Part shown: positions 1 through 43,884 of the stretch, one piece after another | Numbering within the stretch: position 1 is the stretch's first letter | Layout of the letters: each line of letters starts with the position of its first letter | Source of the DNA: Lachnospiraceae bacterium A4 | Lineage (GTDB): Bacteria; Bacillota; Clostridia; Lachnospirales; Lachnospiraceae | Assembly: GCA_000403215.2 (NCBI GenBank) | Contig: KE159565.1 | Location: forward strand, 98,738-142,621 | Direction of reading: 5' to 3' | Length of the DNA stretch: 43,884 nt | Notes under the pieces: model-generated | The model's database searches: none | Seen by the model: the letters and a program-made list of their open reading frames with translations, nothing else | Told to the model about the DNA's origin: nothing | Made by a program: the position numbers and the translations under genes

Positions 1-711
1 TATGAGGCGCTCAAAATCTACATGGAAATGGATTTTGACGGACTGCGCGCGGAGATTGTGCAGATGCTAGGCGGCGGACACGTCAGGGTGAACACGCGCA
101 GTTTTCAGAATGATATGCGCAATTTCAACACAAAAGATGATGTGTTGACCTTGCTGATTCACCTTGGATATTTGGGCTATGATTCCAACGAAAAGGAGGC
201 ATTCATTCCCAATAAGGAGATTATCGAGGAGTTTGAGAATGCCATGAGCGTAGGCGGCTGGCCGAATGTGATGAATGTATTAAAAGCGTCTGATAAGCTT
301 CTTGCGGATACTCTGCGTGGCGATGCGGAAAGTGTGGCAAAAGAGCTTGACAAGGCGCACTGTGAAGTAGCTTCGATTCTGACATACAATGATGAAAACT
401 CGCTGGGGTGTGCGATTGGGCTTGCGTATTACAGTGCGCGCAAAGACTATAAACTAATACGAGAACTTCCAGCGGGAAAAGGATTCGCGGACATTGCGTT
501 TCTGCCACTGCCGCACACAAATAAGCCTGCGATGGTTGTAGAATTAAAATATGACAGGAGTGTCAGTACAGCGATACAGCAGATTAAAGACAGACAGTAT
601 ATGCAGGCATTAGAAGGCTATACGGGAGAAATCCTGCTGGTGGGCGTGAACTACAACAAGGACAATCCGAATAAGCCTCATAGCTGCGTGATTGAGCGGG
701 TGGAAAAGTAG
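1..711 (+). CDS. AAA-ATPase-like / PD-(D/E)XK nuclease family protein, C-terminal part (cut by window edge)
   Basis: The reading frame is open from base 1 (first codon TAT), so this is the 3' part of a gene that starts outside the window. The 236 visible residues match residues 289 onward of the complete paralogue at 5622-7205, with nine substitutions over the 229 residues from the first Met. The visible part holds the PDDEXK_9-type nuclease-like domain: GKGFADIAFLPL and then VVELKYD, the D...ExK pattern of PD-(D/E)XK enzymes. The ATPase half is expected upstream. Members of this family (AAA-ATPase_like plus PDDEXK_9) are multicopy in gut Clostridia and Bacteroidetes and have no settled function. 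A start at the ATG at base 22 is unlikely, because homology extends further upstream. Confidence 0.85.
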   Translation, partial: YEALKIYMEMDFDGLRAEIVQMLGGGHVRVNTRSFQNDMRNFNTKDDVLTLLIHLGYLGYDSNEKEAFIPNKEIIEEFENAMSVGGWPNVMNVLKASDKLLADTLRGDAESVAKELDKAHCEVASILTYNDENSLGCAIGLAYYSARKDYKLIRELPAGKGFADIAFLPLPHTNKPAMVVELKYDRSVSTAIQQIKDRQYMQALEGYTGEILLVGVNYNKDNPNKPHSCVIERVEK

Positions 712-963
712 GTATGTAGGGTGTCTGCCCGTTGGTGGTTCATCATATCCGCATGTTGGAGTCCGAGAACAGCTTCAATATGATTTCCGGCACAAAAGGA
801 TTTCTTGGTGCGGCTGTGTGCTAAAAACGTGGCAGATACAGACCTTTACGAAACGGACAAGAAAGTGCAAAATCTGATAGACTGGGTATGTTTGGCGGTT
901 ATTTTTTCCTCCTGTTCATTCCGTGTCAGCACTAAAATGCTCCAATACGCAATCACCTTCTTC
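712..963. other. Intergenic stretch, no gene recognised
   Basis: About 250 bases lie between the end of the AAA-ATPase-like gene and the convergent SDR gene. Short open frames exist, but none has a good ribosome binding site or a recognisable product. Base composition drops toward the AT-rich cassette that follows. I see no clear terminator hairpin. It may hold the left junction of the acquired cassette. Confidence 0.4.
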
Positions 964-1737
964 TCAAAAATTGCTCATCATAATCATTGTCAGTTTGTTT
1001 GTAATGTCAAGAGGCATTATCTTTGAGCAGAAAATGAGAAATTTGTTATACAGTCCCGGAACGATTAAGCGTTTTCCTTTTATTATTTTAGGATAAGCTA
1101 TTTTAACAACTTGTTCGGGTTTCATCACGGCAAATTTAAAAAGCAAGGTTTGTTCTATATTTGCTTTTCGTGCAAATTCGGTTTCCGTTGCTCCGGGACA
1201 AAGCAAAGTGATTTTTATTCCTGTATGTCTGTATTCTCCATAAAGGGCATTTGAAAAAGACATAATATATGCTTTTGTGGCGGAATAAACCGCGTCAGAT
1301 GGAGAGGGAATGAAAGAACCTGTTGAACCGATATTCAATATGTGCCCGTAATGATTCTTTTCCATCATTGTCAAAATACGTTTTGTAAGTTGCGTAACAA
1401 AACGTATATGCAAGTCAATCATTTTGATTTCCTTGCTAATATCTGTTTTGGTAAATAAGCCGCACTCATTGAAGCCCGCGTTGTTGATCAGGAAATTAAC
1501 AGGTATATTCCAGTTGTATATTTGCTCCATAATCAAATCTACGGCATCTTCTTTTGACAAATCATGTGCAATAAAATTTACAGTTACATGATACTGATTT
1601 TGTAAATATAATTGCTGTTGTTCCAGTTTTTGCCGATCTCGTGATACAAGTATGATATTATTTCCCATGCTTGCAAATTTTTCGGCAAATGCTTTTCCAA
1701 TCCCGCTTGTTGACCCTGTAATTAAAACATTTTCCAT
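964..1737 (-). CDS. Short-chain dehydrogenase/reductase (SDR)
   Basis: This 257-residue classical SDR is a cytosolic NAD(P)-dependent oxidoreductase. It begins MENVLITGSTSGIGKAF, which carries the TGxxxGIG dinucleotide-binding motif. LINNAGF is the NAG motif. The catalytic Ser lies in NIGSTGSF and the YxxxK pair in VYSATKAYI. The ATG at 1737 was chosen over an in-frame GTG at 1749 because GGTGGGAAAAGGA sits directly before it. It is the last gene of a minus-strand run: flavoprotein, MerR regulator, tautomerase, SDR. It therefore probably belongs to the same detoxification or stress regulon. The substrate cannot be told from sequence. It is AT-rich compared with genes beyond 7 kb. Confidence 0.88.
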   Translation of the reverse strand: MENVLITGSTSGIGKAFAEKFASMGNNIILVSRDRQKLEQQQLYLQNQYHVTVNFIAHDLSKEDAVDLIMEQIYNWNIPVNFLINNAGFNECGLFTKTDISKEIKMIDLHIRFVTQLTKRILTMMEKNHYGHILNIGSTGSFIPSPSDAVYSATKAYIMSFSNALYGEYRHTGIKITLLCPGATETEFARKANIEQTLLFKFAVMKPEQVVKIAYPKIIKGKRLIVPGLYNKFLIFCSKIMPLDITNKLTMIMMSNF

Positions 1738-1766
1738 TCCTTTTCCCACCAGTACTTTAAAATAGT

Positions 1767-1985
1767 CTATATTTGCTTATGATGTGTCTGTATATACGCT
1801 GCCTTTACCTTGTCAATGGTTTTTCCGCCAATGCCAAAGTTTTTGTCGGGTACTTCCTTTATGGTTGTAACAAAAAATTCCTGAGGTATTTTCATAATGT
1901 CTGATGATAGTTCTGTTAATCGTTTTATCAGTTCCTCCTTTTGCGTATCGGACAAAACACCGCTTTCTACTGTGATATATGGCAT
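1767..1985 (-). CDS. 4-oxalocrotonate tautomerase family protein
   Basis: This is a 72-residue protein starting MPYITVESG. After Met removal it would expose the N-terminal proline that acts as catalytic base in 4-OT enzymes. The length and the pattern of the family (Pro1, then a helix and a two-strand core) fit. The start is fixed by an excellent ribosome binding site, AGGAGGAACTGGAAA before ATG; a longer frame reaching 2045 lacks one. It sits 29 bases after the MerR gene and 29 bases before the SDR start, so it is likely co-transcribed with both. Family members tautomerise keto-enol compounds. The substrate here is unknown. Confidence 0.88.
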   Translation of the reverse strand: MPYITVESGVLSDTQKEELIKRLTELSSDIMKIPQEFFVTTIKEVPDKNFGIGGKTIDKVKAAYIQTHHKQI

Positions 1986-2014
1986 TTTCCAGTTCCTCCT
2001 ACTATTTTTTCTCT

Positions 2015-2434
2015 TTAATTTTCTCCATGATGAAATAACTTCCATTCGTCGCTATAGGACATATTTTTAAAGGAAGAATCCTCTAAGAGTTTTTTATAGA
2101 ATGACAACTTTTTTTGTGTCAATTCAAATGCATTCTGTAAATCAGTCATTTGCTTTTTAATATCCTCCATGTGGTTTTGTACCATAGCAAAACGCTGTTC
2201 AAGGGTTTCACCGCCCAGCAATAACAGTGCAACATATTTTTTAATGGAATGAATGGGGATATTTGCCATACGCATACACTGTATCATTTTAATCCACTCA
2301 ATGTCCTCGTCTGTATATTGCCTGTATTTTTGGCTGTTTCTAGCTATTTGGGGCAGTAATTTTTCCTTTTCGTAATATCTCAAAGTTGCTGTTGATAATC
2401 CTGTCATTTTGGCTGTTTCCTTCGCTGAATACAT
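2015..2434 (-). CDS. MerR-family transcriptional regulator
   Basis: This 139-residue regulator has an N-terminal MerR helix-turn-helix: YSAKETAKMTGLSTATLRYY, then EKEKLLP and the wing YRQYTDEDIEWIKMIQCMR. A long coiled-coil dimerisation helix follows (residues ~75-125, MVQNHMEDIKKQM). There is no cysteine cluster typical of metal sensors, so it more resembles the YyaN/AdhR-like group that responds to aldehydes or oxidative stress. It lies between the flavoprotein and tautomerase genes in one transcription unit and probably controls that unit. Its leader shares 14 identical bases (TAATCCGCCTTTCT on the plus strand, 2437-2450) with the leader of the flavoprotein gene (3157-3170), including the GGCGG ribosome binding site. 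Confidence 0.9.
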   Translation of the reverse strand: MYSAKETAKMTGLSTATLRYYEKEKLLPQIARNSQKYRQYTDEDIEWIKMIQCMRMANIPIHSIKKYVALLLLGGETLEQRFAMVQNHMEDIKKQMTDLQNAFELTQKKLSFYKKLLEDSSFKNMSYSDEWKLFHHGEN

Positions 2435-2482
2435 ATTAATCCGCCTTTCTTTTTCATCATAAACTATGAAGTGCGCTTCAAG

Positions 2483-3151
2483 TCAACAAGAAAATTTTTT
2501 CCATTTGGCTATAACTCCTTGATATTCATTTCCTTTTTTCGTGACAAAGGGGAGAATGCCAAATCGGAATATTATAAAATGCTTCATTTTTTGATATAAA
2601 TATGTTTTCTGCCTATAAATATCTTTATAAAATTTATCCGTTGCCTTATTTACAATATTATGAATTTTGGGGTTGCTAAATGGATTACTGGAAAAGGGTG
2701 TCTTAATAGCAAGTGATTTGGAAATAGTTGCTCCAGAATAACAAAATAGCCTGTTTAATATTTTAGCAGTATCTTTTCCACCGTAATTCTCATATGTTGA
2801 GACGCTGATTGCATATTTTCCGAATAGTAATTGTTCTATCACAAAATGTCCACGGTCTATTATAACTTTCATTTGCCCGGAAATATTGCTTGCATAGGTG
2901 GGAGAGCCTATTATAATGCCGTTGGCTGTTTCAATATTTTCTGATAATTTTTCCATGTCATCATTCAAACTACATGTTCCATTTTTGTAGCAGTGACAGC
3001 AACCAACACAATATTTCAAATTCAAATCTGCAACATGATAAAATTGAATTTCTACATTCGGGTAAGATTGTAATTTTTGATACATTTCATGCAAAATTAA
3101 TGCCGTTGCTCCATTTTTTCTGTGGCTGCCGTTTATCATTATAATTTTCAT
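2483..3151 (-). CDS. Flavodoxin-like NADPH-dependent FMN reductase / iron-sulfur flavoprotein family
   Basis: This 222-residue protein begins MKIIMINGSHRKNGATALIL, the phosphate-binding loop of NADPH-dependent FMN reductases. Cysteines in KYCVGCCHCYKNGTC form a compact cluster typical of iron-sulfur flavoproteins. GSPTYASNISGQMK is the second flavin-contact loop. The C-terminal ~40 residues are basic and hydrophobic. The start at 3151 is supported by GGCGG ten bases upstream. It heads the minus-strand operon with MerR, tautomerase and SDR. The divergent partner may originally have been the HxlR gene at 4920; such regulators often face a flavoprotein or oxidoreductase gene, and here an IS110-family element lies between them. 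Confidence 0.88.
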   Translation of the reverse strand: MKIIMINGSHRKNGATALILHEMYQKLQSYPNVEIQFYHVADLNLKYCVGCCHCYKNGTCSLNDDMEKLSENIETANGIIIGSPTYASNISGQMKVIIDRGHFVIEQLLFGKYAISVSTYENYGGKDTAKILNRLFCYSGATISKSLAIKTPFSSNPFSNPKIHNIVNKATDKFYKDIYRQKTYLYQKMKHFIIFRFGILPFVTKKGNEYQGVIAKWKKFSC

Positions 3152-3162
3152 ATTTATAATCC

Positions 3163-3179
3163 GCCTTTCTGCGAAAGGC
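3163..3179 (-). promoter_or_regulatory. Leader hairpin overlapping the flavoprotein ribosome binding site
   Basis: On the minus strand, GCCTTTC, GCA and GAAAGGC form a 7-bp perfect stem with a 3-base loop. The 3' arm runs into the GGCGG ribosome binding site of the flavoprotein gene, so folding would partly hide it. That is inference. No T-run follows, so it is not a terminator. The MerR leader shares the 3' arm and ribosome binding site but not the 5' arm. Confidence 0.4.
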
Positions 3180-3249
3180 ACCAATGCGTCATGAAACGTG
3201 TTGGATAACTTTCACTTTCCTAATTTATCTTCCTTCTGTTATTATCTTC

Positions 3250-3440
3250 TTATAAGACTGACACACTACAGAACACGTGGAGGTGAGTGGCGGGGCTGTA
3301 TAGCGGCGACCTCGCATTTTTATATGTTGTCGGTCATCCGTTAAGGCATCAATGATTGGCGCATTACCGTAGCCCGTAAACTTATCTCTTCCAAAGTCGT
3401 CTCGATTTTGCCGGATGACCAGTCACTGTCAGTCTTATAA
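3250..3440 (+). ncRNA. Candidate IS110 bridge RNA in the transposase leader
   Basis: A 14-bp perfect inverted repeat (TTATAAGACTGACA at 3250-3263 with its complement at 3427-3440) encloses two further stem-loops. One has a short stem GAGGT/ACCTC (3280-3284/3309-3313). The other has a 9-bp perfect stem GGTCATCCG/CGGATGACC (3332-3340/3412-3420) and a 71-base loop. IS110-group elements are known to express a bridge RNA from this place, with one loop pairing to target DNA and the other to donor DNA. The two-loop architecture and position fit. Which loop is which, and the guide bases, are not resolved. Confidence 0.65.
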
Positions 3441-3466
3441 CTATAAAGTTTCAGGAGGTTATTTTT

Positions 3467-4726
3467 TTGTCGTTTAAAATCCTAAAAAACAACTGCTGTG
3501 GACTTGATGTCCACAAAACATGGATCTTTGCCTGTATTGGTATCACTGATTCCAACAACCGCACAGAATATAAGCAGGCACGCTTTTCTTCCTTCACAAA
3601 AGGATTGCAGGAGCTGTGTGACTGGCTTGCTAAATATAACTGTAATGATGTCTGCATGGAGTCTACCGGCAAGTATTGGATCCCTGTTTTTAATGTCTTG
3701 GAGAAGAATAACATCTGGGTTACTCTTTCACACCCCAAATATACAAAGCCTCAGAAGGGCAACAAGACAGACCGTAAGGATGCCAAATGGATTTGTGATT
3801 TATACATGTGCGGAATGGTAAAACCTTCCTTTATCCCGCCTGCTGACATCCGTGAATTAAGAGATCTGGTAAGATACCGTTTCAAACTCACCTGTATGAT
3901 TACTGGTGAGAAGAACCGTGTTCATAACTGTCTTACTGTATCTAACTTAAAATTAGATGATGTATTCTCTGATATATTTGGTAAATCTTCCCGTTCCATC
4001 ACGGAACAGATTTTACAACACCCTGGGGAAACTTTTGATGTAACACCATTCGTAGACAGCAGATGCAAGACTCCAATAGAACAAATACAGGCTGCTGTTG
4101 ATGGCGCTGTCTCTGCTCAACAGGCTGTGAAACTCAGACAATGCTTGAATCACATCGATGAACTAGAAATGCACAAGGCAGAAATAGAACGGGAAATCTT
4201 TCGTCTCAGTGATAAATACGAAGATATCCTTACTCTTATACGAACCGTACCAGGATTCAATAAGAACCCAATGACTGCTATTCAGGTGCTATCTGAAATC
4301 GGAGGTGACATGTCTGTTTTCCCCACAGCTAAAAACCTCGCTTCATGGGCTGGATGTTGTCCCCGCAATGACCAAAGCAATCAAAAAATCAAATCCACTA
4401 GGATTTCCCGTGCTGGTTCTTATTTTAAACCAGTTTTGGTGCAGATTGCAAATGCTTTGGTTAAATCGAAAAAACATCCTGAATTTACTACCCGCTATCG
4501 CCGTATAAAAGCACGCCGTGGTCACAAAAAAGCCATCATTGCCATCTGTCGTATGATCCTGACCGCTATCTGGCACATACTCACAGATTTAAAGCCATAT
4601 ACACCAGAAGGCTTCCTTGAACCACGTCCTGTGAATGAAGCTAAGACACTGACTACTTCACAGGCACTTAATATGCTTAAACAACGTGGTTACATCATCA
4701 AGGATGAGGCTGTTCCTGTTGCTTGA
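3467..4726 (+). CDS. IS110-family transposase (DEDD recombinase)
   Basis: This 419-residue recombinase has an N-terminal DEDD RuvC-like domain with D14 (GLDVHK), E65 (CMESTGKYW), D102 and D105 (NKTDRKDAKW). A coiled-coil middle follows, then the C-terminal IS116/IS110/IS902 domain from about residue 265: TVPGFNKNPMTAIQVLSEIG, then WAGCCPRNDQS and GSYFKPVLVQIA, the last probably with the catalytic serine. The start is TTG at 3467, seven bases after AGGAGG. The length is normal and there is no frameshift, so the element may be active. It uses the upstream structured RNA as its presumed guide. Confidence 0.95.
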   Translation: MSFKILKNNCCGLDVHKTWIFACIGITDSNNRTEYKQARFSSFTKGLQELCDWLAKYNCNDVCMESTGKYWIPVFNVLEKNNIWVTLSHPKYTKPQKGNKTDRKDAKWICDLYMCGMVKPSFIPPADIRELRDLVRYRFKLTCMITGEKNRVHNCLTVSNLKLDDVFSDIFGKSSRSITEQILQHPGETFDVTPFVDSRCKTPIEQIQAAVDGAVSAQQAVKLRQCLNHIDELEMHKAEIEREIFRLSDKYEDILTLIRTVPGFNKNPMTAIQVLSEIGGDMSVFPTAKNLASWAGCCPRNDQSNQKIKSTRISRAGSYFKPVLVQIANALVKSKKHPEFTTRYRRIKARRGHKKAIIAICRMILTAIWHILTDLKPYTPEGFLEPRPVNEAKTLTTSQALNMLKQRGYIIKDEAVPVA

Positions 4727-4835
4727 TTAGGTGTTGTGTCTATATTTAATTTTTAGCCACCAAAAGATGGCTTGTTTGCTATGCCCTTTATTTCTTGGTT
4801 GTCCTCTATTTATTTGTTTCAAACTTGTTTGTCCC
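4727..4835. other. IS110 right-end region and intergenic DNA
   Basis: AT-rich non-coding sequence lies between the transposase stop and the hxlR promoter. It should contain the right end of the IS element and the junction to the original intergenic region. Apart from the AGCCA/TGGCT hairpin at 4754-4770, I see no clear signal. Confidence 0.4.
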
Positions 4836-4863
4836 TTTCAAATTTTATTATAGTGGTATATAA
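4836..4863 (+). promoter_or_regulatory. Putative promoter of the HxlR regulator
   Basis: TTTCAA (4836-4841) and TATAAT (4858-4863) are separated by 16 bases and lie upstream of the HxlR gene. The -10 box abuts the palindrome at 4864-4879, so a bound regulator would block transcription. Confidence 0.55.
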
Positions 4864-4879
4864 TACTTTTTGAAAAGTA
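4864..4879. promoter_or_regulatory. Palindromic operator, probably for HxlR autoregulation
   Basis: TACTTTT, a TG spacer and AAAAGTA form a perfect 7-bp inverted repeat immediately downstream of the -10 box and 40 bases before the HxlR start codon. HxlR-type winged-helix dimers bind such short AT-rich palindromes in their own control regions. The assignment to this protein is inference from position. Confidence 0.55.
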
Positions 4880-4919
4880 CGAACTTTTTTGTGTGATACT
4901 ATTAAAAAGGAGAGAGCGT

Positions 4920-5255
4920 GTGAAAAAAGAACCTTGTTATCTTCAAGATTTTGGCTATGAAAGATTTGAAACGATTGTGGGAATGATCGGTGGTAAATGG
5001 AAATTAAGAATCATATATATGCTGGCGTTTCACGAAGTATTGAGATATGGGGAATTGAAACGTTTGCTTGCCCCAATTACGCATAAAATGTTGACAAATC
5101 AATTAAAAGAATTGGAGAAAGATGGGCTTATCATTCGCAAGGAATATCCGCAAGTTCCTCCCAAAGTCGAATATTATCTATCCGAAATGGGAAAAGGTTT
5201 AAGGCCTGTCGTAAAGGCAATGTATGAATGGATTGAAAAGTATGATATTGAATAA
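4920..5255 (+). CDS. HxlR-family winged-helix transcriptional regulator
   Basis: This 111-residue protein shows the typical HxlR order: VGMIGGKWKLRIIYML, LRYGELKRLL, ITHKMLTNQLKELEKDGLI and a short wing with the YP-VPPKVEYYLS pattern. The GTG at 4920 was chosen because AAGGAGAG lies about seven bases before it. An in-frame ATG at 4893 would include that site in the coding region. HxlR regulators respond to aldehydes, quinones or oxidants and often face the gene they control. The nearest divergent gene is the flavoprotein at 3151, now separated by the IS110-family element. Confidence 0.9.
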   Translation: MKKEPCYLQDFGYERFETIVGMIGGKWKLRIIYMLAFHEVLRYGELKRLLAPITHKMLTNQLKELEKDGLIIRKEYPQVPPKVEYYLSEMGKGLRPVVKAMYEWIEKYDIE

Positions 5256-5323
5256 AAAAAGTAAAAATGTGCGCATATTTGAATAAAATTTCTAGTACAT
5301 CGAATTTATATCTTGATGTAGTA

Positions 5324-5480
5324 AGGAACTGTTCAGAAATTACTCATGACAATTACTTGTCTAAATGTCCATCTGCGTCATCAGAAAATCTTGACATAGC
5401 TCGCTATGCCTGCGATTTTCTTCTTTGCAGCTGAACATTTATACGGCGTACTTGTCACAAGTAATTTCTGAGCAGTTCCT
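5324..5480. repeat. 157-bp palindromic, MITE-like repeat element
   Basis: The ends AGGAACTGTTCAGAAATTACT (5324-5344) and AGTAATTTCTGAGCAGTTCCT (5460-5480) are inverted repeats with one mismatch over 21 bases. The interior also folds on itself: TAAATGTCCATCTGC with GCAGCTGAACATTTA, and CATAGC with GCTATG at the tip. The whole unit can therefore form one long imperfect hairpin. It has no coding capacity. Only one copy is seen in the window, so mobility is inferred from form alone. It sits between HxlR and the second AAA-ATPase gene, close to a cassette edge. Confidence 0.65.
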
Positions 5481-5621
5481 AAGATAAAGTTTACTGATGA
5501 AATGTTAAAAAAGCAAGTGAATGAAATAAAAATGCGGAAAGTGAAGAAGATAGTTTCAATCAATTAGATTTAGGTGATTTTGTACAGGAAAAAACTTCAC
5601 AGTTTTTGGAAAGGGGTATTT

Positions 5622-7205
5622 ATGGGCATTTATTTGAATCCGGGAAATATTAGTTTTGCTAACACAATCCGATCGGAAATCTATGTAGATAAGACAGGGC
5701 TGATTGCATGTACGAATGAGTATCTAAATACAAGAGATCACTATCTCTGTGTCAGCAGACCAAGGCGTTTTGGCAAATCCCTGACCCTAGAAATGCTTGC
5801 CGCGTACTATAGCTGCGGCTGTGATTCAAGGGAGTTGTTTGCAGGATTCAAGATTGCGCAGCATAAAGATTTTGAGAAGCATTTAAATCAATATGATGTG
5901 ATTTATCTGAATATGCAGCAGTTTCTAATCCGGGCAAAAAAGCAGGAGGTCACACAGTATCTGGAACAGGCAGTGCTTGAAGAACTCAGGGAGGTGTATG
6001 GCAACTGGTTTTCAGTGCAAATCACAGACTTGGCAACAGCGCTTGAAAAGATTTTTGTAAAAACGCAAAAGCAGTTTATATTCCTGATTGACGAGTGGGA
6101 CTGCGTGATGCGGGAGCGGCAGGAGTCGGAGGCAATGCAAAAACAGTATCTTGATTTTCTGCGCGATTTGTTAAAAGACCAGCCGTATGTTGCGCTTGCC
6201 TATGTGACAGGAATTTTGCCAGTAAAAAAATATGGTCAGCATTCGGCGCTGAATATGTTCTGGGAGTATTCGATGACCAATCAAAAAATGCTTGAGGAGT
6301 ATACTGGTTTTACAGAGGAGGAAGTAAAAGCGCTTTGTGAGCGGTACGATATGGATTTTGAGGAGATTAGCAGTTGGTATGACGGATATCGGTTTAAGAA
6401 TTATAAACACATCTACAATCCAAAATCCGTCGTGGAGGCAATGACCTGTCGGGACTGTTCGAATTACTGGACGTCAACAGAGACGTATGAGGCGCTCAAA
6501 ATCTACATGGAAATGGATTTTGACGGACTGCGCGCAGAGATTGTGCAGATGCTTGGCGGCGGGCGCGTCAGGGTGAACACGCGCAGTTTTCAGAATGATA
6601 TGCGCAATTTCAACACAAAAGATGATGTGTTGACCTTGCTGATTCATCTTGGATATTTGGGCTACGCTTCCAACGAAAAGGAGGCATTCATTCCCAATAA
6701 GGAGATTATCGAGGAGTTTGAGAATGCCATGAGCGTAGGGGGATGGCCGAATGTGATGAATGTGCTCAAGTCATCTGAAAAGCTTCTTGAGGATACCCTG
6801 CGTGGCGATGCGGAAAGTGTGGCAAAAGAGCTTGACAAGGCGCATAGTGAAGTGGCTTCGATTCTGACATACAATGATGAAAACTCGCTGGGGTGTGCGA
6901 TTGGGCTTGCGTATTACAGTGCGCGCAAAGACTATAAACTAATACGAGAGCTGACAGCGGGAAAAGGATTCGCGGACATTGCGTTTCTGCCACTGCCGCA
7001 CACAAATAAGCCTGCCATGGTTGTAGAATTAAAATATGACAGGAGTGTCAGTACGGCGATACAGCAGATTAAGGACAGGCAGTATATGCAGGCATTAGAA
7101 GGCTATACGGGAGAAATCCTGCTGGTCGGTGTGAACTACAATAAGGACAATCCAGATAAGCCTCATAGCTGTGTGATTGAGCGGGTGGGAAAAGGGCAGG
7201 GATAA
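5622..7205 (+). CDS. AAA-ATPase-like protein with C-terminal PD-(D/E)XK nuclease-like domain
   Basis: This full-length 527-residue member has an N-terminal AAA-ATPase_like domain with a Walker A-like loop SRPRRFGKSL (residues ~44-53) and a Walker B FIFLIDEWD. A middle region follows, then a C-terminal PDDEXK_9 domain with FADI and VVELK. The start MGIYLNPGN at 5622 has AAAGGGG upstream; an earlier in-frame ATG at 5574 has none. Its 3' 700 bases duplicate the truncated gene at the left edge of the window. The family is widespread and multicopy in gut bacteria. A role in nucleic-acid processing or element stability is guessed from the domains only. Confidence 0.9.
   Translation: MGIYLNPGNISFANTIRSEIYVDKTGLIACTNEYLNTRDHYLCVSRPRRFGKSLTLEMLAAYYSCGCDSRELFAGFKIAQHKDFEKHLNQYDVIYLNMQQFLIRAKKQEVTQYLEQAVLEELREVYGNWFSVQITDLATALEKIFVKTQKQFIFLIDEWDCVMRERQESEAMQKQYLDFLRDLLKDQPYVALAYVTGILPVKKYGQHSALNMFWEYSMTNQKMLEEYTGFTEEEVKALCERYDMDFEEISSWYDGYRFKNYKHIYNPKSVVEAMTCRDCSNYWTSTETYEALKIYMEMDFDGLRAEIVQMLGGGRVRVNTRSFQNDMRNFNTKDDVLTLLIHLGYLGYASNEKEAFIPNKEIIEEFENAMSVGGWPNVMNVLKSSEKLLEDTLRGDAESVAKELDKAHSEVASILTYNDENSLGCAIGLAYYSARKDYKLIRELTAGKGFADIAFLPLPHTNKPAMVVELKYDRSVSTAIQQIKDRQYMQALEGYTGEILLVGVNYNKDNPDKPHSCVIERVGKGQG
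6486..7188 (+). repeat. Direct repeat of bases 1-703 (duplicated AAA-ATPase gene)
   Basis: Bases 1-703 and 6486-7188 align without gaps and differ at only scattered positions, in the same orientation and at a fixed offset of 6485. Similarity stops just before the two stop codons. The two copies flank the whole flavoprotein/IS110/HxlR cassette, so recombination between them could delete or duplicate it. Confidence 0.9.
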
Positions 7206-7210
7206 GCCAG

Positions 7211-7696
7211 TTAATCCCACCAGCAGTAATAAGCAGAATGCCCCTCCTCAATAAAAGTTTCCGCTGGCAATAAATCGCCATGTTCTCCGACAACAAAAGC
7301 CTGCTGTGCAAAGTCAGGGCGTTCTTCCCCGATATCGCTTGGAAAGATATCTTCCGGCGCATGAAAAATGTGCTCAATTTCAGAAAGGGATAGTCTGCTG
7401 AGAACAAGGAGCGTCTCAGCAGAAAGAACAAATGTATTTGTATAAGCCGCATGTTCATATTCCTCATAGCCGTAAACCTGCACAAAAATTTTTGCTGTCT
7501 GGTCTGCGGCAAGCACCTGTTGAATGAGGTCAAGATAGGGCTGTTTTCCCTCGAGACGCTCGCATACAAAGTCTGTGAAGTCGTCATCGGGGTCGAGATA
7601 ATCCTGATAAGTGAACCAGTACTTTGTCTGGTAGCTGCGGGTGGCTTCGGCGGTTTTTAGAAGGGGGATAATGGTCTCTTTTTGCTGTTTTTGCAT
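7211..7696 (-). CDS. Protein of unknown function, acidic, cytosolic
   Basis: This 161-residue protein starts MQKQQKETIIPLLKTAEATR. The start at 7696 is supported by GGAGGTGTCCC directly upstream. It has no signal peptide or membrane segment, is rich in aromatic and acidic residues (for example YFTYQDYLDPDDDF-like stretches) and ends YYCWWD. I do not recognise the family. It follows the TlpA-like lipoprotein gene by 19 bases on the same strand and is probably the last gene of that operon, convergent with the AAA-ATPase gene. Confidence 0.75.
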   Translation of the reverse strand: MQKQQKETIIPLLKTAEATRSYQTKYWFTYQDYLDPDDDFTDFVCERLEGKQPYLDLIQQVLAADQTAKIFVQVYGYEEYEHAAYTNTFVLSAETLLVLSRLSLSEIEHIFHAPEDIFPSDIGEERPDFAQQAFVVGEHGDLLPAETFIEEGHSAYYCWWD

Positions 7697-7715
7697 GGGA
7701 CACCTCCGTTTGGCG

Positions 7716-8771
7716 TTACTGCCCGGCAAAATAGTTTTCCACAAACTCTTTACAGCCTTTTACATTGGCGCCGATAATCGGTTCACCGACTAGGGCACCG
7801 GTCTGGTCTACAAAGAAAGTGGTTGGAAAACCGATAATATTTGACATAAAACCGCTGAAATCGTCATTGGGAATCAGGTTGGTAAATTCAACATTGGCTT
7901 TTTGCGCAATGGTCTGTGCAAGTTCAATGTGCTGTGTGTCGTTTTCGCCGTTAATGTCCCCGACAATGCCAATTAGCTGTACATCGTCGCCCATCTCCTT
8001 TGCCCACTCGGCAAGCTCAGGCATTTCTTCGATACACGGCCCGCAGAAGGTTCCCCAGACATTGACGACAGTGAGTTTCTTTTCTGAAAAAACAGAGGAA
8101 TCCACCTCGGCGCCGTTGATGTCCTTGGTGGTAAAGGACGGCATGACATTCCCGGACTCTACAGGAATAAATGTGAGGGTATCCCGGACCGTCTGCATAT
8201 AGTCTTTGCAGGCATGGTAGTCAGCAGCTTCCGCGTCATTTAATGTGCCGTCGTCAAGCTCTGGAACGGAGATGATATAGGTGTAGCCGTCATGGGTTCC
8301 CAGCACTTCGGCGGGCGTGTAATAGGTGAAATCCTCCGGTTTTCCGCCGCCTGCGATACCGGTTTCGTACTGTGTGGTTTCGACCATGACCACTTCCATC
8401 AGGCAGCGGACCGAGGAACTGATTTTGTCAAGGTAATCCATCACAACCTCCTGCGTCAGCTCTGCTTGAGCGATGGAGTTTGCTTCTTTTAAGAGAGCGG
8501 TTGCAGTCGGGCTGTAGTAAAAAATACCTATGTTTTTGTAACCTTTTGTATTTTCACTTGCAGATTCTAAGATGACACCCTTGTCAATATATTCCTGTGC
8601 GATAGAAAAGCAAAGCCCGCGTTCCTTGACATTGGTGACAACCGTGTCATTTTCGGAGACCGCAGAGGTGCTTGAATCAGGAGTTTGCTTCTGTGTTTTG
8701 GCGTCGCACCCGATGAGGGTGCATGCGATAAAGAGTGAAAGTAAGACGGTACAGTGTTTTTTATTTTTCAT
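7716..8771 (-). CDS. TlpA-like thioredoxin-fold lipoprotein
   Basis: This 351-residue membrane-anchored redox protein has a lipoprotein signal peptide ending LIGC (lipidated Cys22), then a Ser/Thr-rich linker. A unique domain of about 150 residues follows, and a C-terminal AlkC/TlpA thioredoxin domain from ~205 with the redox motif WGTFCGPC (Cys243, Cys246) and the cis-Pro region GFPTTFFVD. The start at 8771 has GGAGG six bases upstream; the same frame stays open to 9062 only as a shadow of the neighbouring gene. It lies downstream of a polyferredoxin membrane protein and a CXXC miniprotein, a set that suggests electron transfer across the membrane to extracytoplasmic disulfides. Confidence 0.9.
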   Translation of the reverse strand: MKNKKHCTVLLSLFIACTLIGCDAKTQKQTPDSSTSAVSENDTVVTNVKERGLCFSIAQEYIDKGVILESASENTKGYKNIGIFYYSPTATALLKEANSIAQAELTQEVVMDYLDKISSSVRCLMEVVMVETTQYETGIAGGGKPEDFTYYTPAEVLGTHDGYTYIISVPELDDGTLNDAEAADYHACKDYMQTVRDTLTFIPVESGNVMPSFTTKDINGAEVDSSVFSEKKLTVVNVWGTFCGPCIEEMPELAEWAKEMGDDVQLIGIVGDINGENDTQHIELAQTIAQKANVEFTNLIPNDDFSGFMSNIIGFPTTFFVDQTGALVGEPIIGANVKGCKEFVENYFAGQ

Positions 8772-8820
8772 ATAATCCTCCATGAGAAGCAGACGCTGGT
8801 GAGACTGCTTTGTTTTTGCG

Positions 8821-9693
8821 TTATGGTTTTTCTGCCGATGGTTTGTTTTGTGCGGCAGTTGATGTTTCGGAACGGAATCCAAGCCGTATCGCCCGCTTCG
8901 GGCAGGCTGCTGCGCAGGCGCCGCAGCGAATGCACTCGGCGGAGTTTGGGGCGGCGACGGGGTCAACGTCCATTTTGCAGGTGTGGGCGCACTGACCGCA
9001 TTGGATACAGGCGTTTTTGTCCACTTCCAGATGATAGACGCTGATTTTGTTGAGCAGCCCATAGATGGCGCCCAGCGGGCAGAGCGTCTTACAGAAAAAG
9101 CGGAAGATAAAAACGCACGCGGCGATGGTTACAAGCAGGATGCCCATTTTTAACGCAAATAAGAGACCTGTCGTCGCGCGAAGCTCAGGGTGCGTGGCAG
9201 TCATCGCAATGCCGCCAAACAGTGTGCCGGACGGACAGATGTATTGACAGAAGGCTGGCTTTCCCATGCCCATGTAATTTGTGGCGGCAATGGGCAGCAC
9301 GATCACAAACACGGCCAGAATGCCATATTTGATATAGGTAAACCATTTGGGCAATCTGAATTTGCGGGACGGGATTTTATAGAATAGTTCCTGCACCAGA
9401 CCAAACGGACAAATCCAGCCGCAGATCAGTCTGCCAAACAGCACACCGACTGCAAGCAGAAAGCCGACGACATAAAAGCTAAAATTATACTGTATGGAAC
9501 CGGTGACTGCCTGCATGGCGCCAATGGGACATGCGAGCGTGGCGGCTGGACAGGAATAGCAGTTCAGACCGGGATTGCAGAACTGCTTCCATTTACCTGT
9601 ATAAAGTTTTCCGCCCGCAAAATTGCCAATGTGGAAGTTGGTAAAGCCAAAGGCGGCAATTTGTATCAATTTACGTTTTACTGCATTTTTCAT
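8821..9693 (-). CDS. NapH/YccM-like 4Fe-4S polyferredoxin membrane protein
   Basis: This 290-residue integral membrane protein has an N-terminal cysteine cluster (C39, C45, C48, C55) and several hydrophobic segments. CxxxCP motifs occur after membrane segments (CGWICPFG, CQYICPSG, CKTLCPLG), and two C-terminal ferredoxin motifs are present (CIQCGQCAHTC and CIRCGACAAACP). This is the arrangement of NapH, NosR-C and YccM proteins, which pass electrons from quinol or flavin to partners across the membrane. The start at 9693 lies five bases after the stop of the small CXXC gene, with AGGGTGAT upstream. The natural partner is the downstream TlpA-like lipoprotein. Confidence 0.92.
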   Translation of the reverse strand: MKNAVKRKLIQIAAFGFTNFHIGNFAGGKLYTGKWKQFCNPGLNCYSCPAATLACPIGAMQAVTGSIQYNFSFYVVGFLLAVGVLFGRLICGWICPFGLVQELFYKIPSRKFRLPKWFTYIKYGILAVFVIVLPIAATNYMGMGKPAFCQYICPSGTLFGGIAMTATHPELRATTGLLFALKMGILLVTIAACVFIFRFFCKTLCPLGAIYGLLNKISVYHLEVDKNACIQCGQCAHTCKMDVDPVAAPNSAECIRCGACAAACPKRAIRLGFRSETSTAAQNKPSAEKP

Positions 9694-9698
9694 GTCTA

Positions 9699-9860
9699 TC
9701 ACCCTAATCCTATACATTCCAGACAGATATTGACCGCCTTGTTCCAGACAGTTTCCAGTTCTCCGCGGCTGATGCCGTATGCAAGCATCAGTGCAGACAG
9801 CAGCAGAGCCGCGCCTTGGAATAGTGTTCTTTTTTTGCATTTTAATCGCTGCATTGTCAT
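9699..9860 (-). CDS. CXXC-motif miniprotein, CD1871A-like
   Basis: This 53-residue protein has a start MTMQRLKCKK with AAGGAG six bases upstream, one hydrophobic helix (residues ~15-31, ALLLSALMLAYGI) and a C-terminal NICLECIGLG with a CxxC pair. Small proteins of this shape, called CD1871A family, are found next to 4Fe-4S membrane proteins and thioredoxin-like lipoproteins. The family link is from memory of that pattern. The CxxC near the far end of a single membrane helix suggests a thiol or metal relay with its two neighbours. It is the first gene of the minus-strand operon running to 7211. Confidence 0.75.
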   Translation of the reverse strand: MTMQRLKCKKRTLFQGAALLLSALMLAYGISRGELETVWNKAVNICLECIGLG

Positions 9861-9934
9861 CTTGTACTCCTTATAAGCATCTGTTGAATTGTTTTCACCT
9901 TATTTTAGCATATAAAATTGATTTTGTGTAGGTG

Positions 9935-9963
9935 TTGTTCGCAAGGAGAAATAATGCTATGAT
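9935..9963 (+). promoter_or_regulatory. Sigma-A type promoter for the gene at 10006
   Basis: TTGTTC (9935-9940), a 17-base spacer and TATGAT (9958-9963) lie about 40 bases before the start codon. The rest of 9861-9934 is the divergent control region for the redox operon, where I see no equally clear minus-strand promoter. Confidence 0.65.
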
Positions 9964-10005
9964 GAGGGTGTTGAATCATTTGAGAAATTGTTAAGGAGAA
10001 TACAG

Positions 10006-11061
10006 ATGTATCTGAAAACAGAAGGAATATGCAAGGCAATCAGACAGGGAAAAGATGTCATGGAAAACCTTGCCCAGATCGAGCCACAGTTAAAACATTA
10101 CTATAAAGAACGCAGAAAAGCACTGCAGGAAAACAGATTTCAATGCGCAAACGACAGCATCTTACACGCATGGGATGCACTGTATGATGTGAGTGCCAGC
10201 GTGAGGAGGCACTGGGATATGGTTTATCCGCTCCTTACAACACCAGAAGGCAAATATGGAGCGGTTCTTCGCTTTGTGAATACGCGCGCGAGATTTCTGG
10301 GTATTCCCCATACCCAAAGCGTCCGTATTTTAAGAAAGATTGGCTGGACATCAGCGGATATCATGGCAGCTTATTTATGGAATCGTTTTCGATGTGATGA
10401 ACTTACGTTATCCCCGGATGCGGTAGCGGAGGCTGTGCAGGAGGATATGGATACGGCATTGCGTTTGATGGAAAAGAAAGGTTACGATCTATTTTCTAAT
10501 GGCTATGATATATACAAGAATTTTGAGTGGATTGATTTTATGTATTTTTTTATAGAATATCAGGATCGCACGTTTCTGACTACACAGCACAAAAGCAAAC
10601 GCCTATGCAAGTATTGCTTGGAGGTATTGAAAAAATTGGAGAATGGTCTGGCAAAGCCGGAAAAAGTTTCAGAATGGACACAGCTGCCTGATTTTTCGAT
10701 CTTTGAGGGTATTACATTGACACAGAAACACCTGATGAAATCCGCCGCGGGGCAGCATCTGAGGAAAGGAAACGACAATAACGGTTATTATGTGTTGTCC
10801 TATCATTTGGTGGACGAGGAGCATGGTTATGGGGCAGCATTTCGCTTTAACGGTTTTAATAAAGCGCCTGAATACCACAATGAAGAAAAAACGTCATGGG
10901 GCGTATATTTTTATCGCTATCATTATCTTATGTTATTTGATCATGTTCCAGAGAGCTGGCGGTGTAGTCCTGCAAAGTTACCAGAAGATTTTGTGAAAAA
11001 GGCATTTCATTCCTTTTATAAACTGGCAGGATTCGATTGTGGCCGTGGACGGCGGGAATAG
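10006..11061 (+). CDS. Protein of unknown function
   Basis: This 351-residue, basic, cytosolic protein starts MYLKTEGICKAIRQGKDVM, with AAGGAGA seven bases before ATG 10006. It has no signal peptide, membrane segment or motif I recognise. It is rich in Tyr, Phe and Trp. The N-terminal ~120 residues look helical; the C-terminal third (GNDNNGYYVLSYHLVDEEHG onward) looks like beta structure. It has its own promoter and is followed by about 235 bases without genes, so it is probably monocistronic. No function is proposed. Confidence 0.75.
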   Translation: MYLKTEGICKAIRQGKDVMENLAQIEPQLKHYYKERRKALQENRFQCANDSILHAWDALYDVSASVRRHWDMVYPLLTTPEGKYGAVLRFVNTRARFLGIPHTQSVRILRKIGWTSADIMAAYLWNRFRCDELTLSPDAVAEAVQEDMDTALRLMEKKGYDLFSNGYDIYKNFEWIDFMYFFIEYQDRTFLTTQHKSKRLCKYCLEVLKKLENGLAKPEKVSEWTQLPDFSIFEGITLTQKHLMKSAAGQHLRKGNDNNGYYVLSYHLVDEEHGYGAAFRFNGFNKAPEYHNEEKTSWGVYFYRYHYLMLFDHVPESWRCSPAKLPEDFVKKAFHSFYKLAGFDCGRGRRE

Positions 11062-11296
11062 ACACTGTACATGGACCTGTAAACCTTTGGCTATAGCCAA
11101 GATGAAGAGAAGGGAATTTTCAAGTTATATATGCAATTCACTATAGTTTGGCGTGGAAATGAACAAAAAGCTTGTGCTATACTAATTATAGATATTCTTT
11201 ATTTTTGAAAGGCATTTTTGATACGAAAGTTTATGAAATAAAGGCTTTTCAATATAAGTTTCAGAAAGATAAGTTTTGGAAAAAAGGGGGATTTTT
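11062..11296. other. Intergenic region with probable promoter for the hydrolase gene
   Basis: About 235 AT-rich bases. An extended -10 box TGCTATACT (near 11174-11182) with a weak TGGAAA 18 bases further upstream could drive the hydrolase/kinase pair. No terminator with a T-run is obvious after the preceding gene. Confidence 0.4.
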
Positions 11297-12478
11297 ATGA
11301 ATATTACAAAGAAATCATTCACCTGTGAAAGAGACGGGCTGACCATTCGCGGAATGCAGTATTTCCCAGAATCTTTTGACGCAGGCAAGCGCTATCCGGC
11401 AGTGATTGCAAGCCACGGCTTTCTCTGCAACTATACGAATATGGAAAACTGGTGCAGGGATTTTGCGAAAATTGGCTATGTGGCATTTTGCTTTAGTTTT
11501 TGCGGCGGCGGGAGTCTGTCCGAGGACAAAGCTGTAAAAAGCGATGGTGAGAGCACGAAGATGTCTGTCTTGACAGAGGTAGAGGACTTGCTGGCTGTGA
11601 AGAAATTTGCCAGTCAGCATGCTTATGTGGACATGGAAAACCTCATTTTGCTGGGGGAAAGCCAAGGTGGTTTTGTGTCTGGACTGGCGGCAGCGCGGTG
11701 CGGTGCGGAAGTCAAAAAGCTGGTGATGATTTTTCCGGCGCTCTGCATTCCTGATCATGCAAGGCGTGGAGGGCTTGGCGGTTCTAGCTATCCGGTGGAC
11801 AATGTGCCGGAAGTACTAGACTGCGGACAATCTCTGCTGGGCAGGGCATTTCATGAGGAGGCGGTAAAGATGGACGCCTATTTGGAACTGTCTGCATATG
11901 AAGGACCGGTTTTGATTATACAGGGGTTGGCAGATGATATCGTCAACTATTCGTATGCGATTCGCGCCAAGGAGAATTATAGAACAGGGCAGTGCCATCT
12001 ACAGCTTGTGCGGAATATGGGACACGGATTGCAGGGAAGCCTGTATCAGAGCGCATTCGATTCTGTGCGGCAGTTTTTGGCAGAGCGGGAAGAAGTGCTG
12101 ACGATTCGCATTATTCTGACGCGCTATGAGACGCAGATGGAGGGAGAAACGCGCGTGGAGCAGCTCTTTTTTACAGGCTGGTGTGAGAGCAAGTATTTTC
12201 AGGGAACGGTACTGCCCGGCGGGTGTGATGTGCGGCGGTACAATGCAGACGGGGAAGTGAGCATACGGGCAGAGTACACGCTAGAGGGAATCGACCAGAG
12301 TCAAACGCCGTGCAGGGTTCACATTATAAACCAGCGTGGGGAAGTGGATTGGAAGCCCGTTGTCACAACGGACAGCGCAGAACTGGCGTGGCTCAAGGAG
12401 GCGGATTTGACAGCAGTCGTCGAGGAAGGAGAGGGAGGACCGACAATTCGCATCTATCGTGCAGGTACAAAGAGATAG
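11297..12478 (+). CDS. Alpha/beta hydrolase fused to a DUF3237-like domain
   Basis: This protein has 393 residues. Residues ~1-265 form an alpha/beta hydrolase: the oxyanion region VIASHGF, nucleophile Ser122 in LGESQGG, acid Asp213 or Asp214 in GLADDIV, and His243 in NMGHGL. Residues ~268-393 look like a DUF3237 beta-barrel (ILTRYETQMEGETRVEQL, then FQGTVLPGGCDVRRY). The start at 11297 has GGGGGA upstream, so the open frame from 11276 is not used. The serine, acid and histidine are all present, so it should be an active esterase, peptidase or thioesterase. The substrate is unknown. The kinase-like gene follows 22 bases later, suggesting one transcript. Confidence 0.85.
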   Translation: MNITKKSFTCERDGLTIRGMQYFPESFDAGKRYPAVIASHGFLCNYTNMENWCRDFAKIGYVAFCFSFCGGGSLSEDKAVKSDGESTKMSVLTEVEDLLAVKKFASQHAYVDMENLILLGESQGGFVSGLAAARCGAEVKKLVMIFPALCIPDHARRGGLGGSSYPVDNVPEVLDCGQSLLGRAFHEEAVKMDAYLELSAYEGPVLIIQGLADDIVNYSYAIRAKENYRTGQCHLQLVRNMGHGLQGSLYQSAFDSVRQFLAEREEVLTIRIILTRYETQMEGETRVEQLFFTGWCESKYFQGTVLPGGCDVRRYNADGEVSIRAEYTLEGIDQSQTPCRVHIINQRGEVDWKPVVTTDSAELAWLKEADLTAVVEEGEGGPTIRIYRAGTKR

Positions 12479-12500
12479 ATCGTACAAAAAGGTGATATTC

Positions 12501-13283
12501 ATGAAAAAAACAAACTATTTTATCGAAGGTCTGCAAGGTGCAGGCAAATCAACATTTGTACAGAAGTTGTCAGACAAGTTTCAAGACTATCAGGTTTTCC
12601 GCGAGGGAGACTACTCGCCTGTCGAGCTGGCATGGTGTGCCTATGTCACAAGTGGGCAGTATGACAATATATTGGCACGCTATCCTGTGATCGAAGCGCA
12701 GCTTCGAGAGAAAACCATCACGGAGGGCAGCCATAAAATCATCTGTTACACGCAGATTTTGACAGATCTCCCCAATTTTCACAAGGCGATGGAAGCCTAT
12801 GAAATCTATAATGGAAATCTGGAGAAAGCGTCTTTTGAAAGTGTGATCTATGAGCGTTATGAGAAGTGGAACGGGATAGGACAGATTTTTGAGTGCTCCA
12901 TTTTTCAGAATATCATAGAGAACCAAATTTTGTACCTAATGATGACGGATGAGGAAATCTTTGATTTTTATAAGAACTTAAATAATATTCTTGCAGGCAA
13001 GTCATACCACATTATTTATTTGGATGTGGAGGATATTGCAGGCACTATTGATGTGATTCGAAAAGAGCGGTCAGATGAGAACGGCAAGGAGATGTGGTTC
13101 CCGCTGATGATGCGGTATGTTGAGAACGCTCCTTATGGAAAGGCGCACCAGCTGACCGGTTTGGAAGGTCTGCTGGCACACCTTGCGCACCGAAGAACAT
13201 TAGAGCGACGGCTTCTCAAAGAACTGTTCAAGGAGAACAGCACCGTCTTGAAATCAAAAGACTGTTCCGTGGAGGAGATTTGA
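12501..13283 (+). CDS. P-loop nucleotide kinase-like protein
   Basis: This 260-residue protein starts MKKTNYFIEGLQGAGKSTF with a Walker A motif GLQGAGKST (residues 10-18). A Walker B-like strand IIYLDVED lies near residue 175. The overall pattern resembles thymidylate-kinase-like or phosphotransferase P-loop proteins, but no lid motif allows a substrate call. AAAGGTGAT precedes ATG 12501. It follows the hydrolase gene by 22 bases. Its last codons form the left arm of a strong terminator hairpin, so the gene and operon end together. Confidence 0.85.
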   Translation: MKKTNYFIEGLQGAGKSTFVQKLSDKFQDYQVFREGDYSPVELAWCAYVTSGQYDNILARYPVIEAQLREKTITEGSHKIICYTQILTDLPNFHKAMEAYEIYNGNLEKASFESVIYERYEKWNGIGQIFECSIFQNIIENQILYLMMTDEEIFDFYKNLNNILAGKSYHIIYLDVEDIAGTIDVIRKERSDENGKEMWFPLMMRYVENAPYGKAHQLTGLEGLLAHLAHRRTLERRLLKELFKENSTVLKSKDCSVEEI

Positions 13284-13304
13284 GTTCTCCGCGGAACAGT
13301 CTTT
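13257..13304. terminator. Hairpin terminator after the hydrolase/kinase operon
   Basis: An 18-bp stem (13257-13274 with 13287-13304), interrupted only by one G-U pair, has a 12-base loop. The left arm overlaps the 3' end of the coding region. A short T-stretch (CTTTGTTG) follows. The antisense side is also A/T flanked, so it may act in both directions and insulate the convergent toxin gene. Confidence 0.75.
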
Positions 13305-13363
13305 GTTGTGAGTGGAAACTGCCACAGGATTTAAAAGGCGGTAAAGTTGACAAACAGTCAGTG

Positions 13364-13768
13364 CTAGCTGCCTTTTTTCAACTTTTCCAATATGGCTAAC
13401 ACATTGGGCTGCGTTGGCGTAAATTTTACACCACGCTTCAACATACCCATGACCTTTTTTGCTTTCTGTTCAATTTCTTTGGCAGTATGTTCACTTGTCA
13501 ACATCAAATGATTTCCAGCTATGGTATATTCTCGTTCTATGTACTCATCTGTGATCGGAAACATATCTTGTATCAGAAATGCACTTTGTCTGCTGTCATC
13601 TAATTTCACAATATGGATAATGTCACAGGGCTTTCCAACTTTTTCTTTGTTTTCCATAATTCGCTTATATTTATCAATCTGGCTGGACAAAGGTATCATC
13701 CAGTAAATTCCTGTGTTTGTATCTTCAAAAAATTTATCCTTTATAATATAAAACCCCGTTTTCTTCAT
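13364..13768 (-). CDS. cptN: Type III toxin-antitoxin endoribonuclease toxin, CptN/ToxN-like
   Basis: This 134-residue protein starts MKKTGFYIIKDKFF and contains IYWMIPLSS, FLIQDMFPITDEYIEREY and RGVKFTPTQPNVLAI. These are the conserved blocks I associate with the CptN/ToxN/AbiQ superfamily of RNA-cleaving toxins. GAGGA sits six bases before ATG 13768. Upstream on the same strand are a terminator and tandem 45-base repeats, the diagnostic order promoter-antitoxin RNA-terminator-toxin. Homologues as I recall them carry a segment of about 20 residues (with an NRPHYYCF-like motif) between the N-terminal strand and the IYW block. Here FFED runs straight into TNTGIYW, so an internal in-frame deletion may have occurred and activity is uncertain. 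Confidence 0.85.
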   Translation of the reverse strand: MKKTGFYIIKDKFFEDTNTGIYWMIPLSSQIDKYKRIMENKEKVGKPCDIIHIVKLDDSRQSAFLIQDMFPITDEYIEREYTIAGNHLMLTSEHTAKEIEQKAKKVMGMLKRGVKFTPTQPNVLAILEKLKKGS

Positions 13769-13787
13769 TTGCTTGTCCTCATTATGG

Positions 13788-13814
13788 AAAAAGTCCCCCG
13801 CCTTACGGCGAAGG
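13788..13814 (-). terminator. Attenuating terminator between antitoxin RNA and toxin gene
   Basis: On the minus strand CCTTCGCC, GTAA and GGCGGGGG form an 8-bp stem with two G-U pairs and a GTAA tetraloop, followed by ACTTTTT. It lies directly after the last antitoxin repeat and 20 bases before the toxin start codon. In type III systems such a leaky terminator makes antitoxin RNA in excess over toxin mRNA. Confidence 0.85.
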
Positions 13815-13816
13815 AC

Positions 13817-13919
13817 TAAACTTTCAACCCAACCATTTATATACCGCATATTGGTCAGCGGTAAACTTTCAACCCGACCATTTATATACCACATATCGGT
13901 CAGTGGTAAACTTTCCTTG
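13817..13919 (-). ncRNA. Type III antitoxin RNA: two 45-nt repeats plus a partial repeat
   Basis: Two head-to-tail 45-base repeats (13906-13862 and 13861-13817 on the minus strand) follow a 10-base partial repeat. The repeats differ at four positions only, and these are two compensatory pairs. In stem 1, CCAC/GTGG becomes CCGC/GCGG. In stem 2, CCGA/TCGG becomes CCAA/TTGG. Stem 2 pairs bases inside the loop of stem 1 with downstream bases, so each repeat folds as an H-type pseudoknot. That is how ToxI and CptI antitoxins fold and hold the toxin. The repeats are expected to be cut from the precursor by the toxin itself. Confidence 0.88.
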
Positions 13920-13926
13920 TGCTTTT

Positions 13927-13955
13927 ATTCTAGCAAGTGCAAGGAGGAAAGTCAA
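13927..13955 (-). promoter_or_regulatory. Strong sigma-A promoter of the toxin-antitoxin locus
   Basis: On the minus strand TTGACT (13955-13950), a 17-base spacer and TAGAAT (13932-13927) lie just upstream of the antitoxin repeats. Predicted transcription would begin near 13919, at the first partial repeat. Confidence 0.85.
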
Positions 13956-14053
13956 TAGAGCTTTCCTTTAAAATTTTATGCAGACAGCGGCTAAATATCC
14001 CCATGAAACGATAGAAAACCATTCTACATGGCTTGAGGGAGTCCGATACAGGC

Positions 14054-14800
14054 TTAGCCCGCCAGTACCACACGGTTTCTTGCTGGAAAATAAATGTTCA
14101 GTCCCAGTTTCCAAAGGTCAAAATATCCAAGGAAGGGATTTTCCTGCGCGGTATCGAACATGGACCATTGGAGGTAATAGGACAGGTTATAGTCACAGCT
14201 AATGTGGTACAGTGCCTCAGACATCAGATGAATCTCTTCGCAGCCTTTCCGATAGGGTATTTCAAGGCACCATTCGATGAGGTCTACATCTGGGAGGTCG
14301 TCATCGAACGATTCACAGCACTGCATCTGGTTCATCTTTTGTACAAAGTCCTCTCTTTCCTGTCCGGTGAGAAACTCGATACGGGCATCTTCGTCCAAGG
14401 GGGCATCTTCCTCAAACACTTCTATATAGATGTGGTTGATGGCTTTGATATAGGCACGGGCGGCATTGATGGCATGTTGCTTGTCTTTTTCTGAGAAGCG
14501 TGCATAAAAGTATGCGGCATAGGCTGTCGTGCCATCGGGCAGTTCACTTTCCGCAGTATCCTTGCTGGCTTCATCAATCTCCAGTAACCCCTGAAGCATA
14601 TCCAGCCCCGGCTGGCCATAACGTGCCAGTATCGGCCGCAGGTGTTCTAGCTCGCCCCGCAGGTCTTGAAACAGAAAGGGGGGTACTGCTTCATCGTCAT
14701 AATATTCATATTCATAAAAGACTTCGGACAGAACAGGGTCCTGTTCAATCATGTCTGCCCACCCATTGGGAAGATATTTTTTGCATTCTTCGATCGTCAT
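14054..14800 (-). CDS. Protein of unknown function, acidic
   Basis: This 248-residue, strongly acidic cytosolic protein starts MTIEECKKYLPNGWADMIEQ, with AGGAGG seven bases before ATG 14800. It has no signal peptide, membrane helix or motif I know. The composition (many Asp, Glu, Tyr, Leu) and helical pattern are reminiscent of small SMI1/immunity-like or DUF proteins of Firmicutes, but I cannot place it. It lies 32 bases downstream of the chemoreceptor gene on the same strand and may be co-transcribed with it. Confidence 0.75.
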   Translation of the reverse strand: MTIEECKKYLPNGWADMIEQDPVLSEVFYEYEYYDDEAVPPFLFQDLRGELEHLRPILARYGQPGLDMLQGLLEIDEASKDTAESELPDGTTAYAAYFYARFSEKDKQHAINAARAYIKAINHIYIEVFEEDAPLDEDARIEFLTGQEREDFVQKMNQMQCCESFDDDLPDVDLIEWCLEIPYRKGCEEIHLMSEALYHISCDYNLSYYLQWSMFDTAQENPFLGYFDLWKLGLNIYFPARNRVVLAG

Positions 14801-14832
14801 TTGTAAACCTCCTATCGTGATGAAAATGTGGA

Positions 14833-16611
14833 TTATAATTGGAATTTCCCCGTCGCGTCATTGAGCCTGCCCACAATCCCGTTTGCGCCCTGCAATGAGG
14901 TGCTGACGGAATCTGAAATCTGCACAACCTCCATCACGCGGTCCGCAATGTTGGCAGTTCCCTGTGCGCTTTCCTGCGCTGCCTGCGCAATTCCGTTCAG
15001 GGAGTCCGTGATGTTGTTGATGGAGGCGAGAAGTTCCTCGGAGATGGCGCTAAAATCCGTGACGAGGGAATCAATCTCGCCGGCGTCCTCGTTGTAGTCG
15101 TTCGCAATCGTCTCAAACATGCCGATGCTGTCCATTACTTGTGTGTCGATAAAAGTTAAGAGCTGCTCGGCATCGGCTGCGAGCGTACCAACAGAATTAT
15201 TGACCTGTTCAGTCACTTTTTGGATATTTTCCGTGCTGCTCTGTGACTGCTCTGCAAGCTTGCGGATTTCGTCGGCGACGACCGCAAAGCCTTTTCCGGC
15301 GTCGCCGGCTCTGGCAGCCTCAATGCTGGCATTGAGTGACAGCAGATTGGTCTGGGAGGTAATCTCCATGATGGACTCTGCGAGCGTGGAAATCTCAGAG
15401 ACCACCTTGACCTTTGCCAAGGCTTCTTGCAGACTGCCCTCAATCGCCCGCTTCTGCTGCATAAGGCTGTTTTTGCTCTCGCCAGCCGAGCCTTTGGCAC
15501 GAACCGCCTTCTTGTGGATAAGCTCGGCGCGGCCTGCGCCCTCCTGCGCCCGCTCTGCAATATTTTTTGCGGCGTACTCGATTTCTTTGGTCATCTCGTT
15601 AATGCTCCCGGCAGTGGCAGCAGTCACGTCCATGGAGGCTGAGAGCTGTGTGGTGGTCGAGGAGACGTCCTCCACTTTGGTATTCAAGTGCACCATATTT
15701 TCTGAAATACCGTTGACGCTCTCCGTGGTCAGCGTGGTTTCCTCCTTGACATCATGAATCAGCCCGCCGATATTGACGCGCATTTTTTCCAGAATGTTGG
15801 AGAGTCTGCCGAAATCGTCCCGGCGCTTTAATGTGCGCTCGTCTATTTTGACGGAGAAATCACCGCCGGACATACTGTGAAGGATTTCCCCGACTTGGTG
15901 TAACGGTTTTGTTATGTTGAGAATGGTAATCCAAAGGCATAAGATAATCACAATGGCAAACACAATACACACTGTGATAAATGTCTTGATTTTCTGGTTG
16001 GTAAACGCGTGTGCGGTCTCCTTGGAGGCGTTGATCTGCGCGTCAATGTTGTCGATGTAGTTTCCGGTGCCGACAACCCAGTCAAACGGCTCGAAATACT
16101 CGGTGTATGCCCGCTTTGGCATTGGCTCGGTGCCGCCCTCCTTTGGGTACTGGTAATCGCAGTAATAACTTCCCTGCGCAACCGCGCCTTCTATGAAATC
16201 CTTTACCATTCGAAAGCCAGTCACGTCCTCGGTGCCCAGACGGTTTGTGCCCTCGATGTCATTTCCGAGCAAAACGACATTGGTGCCGTCAGACAGATCA
16301 ACCCAGAAGTATCCGTCCACGCCGTAGCGCAGTGCCCGAACCTTGTCTGCGGCCTGCTTCATGCCCTCTTCTCTGGTATAGGTTCCCGCTTCAATTTCAG
16401 CTTGATAGGTTTCTAACAGGGAAATAACCTGCGCAACCTGCTGTTTGATGCTGTCGTCGTAATCCTTTCGGATATTGTCCGCCTCTTCCTGTAAGATCCG
16501 TTCGTCGATCGCGCGCATACCGCTCACAGAAAATTCGATGCTGAATAACATAAAGACAACCACCATCATGCCGATAATTGTCATTTTTAATTTTACACTT
16601 AGATTTTTCAT
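14833..16611 (-). CDS. Methyl-accepting chemotaxis protein with extracellular cache domain
   Basis: This is a 592-residue chemoreceptor. An N-terminal membrane helix (residues ~8-28) is followed by an extracellular single-cache domain (~35-205, with [19 protein letters not shown] and the [15 protein letters not shown] block). A second membrane helix (~212-235), a HAMP region and a long signalling coiled coil follow. The tip carries the conserved [21 protein letters not shown] and [11 protein letters not shown]. It would sense a small ligand, typically an organic acid for this cache type, and signal through CheW/CheA. It has its own promoter and lies divergently from the GH13 gene. Confidence 0.95.
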
Positions 16612-16678
16612 TGGTACAGTTCTCCCTTCTAAACCATGATGCCAGATATGAAATCTTTTGTATTATGCTCTATACGCT

Positions 16679-16707
16679 ATTATAGCACCATAGGAGACGC
16701 TGGTAAA
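16679..16707 (-). promoter_or_regulatory. Promoter of the cache chemoreceptor
   Basis: On the minus strand TTTACC (16707-16702), a 17-base spacer and TATAAT (16684-16679), with a TG one base before it (extended -10), lie about 70 bases upstream of the start codon. Confidence 0.65.
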
Positions 16708-16800
16708 GAAAAAATGTATATTTTGCACAATTTTATTCGCAAAAAAGCTAATTTTTGTATAAAACTACTGATAAATTAGCTAGGAAATCTTAAAAACAAG

Positions 16801-16848
16801 CTGAAAAACGTTTTCAGTGCTTGATTTTTGACAGGCAGTATGTATACT
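16801..16848 (+). promoter_or_regulatory. Promoter and cre/LacI-type operator of the GH13 gene
   Basis: CTGAAAA, ACG and TTTTCAG (16801-16817) form a perfect 7-bp inverted repeat around a central CG, as in LacI-family or CcpA (cre) operators but with one extra base in the centre. TTGATT (16821-16826), a 16-base spacer and TATACT (16843-16848) follow. An operator just upstream of the -35 box would suit activation or repression by a sugar-responsive LacI-type factor. The rest of 16612-16800 shows nothing more than the divergent chemoreceptor promoter. Confidence 0.6.
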
Positions 16849-16885
16849 AAAATTAACGAAATTAAAACAGAAAGGCAGTGACAAG

Positions 16886-18520
16886 ATGGAGAACAACACA
16901 ACGAACAAACAACAATGGTGGAAGCGCGCAGTGATTTACCAGATTTATCCACGCAGCTTTGCGGACAGCAATGGGGACGGCATCGGGGATTTGCAGGGGA
17001 TTATCTCAAAACTCGAGTATCTGGAGGAGTTGGGAATTGATGCAATCTGGCTCTCCCCAGTGTGCAAATCGCCGCAGGACGACAATGGATATGACATTTC
17101 TGACTATCAGGATATTGACCCGATGTTTGGCTCGCTGGCAGATATGGAAAAGCTGATACAGGAGGCGGGAAAGCACCACATTCGCATTATTTTGGATTTG
17201 GTGTTAAATCATTCCTCGGACGAGCATTTCTGGTTTCAGGAGGCAAAGAAAAGTAAGGAGAATCCGTATCATGACTACTATGTCTGGCGCGACGGCAAGG
17301 AGGGAGAAGTGCCAAACGGAATGCGGGCGGCGTTTGGCGGTTCCGCGTGGGAGTGGGTTCCCGAAGTGCAGCAGTATTATTTCCATCAATTCTCTGTAAA
17401 GCAGCCCGACTTAAACTGGGAAAATCCCAAGCTGCGCAAGGAAATCTATGACATGATTAACTGGTGGATTCAAAAGGGCGTGGGCGGTTTCCGTCTGGAC
17501 GTGATTGACCAGATTGCCAAAGAGCCGGACAAACAGATCACCAATAATGGGCCAAGGCTTCATGAGTACCTGCGGGAGTTGAGCAGGGAGACGTTCCAGA
17601 AGGCAGACTTGGTTACAGTCGGCGAGGCGTGGGGCGCAACGACAGAGCTTGCGAAGCTATACAGCAATCCTGACAACAGTGAGTTGTCGATGGTATTCCA
17701 GTTTGAGCATATCTGTTTAGACCAGCTTGCCGGAAAAGAAAAATGGGATTTGGCGCCGCTGCCGTTTATGAAGCTCAAGGAAGTGTTTGCACGCTGGCAG
17801 ACACAGCTTTATGGGAAGGGCTGGAACAGCTTGTTCTGGAATAACCACGACTTGCCGCGCATTGTCTCCCGCTGGGGAAATGACAAGGCGTACCGCACAG
17901 AGTCTGCAAAGATGCTGGCAATTTTACTCCACGGATTACAGGGAACGCCGTATATTTATCAGGGGGAAGAGCTTGGCATGACCAATGCCGAGTTTGAGAT
18001 GGAGGACTACCGCGATATCGAAACGCTGAATTTATATCGGGAGCGTCTCGAAAAAGGATATGAAAAGAGCGATATCATGCGTTCGCTCCATGCAAAGAGC
18101 CGTGACAATGCACGGACGCCGATGCAGTGGAATGACAGTAAAAATGCAGGCTTCTCAGACGGAACGCCGTGGCTCAAGGTAAATCCAAACTATACGCAAA
18201 TCAATGCGGCGAGGCAGATTGCGGAGGAGGACTCTGTGTTCCACTGTTATCAAAAGCTGATTCAGCTTCGCAAGAAATATGATGTGTTTACAGATGGAGT
18301 GTTCGAACTGTTATTCGAAGAAGATGAGAACCTGTTTGCCTACACCCGTTCAAATGCCTCCCAGCAGCTTTTCGTGGTCTGCAATTTTTATGGCGGGACT
18401 GTGCCGTGTGCGCTCGAACAGCCGGCGGCGTCAATGCGTCTGCTTGTGAGCAATTATAAGGACGCAGCCCAAATGACAGAGCTGCGCCCGTATGAGGCAA
18501 GAATGTATATCAAGGAGTAG
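16886..18520 (+). CDS. GH13 alpha-glucosidase, glucan/oligo-1,6-glucosidase (DexB-like)
   Basis: This 544-residue cytosolic glycoside hydrolase lacks a signal peptide. It has a (beta/alpha)8 barrel with VLNH at ~106-109, nucleophile Asp205 in GFRLDVID, acid/base Glu247 in TVGEAWG and transition-state Asp322 in FWNNHDLPR. The residue after the nucleophile is Val, which in this GH13_31 group goes with alpha-1,6 rather than alpha-1,4 specificity. Sequence around [10 protein letters not shown] and [14 protein letters not shown] is dexB-like. It should cleave glucose from isomalto-oligosaccharides imported by a transporter located elsewhere. Its 3' end overlaps the convergent chemoreceptor gene by 11 bases. 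Confidence 0.93.
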
Positions 18521-20195
18521 CGCGCAGGCGGAATCTATGTACAGACTCTCTCAAGTCCTCGGCATTGTGCCGCAGCCCCTGTGCCGAGGAGGCAGTATCC
18601 TCGGCGGTGGAGGCATTGTTCTGGACGACATCGGAAATCTGGTTCATGCCGACGGTGACTTGTTCGAGCGATTCTGCCTGTTGCATTGCAGAGGAGGCAA
18701 TCCGCTCGATCATTGCCGCCGACTGTTCTCCGCTTGAAATCACTGCCATCAGTGCGTTCATCGTCTCGACGGACAGGGAAGCGCCGTTTTGTACCTGTTT
18801 GATGGATTTTTCGATTAACAGGGAGATATTTTTGGCGGATTCTGTGCTCTTGTTTGCAAGGCTCTGCACTTCTCCGGCAACAACTGCAAATCCTTTTCCA
18901 GCCTCGCCTGCGCGCGCCGCTTCCACGGAAGCGTTCAGTGCGAGGATATTTGTCTGTAGGGAAATGTCCTCGATTGCCTTCGTAATGCCGCCAATCTGGC
19001 GCGAAGAATCAGAGATTTCTTCAATGGCGGTGCGCAGCGCTTCCATTTTTTCATTACATACTGACAAGTGCTTCATGGATTCCTCAGACGCTTTGTTGGC
19101 GTTGTCCGCATCGGAGGAGGTGCTGTTTACCTGCTTCGAAATCTCCGTGATGCTCGCGGATAATTCCTCCACAGCGGCAGCCTGCTCGGTGGCGCCGTCT
19201 GACAGGCTCTGCGCGCTCGACGACATTCTGCCGGATTCCTCTGACACCTGTGTGGAAGCTCTGTGAATCTGGTAGAGCGCACTGTTGAAGGAGTCCAGAA
19301 TCTGCGCCATCGCGCGCTGAATCGGCTGAAACTCGCCGCGGTAATCATTGCCGATCGTCAGGTCCATATTTCCCTGTGCCATCTGTGTCAGCGTGGTGTT
19401 GATATCGCTGATATATTTTTTCAGCTCACGCTTGGTCTCGTGAATCGAGTCCACAAGCATTCCGATTTCTGAGGTGTCGGGCGTCAGGTTAAAGCTTGCA
19501 GAAAGATTTCCATGGGAAATTTCCAGCATTTGCTTTTTGACTGCCATAACAGGGCGCAGCACCTTGAAACGGACAAGAATCATATTGCAGAGCTGCATAA
19601 TGCCGACGATGGACAATGCCACGATCATCTGCACGCGAATGTAATTTGTGCGGTCGATCAGGTTTTTGACCTGCTCTGCGGTCCGGGTGTCCAGCGCTGT
19701 CAAAAACTGCTGTTTTAACGAGTTGATCTTTGTGATGGAATCGGTGTACTCGGCGCCATACACGTAATCGAGTGCCGCGGTCCCCATACCGCCCTGTACG
19801 TTTTTCATCGCCTCGTCCTCAAGCGGGACAAGCTGGTTTGACAGGGCGTACATGTCGTCGATCATTTTCTGCTCAGCGGAGGTGATGCCGATTTCCTGCA
19901 TTGCGGCAACGCCTTTGTCACGGTTTTGCAGATTATTCACTTCATTCCAGTAATTGTCATAATGCTCTTGAAGCCCTGTCGCCGCAAACGCCCGCACTTC
20001 GTTTGTCAGATAGGCAGAACCGTCCATAAAACGGTTTGCATTGTACGTTAAGTTAAAACGCTCTTCATACGCTTTATCAAGCTGTGTGTTGACACTCCTG
20101 TATGTAGACAGGGAAAATACCAGATAAATCAGCGATAAAATGGAAATACCATTCAGTATCGCGGTGAGTAAGGATTGACTGATTGCTTTCTTCAT
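18510..20195 (-). CDS. Methyl-accepting chemotaxis protein with four-helix-bundle sensor
   Basis: This is a 561-residue chemoreceptor. A membrane helix (~10-30) is followed by an all-helical extracellular domain of ~155 residues (4HB type, with [20 protein letters not shown]), a second membrane helix (~188-208), HAMP and signalling domains. The tip contains [21 protein letters not shown]. The usual ADE after it is AGE here ([13 protein letters not shown]). The start at 20195 has AAGGGAGA upstream. It ends tail-to-tail with the GH13 gene, and the other chemoreceptor lies on the far side. A shared role in locating glucans is inference from position only. Confidence 0.94.
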
Positions 20196-20262
20196 ATTTT
20201 AATCTCCCTTCAAATATTCCCCGCAGTCGGAAGGGGGGATACACTTTTTTTCCGTCTCCTAT

Positions 20263-20291
20263 AGTGTACAAAAAATAGATCAAAATTTCAA
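20263..20291 (-). promoter_or_regulatory. Promoter of the 4HB chemoreceptor
   Basis: On the minus strand TTGAAA (20291-20286), a 17-base spacer and TACACT (20268-20263) lie about 70 bases before the start codon. The divergent side, 20292-20456, contains possible weak promoters for the kinase operon but none convincing. Confidence 0.55.
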
Positions 20292-20456
20292 TATTTCTTG
20301 AGAAAAGAGTGGAGGAGAAGTTACAAATTTGTTATGATTTAGACAGTTGTTTTGTATTTATGGTGAATTATGGCATTTCAAACCACTTGATAAAATGCAT
20401 TGTGGTATTTTAGGTTAAAAATGGGACAGACTTGTTAATAGGAAGGGAGGCGTACA

Positions 20457-20623
20457 ATGGGGAAAAAGTATGAGTACGATACGCTGATTCATGAAATACC
20501 GGAAAAAGGCGGCGCCTATGTGATTTTTCCGTGGAATATCCGCAAGGAGTTTGGAAAAGGACGCGTCAAGGCGCCGGTGACAGCGTTCATATGGTAGTGG
20601 AGGAAAAAAATTATAAAATGTAG
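20457..20623 (+). pseudogene. DUF1905 protein remnant with internal deletion and frame change
   Basis: ATG 20457 has a good AGGGAGG site and encodes the N-terminal part of a DUF1905 protein (GGAYVIFPWNIRKEFGKGRVK). It then shifts to a stop at 20597 after 46 codons. In another frame from 20576, GDSVHMVVEEKNYKM and a stop at 20623 match the expected C-terminus of the same family. The middle of the domain, roughly 45 codons, is missing, with the junction near 20570-20578. DUF1905 proteins are small beta-rich proteins of unknown role. The shortened peptide may still be made, but the domain is broken. It lies just before the Agr-type kinase gene. Confidence 0.75.
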
Positions 20624-20636
20624 AGGGGGAAGCAAT

Positions 20637-21989
20637 ATGCCTTTTGGATTTCGGCTGACAGTTGTTGTGATACTGATGGCGGTGGAAGCTTATACCGTAT
20701 TTCGTATTACGGTGGCGCTCTTGGGCGAGCGGCCGCGCTGGCGGTGTTATCTGTTGTTTTATGTGGTGTACAATGCACTGGAGTGGGGACTGATTTTGGT
20801 ATTGGAGTTGTTTGAGGGGAATACATGGACAGAACCGCCACTGTGGATTCATGAGCTGGAATACATTTTGACAGTGTTCTTTTTGTGTATGACGATCAGA
20901 AGGGGATACCATGTTTCGTTTGACAAGGTGTTTGGCGCTGTGGCGGTGGGCTTTTTTGCGAAGGATATCATTTATGATTTCCTGACCGATGCGGCGGTGT
21001 TTTACTCTCCTGTTTTTGATGGAAAGTATCTCTATGTCATAACATCAATTGTGCTGCCATACAGCCTGCTGCTGGTGTTCTCACTGGTGACTTCATTTGT
21101 GCTGAATAAGACAGAGTTTTCTAAGTATTTCTTGTGTCTGTTTCGGGGGCGTGTGCGGACTGGGGTCACACTGTCTGCCTGTCTGCTGCTGCTCACTGTG
21201 AACGCGCTGCGGCAAGTGCTTTTTCCAGACGTGGCGATCAGCTTTGCGTATGGTTTGTTTTGTTTTAGCGTGGTGATCGCGGCGCTGTTTTGCATTCAGT
21301 TCAGCGCGATGTATGTGGCGAGCCGCGATAAGGTCAAGGCGCAGGAGGAGACGATCGCCCAGCAGCAGGCGCACATGGAGCTGCTCGAAGAGCTTCAGGG
21401 AGAGATCCGCGCGTTTCGGCATGATTTTACAAATCTCTTATCGGGGATGGCATTGTCCGCACAGGAGGGGGACGTGGAAGCGATTCAGGAGTTTATGCGG
21501 CGCACCAGTGGGTACTTTGATGAAAAGCTGGGCAGCGAGATTCGGCAGATGGAGGGGTTGTCCAACATTCAGCTCTATCCAGTGCGCAGTCTGATTTCCA
21601 CGAAGCTCAGTCTGATGCGGCAGCGGCACATACAGGTCACACTCGAAATCATGAAGCCAGTCACAGGGGGACGTATGCCGGTTGAGGACCTGCTGCGCTG
21701 TCAAGGGATTCTGCTGGACAATGCGATTGAGGCGGCAGCCAAAAATGATGGGAAAATACGGGTGATTTTATTGCAGGATATGGAGGAGCTGTTCATAGCG
21801 GTTGCCAACAACTATGATGAAAAGCCGAATCTCGGCGCCCTTGCCAAAAGCGGATACTCCACCAAGGGCAAAGGGCGCGGGACAGGGCTGTCCAGCTACA
21901 GGAGAATGGTTTCCCGCTGCGCGGACTGTGTTTCGCGCACCTATCTCAAGGACGAGTTTCTCGTGCAGGAGCTGCGGATTCCAGTGTAG
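20637..21989 (+). CDS. Agr/VirS-type sensor histidine kinase (GHKL)
   Basis: This 450-residue membrane kinase has about six hydrophobic segments in residues 1-225 and a coiled coil (~230-255). The phosphoacceptor motif is EIRAFRHDFTN (His262), the N-box is CQGILLDNAIEAA and the G-box is GKGRGTGLSS. This is the architecture of AgrC-like kinases, which usually sense cyclic peptides. No agrB or agrD gene is visible nearby, so the ligand is open. GGGGGAA precedes ATG 20637. It heads a run of five genes and is paired with the LytTR regulator 20 bases downstream. Confidence 0.92.
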   Translation: MPFGFRLTVVVILMAVEAYTVFRITVALLGERPRWRCYLLFYVVYNALEWGLILVLELFEGNTWTEPPLWIHELEYILTVFFLCMTIRRGYHVSFDKVFGAVAVGFFAKDIIYDFLTDAAVFYSPVFDGKYLYVITSIVLPYSLLLVFSLVTSFVLNKTEFSKYFLCLFRGRVRTGVTLSACLLLLTVNALRQVLFPDVAISFAYGLFCFSVVIAALFCIQFSAMYVASRDKVKAQEETIAQQQAHMELLEELQGEIRAFRHDFTNLLSGMALSAQEGDVEAIQEFMRRTSGYFDEKLGSEIRQMEGLSNIQLYPVRSLISTKLSLMRQRHIQVTLEIMKPVTGGRMPVEDLLRCQGILLDNAIEAAAKNDGKIRVILLQDMEELFIAVANNYDEKPNLGALAKSGYSTKGKGRGTGLSSYRRMVSRCADCVSRTYLKDEFLVQELRIPV

Positions 21990-22009
21990 TGTATTTGAGG
22001 GGGGATAAG

Positions 22010-22741
22010 ATGGTTCCAGTGTACATATGTGATGATGAGGCGGCGGTCAGTGCGCTGCTTGAAAAGCTGATTGGCGACCAGATTATGATCATGGGGCGGG
22101 ATATGGGACCGCTGCGGGTGGCTAGTCATCCGCCCGCGCTGTTAGAATTGCAAAAGCAGGCGCAGATTCCGGCAATTTATTTTCTGGACATTGACTTTCC
22201 GGGATATATGAGCGGTCTTGAGCTTGCGGTGAAGCTCAGAGAGTATGATCCGCGCGGATTTATTGTGTTTATTACAGCCCACGACGACATGATGTTTGAG
22301 ACCTTCCGCTATCGTCTGGAGGCGCTGGACTATATCGTGAAGGGGGCGCCCGCGATGATGGCAGCGCGCGTGAATGCGTGTCTGGAAAGCGTCTGTGAGC
22401 GCATGATGAATGAGCCGGACGGGAAAACGGCATACTGCACTTTAAAGGTATACGACACAGTGCGTCATATTCCGATGCAGAAGATCTTGTATTTTGAGGC
22501 GGTGGGCAGCCGTCATACGCTGGTGCTGCACATGGATGATGAGGTGCTGGAATTTAACAGCAGCCTGAATCATTTTGAGGAGAAGCTGGGCGGAGACTTC
22601 TGGCGGTGCCACCGCAGCTATCTGGTCAACCGCGCCAGAATCAGCAATGTGCGGCTCAAGGAAAACTTTGTAGAGCTTGATAATGGGGAGACATGTCTGC
22701 TGTCGCGCAAGGCGAAATCGGCGTATGCCGCTTCGGTGTAG
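22010..22741 (+). CDS. LytTR-family response regulator (AgrA-like)
   Basis: This is a 243-residue regulator. The receiver domain (1-~125) has the acidic pocket CDDE, phosphoacceptor Asp60 in YFLDIDFP and a conserved Lys in YIVKGAP. The C-terminal LytTR DNA-binding domain (~135-240) has ILYFEAVGSRHTLVLH, WRCHRSYLVN and NGETCLLSRK. ATG 22010 is preceded by AGGGGGGAT, so the in-frame start at 21989 is unlikely. It is the cognate partner of the kinase upstream. LytTR proteins bind direct repeats; I found only one half-site-like ACAGTTGTT (20343-20351) upstream of the operon. Confidence 0.93.
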   Translation: MVPVYICDDEAAVSALLEKLIGDQIMIMGRDMGPLRVASHPPALLELQKQAQIPAIYFLDIDFPGYMSGLELAVKLREYDPRGFIVFITAHDDMMFETFRYRLEALDYIVKGAPAMMAARVNACLESVCERMMNEPDGKTAYCTLKVYDTVRHIPMQKILYFEAVGSRHTLVLHMDDEVLEFNSSLNHFEEKLGGDFWRCHRSYLVNRARISNVRLKENFVELDNGETCLLSRKAKSAYAASV

Positions 22742-22759
22742 GTGTGTGCATGCGGCATA
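22724..22759 (+). promoter_or_regulatory. RNA stem at the end of the LytTR gene
   Basis: TATGCCGC (22724-22731) and GCGGCATA (22752-22759) are perfectly complementary with a 20-base loop that contains the LytTR stop codon. There is no T-run, so it is not a normal terminator. It could act as a processing or stability element between the two-component genes and the downstream genes. Confidence 0.35.
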
Positions 22760-22781
22760 AGAGGTATTCGTGGGAGAACAG

Positions 22782-23186
22782 ATGAAACGGATTTCACAAA
22801 GAACGTTGCGAAGGATATTTTGGGTGGCAGGTGTGCTGTGCCTGTTTTGGGTCTTGGGAGGATGGAAAGTGCCGATTGTCTGGCAGATAGAGACACTGCG
22901 CCTCCCCCAAGATTGTAAAACGGTATATCATACCAAAATAAGGGTGTCTGATGTGTACTGGCTTCATACAAAAGGAGAAAAAGTTATCCAATGTGAAATG
23001 GGTTATGAGGCGGTAAAGGCATATGTGGAGGAACATAATTCGGAGACTGCGCTTGAATATATTCAAATTTATCCATATGAAGGAATGTCAGATCTTGCAA
23101 TCTACGATTCGCAATATGATGAGGCATTTTGGCAGCAGCCAGACCAAGAGACGTATATTACAATCAGTTACTTTAAGAAATGGTAG
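22782..23186 (+). CDS. Small membrane-anchored or secreted protein of unknown function
   Basis: This 134-residue protein starts MKRISQRTLRRIFWVAGVLCLFWVL, a basic N-terminus followed by one hydrophobic helix, so the remaining ~105 residues are predicted to lie outside the membrane. ATG 22782 is preceded by GGGAG; a GTG at 22770 in the same frame is less likely. The outer part has no cysteines beyond one Cys in each half (DCKTVY, IQCEMGY) and no motif I recognise. It lies between the LytTR gene and the receiver-alarmone-synthetase gene with short gaps, so it may feed a signal to the kinase or be a target of the system. Confidence 0.75.
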   Translation: MKRISQRTLRRIFWVAGVLCLFWVLGGWKVPIVWQIETLRLPQDCKTVYHTKIRVSDVYWLHTKGEKVIQCEMGYEAVKAYVEEHNSETALEYIQIYPYEGMSDLAIYDSQYDEAFWQQPDQETYITISYFKKW

Positions 23187-23208
23187 ATTAGAAATAAAGG
23201 AATAAACA

Positions 23209-24288
23209 ATGCAAAAGATATTGGTAGTGGACGACGCGGAGATAAACCGCGAATTATTGAGAGAGTTCTTGGAAGTGGACTACATCGTCGAGACGGCGGA
23301 GAACGGCGGGCAGGCGCTGGCGATGCTGCGTGCGCAGCATAGTGAGATTTCAGCGCTGTTACTGGATTTGCATATGCCGCATACAGACGGCTTTGCGGTC
23401 ATTGAGCAGATGCGGAAACAGGGGTGGATGGAGCGCATTCCGGTGCTGATTATCAGCAGTGAACACGCGGTAGAGGCGGAGAACAAATGCTTTGAATTGG
23501 GCGTGTCGGATTTTATTCACAGACCATTTGTGGACTCTATTGTCAAGAACAGGGTCAGAAATACAATCGAGCTTTTTAACTGTAAGAACCAGTTAGAACG
23601 AAAGATTGAAAAGCAGTCTGAGACTTTGCGCAGACAGGAGCAGATCATCAAGATACAGGCAGAGCAGCTCAGCACGGCAGAGTCGTTTAACAGGCTGATG
23701 ATGGAGTACCGTTCTGTCATCATGGAGGTGGAGACAAGGCTGAAAGTGCTCAATGCCATGTTTTCTGAGCAGTACAAGAGAAACCCGTTCGAGTCGATTA
23801 AGAGCCGTTTAAAGAAGCCGGAGAGCATTTACAAAAAGCTCGTGCGCAAGGACTGCCCCGTCACGGTTGAGAATATTAAAGAACATATTGCAGATGTCGC
23901 CGGACTGCGGGTGATTTGCTCGTTTCCAGACGATATCTATCGTCTGGAGAAGCTGCTGCTCAAGCAGGACGATATTATTTTATTGAAGAAAAAAGACTAT
24001 ATCAAAAACCCGAAATCCAATGGCTACCGAAGTCTGCACCTGATCTTGAGCGTGCCTGTTTTTCTGCCGGACGAAAAGAAGTACATGAAGGCAGAATTGC
24101 AGTTTCGGACGATTGCCATGGATTTCTGGGGAAGTCTCGAGCACAAACTAAAATACAAGAAAAATATCAACAATACAGAGGAGATCGAGCGGCAGCTCAA
24201 AGCGTGTGCGGATTCGATTGAGGCGTTAGATCATCAGATGCAGGAAATACGGGATAAAATCGACCAGTCGGAGGGAGAATGCCGATGA
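23209..24288 (+). CDS. Response-regulator receiver fused to a (p)ppGpp synthetase (RelA/SpoT) domain
   Basis: This protein has 359 residues. The receiver domain spans 1-~120, with acidic pair Asp8/Asp9, phosphoacceptor Asp53 (LLLDLHMP) and Ser83; the usual Lys-Pro is Arg105-Pro106 (FIHRPF). A coiled-coil linker (~125-185) follows, then a small-alarmone-synthetase domain (~186-320). Synthetase residues are intact: Arg200 and Lys203 (SRLKKPESIYKK), Asp229 in DVAGLRV, Tyr273 in NGYRSLH, and Glu296-x-Gln298-x-Arg300 in ELQFRT. No hydrolase (HD) domain is present. It should transfer pyrophosphate from ATP to GDP/GTP under phosphorylation control, presumably by the kinase of this operon. The next gene overlaps it by ATGA, so the two are translationally coupled. 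Confidence 0.92.
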   Translation: MQKILVVDDAEINRELLREFLEVDYIVETAENGGQALAMLRAQHSEISALLLDLHMPHTDGFAVIEQMRKQGWMERIPVLIISSEHAVEAENKCFELGVSDFIHRPFVDSIVKNRVRNTIELFNCKNQLERKIEKQSETLRRQEQIIKIQAEQLSTAESFNRLMMEYRSVIMEVETRLKVLNAMFSEQYKRNPFESIKSRLKKPESIYKKLVRKDCPVTVENIKEHIADVAGLRVICSFPDDIYRLEKLLLKQDDIILLKKKDYIKNPKSNGYRSLHLILSVPVFLPDEKKYMKAELQFRTIAMDFWGSLEHKLKYKKNINNTEEIERQLKACADSIEALDHQMQEIRDKIDQSEGECR

Positions 24289-24764
24289 GGGAAATTATTT
24301 GCTTCCACAATCCTGATGAAAACAATGGATATCTCAGCAATTGGTATCGTTGCGATTTTTCGGCGGAGGGTATTCGGTACTCCTCTATGGAGCAGTACAT
24401 GATGTACCAGAAGGCGGTGCTTTTTCGTGATATAGAGATGGCAGAACAAATCTTAGCGACAGACAATGTGGGAAAAATAAAGGCACTTGGGCGGTCAGTC
24501 CGAAACTATGAGGAGATCGTCTGGAATGGTATGCGCCAGATCACCGTTTATCGGGGACTTTGTCAGAAATTTGAGCAGAATGCAGCGCTGAAAAACAAAC
24601 TTCTGGCGACACGGGACAGTATTTTGGCAGAGTGTGCAGTTCAGGACAAAATCTGGGGAATTGGTCTTTCGATGAAGGATGAACGGCGGTTTGATCTCAA
24701 AAGATGGCAGGGACAAAATTTGCTTGGATTTTCATTGATGCAAGTGCGTGCTGTACTGAAATAG
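24285..24764 (+). CDS. NADAR-domain (YbiA-like) protein
   Basis: This 159-residue cytosolic protein starts MREIICFHNPDENNGYLSNW. Family features are YSSMEQYMMYQKAVLF near the N-terminus, GRSVRNYEEIVWNGMRQ in the middle and IWGIGLS near the C-terminus. NADAR proteins are N-glycosidases that act on ADP-ribosylated guanine or related intermediates, and some counter toxin-made ADP-ribosylation. YbiA-type members act on a riboflavin precursor. ATG 24285 overlaps the stop of the alarmone synthetase (ATGA), with GAGGGAG seven bases upstream. That coupling suggests it works on nucleotides made or affected by the synthetase. The exact substrate is unknown. Confidence 0.9.
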   Translation: MREIICFHNPDENNGYLSNWYRCDFSAEGIRYSSMEQYMMYQKAVLFRDIEMAEQILATDNVGKIKALGRSVRNYEEIVWNGMRQITVYRGLCQKFEQNAALKNKLLATRDSILAECAVQDKIWGIGLSMKDERRFDLKRWQGQNLLGFSLMQVRAVLK

Positions 24765-24793
24765 CGGGACATGAATTTTACCCGGCAGGGCTA

Positions 24794-24822
24794 TTGTTTT
24801 TTTGAGGCAAAGCGGCTATAAT
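24794..24822 (+). promoter_or_regulatory. Sigma-A promoter of the MATE transporter
   Basis: TTGTTT (24794-24799), a 17-base spacer and a consensus TATAAT (24817-24822) lie about 35 bases before the start codon. This marks the end of the alarmone/NADAR operon and the start of a new transcript. Confidence 0.75.
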
Positions 24823-24856
24823 AAAAGCCAGTTTACGAGAAGGCAGGGAGGTACAG

Positions 24857-26245
24857 ATGAAAACGCTTATGAAAACAGAAGGCCGTCATATTTCCAATCA
24901 GATCACAGAGGGAGTTATCTGGAAACAACTCCTTTTTTTCTTTTTTCCAATTTTGTTCGGCACTTTTTTTCAACAGCTCTACAATACGACAGATGCGGTG
25001 ATTGTGGGGAAGTTTGTCGGAAAGGAGGCGCTGGCGGCAGTGGGTGGACCTGCGGCTACGCTGATTAATCTGCTGATTGGATTTTTCACAGGGCTTTCCT
25101 CCGGCGCGACGGTGATTCTCGCGCAGTACTATGGTGCGAAGAAAGAGGAGGATGTGAAGAAAACAGTACATACCGCAGTGGCGCTCTCGATTGCGGGCGG
25201 CGCCGTGATCATGGTGCTGGGTATGCTTTTTTCATCGGCGGCGCTACGGGCGATGAATACGCCGGAGGAGATTCTTGCGCCCTCGGTCGTGTATATGAGC
25301 GTTTATTTTCTGGGCGTCATTCCCTCGCTCATCTACAACATGGGCTCAGGTATTTTGCGGGCGGTGGGGGATTCGAGGCGTCCGCTTTACTTTTTGATTT
25401 TATCCTGTTTTGCAAATATTATATTGGACGTTCTTTTTGTGACGGTGCTTCAAATGGGCGTGGTCGGTGTGGCGGTGGCGACAGCGCTGTCGCAGGTCGT
25501 CAGCGCGATGATGGTGCTGGTGACGCTGCTGCGGACGGAGGACTCCTACCGCCTGTCTGTCCGTGAAATCCGTTTCGCACCTGTACTTTTGCACAATATT
25601 GTCCGCATTGGTCTGCCGGCGGGGATTCAGTCCACGATGTATTCTGTCTCGAATCTCATCATTCAGTCGAGCATCAATGCTTTTGGCACAGACACGATTG
25701 CAGCGTGGACGGCTTACGGTAAGGTGGACGGCATTTTCTGGATGATTATGGGGGCGTATGGCGTGTCGATTACAACCTTTGCAGGGCAGAATTTCGGTGC
25801 GGGCAAGTACGACCGCATCAGGAAGAGCGTGCGTATCTGTATGGGTATGGCGGCGTTTACAAGTGTGCTTTTGAGTGTGATCGTGCTTGCGGGCGGACGT
25901 GTGTTTTTCGGGCTGTTTACCGATGACCCCAGCGTCATCTCGATTGGACTTGGAATGATGTGGGTGATCTCTCCAAGCTATATTACGTATATCTGCATTG
26001 AGATTCTCGGCGGCACGACGCGCGGGTGCGGCGATGCGGTTCCTCCGATGCTCATGACCTGTGTCGGCATCTGTGTGCTTCGCGTCATCTGGAACTTGGC
26101 AGTGGTTCCGCTGCGGCCGGAGGTTTCGACAGTGGCGTTTAGTTATCCCCTGACGTGGTCGGTGACTTCGCTGTTTTTTATCGTCTACTATCGAAAGGGC
26201 GGCTGGCTGAAACGGTGCCGGGGGATTGGGCAAAATGCTATTTGA
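24857..26245 (+). CDS. MATE-family multidrug efflux transporter
   Basis: This 462-residue integral membrane protein has about twelve hydrophobic segments and the MATE signatures: LFGTFFQQLYNTTDAVIVGK near the N-terminus and the paired repeat region GLPAGIQSTMYSVSNLI in the second half. Such proteins exchange drugs or metabolites for sodium ions or protons. GGGAGG precedes ATG 24857 and a strong promoter lies upstream. The MFS gene follows after 28 bases, so the two transporters probably share a transcript. Confidence 0.93.
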   Translation: MKTLMKTEGRHISNQITEGVIWKQLLFFFFPILFGTFFQQLYNTTDAVIVGKFVGKEALAAVGGPAATLINLLIGFFTGLSSGATVILAQYYGAKKEEDVKKTVHTAVALSIAGGAVIMVLGMLFSSAALRAMNTPEEILAPSVVYMSVYFLGVIPSLIYNMGSGILRAVGDSRRPLYFLILSCFANIILDVLFVTVLQMGVVGVAVATALSQVVSAMMVLVTLLRTEDSYRLSVREIRFAPVLLHNIVRIGLPAGIQSTMYSVSNLIIQSSINAFGTDTIAAWTAYGKVDGIFWMIMGAYGVSITTFAGQNFGAGKYDRIRKSVRICMGMAAFTSVLLSVIVLAGGRVFFGLFTDDPSVISIGLGMMWVISPSYITYICIEILGGTTRGCGDAVPPMLMTCVGICVLRVIWNLAVVPLRPEVSTVAFSYPLTWSVTSLFFIVYYRKGGWLKRCRGIGQNAI

Positions 26246-26273
26246 GCTGCCAGGAGCAGCATGGGAGAATCCT

Positions 26274-27461
26274 ATGAAAAAATACAAGAAAACGTTAACA
26301 GCCTGTTATCTGGGCTTTATTACGCAGGCAATCTCGGCCAACTTTGCGCCGCTGCTATTTCTAAAATTTCATGTTGCGTATCAAATTCCTTTGGGAAAAA
26401 TGGCGTTGATTCCTACGGTGTTTTTCCTGACGCAGCTTGCTGTGGATATTTTCTGTTCTTATTATGTGGACCGCATTGGGTATCGAAAATGTGTGATCGC
26501 TTCGGAGTTGTGCGCCGCAGCCGGGCTGATTGGGCTTGCGTTTTTGCCTGATCTGCTGCCCAATCCGCTGTCTGGCATGATCGCAAGCGTCATGATTTAT
26601 GCAGTTGGGAGCGGGTTAATAGAAGTGCTGGGCAGCCCGATTGTGGAGGCCTGTCCGTTTGAGCACAAGGAGGCTGCTATGAGCCTGCTGCACTCTTTTT
26701 ATTGCTGGGGTTCGGTCGGTGTTATCCTGCTCTCGACGGTCTTTTTCGCGTTTTTTGGTATTGACAGTTGGAAAGTGCTTGCGTGTATTTGGGCGCTCAT
26801 TCCGCTCTACAATATCTACAACTTTGCGACATGCCCGATTGAACATACGATAGATGAGGGGAACGGCATGACCGTCAGCAGGCTGTTTCGGATTCCGCTG
26901 TTTTGGCTGTCGATGGTGCTTATGGTCTGTGCTGGCGCTTCTGAGCTGGCTATGGCGCAGTGGGCTTCCGCGTATGCAGAGGCGGCGCTGGGACTCTCAA
27001 AAACGATGGGGGATTTGGCGGGACCTTGCATGTTTGCAGTGACAATGGGCATTAGCCGTGTTATTTTCGGGAAAAAGGGCGACAAGATGGATTTGATTCA
27101 ATTTATGACAGGCTCAGGCGTGCTGTGCCTGTGCTGTTATCTGCTGGCCTCTGTATCGGACAGCCCTTTACTGGGGCTGATTGGCTGCGTCCTGTGCGGC
27201 TTTTCCGTTGGCATTATGTGGCCCGGTGCAATCAGTATTTGCTCCAGGCATCTTCCGCACGGCGGAACTGCCATGTTTGCTTTTCTCGCGACGGCAGGGG
27301 ATTTGGGCGGCGCGTTTGGACCGGCGCTGGTCGGCAATATTACACAGCACGCGGACAATGATTTAAAAACAGGAATGCTCGCAGGCTGTGTATTTCCGCT
27401 GGTGCTGGTGGTGTCGCTTATCATGCTAAGGAACTGTAGGAAAATAACTAAAACATCTTGA
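26274..27461 (+). CDS. MFS transporter
   Basis: This 395-residue protein starts MKKYKKTLTACYLGFITQ and has twelve predicted membrane helices. The helix 2-3 loop DRIGYRKC resembles the MFS motif A, and GFSVGIMWPGAISI lies in the second half. ATG 26274 has GGGAGAA upstream; an in-frame ATG at 26226 lies inside the preceding gene. The pattern resembles sugar/fucose-permease-like MFS members of Firmicutes, but the substrate cannot be named. It probably forms an operon with the MATE gene. Confidence 0.9.
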   Translation: MKKYKKTLTACYLGFITQAISANFAPLLFLKFHVAYQIPLGKMALIPTVFFLTQLAVDIFCSYYVDRIGYRKCVIASELCAAAGLIGLAFLPDLLPNPLSGMIASVMIYAVGSGLIEVLGSPIVEACPFEHKEAAMSLLHSFYCWGSVGVILLSTVFFAFFGIDSWKVLACIWALIPLYNIYNFATCPIEHTIDEGNGMTVSRLFRIPLFWLSMVLMVCAGASELAMAQWASAYAEAALGLSKTMGDLAGPCMFAVTMGISRVIFGKKGDKMDLIQFMTGSGVLCLCCYLLASVSDSPLLGLIGCVLCGFSVGIMWPGAISICSRHLPHGGTAMFAFLATAGDLGGAFGPALVGNITQHADNDLKTGMLAGCVFPLVLVVSLIMLRNCRKITKTS

Positions 27462-27686
27462 CTTGTCTCCTGTAATTCCTATTGAGAATGGAGAGCTGCT
27501 GTTCACGGCAACAATGCAGGAAATAAGGCTGGCTGGAATAAAGGTATTACAGTGACAAATTGAGCTGGACCCATTACAGACTTTTGATGAAAGTGGAGAA
27601 TGAGAATGCAAGAACATTTTATACGAGATGGTGGACAGCTGCAAGAGTTTGATGAATCTGGTCATGAAGTAAGGAGAAAAAGACAA
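27462..27686 (+). other. Intergenic region with possible coding remnant
   Basis: One frame (about 27466-27555) reads like a protein tail (SPVIPIENGELLFTATMQEI) ending in TGA, without a start or ribosome binding site. I cannot name the family. The rest of the 225 bases shows no promoter of good quality for the DUF4317 gene. It may be the relic of a deleted gene. Confidence 0.35.
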
Positions 27687-28319
27687 ATGAACAAAATCAA
27701 CAGAGACGATATGCTGGAGCTGACAAGGCGCATGACGCCGAAACGCAACTGTTTTTCCCGGATTGCAGGGGCGTATTTTGACGAGGAGGGATTGGTTGAC
27801 GGTACCTTCAACCGCCATTTTCTAAAGCTGCCGCAGAAGGACATTGACGCCAACCTAAAACTTGCCAAGACGGTGCCTTTCTCGGAGACGAACAGGAATC
27901 TGCGGTATTATCCTTTTACGAAGGACGATGAAAAAGCGGGACACACATGGCAGATGCTGATGGGGCTCAAAGACTGTGAATTAAAAAATGATGCGCTGCT
28001 CGATTTGTTTTATGAGTTTATCGGTGAAAAATACGATTCGGCAAAACCGTATGCGGTGCGCATCGTATATGGAAGCTACGACATTCCCATCAAGGCAAAA
28101 GACAAAGAAAACCTGTGGGAATCCGAGGAGGTTTACAAATTTATCATATGCACTTTTTGCCCGTTGCTTGAGGATTATGAGGCGGGGGCGCCGGAGTGCG
28201 GATTCCTGTTTCCGGCGTTTATGGACAGAAGCGCTGATCCGCATGGTGTTATGGTATATCAGGCAGACGAGAAGCACCCTCATCAGGAACTTGTAGAGCA
28301 GATATTATTTCAGCGATGA
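27687..28319 (+). CDS. DUF4317-family protein, shorter than usual
   Basis: This 210-residue protein starts MNKINRDDMLELTRRMTPKR, with AAGGAG about ten bases before ATG 27687. It carries DUF4317 features: an N-terminal RIAGAYFDEEG segment, LLDLFYEFIGEKYD, WESEEVYKFIICTFCPL and CGFLFPAFMDRSADPHGVMVY. Members I know of in Clostridia are nearly twice as long, so the C-terminal half is absent. The stop codon lies inside a perfect hairpin, which may mark where the gene was cut or where a natural short form ends. Function is unknown and the protein is cytosolic. Confidence 0.8.
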   Translation: MNKINRDDMLELTRRMTPKRNCFSRIAGAYFDEEGLVDGTFNRHFLKLPQKDIDANLKLAKTVPFSETNRNLRYYPFTKDDEKAGHTWQMLMGLKDCELKNDALLDLFYEFIGEKYDSAKPYAVRIVYGSYDIPIKAKDKENLWESEEVYKFIICTFCPLLEDYEAGAPECGFLFPAFMDRSADPHGVMVYQADEKHPHQELVEQILFQR

Positions 28320-28333
28320 AATAATATCTGCTC
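28296..28333. terminator. Perfect 17-bp hairpin at the DUF4317 stop codon
   Basis: GAGCAGATATTATTTCA (28296-28312), the loop GCGA and its exact complement (28317-28333) form an uninterrupted 17-bp stem. The stop codon is in the hairpin. No T-run follows on either strand, so it may act as a bidirectional barrier between two convergent genes rather than as a classical terminator. Confidence 0.6.
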
Positions 28334-28346
28334 CTAGTGAACCTAG

Positions 28347-30761
28347 TTAACCAGCCATATAAAGCCCGTCGAACACGTCCAGCACATTCTTTTGCAGTTC
28401 GACGACCTCGAAGTTCTCCAAGTGTACCCAGCCCTGTTGTCCGTCTTTTGTTTCCAGAAGTATCCAGTTCCAGTCGGCGGAGGTCTGTAGGAAACGCACG
28501 CTTTGCGGGTCTATGGTAAAAGTGTCGTCTGCCCCGACAGCAGTGTGCAGGGGCAGCGCATCATATAACTGCACCCAGTTTCTGCTCGTAAAATCATATA
28601 CGTCCTGCGGAATTTCTTCCAGCAGTCCGTTTGGGCCAAGCTGCCAGCGCACAGTAATCCAGTCGGTCTGCACGATTTCTTTGCGGATTGAGCTTGTGAT
28701 AATGCCGTCGGAGGAAATATCGCACCGGCGGATATCAGCGTCAAAACCGCCGATTTCAGTGAGTTGTCCATTCTGATATTGATAAAAATGCGTGTACGGG
28801 TCGGCGCTTGGACCGTCCTCATAGAGCGCCAGCAGGATCGTTTGTCCGTCAAGGCTGAGTCCCCAGAGGATATTGGCGACATTGTATCCAAAGCTTTCCA
28901 GCGCTGCGCTGCCGATTTGCAGGTGGTAATATGCCAGTGGGTCATCTTCCCGGTAGTACTCTAAAGCCTCGGGAGACGTGGAGGGCGAGAGCGTTACTTT
29001 TTCCGCAGTGCCATCACCGTCCATGTCCAGATAGGCGATATTCTGTCCGCGAAGCCTGTTGGAAAGATTGACGAGTGAGCCAGTGTTTTGCAGGACAGAC
29101 TGCGAAACGCCAAGTCCAAACTGCTGTTGCTCAGCTTCCGTCAATTGCGTGATGTTTTTCTGATTGAATACCACGTCTTTGTCCGTGTAGAGCATCATGG
29201 TGTCAACAGTATCGGGATAACTGTAGTAAATCTTTATCATGCCATCATATAACCAGAAGTCTGAAATAAGGGCGTTTTCCCGCACCATCGGCAGGTCGCC
29301 TGTCTGTAAAGAATCTAGGTCAATCCAGCGGATTGTATTGTCAGCCCAGTCGAGTGCGCCTTCTGTATAGGTACGGTCTGTCTTAAAATAAAGCTTTTCT
29401 TCAAATACGGTCATCTGTATATTGGTTCCCGCAAACCCTGCATAAATCTGCTCGGCGGCAGAAGCATTTTCGGCTTTTCGGAAAATACCGTTGTCGCCTG
29501 ACTGATACGTGACGCCATTGTATTCTAGTTCATCATAGATTTCGTTGTTTTCAAGAACTCCAGTTTGGATTCCGGCAGGCGCGTTTTCTGGCAGGACTGT
29601 TGTATCAGGCGCAGTGGGTGCCGGCGCCGTTAAGAGATGGTCTGTACTGCTTGCTGTCGGCGCCGTGTCGTCTGTGCCCGGATTGGCGTCGTCTGATGCT
29701 GTCGGATTGGTTTTGGGTGTGTCCGCAGAGGAGACCGCCGGCGTGGTGAGAAAGACGCCGCAGCCGACAGCGGAGAGCAGCACAATCAGCACCGAAACGG
29801 CGGCAAGTGGTTTTTTGTACGCGAGAATCCGCTTGATTCTGCCTTTGATATTGTTTTCACCAAATGAGATCGGTGTTGGGAAATTGTTCTTTTGCCGCCA
29901 GCTTTTGGATGCTGCCAGTGCCAGCAGGGATTCGCTGTAGTCTGCTTTTTTGTCCTCGCCAAGACGTGCGAGCACTCTTTCATCGCATGCTTTTTCCAGT
30001 TCTCCCTGAAAGATTTTGTACATAAACCATAGAAAAGGATTGAACCAGTGTATGCTGATGATGACAAAAGATACCATTTTCCAGACAGGGTCAAGATAGC
30101 GGATATGCATTTTTTCATGAAGAAGAATGTGTGCTTTTTGCTGCTCAGTCAGTGCTGGTATCAGATAGATTCGCGGTCGGAGGATACCTGTCACGCAGGG
30201 AGAGGGAATGGCGTCAGTCTCGTATATCCCTCTGCACAGCCGCATGGAGAAGCGCAGCCGGTATTTTAGCCGCAGGCAGGAGAGCAGCGCCCAGAGCCAT
30301 AGGAGAATCATTCCGGCCAGCCATATGCGGGAGCCGGCGGTCAGGAATCGTTCATAGGAAGTTTTTGCTGGCTCGATGCCGCCGTTTGCACGTTCGTAGT
30401 AGTATGTCATCTTATTGCCGTTTGCGTTGGCGGCGATGGGACTGCCAGCGGCGACAGCACGGTCGTATTCATGACTGCCTTCGAGGGCTGTCTTATAGTT
30501 TCCGCTGTAAGTGTGATCGGCGCTGAGCGCACGTTCAAGCTGGCTCGGAAGGGCGGTATTGCCAAGCTGGAGAAGGCTTATGCTGGAGGACACAGAGAGC
30601 GGAACGACGAGGCGCAGCGCCACCAGTCCCCAGAGCACCATGGATATCCATCGCGACGTCCGTGTATAGTTGACGAGCACACAGATCAGTATCACGCCGC
30701 ACCCAATAGAGCCATAAAAACTCAGGCGCAGCACCTCCTCAAAAAGTTTTTCTATCAGCAT
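28347..30761 (-). CDS. BlaR1/MecR1-like M56 membrane metalloprotease with large extracellular domain
   Basis: This 804-residue protein has N-terminal membrane helices (~12-30, ~36-60 and ~145-163), a cytosolic zinc protease with HEKMH (215-219) and the downstream ELEKACDERV, and a last membrane helix (~312-335). A Thr/Pro/Ala-rich linker (~340-395) and an extracellular region of about 400 residues follow, ending in a beta-rich, SH3-like domain (QQGWVHLENFEVVEL). It lacks a penicillin-binding domain, so it does not sense beta-lactams the way BlaR1 does. It likely releases the partner BlaI-type repressor on envelope stress. ATG 30761 lies two bases after the blaI stop, with GGGGGA. Confidence 0.9.
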   Translation of the reverse strand: MLIEKLFEEVLRLSFYGSIGCGVILICVLVNYTRTSRWISMVLWGLVALRLVVPLSVSSSISLLQLGNTALPSQLERALSADHTYSGNYKTALEGSHEYDRAVAAGSPIAANANGNKMTYYYERANGGIEPAKTSYERFLTAGSRIWLAGMILLWLWALLSCLRLKYRLRFSMRLCRGIYETDAIPSPCVTGILRPRIYLIPALTEQQKAHILLHEKMHIRYLDPVWKMVSFVIISIHWFNPFLWFMYKIFQGELEKACDERVLARLGEDKKADYSESLLALAASKSWRQKNNFPTPISFGENNIKGRIKRILAYKKPLAAVSVLIVLLSAVGCGVFLTTPAVSSADTPKTNPTASDDANPGTDDTAPTASSTDHLLTAPAPTAPDTTVLPENAPAGIQTGVLENNEIYDELEYNGVTYQSGDNGIFRKAENASAAEQIYAGFAGTNIQMTVFEEKLYFKTDRTYTEGALDWADNTIRWIDLDSLQTGDLPMVRENALISDFWLYDGMIKIYYSYPDTVDTMMLYTDKDVVFNQKNITQLTEAEQQQFGLGVSQSVLQNTGSLVNLSNRLRGQNIAYLDMDGDGTAEKVTLSPSTSPEALEYYREDDPLAYYHLQIGSAALESFGYNVANILWGLSLDGQTILLALYEDGPSADPYTHFYQYQNGQLTEIGGFDADIRRCDISSDGIITSSIRKEIVQTDWITVRWQLGPNGLLEEIPQDVYDFTSRNWVQLYDALPLHTAVGADDTFTIDPQSVRFLQTSADWNWILLETKDGQQGWVHLENFEVVELQKNVLDVFDGLYMAG

Positions 30762-30763
30762 AG

Positions 30764-31138
30764 TCAGTCCCCCTCTTTCTTTATGCGGCTTTGGTCAATG
30801 AGACGCTGTATCTCATCCGCGTCCTTATCGCTGAGTGTTTTTCCTTTCGTGAAAGCGGCGATAAAGGCGGGCAGGGAACCGCCGAAGGTGTCTGCGACAA
30901 ACTGCTCGCTCTGCCGCTTGTGAAAATCCTCCTTGGGTATTTGCACAAGGACTGTGCCGTTGTCATTCTGAAAAATACCGCGCTGGCAGAGGCGTTTTAA
31001 CATGGTGTAAGTCGTTGTGCGTTTCCAGCCAAACGCCTCTTGACATGCTTTGACCAAGTCCCCTGTGCGAATGGGCGCAGATGCCCATATCATCTCCGCG
31101 AAGCGGGTTTCCATCACGCCTAGTTTGTTTTCGTCCAT
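30764..31138 (-). CDS. BlaI/MecI/CopY-family transcriptional repressor
   Basis: This 124-residue winged-helix repressor starts MDENKLGVMETRFAEMIWAS. It contains TTTYTMLKRLCQRGIFQND, the typical recognition helix and wing, and a C-terminal helical dimerisation part rich in charged residues. GGAGG precedes ATG 31138. It is the first gene of a two-gene operon with the M56 protease, its probable antirepressor. The tandem dyads at 31257-31296 in the promoter are the likely binding sites, giving autorepression. Confidence 0.92.
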   Translation of the reverse strand: MDENKLGVMETRFAEMIWASAPIRTGDLVKACQEAFGWKRTTTYTMLKRLCQRGIFQNDNGTVLVQIPKEDFHKRQSEQFVADTFGGSLPAFIAAFTKGKTLSDKDADEIQRLIDQSRIKKEGD

Positions 31139-31256
31139 TGTTGATTCCTCCTTCTTGGCTTTTTGGTGTGAAGATAGTAAATATGATGCAAAAATGTGAT
31201 GTTTTTTGCTGTTTGTGCAGCTATTTGGGGTTGAAATAGTTTCATAAGGACTGTTG

Positions 31257-31309
31257 TGTCTAATAATGTTAGACAACTATAGCCTAATACTATTAGACAC
31301 ATTTGTCAA
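31257..31309 (-). promoter_or_regulatory. BlaI-type promoter with two tandem operators
   Basis: On the minus strand TTGACA (31309-31304) and TAGGCT (31286-31281) are 17 bases apart. Two dyads overlap them. One is CTAATA-C-TATTAG (31284-31296), between and over the boxes. The other is TGTCTAA-N5-TTAGACA (31257-31275), just downstream. Their centres are about 24 bases apart. Both share a TCTAATA-like half-site, so one BlaI-type dimer per dyad is plausible. Confidence 0.7.
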
Positions 31310-31317
31310 GAGATTGT

Positions 31318-31557
31318 CTTTTTAGAATTTCAATAGAAGAAATATCTACTTTTTCCCCGAATTGTCATCAGATGACGTAGAAGAAATTGAAAAAGAAGTG
31401 ATGCAGTTCGCATAAGTAAAGAAACAATAAAAAGACGCATGGAACAGTAATTGTAAACCATGTGTCTTTTTTCGTTTAAAACAAGTAGCAACTGGGCAAA
31501 CTAAATCAGCCACAAACTGCACAAAAGCACAAGTTTAGAAATAATTTAGAAAAATTA
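31318..31557. other. Intergenic region with gene-tail remnant and terminator
   Basis: A short plus-strand frame (about 31349-31417) reads like the acidic C-terminus of a protein (SSDDVEEIEKEVMQFA, then stop) but has no start. It is followed at once by the hairpin at 31429-31472. It looks like the end of a gene whose body was deleted. The remaining bases before CIRCE are AT-rich and featureless. Confidence 0.4.
31429..31472 (+). terminator. Rho-independent terminator
   Basis: AAAAAGACGCATGG (31429-31442) and CCATGTGTCTTTTT (31458-31471) form a 14-bp stem with one G-U pair and end in six Ts. It follows the gene-tail remnant and precedes the hsp20 promoter. Confidence 0.8.
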
Positions 31558-31584
31558 TTAGCACTCCCTATTGACGAGTGCTAA
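31558..31584. promoter_or_regulatory. CIRCE operator (HrcA binding site)
   Basis: TTAGCACTC, nine bases, and GAGTGCTAA match the CIRCE consensus exactly. HrcA represses heat-shock genes through this site. It overlaps the -35 box of the hsp20 promoter. Confidence 0.97.
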
Positions 31585-31599
31585 TAATTATGTTATAAC
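31571..31599 (+). promoter_or_regulatory. Sigma-A promoter of hsp20
   Basis: TTGACG (31571-31576), a 17-base spacer and TATAAC (31594-31599). The right CIRCE arm begins at the last base of the -35 box, so HrcA binding would block RNA polymerase. Confidence 0.8.
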
Positions 31600-31673
31600 A
31601 CATATATAACAAATAAAACAACAGCTTTTACAGGCTGCCACACAATAGGATCAAATTATAGGAGGAATGTGTT

Positions 31674-32132
31674 ATGTTATTACCAAGTGCAAATGTTATG
31701 AACAATATTTTTGGAGAGAGTTTATTTGATGATTTCTTTGATGATTTTGCGCGTCCGATGAGAACCGCTTCCCGTTTTCACAACGCGAACGGTATCATGA
31801 GAACCGATATCAAGGAGAGCGATGCCGGCTACGAGCTGGACATTGACCTGCCGGGCTGCAAGAAGGAGAATGTCAAGGCAGAACTCAAGAACGGGTATCT
31901 CACCATCAATGCGGAGACGAGCCAGAATCATGACCAGAAGGATGAAAATGGAAAATATATCCGCCGCGAGCGGTATTACGGAACTTGCAGCAGAAGCTTC
32001 TATGTGGGCGAGGAAGTCCAGCAGGAGGATATTAAGGCAAGATTTGAGGACGGCATTTTGAAGGTGTCCGTGCCAAAGAAGGAGGCAAAGCCTGTCATCG
32101 AGGAAAGCAAGTATATTCCAATTGAGGGATAA
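31674..32132 (+). CDS. Hsp20 / alpha-crystallin small heat-shock protein
   Basis: This 152-residue holdase chaperone has an N-terminal oligomerisation segment (ESLFDDFFDDF), an alpha-crystallin domain (~40-135) with ELDIDLPGCKKENVKAEL, and the typical GILKVSVPK, followed by the C-terminal tail YIPIEG with an IxI-type motif. AGGAGG lies nine bases before ATG 31674. It binds unfolding proteins without ATP. It is a single-gene unit controlled by CIRCE and ended by the terminator at 32213. Confidence 0.96.
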   Translation: MLLPSANVMNNIFGESLFDDFFDDFARPMRTASRFHNANGIMRTDIKESDAGYELDIDLPGCKKENVKAELKNGYLTINAETSQNHDQKDENGKYIRRERYYGTCSRSFYVGEEVQQEDIKARFEDGILKVSVPKKEAKPVIEESKYIPIEG

Positions 32133-32212
32133 GGAACTGTATCACCTCGAAGAAATATCCTGCGCAATCTGCATCACTTATTTTCCTGCAATTGCTAAAA
32201 TATTTTGAAAAT

Positions 32213-32248
32213 AAAAACGGTGTAGCGATGGCTATGCCGTTTTTTTTG
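32213..32248 (+). terminator. Rho-independent terminator after hsp20
   Basis: ACGGTGTAGC and GGCTATGCCGT pair with two wobble pairs, preceded by an A-run and followed by eight Ts. Confidence 0.75.
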
Positions 32249-32393
32249 CATGTGAAAAAGTACATAGATATAGACCAAAGAGACAATTGCTTGCAGTGCG
32301 GCAGGTTATATCTTATAATAAATCATAGTGAAGCGCAGCCAGCATTTACAACAGCAAAAGGAGAAATCCACACAGAGAGCGGAGGTGATTCTA

Positions 32394-32804
32394 ATGGTGA
32401 AACCGATTCGGAGGGATATATTTTTTCTAAACCAGAAATCCGAGCCAGCAACAAAGGCAGATGCGCAGGTGGTGACAGATTTGCTCGATACGCTGAGGGC
32501 AAACCAAGCCAGATGCGTCGGCATGGCAGCAAATATGATTGGGGTGCGGAAACGGATTATCGTGGTCAATATGGGCATGATGAACATGGCGATGATAAAC
32601 CCAGTGATTACAAAGAAAACAGGTGCGTATCAAACCGAGGAAGGCTGTCTGTCCTTAGAGGGGGTGCGGCCGACAACGCGGTATCAGGAGATTGAGGTCG
32701 AGTTTTTGGACATCGGCTGGAAAAAGCAGAAGCAGCGTTATTCTGGCTGGATTGCCCAGATTATCCAGCATGAGTGTGACCATCTTGACGGGATTGTCAT
32801 ATAA
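32394..32804 (+). CDS. def: Peptide deformylase
   Basis: This 136-residue metalloenzyme removes the formyl group from nascent peptides. Metal-binding motifs are EGCLSLEG (Cys ligand) and QHECDHLDG (HExxH-like, with both His ligands and catalytic Glu). Motif 1 is VGMAANMIG rather than the classical GxGLAAxQ, so the usual Gln is replaced by Met, a variant I associate with second deformylases of gut Clostridia. ATG 32394 has GGAGGTGAT four bases upstream; an in-frame start at 32328 lacks a site. It ends early compared with the long-tailed group. Confidence 0.92.
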   Translation: MVKPIRRDIFFLNQKSEPATKADAQVVTDLLDTLRANQARCVGMAANMIGVRKRIIVVNMGMMNMAMINPVITKKTGAYQTEEGCLSLEGVRPTTRYQEIEVEFLDIGWKKQKQRYSGWIAQIIQHECDHLDGIVI

Positions 32805-32828
32805 AACTTTTTAGAATGGGGGATTCAT

Positions 32829-33014
32829 ATGAAAGGCGGAAATTACCATTGCTATAATGTGGTCGGAGACTGCTGCTTTGACCTGACAAGTGAGCAGTTT
32901 GGCGAGGAAGTCCTGAGCTATCAAGACAACCCTGAGCAATTCCGCGAGACACATTTTGCAAAAGAAGAAAAACGCCTGCGCTATGAAAATCTAAAGAAAA
33001 CACTGCAAAAATGA
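32829..33014 (+). CDS. YunG-like protein fragment, probably N-terminally truncated
   Basis: This 61-residue frame starts MKGGNYHCYNVVGDCCFDLT. The pattern GGNYHCYNVV...DLTSEQFGEE followed by an acidic/basic tail is like the C-terminal half of YunG-type proteins of about 120-130 residues, from memory. The usual N-terminal half with a conserved Cys region is absent. GGGGGA precedes ATG 32829, so the short form can be translated. It lies 24 bases after the deformylase gene and may share its transcript. Function is unknown. Confidence 0.6.
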   Translation: MKGGNYHCYNVVGDCCFDLTSEQFGEEVLSYQDNPEQFRETHFAKEEKRLRYENLKKTLQK

Positions 33015-33044
33015 TGCAATTCTGATACAATCTTGTTTTATAAT
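33015..33044 (+). promoter_or_regulatory. Promoter of the polysaccharide deacetylase
   Basis: TGCAAT (33015-33020), an 18-base spacer and a consensus TATAAT (33039-33044) lie about 30 bases before the start codon. Confidence 0.6.
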
Positions 33045-33076
33045 TGAAATACAATGAAAAAACAGGAGTGATACAG

Positions 33077-34126
33077 ATGAGATACACAGACGATAAAGTG
33101 CAAAAAAACAGCCAGATAAAACATATGTTTGGAATTGCGATAGCAGTCTTACTGCTTGCAGGGTGCAGCAGCTCGGGCGCGCAGGAGGTCACACGAAACG
33201 AGGCGGCGCCGGAGGAACAGACCGTTGTTACGTTGGACTTTGCAGACCTGACCCCGACTGATGCACAAGAAACTTCAGTACAAGAAAATGCAGCACAGGA
33301 ATCAGAATACCAGAAAACGCAGACACCGCTGACAGAGCCCGAAAGCCAGTTTGCAGACCAGGGCGGCGAAGCTGACGGCATTGCCGCGAAAGAAAAAGAG
33401 CAGCCGCCAGAAGGATTTACACTGCGGCTTCATTCCGAGGACTGGGGACTATCCTTTGGGGAGGCTGGCGCGCAGCCAGTGGGGAATGCGCTGCCGGAGG
33501 AGCTGGCGTGGTATGACGCGTATTTTGTGGGAGATGACAGCGAAAAGGTCATTTACCTCACGTTTGACTGCGGCTACGAGAACGGCAATACCGGGGCAAT
33601 CCTTGATGCGCTGAAAAAACATCATGTTCCAGCAACATTTTTTGTGGTGGGACATTTTCTGGAAACAGCGCCTGATTTGGTAAAACGCATGGTTGAGGAG
33701 GGGCACATGGTCGGCAACCACACATACCACCACCCAGACATGTCCACAATATCCAGTCTGGAGGCTTTTCAGGAAGAATTGGAGGCGGTGGCGGATTCGT
33801 TTTATGAGATTACCGGCACAAGGCTTTCGCCGTATTACCGCCCGCCGCAGGGCAAGGCGAATGCGGAAAATATCAAGATGGCACAGCAGCTAGGCTACAG
33901 CACAATTTTCTGGAGTCTTGCCTATGTGGACTGGGACCCGGAAAACCAGCCAAGCCATGATGCGGCTTTTGATAAGCTCACCGCGCGGATTCACCCCGGT
34001 GCTATTGTACTGCTTCACAATACGTCCCAGACCAACGGTGAGATTTTGGACGAGCTGCTGACGAAGTGGGAGGAGATGGGATACCGTTTTGTTTCATTGC
34101 AGCAGGACTTTGCACCAGCCCGGTAA
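33077..34126 (+). CDS. pdaA: PdaA-like polysaccharide deacetylase lipoprotein
   Basis: This 349-residue protein has a lipoprotein signal peptide with lipobox LLAGC near residue 30, a Glu/Gln/Thr-rich linker to ~120 and a NodB deacetylase domain (~140-345). YLTFDCGYENGNTGAI holds the first metal Asp, and HTYHHPDM the two His ligands. YYRPPQGK, FWSLAYVDWD and GAIVLLHNTSQTNGEI are typical of the PdaA group, which makes muramic delta-lactam in spore cortex or deacetylates peptidoglycan. The start at 33077 has AGGAGTGAT upstream. A role in sporulation is inferred from family only. The DnaA-box cluster follows its stop. Confidence 0.9.
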   Translation: MRYTDDKVQKNSQIKHMFGIAIAVLLLAGCSSSGAQEVTRNEAAPEEQTVVTLDFADLTPTDAQETSVQENAAQESEYQKTQTPLTEPESQFADQGGEADGIAAKEKEQPPEGFTLRLHSEDWGLSFGEAGAQPVGNALPEELAWYDAYFVGDDSEKVIYLTFDCGYENGNTGAILDALKKHHVPATFFVVGHFLETAPDLVKRMVEEGHMVGNHTYHHPDMSTISSLEAFQEELEAVADSFYEITGTRLSPYYRPPQGKANAENIKMAQQLGYSTIFWSLAYVDWDPENQPSHDAAFDKLTARIHPGAIVLLHNTSQTNGEILDELLTKWEEMGYRFVSLQQDFAPAR

Positions 34127-34147
34127 GGACCGGAATACTGGCTTGTT

Positions 34148-34233
34148 TGTGGATAACATTTGGAATGGCTTGAAGAAGTTGTTCACATGATGTGGATAAT
34201 ATGTGGATAAGTATGTGAATAACCTGTGGAAGT
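34148..34233 (+). promoter_or_regulatory. DnaA-box cluster upstream of the OmpR-type regulator
   Basis: TGTGGATAA, the exact reverse complement of the DnaA box TTATCCACA, occurs at 34148-34156, 34191-34199 and 34202-34210. TGTGAATAA (34214-34222) and TGTGGAAGT (34225-34233) follow, and TTGTTCACA (34179-34187) lies in the opposite sense. The four boxes from 34191 share one direction and are spaced 11, 12 and 11 bases apart, about one helical turn. This is dense enough to suggest cooperative DnaA binding. It covers the likely promoter of the response regulator. Confidence 0.75.
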
Positions 34234-34262
34234 TTGAAGAGGAAAAAGGAGAAAACTACTGC

Positions 34263-34973
34263 ATGAAACAAGATGCACTTTCCAAGATAAATGAATTGCC
34301 GAAAAGGCAAAAACTTTTGATTGTAGATGACGAGCGGGGCATCGTGGACATGATGGCGGAGTATTTTGCGCCGCGCTATCAGGTGTATACTGCCTGCAGC
34401 GGGACAGAGGCATTGCAGAAAGTGTCTGCCTGCCCGGATTTAATCTTACTCGACATCAACATGCCTGATTTGGACGGGCTTGCAGTCTGCCGCAAAATCA
34501 GGTCGTACATCACCTGCCCGATTCTGTTTTTGACGGCGCGAATCGAGTCCGTGGACAAGCTCGAGGGCTTCCGCGCCGGGGCGGACGACTATATTGTGAA
34601 GCCGTTTGACTTAGATGAGCTGGGCGCGCGGGTGGAGGCACATCTGCGCCGTGAACAGCGGCGCCAGTGCAGCGCGGCGGTGCGCTTTTTCGGGGAACTG
34701 GTGGTGGATTATGCAGCCCGCACGGTTGTGCTAAACGGGGAGCTTGTTTTACTGTCCAAACGGGAGTTTGATATCGTGGAGCTACTTTCACTTCACGCGG
34801 GGCAGGTCTTTGACCGGGAGCGGATTTACGAGACGGTCTGGGGAATCGACGGGGAGGGAAACAGTGATACCATTATGGAGCATATCCGCAAAATTCGCGC
34901 AAAATTTGCTGTTCACACACTGCACAGCTACATTGAGACGGTCTGGGGGTGTGGGTATAAATGGAACGGCTGA
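34263..34973 (+). CDS. OmpR/PhoB-family response regulator
   Basis: This 236-residue regulator has a receiver domain (~17-130) with acidic residues VDDE, phosphoacceptor Asp64 (LLDINMP) and Lys in YIVKPFDLDEL. The C-terminal winged helix (~145-235) has LLSKREFDIVELLSLHAGQV, then HIRKIRAKF and VWGCGYKW. The ATG at 34263 follows AAAGGAG; an earlier ATG at 34203 lies inside the DnaA-box cluster. It overlaps the kinase gene by 13 bases. The downstream ABC transporter is a probable target. Confidence 0.94.
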   Translation: MKQDALSKINELPKRQKLLIVDDERGIVDMMAEYFAPRYQVYTACSGTEALQKVSACPDLILLDINMPDLDGLAVCRKIRSYITCPILFLTARIESVDKLEGFRAGADDYIVKPFDLDELGARVEAHLRREQRRQCSAAVRFFGELVVDYAARTVVLNGELVLLSKREFDIVELLSLHAGQVFDRERIYETVWGIDGEGNSDTIMEHIRKIRAKFAVHTLHSYIETVWGCGYKWNG

Positions 34974-36067
34974 AAAAAATGGGGCTGCGGCGCTCCTTTT
35001 TTGTGGTGTCTGTGCTCTGCATGGCGGCAGCCCTGCTGTTGACGTATGGTATTTATCAGTTCTGTGCAAAACTGTATGACAGATATCCTCATTATGGGAT
35101 TGCAATTACACCGGACGGCGTGGTGACGGCCTTGGAAGATCCCACACCAGAGCAGGAGCGCATCATGAAATGCATCAATAGAATCCAGCTTCTTGCGGTT
35201 TTGATTATTCCAGTAAGCGGACTGGGATTGGCAGGTATTTTGTTTTATCATCTGAAACTAAAACTGCCGATTGCCATACTCAAAGAGAGCACGGAACGGC
35301 TTCGTATGCACCAGCTCGACTTTACGATTCCCGAGGTTTCTGCCGACGAGCTGGGGCAGGTTTGTGCGGCGTTTGAGACCATGCGCGCAGAGCTTTTGCA
35401 CACGAATCAGGAGTTGTGGCGGCAGGCGGAGGAGCGCCGGCGGCTGAATGCGGCATTTGCCCATGATCTGCGCAATCCTGTCACGGTTTTAAAAGGCACA
35501 GTGAAAATGCTACGGCAGGGAAGCGGCGGCGCGCAGGCACTAGAACGGCTCGAGACATATACGCTGCGCATTGAACAGTATGTGGAGGCGATGAGCAGTA
35601 TCCAGCGTTTAGAGCAGATGCCTGTGTGCAGAAAAGCAGTGGACTTATCTGTATTATACAAAGATTTACAGGAGACCGCGAAGGTGTTTGCACCCGCGCT
35701 TGTGGTATCGGTAACAGTGTCGGAGGAGGCAGCGGTGGAAGTCGATCATGGCTTGTTTCTGACGGTTGCAGAGAATCTGATTGGCAATGCGGCGCGTTTT
35801 GCACAGTGCAGGCTGGAGATTGTGCTGGAAGCCGTTTGGGAAAAAGATGAGAGAAGGCTGCTTTTGACCGTGCAGGACGATGGGGCAGGATATCCCGCAG
35901 CGCTTCTCAAAGACGGGCCAAAGCCTTTTGGAAAAAAACATGAGGACCCTGCGCATTTTGGAATGGGGCTGTACAGCAGCCAGTTAATCTGCACAAAACA
36001 CGGCGGCGCGCTTTTTCTTGAAAATAAAGCGGACGGCGGTGCGGTGGCAAAAGCAATATTTTCATAA
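34961..36067 (+). CDS. Sensor histidine kinase with HAMP domain
   Basis: This 368-residue membrane kinase has helices at ~12-32 and ~72-92 with a short extracytoplasmic loop of ~40 residues, then HAMP (~95-145), HisKA with phosphoacceptor His in FAHDLRNPVTVLKG, and a HATPase domain with VAENLIGNAARFA, VQDDGAGYP and HFGMGLYSS. The start overlaps the response-regulator gene by 13 bases, which suggests coupling. The small sensor loop suggests detection of a membrane or envelope cue. Confidence 0.94.
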   Translation: MERLKKMGLRRSFFVVSVLCMAAALLLTYGIYQFCAKLYDRYPHYGIAITPDGVVTALEDPTPEQERIMKCINRIQLLAVLIIPVSGLGLAGILFYHLKLKLPIAILKESTERLRMHQLDFTIPEVSADELGQVCAAFETMRAELLHTNQELWRQAEERRRLNAAFAHDLRNPVTVLKGTVKMLRQGSGGAQALERLETYTLRIEQYVEAMSSIQRLEQMPVCRKAVDLSVLYKDLQETAKVFAPALVVSVTVSEEAAVEVDHGLFLTVAENLIGNAARFAQCRLEIVLEAVWEKDERRLLLTVQDDGAGYPAALLKDGPKPFGKKHEDPAHFGMGLYSSQLICTKHGGALFLENKADGGAVAKAIFS

Positions 36068-36142
36068 GATTTTTGAGCAAATTTTGAGATTTGTACCATA
36101 CACTCTTCTAGTATAGAAAAAATGAATAGGAGAGTGTTTTTT

Positions 36143-36832
36143 ATGTTGATCAAAGCAGAAAATATTAGCAAAGTTTACGGCAGCGGCGCCAGTCAAGTCA
36201 CGGCGCTGCACAGGGCAAATCTTGAGATTGCATCAGGGGAGTTCCTCTCAATTATGGGACCGTCGGGAAGTGGAAAGAGTACGCTGCTTCACCTGCTGTC
36301 CGGCCTTGATTATCCGACAGCGGGCAGTTTGTCCTATGACGGGCAGGAGATTTATCAACTGCGCGACAGGGAATTGTCAGCATTCCGCCGCAGACGCATT
36401 GGATTTATTTTTCAGCAGTTTCATCTGCTGCCTGTGCTGACGGCGCGGGAAAATATTCTGATGCCGCTGCTGCTCGACAAGAAACAGGCAGACAGCGCCT
36501 ATTTTGATGAGCTCACAGAGCTTCTTGGCATTCGGGACCGGCTGGCGCACCTGCCGCATGAACTGAGCGGCGGGCAGCAGCAGCGCGTGGCGATTGCGCG
36601 GGCGCTGATTGCAAAGCCGGATATTATTTTTGCCGACGAGCCAACCGGAAATCTGGACAGCAAGAGCGGTGCGGAGGTCATGCGCATGTTAAAAAATATC
36701 TGGGAAAAAATGGGCAGGACGCTGGTGGTTATCACACATGACCATAGGATTGCACAGATGGCAGCGCGCAAGGTTGTGATTGTGGACGGGGTTTTGTCAG
36801 AAGGAGAGCAGAAGGGGGCAGAAGTACTATGA
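36143..36832 (+). CDS. ABC transporter ATP-binding protein (MacB/LolD-type)
   Basis: This 229-residue ATPase has Walker A GPSGSGKST, Q-loop FQQFHLL, signature LSGGQQQR, Walker B DIIFADEPTGNLD and switch His in VVITHD. ATG 36143 has AGGAGAG upstream. The ATPase class pairs with FtsX/MacB-like permeases that export peptides or lipoproteins or transmit force to envelope enzymes. Its stop overlaps the start of the permease by four bases (ATGA). It lies 75 bases after the two-component system, which probably regulates it. Confidence 0.95.
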   Translation: MLIKAENISKVYGSGASQVTALHRANLEIASGEFLSIMGPSGSGKSTLLHLLSGLDYPTAGSLSYDGQEIYQLRDRELSAFRRRRIGFIFQQFHLLPVLTARENILMPLLLDKKQADSAYFDELTELLGIRDRLAHLPHELSGGQQQRVAIARALIAKPDIIFADEPTGNLDSKSGAEVMRMLKNIWEKMGRTLVVITHDHRIAQMAARKVVIVDGVLSEGEQKGAEVL

Positions 36833-39348
36833 AGTCATATTATACATTGGCTTGGCGGGAAATCAAGGGGCAGAAACTGGTGTCTTTTCTTATTATAATA
36901 GCGATGGTTTTGTCCACGATGATGACAACGGCGGCAGGGCAGTCCGTCGGTATTTTGAAAGCGATGCGCGAGCAGCAGGCAATTACAATCGGGGGCGACC
37001 GCTATGCTTCTTTTGTGCAGATCACGGAGGAACAGGCGCAGGCGTTAGAGCGCGATGAGCGGTTTTCGTACACAGGGCGCTATATACAGCTTGGCAGTAT
37101 GACGTTAAATGACCTGTTAAATCTGGATTTGGCTGAGTACTGGGGCGATGGGCTTCGCACCCGGCCGGCATACACAAAACTGGTGGAGGGACGGCTGCCC
37201 CAAAATCCGATGGAAATTGCATTGTCGGAGGAGACATTGCAGTTTCTGGGATTTGCAGGGAGCATTGGAGACACAGTTTCCCTCTCACTCTCCAAAGCCT
37301 TGCGGCATGGTGTTGTGGTAGAATCCTATACATATGAGGCAGATTTTGTCCTTACGGGCATTTTGGAGAATAACGATCTGGGATATGCATATGGGAGCAT
37401 TCTGGGATTTGTGGGCGAGGGCAGCGCGTCTTTGATTTTGCCGCAGGAATATCTGTATTACTGTATGGATATCAAAACTGCAAAGAAAAAGAATTTTCAG
37501 GCAGTCATGGACGGGGTGGCGCAAGAGCTGGGAATCCATGAATTAGATACGATCTATAATTCTCCCTATCTGAATGCACTGGGGATTTGCTACAGCACAG
37601 AGGAGGAGGGCATGACGTCGGGGGAGGAAGGATTTTCATTCGTGATGCTGGCGGGCGTTCTGGCAGCCGTGCTTGTTTTACTGGCGGCTGGGCTGGTAAT
37701 TTTTAATATTTTAAAAATTGCAGTGACACGGCGTGTCGGGCAGTACGGCGTGCTGCGTGCAATCGGCGCGGAGAGAGGGCATCTGTATAGGATTGTGGCG
37801 GCAGAGATTTTACTGCTGTGCATGTGCGGCATTCCAGTGGGTATGCTACTGGGCGTGCTGTCGGCAAAAGGAATCTTGGGGGCGGTGTTAAACCAGCTCT
37901 CACCGGAAATGTTTCTGGCGCAGGACACAGCGCAGCTTGAGAGGCTCCTTGCTGAAAATGCTTCTGGCAAATGGGGGCATCTTGTGACAAGTACCGTGGT
38001 CACACTGCTGTCAGCCTTTTTGGCAGCCGCACCGGCGGCGCATTTTGCGGCAAAAGTCTCTCCTGTGGCAGCCATGCGCAGCATCACACCAAATCAAAGA
38101 ACAGGAAGAAAACTGAAAAGCAGGACGAAAATGCATCAAAAAACAATACGGAATATTGAGCGGTATTATGCGGCGCTGAACCTGAGGCGGAACAGGAGCC
38201 GTACTGTTGTGACAGTCTTGTCGCTGGCGATGGGCATTACAGTGTTTGTGACACTGCAAAACTATCTTTCACATCTGAGTGTCGCAGGGGCAGTGTCCGA
38301 ACATCTTGGGGATTACTCCGTGGTTAATCTGTATGACGGATTTTTGCCGGACGAGCTTGCGCGCATGGAGGCAGACGTCAATGTATCGGCGGTGGCAGCG
38401 CAGCAGTTTTCTTTTTATAAGCTGGACGCGCAGTATAAGCCTGTGGGAATTGAGACGGACTTTTCACTGGGCATCGGAGAGTGTTTTCAGATTTTTGGCG
38501 CCAACGAGTACTATGCGGCGCAGCGTATTCGGGAAAAACTGACAGAAGAACAATGGAATGCTTGGCTGGCAGGAGAGGGCTGTATTGTCCGCAATCCGAT
38601 TACGATGACCATCGAAGGGCTAGAGATTGGAACGACGCACATTGAGGAGGGCAGTACGATGATGATTGCAGGTCATAAATTGTCTGTCTTAATGACCTTA
38701 GATGGTTATGATGGATATTTTAGTATCGGAAACAATGGCTTTATGAATGGCGTGCAGGTCTTTGTAAATGACCGCCTGTATCCGCAGCTTACTGGGACAG
38801 ACCATTATGCAGAGCTGTGTCCAGTGCTGCGTGCGGATACCGTCAGGGAGGAGTTTGATGCCGCACTGGACAATCTCTGCGCGCGCGCCGCAGGGACAAC
38901 GTGGGTGTCCTATGAGGATATGGACAGACAGCTTGCAGAGAGCAGTTTGCAGCTTCATCTGCTTGGCTGGGGATTTATATTGTTTATCGCGCTCATCGGC
39001 ATTTTAAATATTATTAATACAGTTTACACAAATATTCATACGCGCGTTATGGAGATTGGTATACAGCGGGCAGTTGGCATGAGCAGGGGGAGTCTCTACC
39101 GGACATTTTTGTGGGAGGGGGCGTATTATGGCGGCTTTGCGGCAGTCCTTGGCAGTGTGGCAGGGTACTTGTGCACAATCCTTGCAGAGACGGCCTCCGC
39201 GAATGAATTTGTGCTGGCAGCTCCGCCGCTTGCGGCAATGGCACAGGCATCGGTGCTGTCGGTTGCCGCCTGTCTTATAGCGACAGCCTTTCCGCTCAGA
39301 AGAATTGCAAGAATGCAGATCGTGGCGGCGGTTGAGACCGCGGAGTGA
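36829..39348 (+). CDS. FtsX-like ABC transporter permease
   Basis: This 839-residue permease has an N-terminal membrane helix (~17-38), a large extracytoplasmic domain (~45-260) and three helices (~262-290, ~318-345, ~385-405). A second half repeats the plan: a helix (~455-475), an extracytoplasmic domain (~480-710) and three helices to the C-terminus. Two FtsX domains are recognisable (RRVGQYGVLRAIGAERGHLYR and MEIGIQRAVGMSRGSLYR). This duplicated architecture resembles antimicrobial-peptide or lipid-stress exporters. It is translationally coupled to the ATPase. Confidence 0.93.
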   Translation: MKSYYTLAWREIKGQKLVSFLIIIAMVLSTMMTTAAGQSVGILKAMREQQAITIGGDRYASFVQITEEQAQALERDERFSYTGRYIQLGSMTLNDLLNLDLAEYWGDGLRTRPAYTKLVEGRLPQNPMEIALSEETLQFLGFAGSIGDTVSLSLSKALRHGVVVESYTYEADFVLTGILENNDLGYAYGSILGFVGEGSASLILPQEYLYYCMDIKTAKKKNFQAVMDGVAQELGIHELDTIYNSPYLNALGICYSTEEEGMTSGEEGFSFVMLAGVLAAVLVLLAAGLVIFNILKIAVTRRVGQYGVLRAIGAERGHLYRIVAAEILLLCMCGIPVGMLLGVLSAKGILGAVLNQLSPEMFLAQDTAQLERLLAENASGKWGHLVTSTVVTLLSAFLAAAPAAHFAAKVSPVAAMRSITPNQRTGRKLKSRTKMHQKTIRNIERYYAALNLRRNRSRTVVTVLSLAMGITVFVTLQNYLSHLSVAGAVSEHLGDYSVVNLYDGFLPDELARMEADVNVSAVAAQQFSFYKLDAQYKPVGIETDFSLGIGECFQIFGANEYYAAQRIREKLTEEQWNAWLAGEGCIVRNPITMTIEGLEIGTTHIEEGSTMMIAGHKLSVLMTLDGYDGYFSIGNNGFMNGVQVFVNDRLYPQLTGTDHYAELCPVLRADTVREEFDAALDNLCARAAGTTWVSYEDMDRQLAESSLQLHLLGWGFILFIALIGILNIINTVYTNIHTRVMEIGIQRAVGMSRGSLYRTFLWEGAYYGGFAAVLGSVAGYLCTILAETASANEFVLAAPPLAAMAQASVLSVAACLIATAFPLRRIARMQIVAAVETAE

Positions 39349-39379
39349 ACACGAATATTTGTTTGAATTGATGAAAAAT

Positions 39380-39408
39380 GAAAGAATTTGTCAAACTTTG
39401 CCGAATAT
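39380..39408 (+). promoter_or_regulatory. Possible sigma-28 (SigD) promoter of the hemerythrin-receiver gene
   Basis: GAAA (39380-39383), 16 bases, and GCCGAATAT (39400-39408) resemble the motility sigma factor consensus TAAA-N15/16-GCCGATAT with two deviations. An overlapping weak sigma-A reading (TTGTCA with AATAAA) is also possible. Confidence 0.35.
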
Positions 39409-39479
39409 GGAATAAACTATAGAAAGAGGTTTTTTGAAAGCTATTTTCATCACAGTTAGACGGCAAAGGAGAAAGACAT

Positions 39480-40865
39480 ATGGGAACGCAGTTGGAATGG
39501 AATGAACGGTATAATATTGGGGTAGAAGTGATTGACAGAGAGCATAAAAAGCTATTTAGCATTCTCAATAAACTGTTTGATTTGGGACATCAGGAGGAAA
39601 AAAGCCACTGGGTCTGTCAGGAGGCAGTCAAGTACTTTAAGGAACATGCGGTTCAGCATTTTGCAGATGAGGAGGAGTATATGGCGCTCATTCATTATGA
39701 GGGACTCAAAACACACCAGCATATTCACAAAAATTTCCGCGAAAGAACGCTTCCTGCACTTGAGAAAGAGTTGGAGCGTACAGGCTACTCCGAGGAATCG
39801 GTCCGCCATTTTCTCAGCGTGTGCGCAGGCTGGCTGATTGGACATACATTGCTCGAGGACCATGCGATTGTGAGTGGGGAAACAATAAAGCACTGGGAAA
39901 ATTTGCTGCCCGATGAGGAGCAGGCAGTGATGGGACAGACCGTTGCAAGCCTGCTGCACAGCATGTTTCAAGTGGACCCGCGCCTGCTCAGCGACTGTTA
40001 TGGAGGAGAAAAGTTTGGAGACGGCATCTATTACCGCTTGATTGCTGTTTCCAAGGAAAAGAAACGCTGGGAGTTTTTCTTGATTTTTGAGGAAAAATTT
40101 ATAGCGGGCACGATTGGCAGTGTCATGAATATCAAATCTGACGCGGTAAAAGCGATGCTGCTGCACGCGGCTGGCTATGTGGCAAGGCAGTTTGTAGAGC
40201 GCATTAAGCGGTGTTTTCCATCGTTGCAGCAGTTTGAGCTGAAAGAGGAACAGCTTTTGTCTTACGGGCAGTTTGAATTGGTATATGAGAAGCAAAGCCC
40301 GCAGTTTAGTATGCTGTTTGACACCGGAAAAGGGTATTTCGCCTACTGTATGACTTCCTCGGACCAGCTCGAAAGTACAGACGGCGCCGAGATGATTGCC
40401 GACGATGCAATGAAGGAGGTCCAAAAGAGTTTAAACCAGCATGGCAAAGAGCAAGTGGCGGCAGCGCCAAGAAAGAAGCTTTTGATCGTGGACGATTCGG
40501 ATTTTATACTTCGTACCATGCAGGATTTGTTTGCCGCTGACTATGACGTGGCGACAGCAAGGTCTGGCATGTCCGCGATTCGGAGTATGGCAGTCAGCCG
40601 TCCTGACTTGATTCTGCTGGATTATGAGATGCCTGTCTGCAATGGCAAGCAGGTGCTGGAAATGATACGCTCAGACCGGGAATTTAATGACACGCCTGTC
40701 ATGTTTTTGACGAATAAGGTTGACAAAGAGAGTGTCAAAAAGGCGCTTGCGCTCAGACCCGAAGGATATCTGTCCAAGTCGCTGCCGCCCGAAGCGATTA
40801 AAAAAGAAGTAGCGCATTTTTTTGCACAGAAGAAAAAGCGGGAAACGCACAAGAGCGAAGCATAA
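39480..40865 (+). CDS. Bacteriohemerythrin - CheX-like - receiver fusion protein
   Basis: This cytosolic protein has 461 residues. Residues 1-~135 form a bacteriohemerythrin with diiron ligands His22 (DREHKKLF), His60 and Glu64 (HFADEEEYM), His79 and His83 (HQHIHKNF), His122 and Asp127 (HTLLEDH). Residues ~145-310 look like a CheX/CheC-type phosphatase-like domain. Residues ~335-455 are a receiver (LLIVDDSDFI, LILLDYEMP). AAGGAGAAAG precedes ATG 39480. The order suggests that oxygen or iron sensing by the hemerythrin affects phosphotransfer, most likely in chemotaxis. Phosphatase residues in the middle domain were not verified. Confidence 0.85.
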   Translation: MGTQLEWNERYNIGVEVIDREHKKLFSILNKLFDLGHQEEKSHWVCQEAVKYFKEHAVQHFADEEEYMALIHYEGLKTHQHIHKNFRERTLPALEKELERTGYSEESVRHFLSVCAGWLIGHTLLEDHAIVSGETIKHWENLLPDEEQAVMGQTVASLLHSMFQVDPRLLSDCYGGEKFGDGIYYRLIAVSKEKKRWEFFLIFEEKFIAGTIGSVMNIKSDAVKAMLLHAAGYVARQFVERIKRCFPSLQQFELKEEQLLSYGQFELVYEKQSPQFSMLFDTGKGYFAYCMTSSDQLESTDGAEMIADDAMKEVQKSLNQHGKEQVAAAPRKKLLIVDDSDFILRTMQDLFAADYDVATARSGMSAIRSMAVSRPDLILLDYEMPVCNGKQVLEMIRSDREFNDTPVMFLTNKVDKESVKKALALRPEGYLSKSLPPEAIKKEVAHFFAQKKKRETHKSEA

Positions 40866-40883
40866 GTGTGCCAAATAAAAAGC

Positions 40884-40923
40884 CCGCCGCGCTGTTTGTG
40901 GTTTCATGACAACAGCGCGGCGG
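40884..40923 (-). terminator. Terminator between the hemerythrin fusion and the symporter
   Basis: CCGCCGCGCTGTT (40884-40896) and AACAGCGCGGCGG (40911-40923) form a 13-bp perfect stem. On the minus strand it is followed by GCTTTTTATTTGG, so it mainly ends the symporter transcript. It may also slow plus-strand transcription. Confidence 0.8.
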
Positions 40924-40955
40924 ACCGCTTTGGTATGCGTGGGGGGTTGTGGCCT

Positions 40956-42488
40956 TTACGCCTCCTCCTTCAAATATTCTTTGCTGGATACTTTCGCCGT
41001 ATTGTCATAGCACTGGAAAATTTTATTGACAAAGGCGGCGTTGATTTTCGGTGTCACCAGACTCACAACCGGCGTGATAATCAGGCCTGCAATCATTGCC
41101 GCCGCGCCTGCGTTGATGGGCGAAGCGATAAATTTGAAAAACATATTCGAAACGGTGATTCCAACGCCGCACAGAAAACTCGCCCACACCCCTGCTCTGG
41201 TAACGCCCTTCCAGTATAAGCCATACAAAAACGGCGCGAGGAACGCACCTGCAAGCGCACCCCATGAAATGCCCATTAGCTGCGCGATAAAGGTTGGCGG
41301 ATTGAGCGCCAGCACAACAGAAATCACGATAAAAAATACAATCAGCACACGGATGTAAATCAATTGCTTCTTGTCATCCATTTCCTTCACAATGTTTCCC
41401 TTAATAAAGTCCAGCGTCAGTGTGGAAGCCGAGGTCAGCACCAGCGATGAGAGTGTTGACATGGAAGCTGACAGCACCAAAATAATCACAACGCCAATCA
41501 AAAGATCCGGCAGTGTTGACAGCATGGACGGAACAATGGCGTCATACATCACGGAGCCGTCCGCCTTGTAGAGCGCCTCGGCGTCAAACAGCCGCCCAAA
41601 GCCGCCAAGGAAATAGCAGCCGCCCGAGACAATCACGGCAAAAAAGGTGGACACAATCGTTCCTGTCTTAATCGCCTTCTCACTCTTGATGGCATAAAAT
41701 TTGTGCACCATCTGCGGAAGCCCCCATGTGCCTAAGGAGGTCAGGATAATTACGCCCAGCAGATTCAGCGGGTCTGTTCCGAAAAATGATGCGAAAGCGC
41801 CCTGCTGGCCCATTGTGACCGGCACGTCAGACGGAAGCTCAGAAAGTTTTCTGACTGCCTCGATAAATCCGCCCTGACCAGAGAGCACTGCGCCAATCAC
41901 CGCCACAATGCCAAACAGCATAATGATGCCTTGGATAAAGTCGTTGATGGCAGTCGCCATATATCCGCCAAGAATGACATACACGCCGGTGAGAACCGCC
42001 ATGGTGATGACACACACGGTATATGGAATATCAAACGCCATGCCAAACAGACGCGAAAGCCCATTATAGACAGAGGCCGTATACGGAATCATAAACACAA
42101 ACGCAATGGCAGACGCGATAATTTTTATGACATTGCTGTCATAACGCCGCCCGAAAAAGTCCGGCATTGTCGCCACCTCGAGATGATGCGTCATGACTCT
42201 CGTGCGCCTGCCCATCGCGACCCACGCAAGCAGCGAGCCAATCACTGCATTGCCCAGACCAATCCAAGTGGAGGCTAGGCCATACTTCCACCCAAACTGT
42301 CCCGCGTACCCCACAAACACCACCGCAGAGAAATAAGATGTGCCATAAGCAAACGCCGAAAGCCACGGCCCGACACTGCGCCCGCCAAGCACGAAATCCG
42401 TCATGCTGTTTGCACTCTTGCGCGCATACAGACCAACTGCAATCATACAACCAAAGAATAAAAGCAGTAAAATAATTTTAACCAGCAT
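40956..42488 (-). CDS. Sodium:solute symporter (SSS family)
   Basis: This 510-residue membrane protein has about thirteen helices. SSS signatures are DFVLGGRSVGPWLSAFAYG near the N-terminus (helix 1-2), VYVILGGYMATAINDFIQG, and the sodium-site region LSASMSTLSSLVLTSAST. It resembles PutP/PanF-type symporters for proline, pantothenate or other small organic solutes. ATG 42488 is preferred, but a TTG two codons earlier is also close to GGGAGGGG. A consensus promoter and a leader hairpin lie upstream. It is monocistronic and ends at a strong terminator. Confidence 0.92.
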   Translation of the reverse strand: MLVKIILLLLFFGCMIAVGLYARKSANSMTDFVLGGRSVGPWLSAFAYGTSYFSAVVFVGYAGQFGWKYGLASTWIGLGNAVIGSLLAWVAMGRRTRVMTHHLEVATMPDFFGRRYDSNVIKIIASAIAFVFMIPYTASVYNGLSRLFGMAFDIPYTVCVITMAVLTGVYVILGGYMATAINDFIQGIIMLFGIVAVIGAVLSGQGGFIEAVRKLSELPSDVPVTMGQQGAFASFFGTDPLNLLGVIILTSLGTWGLPQMVHKFYAIKSEKAIKTGTIVSTFFAVIVSGGCYFLGGFGRLFDAEALYKADGSVMYDAIVPSMLSTLPDLLIGVVIILVLSASMSTLSSLVLTSASTLTLDFIKGNIVKEMDDKKQLIYIRVLIVFFIVISVVLALNPPTFIAQLMGISWGALAGAFLAPFLYGLYWKGVTRAGVWASFLCGVGITVSNMFFKFIASPINAGAAAMIAGLIITPVVSLVTPKINAAFVNKIFQCYDNTAKVSSKEYLKEEA

Positions 42489-42538
42489 ACTCAATGCCCC
42501 TCCCTATGTAAAAAATTAGTATAAAAAATAAGAAAAAA

Positions 42539-42580
42539 TATCACATGAATACTTTAGGACTTCAACGCTTTTATGTGATA
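42539..42580 (-). promoter_or_regulatory. Leader hairpin with T-run upstream of the symporter (possible attenuator)
   Basis: On the minus strand TATCACAT (42580-42573) and ATGTGATA (42546-42539) pair with a 26-base loop, followed directly by six Ts. It sits between the promoter and the start codon, so it could act as an attenuator. I see no known riboswitch core. Confidence 0.45.
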
Positions 42581-42590
42581 AAGTGAAATT

Positions 42591-42619
42591 ATTATACCGC
42601 AGGCCGGCAGGTGTGTCAA
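42591..42619 (-). promoter_or_regulatory. Consensus sigma-A promoter of the symporter
   Basis: On the minus strand TTGACA (42619-42614), a 17-base spacer and TATAAT (42596-42591): both boxes and the spacing are perfect consensus. A leader of about 95 bases follows. Confidence 0.85.
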
Positions 42620-42626
42620 CTTTTTA

Positions 42627-42655
42627 TTGAAAAACCGCAGGATATTTCGTATTAT
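42627..42655 (+). promoter_or_regulatory. Sigma-A promoter of the gene at 42677
   Basis: TTGAAA (42627-42632), a 17-base spacer and TATTAT (42650-42655). Its -35 box is only seven bases from the -35 box of the divergent symporter promoter, so the two may compete for polymerase. Confidence 0.65.
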
Positions 42656-42676
42656 AAATACAAGGAGTGTGATAGC

Positions 42677-43207
42677 ATGGAACAAACAAAAGAGATCAAT
42701 AAGACACTGCGAATGGTGAGAACGCATCTGCCGGCACCGGGAACAGAACTGGGCATCTATACCTTTTTGGCACCAGATGCCCTCTGGATTGGCACCGTGG
42801 ACGCACAGCGTCCCTTTGTGGTGGTGGCAGAGGAATACGTGGGCGGCGAAAACGGGACGTTCCTTCTGATTGTCCTGTCAGACGGTCCGGTCTATGTCGC
42901 AGAGTTGGATGGCAGCATGGCTAAGAAGCCAGACTATCGCGATGCCTTGGACTTGCAGGAGGAGAATCTGATTGATTACTGTGCGGCGGATTTTCCAAAG
43001 TTTATGGAGATTATGCGGCTGTATATGACAGCATGGAAAAAAGCAGTCGCGGTAGGGGCTGCGTACTTTGAGGAGGACGATGCGTACTTTGAGCAGGCAG
43101 AGAGGGTTCTCAGGCAGCAGATTGCGGCGATTGATCCCACTGCAATTGCAGACGCGGAGAGCCTGTGGAGTACGATGGCAGAGGAGTTTGGATACGGGAT
43201 GATTTAA
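42677..43207 (+). CDS. Protein of unknown function, acidic
   Basis: This 176-residue cytosolic protein starts MEQTKEINKTLRMVRTHLPAP, with AAGGAGTG upstream. It has a central beta-rich part (DALWIGTVDAQRPFVVVAEE) and a helical acidic C-terminal half (EDDAYFEQAERVLRQQI). There is no signal peptide and no motif I recognise. It has its own promoter. The following DNA is decayed. No function is proposed. Confidence 0.7.
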   Translation: MEQTKEINKTLRMVRTHLPAPGTELGIYTFLAPDALWIGTVDAQRPFVVVAEEYVGGENGTFLLIVLSDGPVYVAELDGSMAKKPDYRDALDLQEENLIDYCAADFPKFMEIMRLYMTAWKKAVAVGAAYFEEDDAYFEQAERVLRQQIAAIDPTAIADAESLWSTMAEEFGYGMI

Positions 43208-43276
43208 TATAGAAGCAATGGCATCGTCTCTCAGGCTTGTGTGCCTGCTGTTGGGATTGACAGATTGGAGTATGTG

Positions 43277-43480
43277 ATGGATATGCAGGAAAAGATTATC
43301 TATATGAAAACGCCAAAAGATCAGCTTCAATACATTTACTATCATGACTGCCGCCAGTCGTATCCCACGCACACCCATGCCAGCCATATCGTGATTGGCT
43401 GTGTTTTAGAGGGAGGGGGCAGTAGCAGTTGCATTCCTGTGCCGAAAATCAATGCAGAAGCTGAGCAGCGGGCGTTTTGA
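43277..43480 (+). pseudogene. AraC-type regulator N-terminal fragment
   Basis: The frame reads MQEKIIYMKTPKDQ... and contains YYHDCRQSYPTHTHASHIVI, which looks like the start of the AraC_binding cupin domain (histidine pair in a beta barrel). After VLEGG the sequence loses resemblance and stops at 43480. The rest of the cupin and both helix-turn-helix repeats are absent, so this is a remnant of a deleted regulator gene. The call rests on a short motif from memory. Confidence 0.5.
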
Positions 43481-43520
43481 GCGTCCCGTTATCAAATGCT
43501 TCAAATAGTGTGTTTTTCAT
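43449..43520 (-). pseudogene. Possible N-terminal remnant of an NADH:flavin oxidoreductase-like gene
   Basis: On the minus strand, ATG 43520 is preceded by AAGAAAGGCG and followed by MKNTLFEAFDNGTLK, which resembles the first residues of old-yellow-enzyme proteins. After that the frame diverges and stops at 43449, inside the opposing AraC fragment. Fifteen residues are too few for a firm call. Confidence 0.25.
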
Positions 43521-43816
43521 GTTTTTCGCCTTTCTTTGATAAAAATGTGATGTGTGGCAGGGAGCCGTCAGCGTGTTGTGCGGCATTCCTGTCACATATT
43601 TTGCAGAGACATCTTCATTATATAAAATACTGAAAAACAATACTTGGATAAAATTGCGGAATTTGGGTTTGGGCTGCAAAGTTTGCAGAATATTTTTAGA
43701 TGAACAGCTTGAAAGAATTCAGAAACAGATTTGTGAGAAAGCGGCAATACGTTCAAAAATAGTGAACAGGGTTGTTTCACGAAGAATAATTGAAACTAAT
43801 AGACACGGCATTTTTA
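43521..43816. other. Right-edge region, no gene confidently recognised
   Basis: A plus-strand frame is open from 43552 but runs through the terminator hairpin, so it is not a gene as drawn. Part of it (IFLDEQLERIQKQICEKAA) looks coding-like and could be the remnant of a gene that ends before the hairpin. I cannot name it. Confidence 0.3.
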
Positions 43817-43863
43817 CGAGGGATATGGAAGCTATACATATTTTCCATATCCCTCGACTTTTT
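43817..43863 (+). terminator. Rho-independent terminator
   Basis: CGAGGGATATGGAA (43817-43830) and TTCCATATCCCTCG (43843-43856) form a 14-bp perfect stem with a 12-base loop, followed by ACTTTTT. It shows that something is or was transcribed rightward through 43.5-43.8 kb. Confidence 0.85.
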
Positions 43864-43884
43864 CGCCCTGTAGAGGTATAATAT

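What the first reader, a model, noticed from the sequence alone, without database searches (positions are those of the whole stretch)
20637..24764. Agr-type two-component system with a receiver-(p)ppGpp-synthetase fusion and a NADAR protein in one operon
Five consecutive plus-strand genes have gaps of about 20-40 bases and one ATGA overlap: GHKL kinase, LytTR regulator, membrane-anchored protein, receiver-SAS fusion, NADAR. The fusion keeps Asp53 and the synthetase residues and lacks a hydrolase domain. The model is inference: the kinase phosphorylates both the LytTR protein and the receiver-SAS protein, switching alarmone production by an external signal, and NADAR processes an ADP-ribosylated or guanine-containing product. 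I know of no described system that joins these parts.
Basis: partly seen in the sequence, partly recalled or inferred. Interest (0 to 1): 0.85.

Follow-up and report, generated by a model that had tools for sequence, protein, structure and literature searches.

The report
Receiver-controlled alarmone synthetase in gut Lachnospiraceae
A bacterium carries one protein that joins the signal-receiving switch of a two-component system to an enzyme that, by its sequence, makes the starvation alarm nucleotide ppGpp; the fused protein is conserved in many related species, but the neighbouring genes proposed as its partners are not.

Summary
The five-gene "system" does not hold up. The fusion (23209-24288) is a conserved, sharply bounded family: 74 full-length relatives plus the window keep the phospho-acceptor Asp (75/75) and a nearly complete RelP-type active site. 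One continuous helix with a heptad pattern joins the domains. In a family sample of 299 genomes, 9 have the fusion, with a clear score gap to stand-alone SAS; in class (245) and phylum (299) samples only the window's own genome shows it at the cut-offs used. Neighbours vary. NADAR is beside it in 1 of the 72 relatives with enough downstream sequence, an AgrC/LytTR pair in 5 of 64 with enough upstream sequence; the closest relative (L008) has no partner gene. The NADAR belongs to a candidate defence family (PDC-M42C) that elsewhere sits with DUF3990 proteins. Most likely: an orphan response regulator whose output is (p)ppGpp synthesis, probably gated by phosphorylation from a kinase not yet identified. 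I found no description in the papers searched. Activity and phospho-control are inferred.

The parts
23209..24288 (+). Receiver-small alarmone synthetase fusion (REC-SAS), 359 aa: receiver 1-108, continuous helix 109-156, RelP-type synthetase 158-357
   Evidence: Pfam, PDB sequence match to S. aureus RelP 6ewz 4e-55, family alignment, AlphaFold2 model and Foldseek match to RelP
23365..23367 (+). Asp53 codon, predicted phospho-acceptor (invariant in 75 of 75)
23521..23523 (+). Arg105 codon: stands where 65 of 75 family members have Lys; Arg in 10 of 75 including the window
23533..23676 (+). Helix 109-156, with heptad pattern between receiver and synthetase
20637..21989 (+). AgrC-type GHKL histidine kinase (neighbour; not a conserved partner of REC-SAS)
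22010..22741 (+). AgrA-type LytTR response regulator, probable cognate partner of the kinase (inferred from adjacency)
22770..23186 (+). Small protein with one N-terminal hydrophobic segment; not found next to any relative
24279..24764 (+). NADAR protein of candidate defence family PDC-M42C, without DUF3990 and PDC-M42B companions beside it

Best explanation
The core is the receiver-SAS protein alone. It is an orphan response regulator whose output domain is a RelP-type (p)ppGpp synthetase. A histidine kinase, possibly of the hybrid kind and not yet identified, phosphorylates Asp53. The change travels down the extended alpha5 helix into the first helix of the synthetase, which in RelP forms part of the tetramer interface, and so alters assembly or activity. 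An external or metabolic signal would then change alarmone levels directly, in parallel with the long RSH that the genome also has. Shown here: domain make-up, conserved residues, purifying selection, one fused family, lack of stable neighbours. Inferred: catalysis, product, phosphorylation, direction of control, identity of the kinase. The AgrC/LytTR pair, the small protein and NADAR are local neighbours, not parts.
For: 75 of 75 sequences keep Asp53, Asp9 and Ser/Thr83; 74 of 75 keep Asp8 and one has Glu; position 105 is Lys in 65 and Arg in 10. Residues aligned with S. aureus RelP R78, K80, S84, K88, D107, Y151, E174 and H190 are invariant, R112 in 74 (one X), and the RelP-type G-loop proline in 75 of 75 (RelP roles from PMC5794853). 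Best PDB matches by sequence and fold are RelP. AlphaFold2 mean pLDDT 86.4, one helix 109-156 followed by helix 158-189. Linker length is 37 in 70, 30 in 3 (exactly one heptad less) and 33 in 2 of 75. dN/dS window vs L009: receiver 0.039, helix 0.029, synthetase 0.037. Family sample: 9 of 299 genomes match positions 1-354/355 at 642 bits or more; the next match is 349 bits and SAS only. Hybrid HisKA kinase as the gene directly upstream in 3 of 64, 7 bases away in L061; HisKA-type kinases in the held flanks of 25 of 74 relatives, all 27 on the same strand as REC-SAS. The genome also has a long RSH and two stand-alone SAS.
Against: No activity or phosphorylation was measured. pTM is 0.56, so the arrangement of the two domains is not fixed by the model. 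In the window and nine others the receiver's conserved Lys is Arg, which could alter signal transmission. The position aligned with RelP R91 varies (60 R, 7 K, 6 L, 2 Y). In three other comparisons the receiver is less constrained than the synthetase (L008 0.122 vs 0.050; L077 0.079 vs 0.052; L011 0.144, synthetase synonymous sites saturated). Two linkers differ by four residues, not a heptad. The kinase leads are weak: positions differ, several loci share synteny, and two of the three upstream gaps are over 350 bases. Distribution is patchy: the one other sampled genome of the same genus (G196) has no full-length match.
Confidence: 0.65

Rival explanations
1. One reading: the adjacent AgrC-type kinase phosphorylates both the LytTR protein and the receiver-SAS protein, and NADAR processes a product of the same pathway.
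For: Tight gene spacing and a 4-10 base overlap in this genome; the kinase/LytTR pair also lies upstream in 5 of 74 relatives, all in the window's 9-member clade.
Against: The sister sequence L008, and L077, lack kinase, LytTR, small protein and NADAR; NADAR is adjacent in 1 of 74; in L011-L014 other genes separate the pair from the fusion. The kinase has a LytTR gene next door. NADAR belongs to a separate candidate defence family.
Confidence: 0.06
2. The receiver works without phosphorylation, as a dimerisation or docking module that holds or places the synthetase.
For: Lys105 is Arg in 10 of 75, including the window; no kinase sits at a constant place; the receiver is less constrained than the synthetase in the L008, L077 and L011 comparisons.
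Against: The pocket Asp residues and Ser/Thr83 are kept in 75 of 75, apart from one conservative D8E, and the receiver is under clear purifying selection (dN/dS 0.04-0.14).
Confidence: 0.15
3. The synthetase domain is a toxic or defence-type SAS (tRNA pyrophosphorylation or ppApp) used against phage.
For: Partial match to PADLOC candidate PDC-S33 (residues 131-307, 9.4e-23); toxSAS families exist (abstracts in the listing); the NADAR neighbour is of a candidate defence family.
Against: Sequence and fold nearest to RelP with its G-loop proline and Tyr; no recurrent small neighbour that would serve as antitoxin (most frequent neighbour cluster in 13 of 71 loci, DNA polymerase III delta); no phage or plasmid record covers 80% of it.
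Confidence: 0.08

Closest known systems
RelP (SAS2, YwaC) small alarmone synthetases
   Same: Synthetase domain: about 45% identity to S. aureus RelP over some 195 aligned columns; aligned ATP, catalytic and G-loop residues conserved, except that the R91 equivalent varies
   Different: RelP is a single-domain protein; here a receiver and a heptad-bearing helix precede it
Response regulators with second-messenger enzymes as output (PleD/WspR type REC-GGDEF; WspR recalled)
   Same: N-terminal receiver, helical linker (linker of WspR recalled), nucleotide-making enzyme; PleD is among the best receiver matches
   Different: Output makes (p)ppGpp by homology rather than c-di-GMP; unrelated fold
Dual-domain SAS RelZ (RNase HII-SAS) of Mycobacterium smegmatis
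   Same: An SAS fused to another domain (PMC7591505 passages; PMC3153485 passages)
   Different: RNase HII or DUF429 domain, not a receiver; no two-component link
Staphylococcal-type AgrC-AgrA
   Same: GHKL kinase plus LytTR regulator side by side
   Different: Scores far below the AgrC and AgrA equivalog cut-offs (121.5 of 500; 141.9 of 400); no AgrB among the 19 window ORFs scanned with Pfam
PADLOC candidate system PDC-M42 (DUF3990, PDC-M42B, NADAR)
   Same: The NADAR here matches PDC-M42C at 3.6e-80
   Different: No DUF3990 or PDC-M42B match among the window proteins scanned

Membership tests
RelP-type small alarmone synthetase | ATP/Mg and catalytic residues (SaRelP R78, K80, S84, K88, D107, R112, E174, H190) | tested here: met
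   Invariant in 75 sequences, R112 equivalent 74 plus one X; the R91 equivalent is R in 60 of 75, including the window
RelP-type small alarmone synthetase | G-loop Tyr and RelP-specific Pro | tested here: met
   Y273 and P268 in 75 of 75
RelP-type small alarmone synthetase | No hydrolase (HD) domain | tested here: met
   Pfam scan shows receiver and RelA_SpoT only
RelP-type small alarmone synthetase | Single-domain protein | tested here: not met
   Receiver and linker fused in front, one open frame in the window and 74 relatives
RelP-type small alarmone synthetase | Homotetramer; (p)ppGpp synthesis | not testable with these tools
   Needs purified protein
Response regulator | Acidic pocket (D8/D9), phospho-acceptor D53, Ser/Thr83 | tested here: met
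   75 of 75 except one D8E
Response regulator | Conserved Lys (position 105) | tested here: inconclusive
   Lys in 65 of 75; Arg in 10 of 75 including the window
Response regulator | Phosphorylation by a cognate kinase | not testable with these tools
   No kinase at a constant place; hybrid kinase directly upstream in 3 of 64, HisKA-type kinase in held flanks of 25 of 74
Agr quorum-sensing system | AgrC and AgrA at equivalog level | tested here: not met
   Below NCBIfam cut-offs
Agr quorum-sensing system | AgrB and AgrD genes | tested here: inconclusive
   No AgrB among 19 window ORFs scanned with Pfam, not the whole window; a short AgrD peptide was not searched for
PDC-M42 candidate defence system | NADAR of family PDC-M42C | tested here: met
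   3.6e-80
PDC-M42 candidate defence system | Adjacent PDC-M42A (DUF3990) and PDC-M42B | tested here: not met
   No match among the neighbouring proteins scanned on either side; the genome's one DUF3990 is on another contig

The most novel reading that the evidence does not exclude
A branch of Lachnospiraceae has wired two-component (perhaps phosphorelay) signalling straight into alarmone synthesis with a single protein, so that a phosphorylated receiver, rather than a starved ribosome or transcription, sets (p)ppGpp output; a heptad-phased helix transmits the signal into the RelP tetramer interface.
Probability: 0.5. Interest if true: 0.8.

Novelty: new variant of a known kind. Interest (0 to 1): 0.6.

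Why it matters
Stand-alone SAS enzymes such as RelP and RelQ are described as differing in transcriptional profile and in the stress signals they depend on, with pppGpp allostery in RelQ but not RelP (PMC5794853). A receiver fused to a RelP-type enzyme would be a direct post-translational input from signal transduction into the stringent response, and a ready-made switchable synthetase whose control could be tested with one Asp mutation. The case also shows how a NADAR from a candidate defence family can turn up beside an unrelated gene and suggest a false operon story.

Tried and rejected
Operon as a functional unit: rejected on synteny. NADAR as alarmone-processing partner: rejected on adjacency (1 of 74) and on its own family's context. 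Own promoter shared by relatives: the 300 bases upstream of REC-SAS do not align usefully among the window and its eight closest loci, so nothing learned. Consensus promoter scan: 9 sites against 5.8 expected, not informative. Mobile element carriage: no plasmid or phage record covers 80% of the protein; the matches listed there are to the synthetase part. Cognate kinase by synteny: only weak leads; besides the AgrC-type pairs, tblastn gave low-identity LytTR-regulator matches in L024 and L040 (27-30%), a weak kinase match in L105, and Pfam gave OmpR-type regulators directly downstream in 3 of 67. The membrane protein: no PDB match and only sub-cut-off NCBIfam scores.

Rows dropped: from the 79 loci, five without a full-length match (L079, L080, L083, L085, L086); itself kept the best 80 of 145 relatives. 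L023 and L073 left out of alignment A1 for unknown residues. L010, L017, L031 and L074 left out of the neighbour lists because the simple ORF picker chose an overlapping frame; they are. Several loci are cut by contig ends: of 74, 10 have under 2.7 kb upstream and 2 under 550 bases downstream; of the 71 loci (window included), 6 have no upstream and 2 no downstream gene. The seven REC-SAS regions fetched are partly the same contigs as earlier loci (L105 has the contig length of L045's contig), so they are not counted as independent.
Full report
Observation. The five plus-strand genes are present at the stated places, with short gaps and a fusion/NADAR overlap of 10 bases (4 if the second ATG is the start). 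Pfam gives GHKL kinase, receiver-LytTR, no family for the small protein, receiver plus RelA_SpoT, and NADAR.

What the fusion is. The synthetase half is nearest to S. aureus RelP and B. subtilis RelP/YwaC by sequence (4e-55 for the best) and by fold (Foldseek 1.7e-21, TM-score 0.90 normalised to RelP). A scan of one genome per species in GTDB 220 gave 145 relatives, of which the best 80 were kept as 79 loci; 74 match over the full length. Aligned with the window (75 sequences), the receiver keeps Asp53 75/75, Asp9 75/75, Asp8 74/75, Ser/Thr83 75/75 and Lys or Arg at 105 (65 Lys, 10 Arg; the window has Arg). The positions aligned to RelP residues R78, K80, S84, K88, D107, R112, Y151, E174 and H190 as described in PMC5794853 (parts 1 and 2 of 5 read) are conserved (R112 equivalent 74 plus one X), and the RelP-specific G-loop proline is present in 75 of 75; the exception is the R91 equivalent, which is R in 60, K in 7, L in 6 and Y in 2. 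There is no hydrolase domain.

How the halves are joined. The AlphaFold2 model (73 rows, mean pLDDT 86.4, pTM 0.56) shows receiver helix alpha5 running on as one helix, 109-156, directly before the first synthetase helix, 158-189. Hydrophobic residues at 133, 140, 147 and 154, and conserved residues at 122, 129, 136, 143 and 150, fall on two heptad phases. The distance from Phe123 to Phe160 is 37 in 70 sequences, 30 (one heptad less) in 3 and 33 (not a heptad step) in 2. In RelP the N-terminal helix stabilises the medial tetramer interface (PMC5794853). This makes signal transfer from receiver to tetramer a natural inference. The low pTM means the domain arrangement itself is not established.

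Selection. Between the window and L009, dN/dS is 0.039 for the receiver, 0.029 for the helix and 0.037 for the synthetase; the neighbours LytTR, NADAR and kinase are at 0.095, 0.100 and 0.146 (a simple counting method, synonymous sites near saturation). Against L008 the three parts give 0.122, 0.018 and 0.050, against L077 0.079, 0.052 and 0.052, and against L011 0.144, 0.044 and not measurable. So the receiver is constrained, but in these three further comparisons less so than the synthetase.

Distribution. In a family sample of 299 genomes (298 genera), 9 have a match over positions 1-354/355 with 642 bits or more; the next best match has 349 bits and covers the synthetase only. In a class sample of 245 and a phylum sample of 299, only the window's genome has a full-length match at the thresholds used, 1e-85 and 1e-90; strongly diverged fusions would be missed, and only the best few candidates per genome were scored. 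The other sampled genome of the same genus has only a synthetase-part match listed. No plasmid or phage record covers 80%. The window's genome also has a long RSH (788-aa frame) and two other SAS genes nearest to RelP.

Neighbourhood. By tblastn and profile scan, NADAR is next to REC-SAS in L009 only, of 74 relatives (72 have at least 550 bases held downstream). An AgrC-type kinase with LytTR is near it in L009 and L011-L014 (5 of 74; 64 have at least 2.7 kb held upstream), with AAA-type genes in between in L011-L014. The small protein was found nowhere. On the tree the window's sister is L008, which has none of the four; L077 has none either. Across the family the gene sits beside varied, often housekeeping genes. 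Downstream: DNA polymerase III delta in 11 of 67, redoxins in 5, YgbB in 4, class I tRNA synthetases in 4, OmpR-type regulators in 3. Upstream: Coat F in 6 of 64, competence protein in 3, hybrid histidine kinases in 3 (L061 at 7 bases; L064 and L081 at 409 and 371 bases).

Kinase leads. HisKA-type kinases occur somewhere in the held flanks of 25 of 74 relatives, 27 genes, all on the strand of REC-SAS, at distances from about 10 bases to 5 kb. Several of these loci appear to share synteny (for example L069-L073), so they are not independent, and I have no background rate. They are leads, not proof.

The NADAR. It aligns with residues described in PMC11543638 (passages read): the pattern of E43, K50, E125, D130 and W133 matches E38, K45, E118, D123 and W126 here, through the alignment with 8bau (the two-residue offset to the paper's numbering, and so which chain that is, is my inference). 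It is above the TIGR02464 cut-off and matches PADLOC PDC-M42C at 3.6e-80. PMC11125620 (abstract and passages) reports guanosine de-ADP-ribosylation by several NADAR/YbiA proteins. In 150 family genomes, 15 (own included) have a match to it at 1e-30 or better. Of the 14 loci returned there (one of them the window's own), six carry a companion gene of about 140 aa, and in four of these six a piece of a second shared gene is also in view. In the two loci scanned with PADLOC (L111, L113) the three gene types were tested: A and B match in both, C was tested and matches in L113; DUF3990 is confirmed by Pfam in L111, L113 and L114. No SAS gene was found in the held flanks of the 13 other loci. The two nearest NADARs (L107 75%, L108 69%, the latter with an in-frame stop) have no such companion in their held flanks. 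So the window NADAR looks like a solitary member of a candidate defence family that landed behind REC-SAS.

Literature. In the listings no title or abstract start shown describes a receiver-SAS fusion; searches show only part of the papers that matched. Passages of PMC10601699 and PMC6416229 do not either. The RSH survey PMC3153485 (passages) says SASs are in general single-domain, with DUF429-carrying actRel as exception; PMC7591505 (passages) describes RelZ and Tas1 as fused cases. The later SAS classification paper (PNAS 2020, recalled) is not held. The claim of novelty reaches no further than these.

Verdict. Observation confirmed; the system of five parts is not supported; the fusion alone is a conserved, coherent protein family that plausibly makes (p)ppGpp synthesis the output of a response regulator.

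Noticed in passing
L007 (G000:C12:218990-222385): The genome's third NADAR (142 aa) lies between a gene resembling nicotinamide phosphoribosyltransferase and one resembling NAD synthase (names recalled from sequence, no family scan), an NAD-salvage-like cluster.
   Followed up: no
L111, L112, L113, L114, L115 (and L109): Operons with NADAR, a PDC-M42B-like gene and, where in view, a DUF3990 gene, which look like an ADP-ribosyltransferase-type toxin/antitoxin or defence module; a paper search for DUF3990 with NADAR found nothing.
   Followed up: partly
27 HisKA-type kinase genes in the flanks of 25 of 74 REC-SAS loci (for example L061, L064, L081): All lie on the same strand as REC-SAS; whether this exceeds the genomic background was not tested.
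   Followed up: partly
L096 305-1960: One open frame of 552 aa that appears to join a glycosyltransferase-like N-terminal half (recalled resemblance) to an SAS domain.
   Followed up: no
L095 1137-2597: One open frame of 487 aa that appears to join an SAS domain to an SGNH-hydrolase-like C-terminal half (recalled resemblance).
   Followed up: no
L083 935-3621: A stand-alone SAS gene directly followed by what look like an OmpR-type regulator and a histidine kinase, a possible unfused counterpart of the receiver-SAS idea.
   Followed up: no
window 39480-40865 +: Hemerythrin domain at the N-terminus and a receiver domain at the C-terminus in one 461-aa protein.
   Followed up: no
window 20457-20597 +: Short 46-aa ORF before the kinase that recalls a truncated DUF1905 protein; Pfam gives no match.
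   Followed up: partly
window 28347-31276 -: A BlaI-like penicillinase repressor gene next to an 804-aa gene whose N-terminal half resembles BlaR1-type metallopeptidases (recalled, not scanned with Pfam).
   Followed up: no
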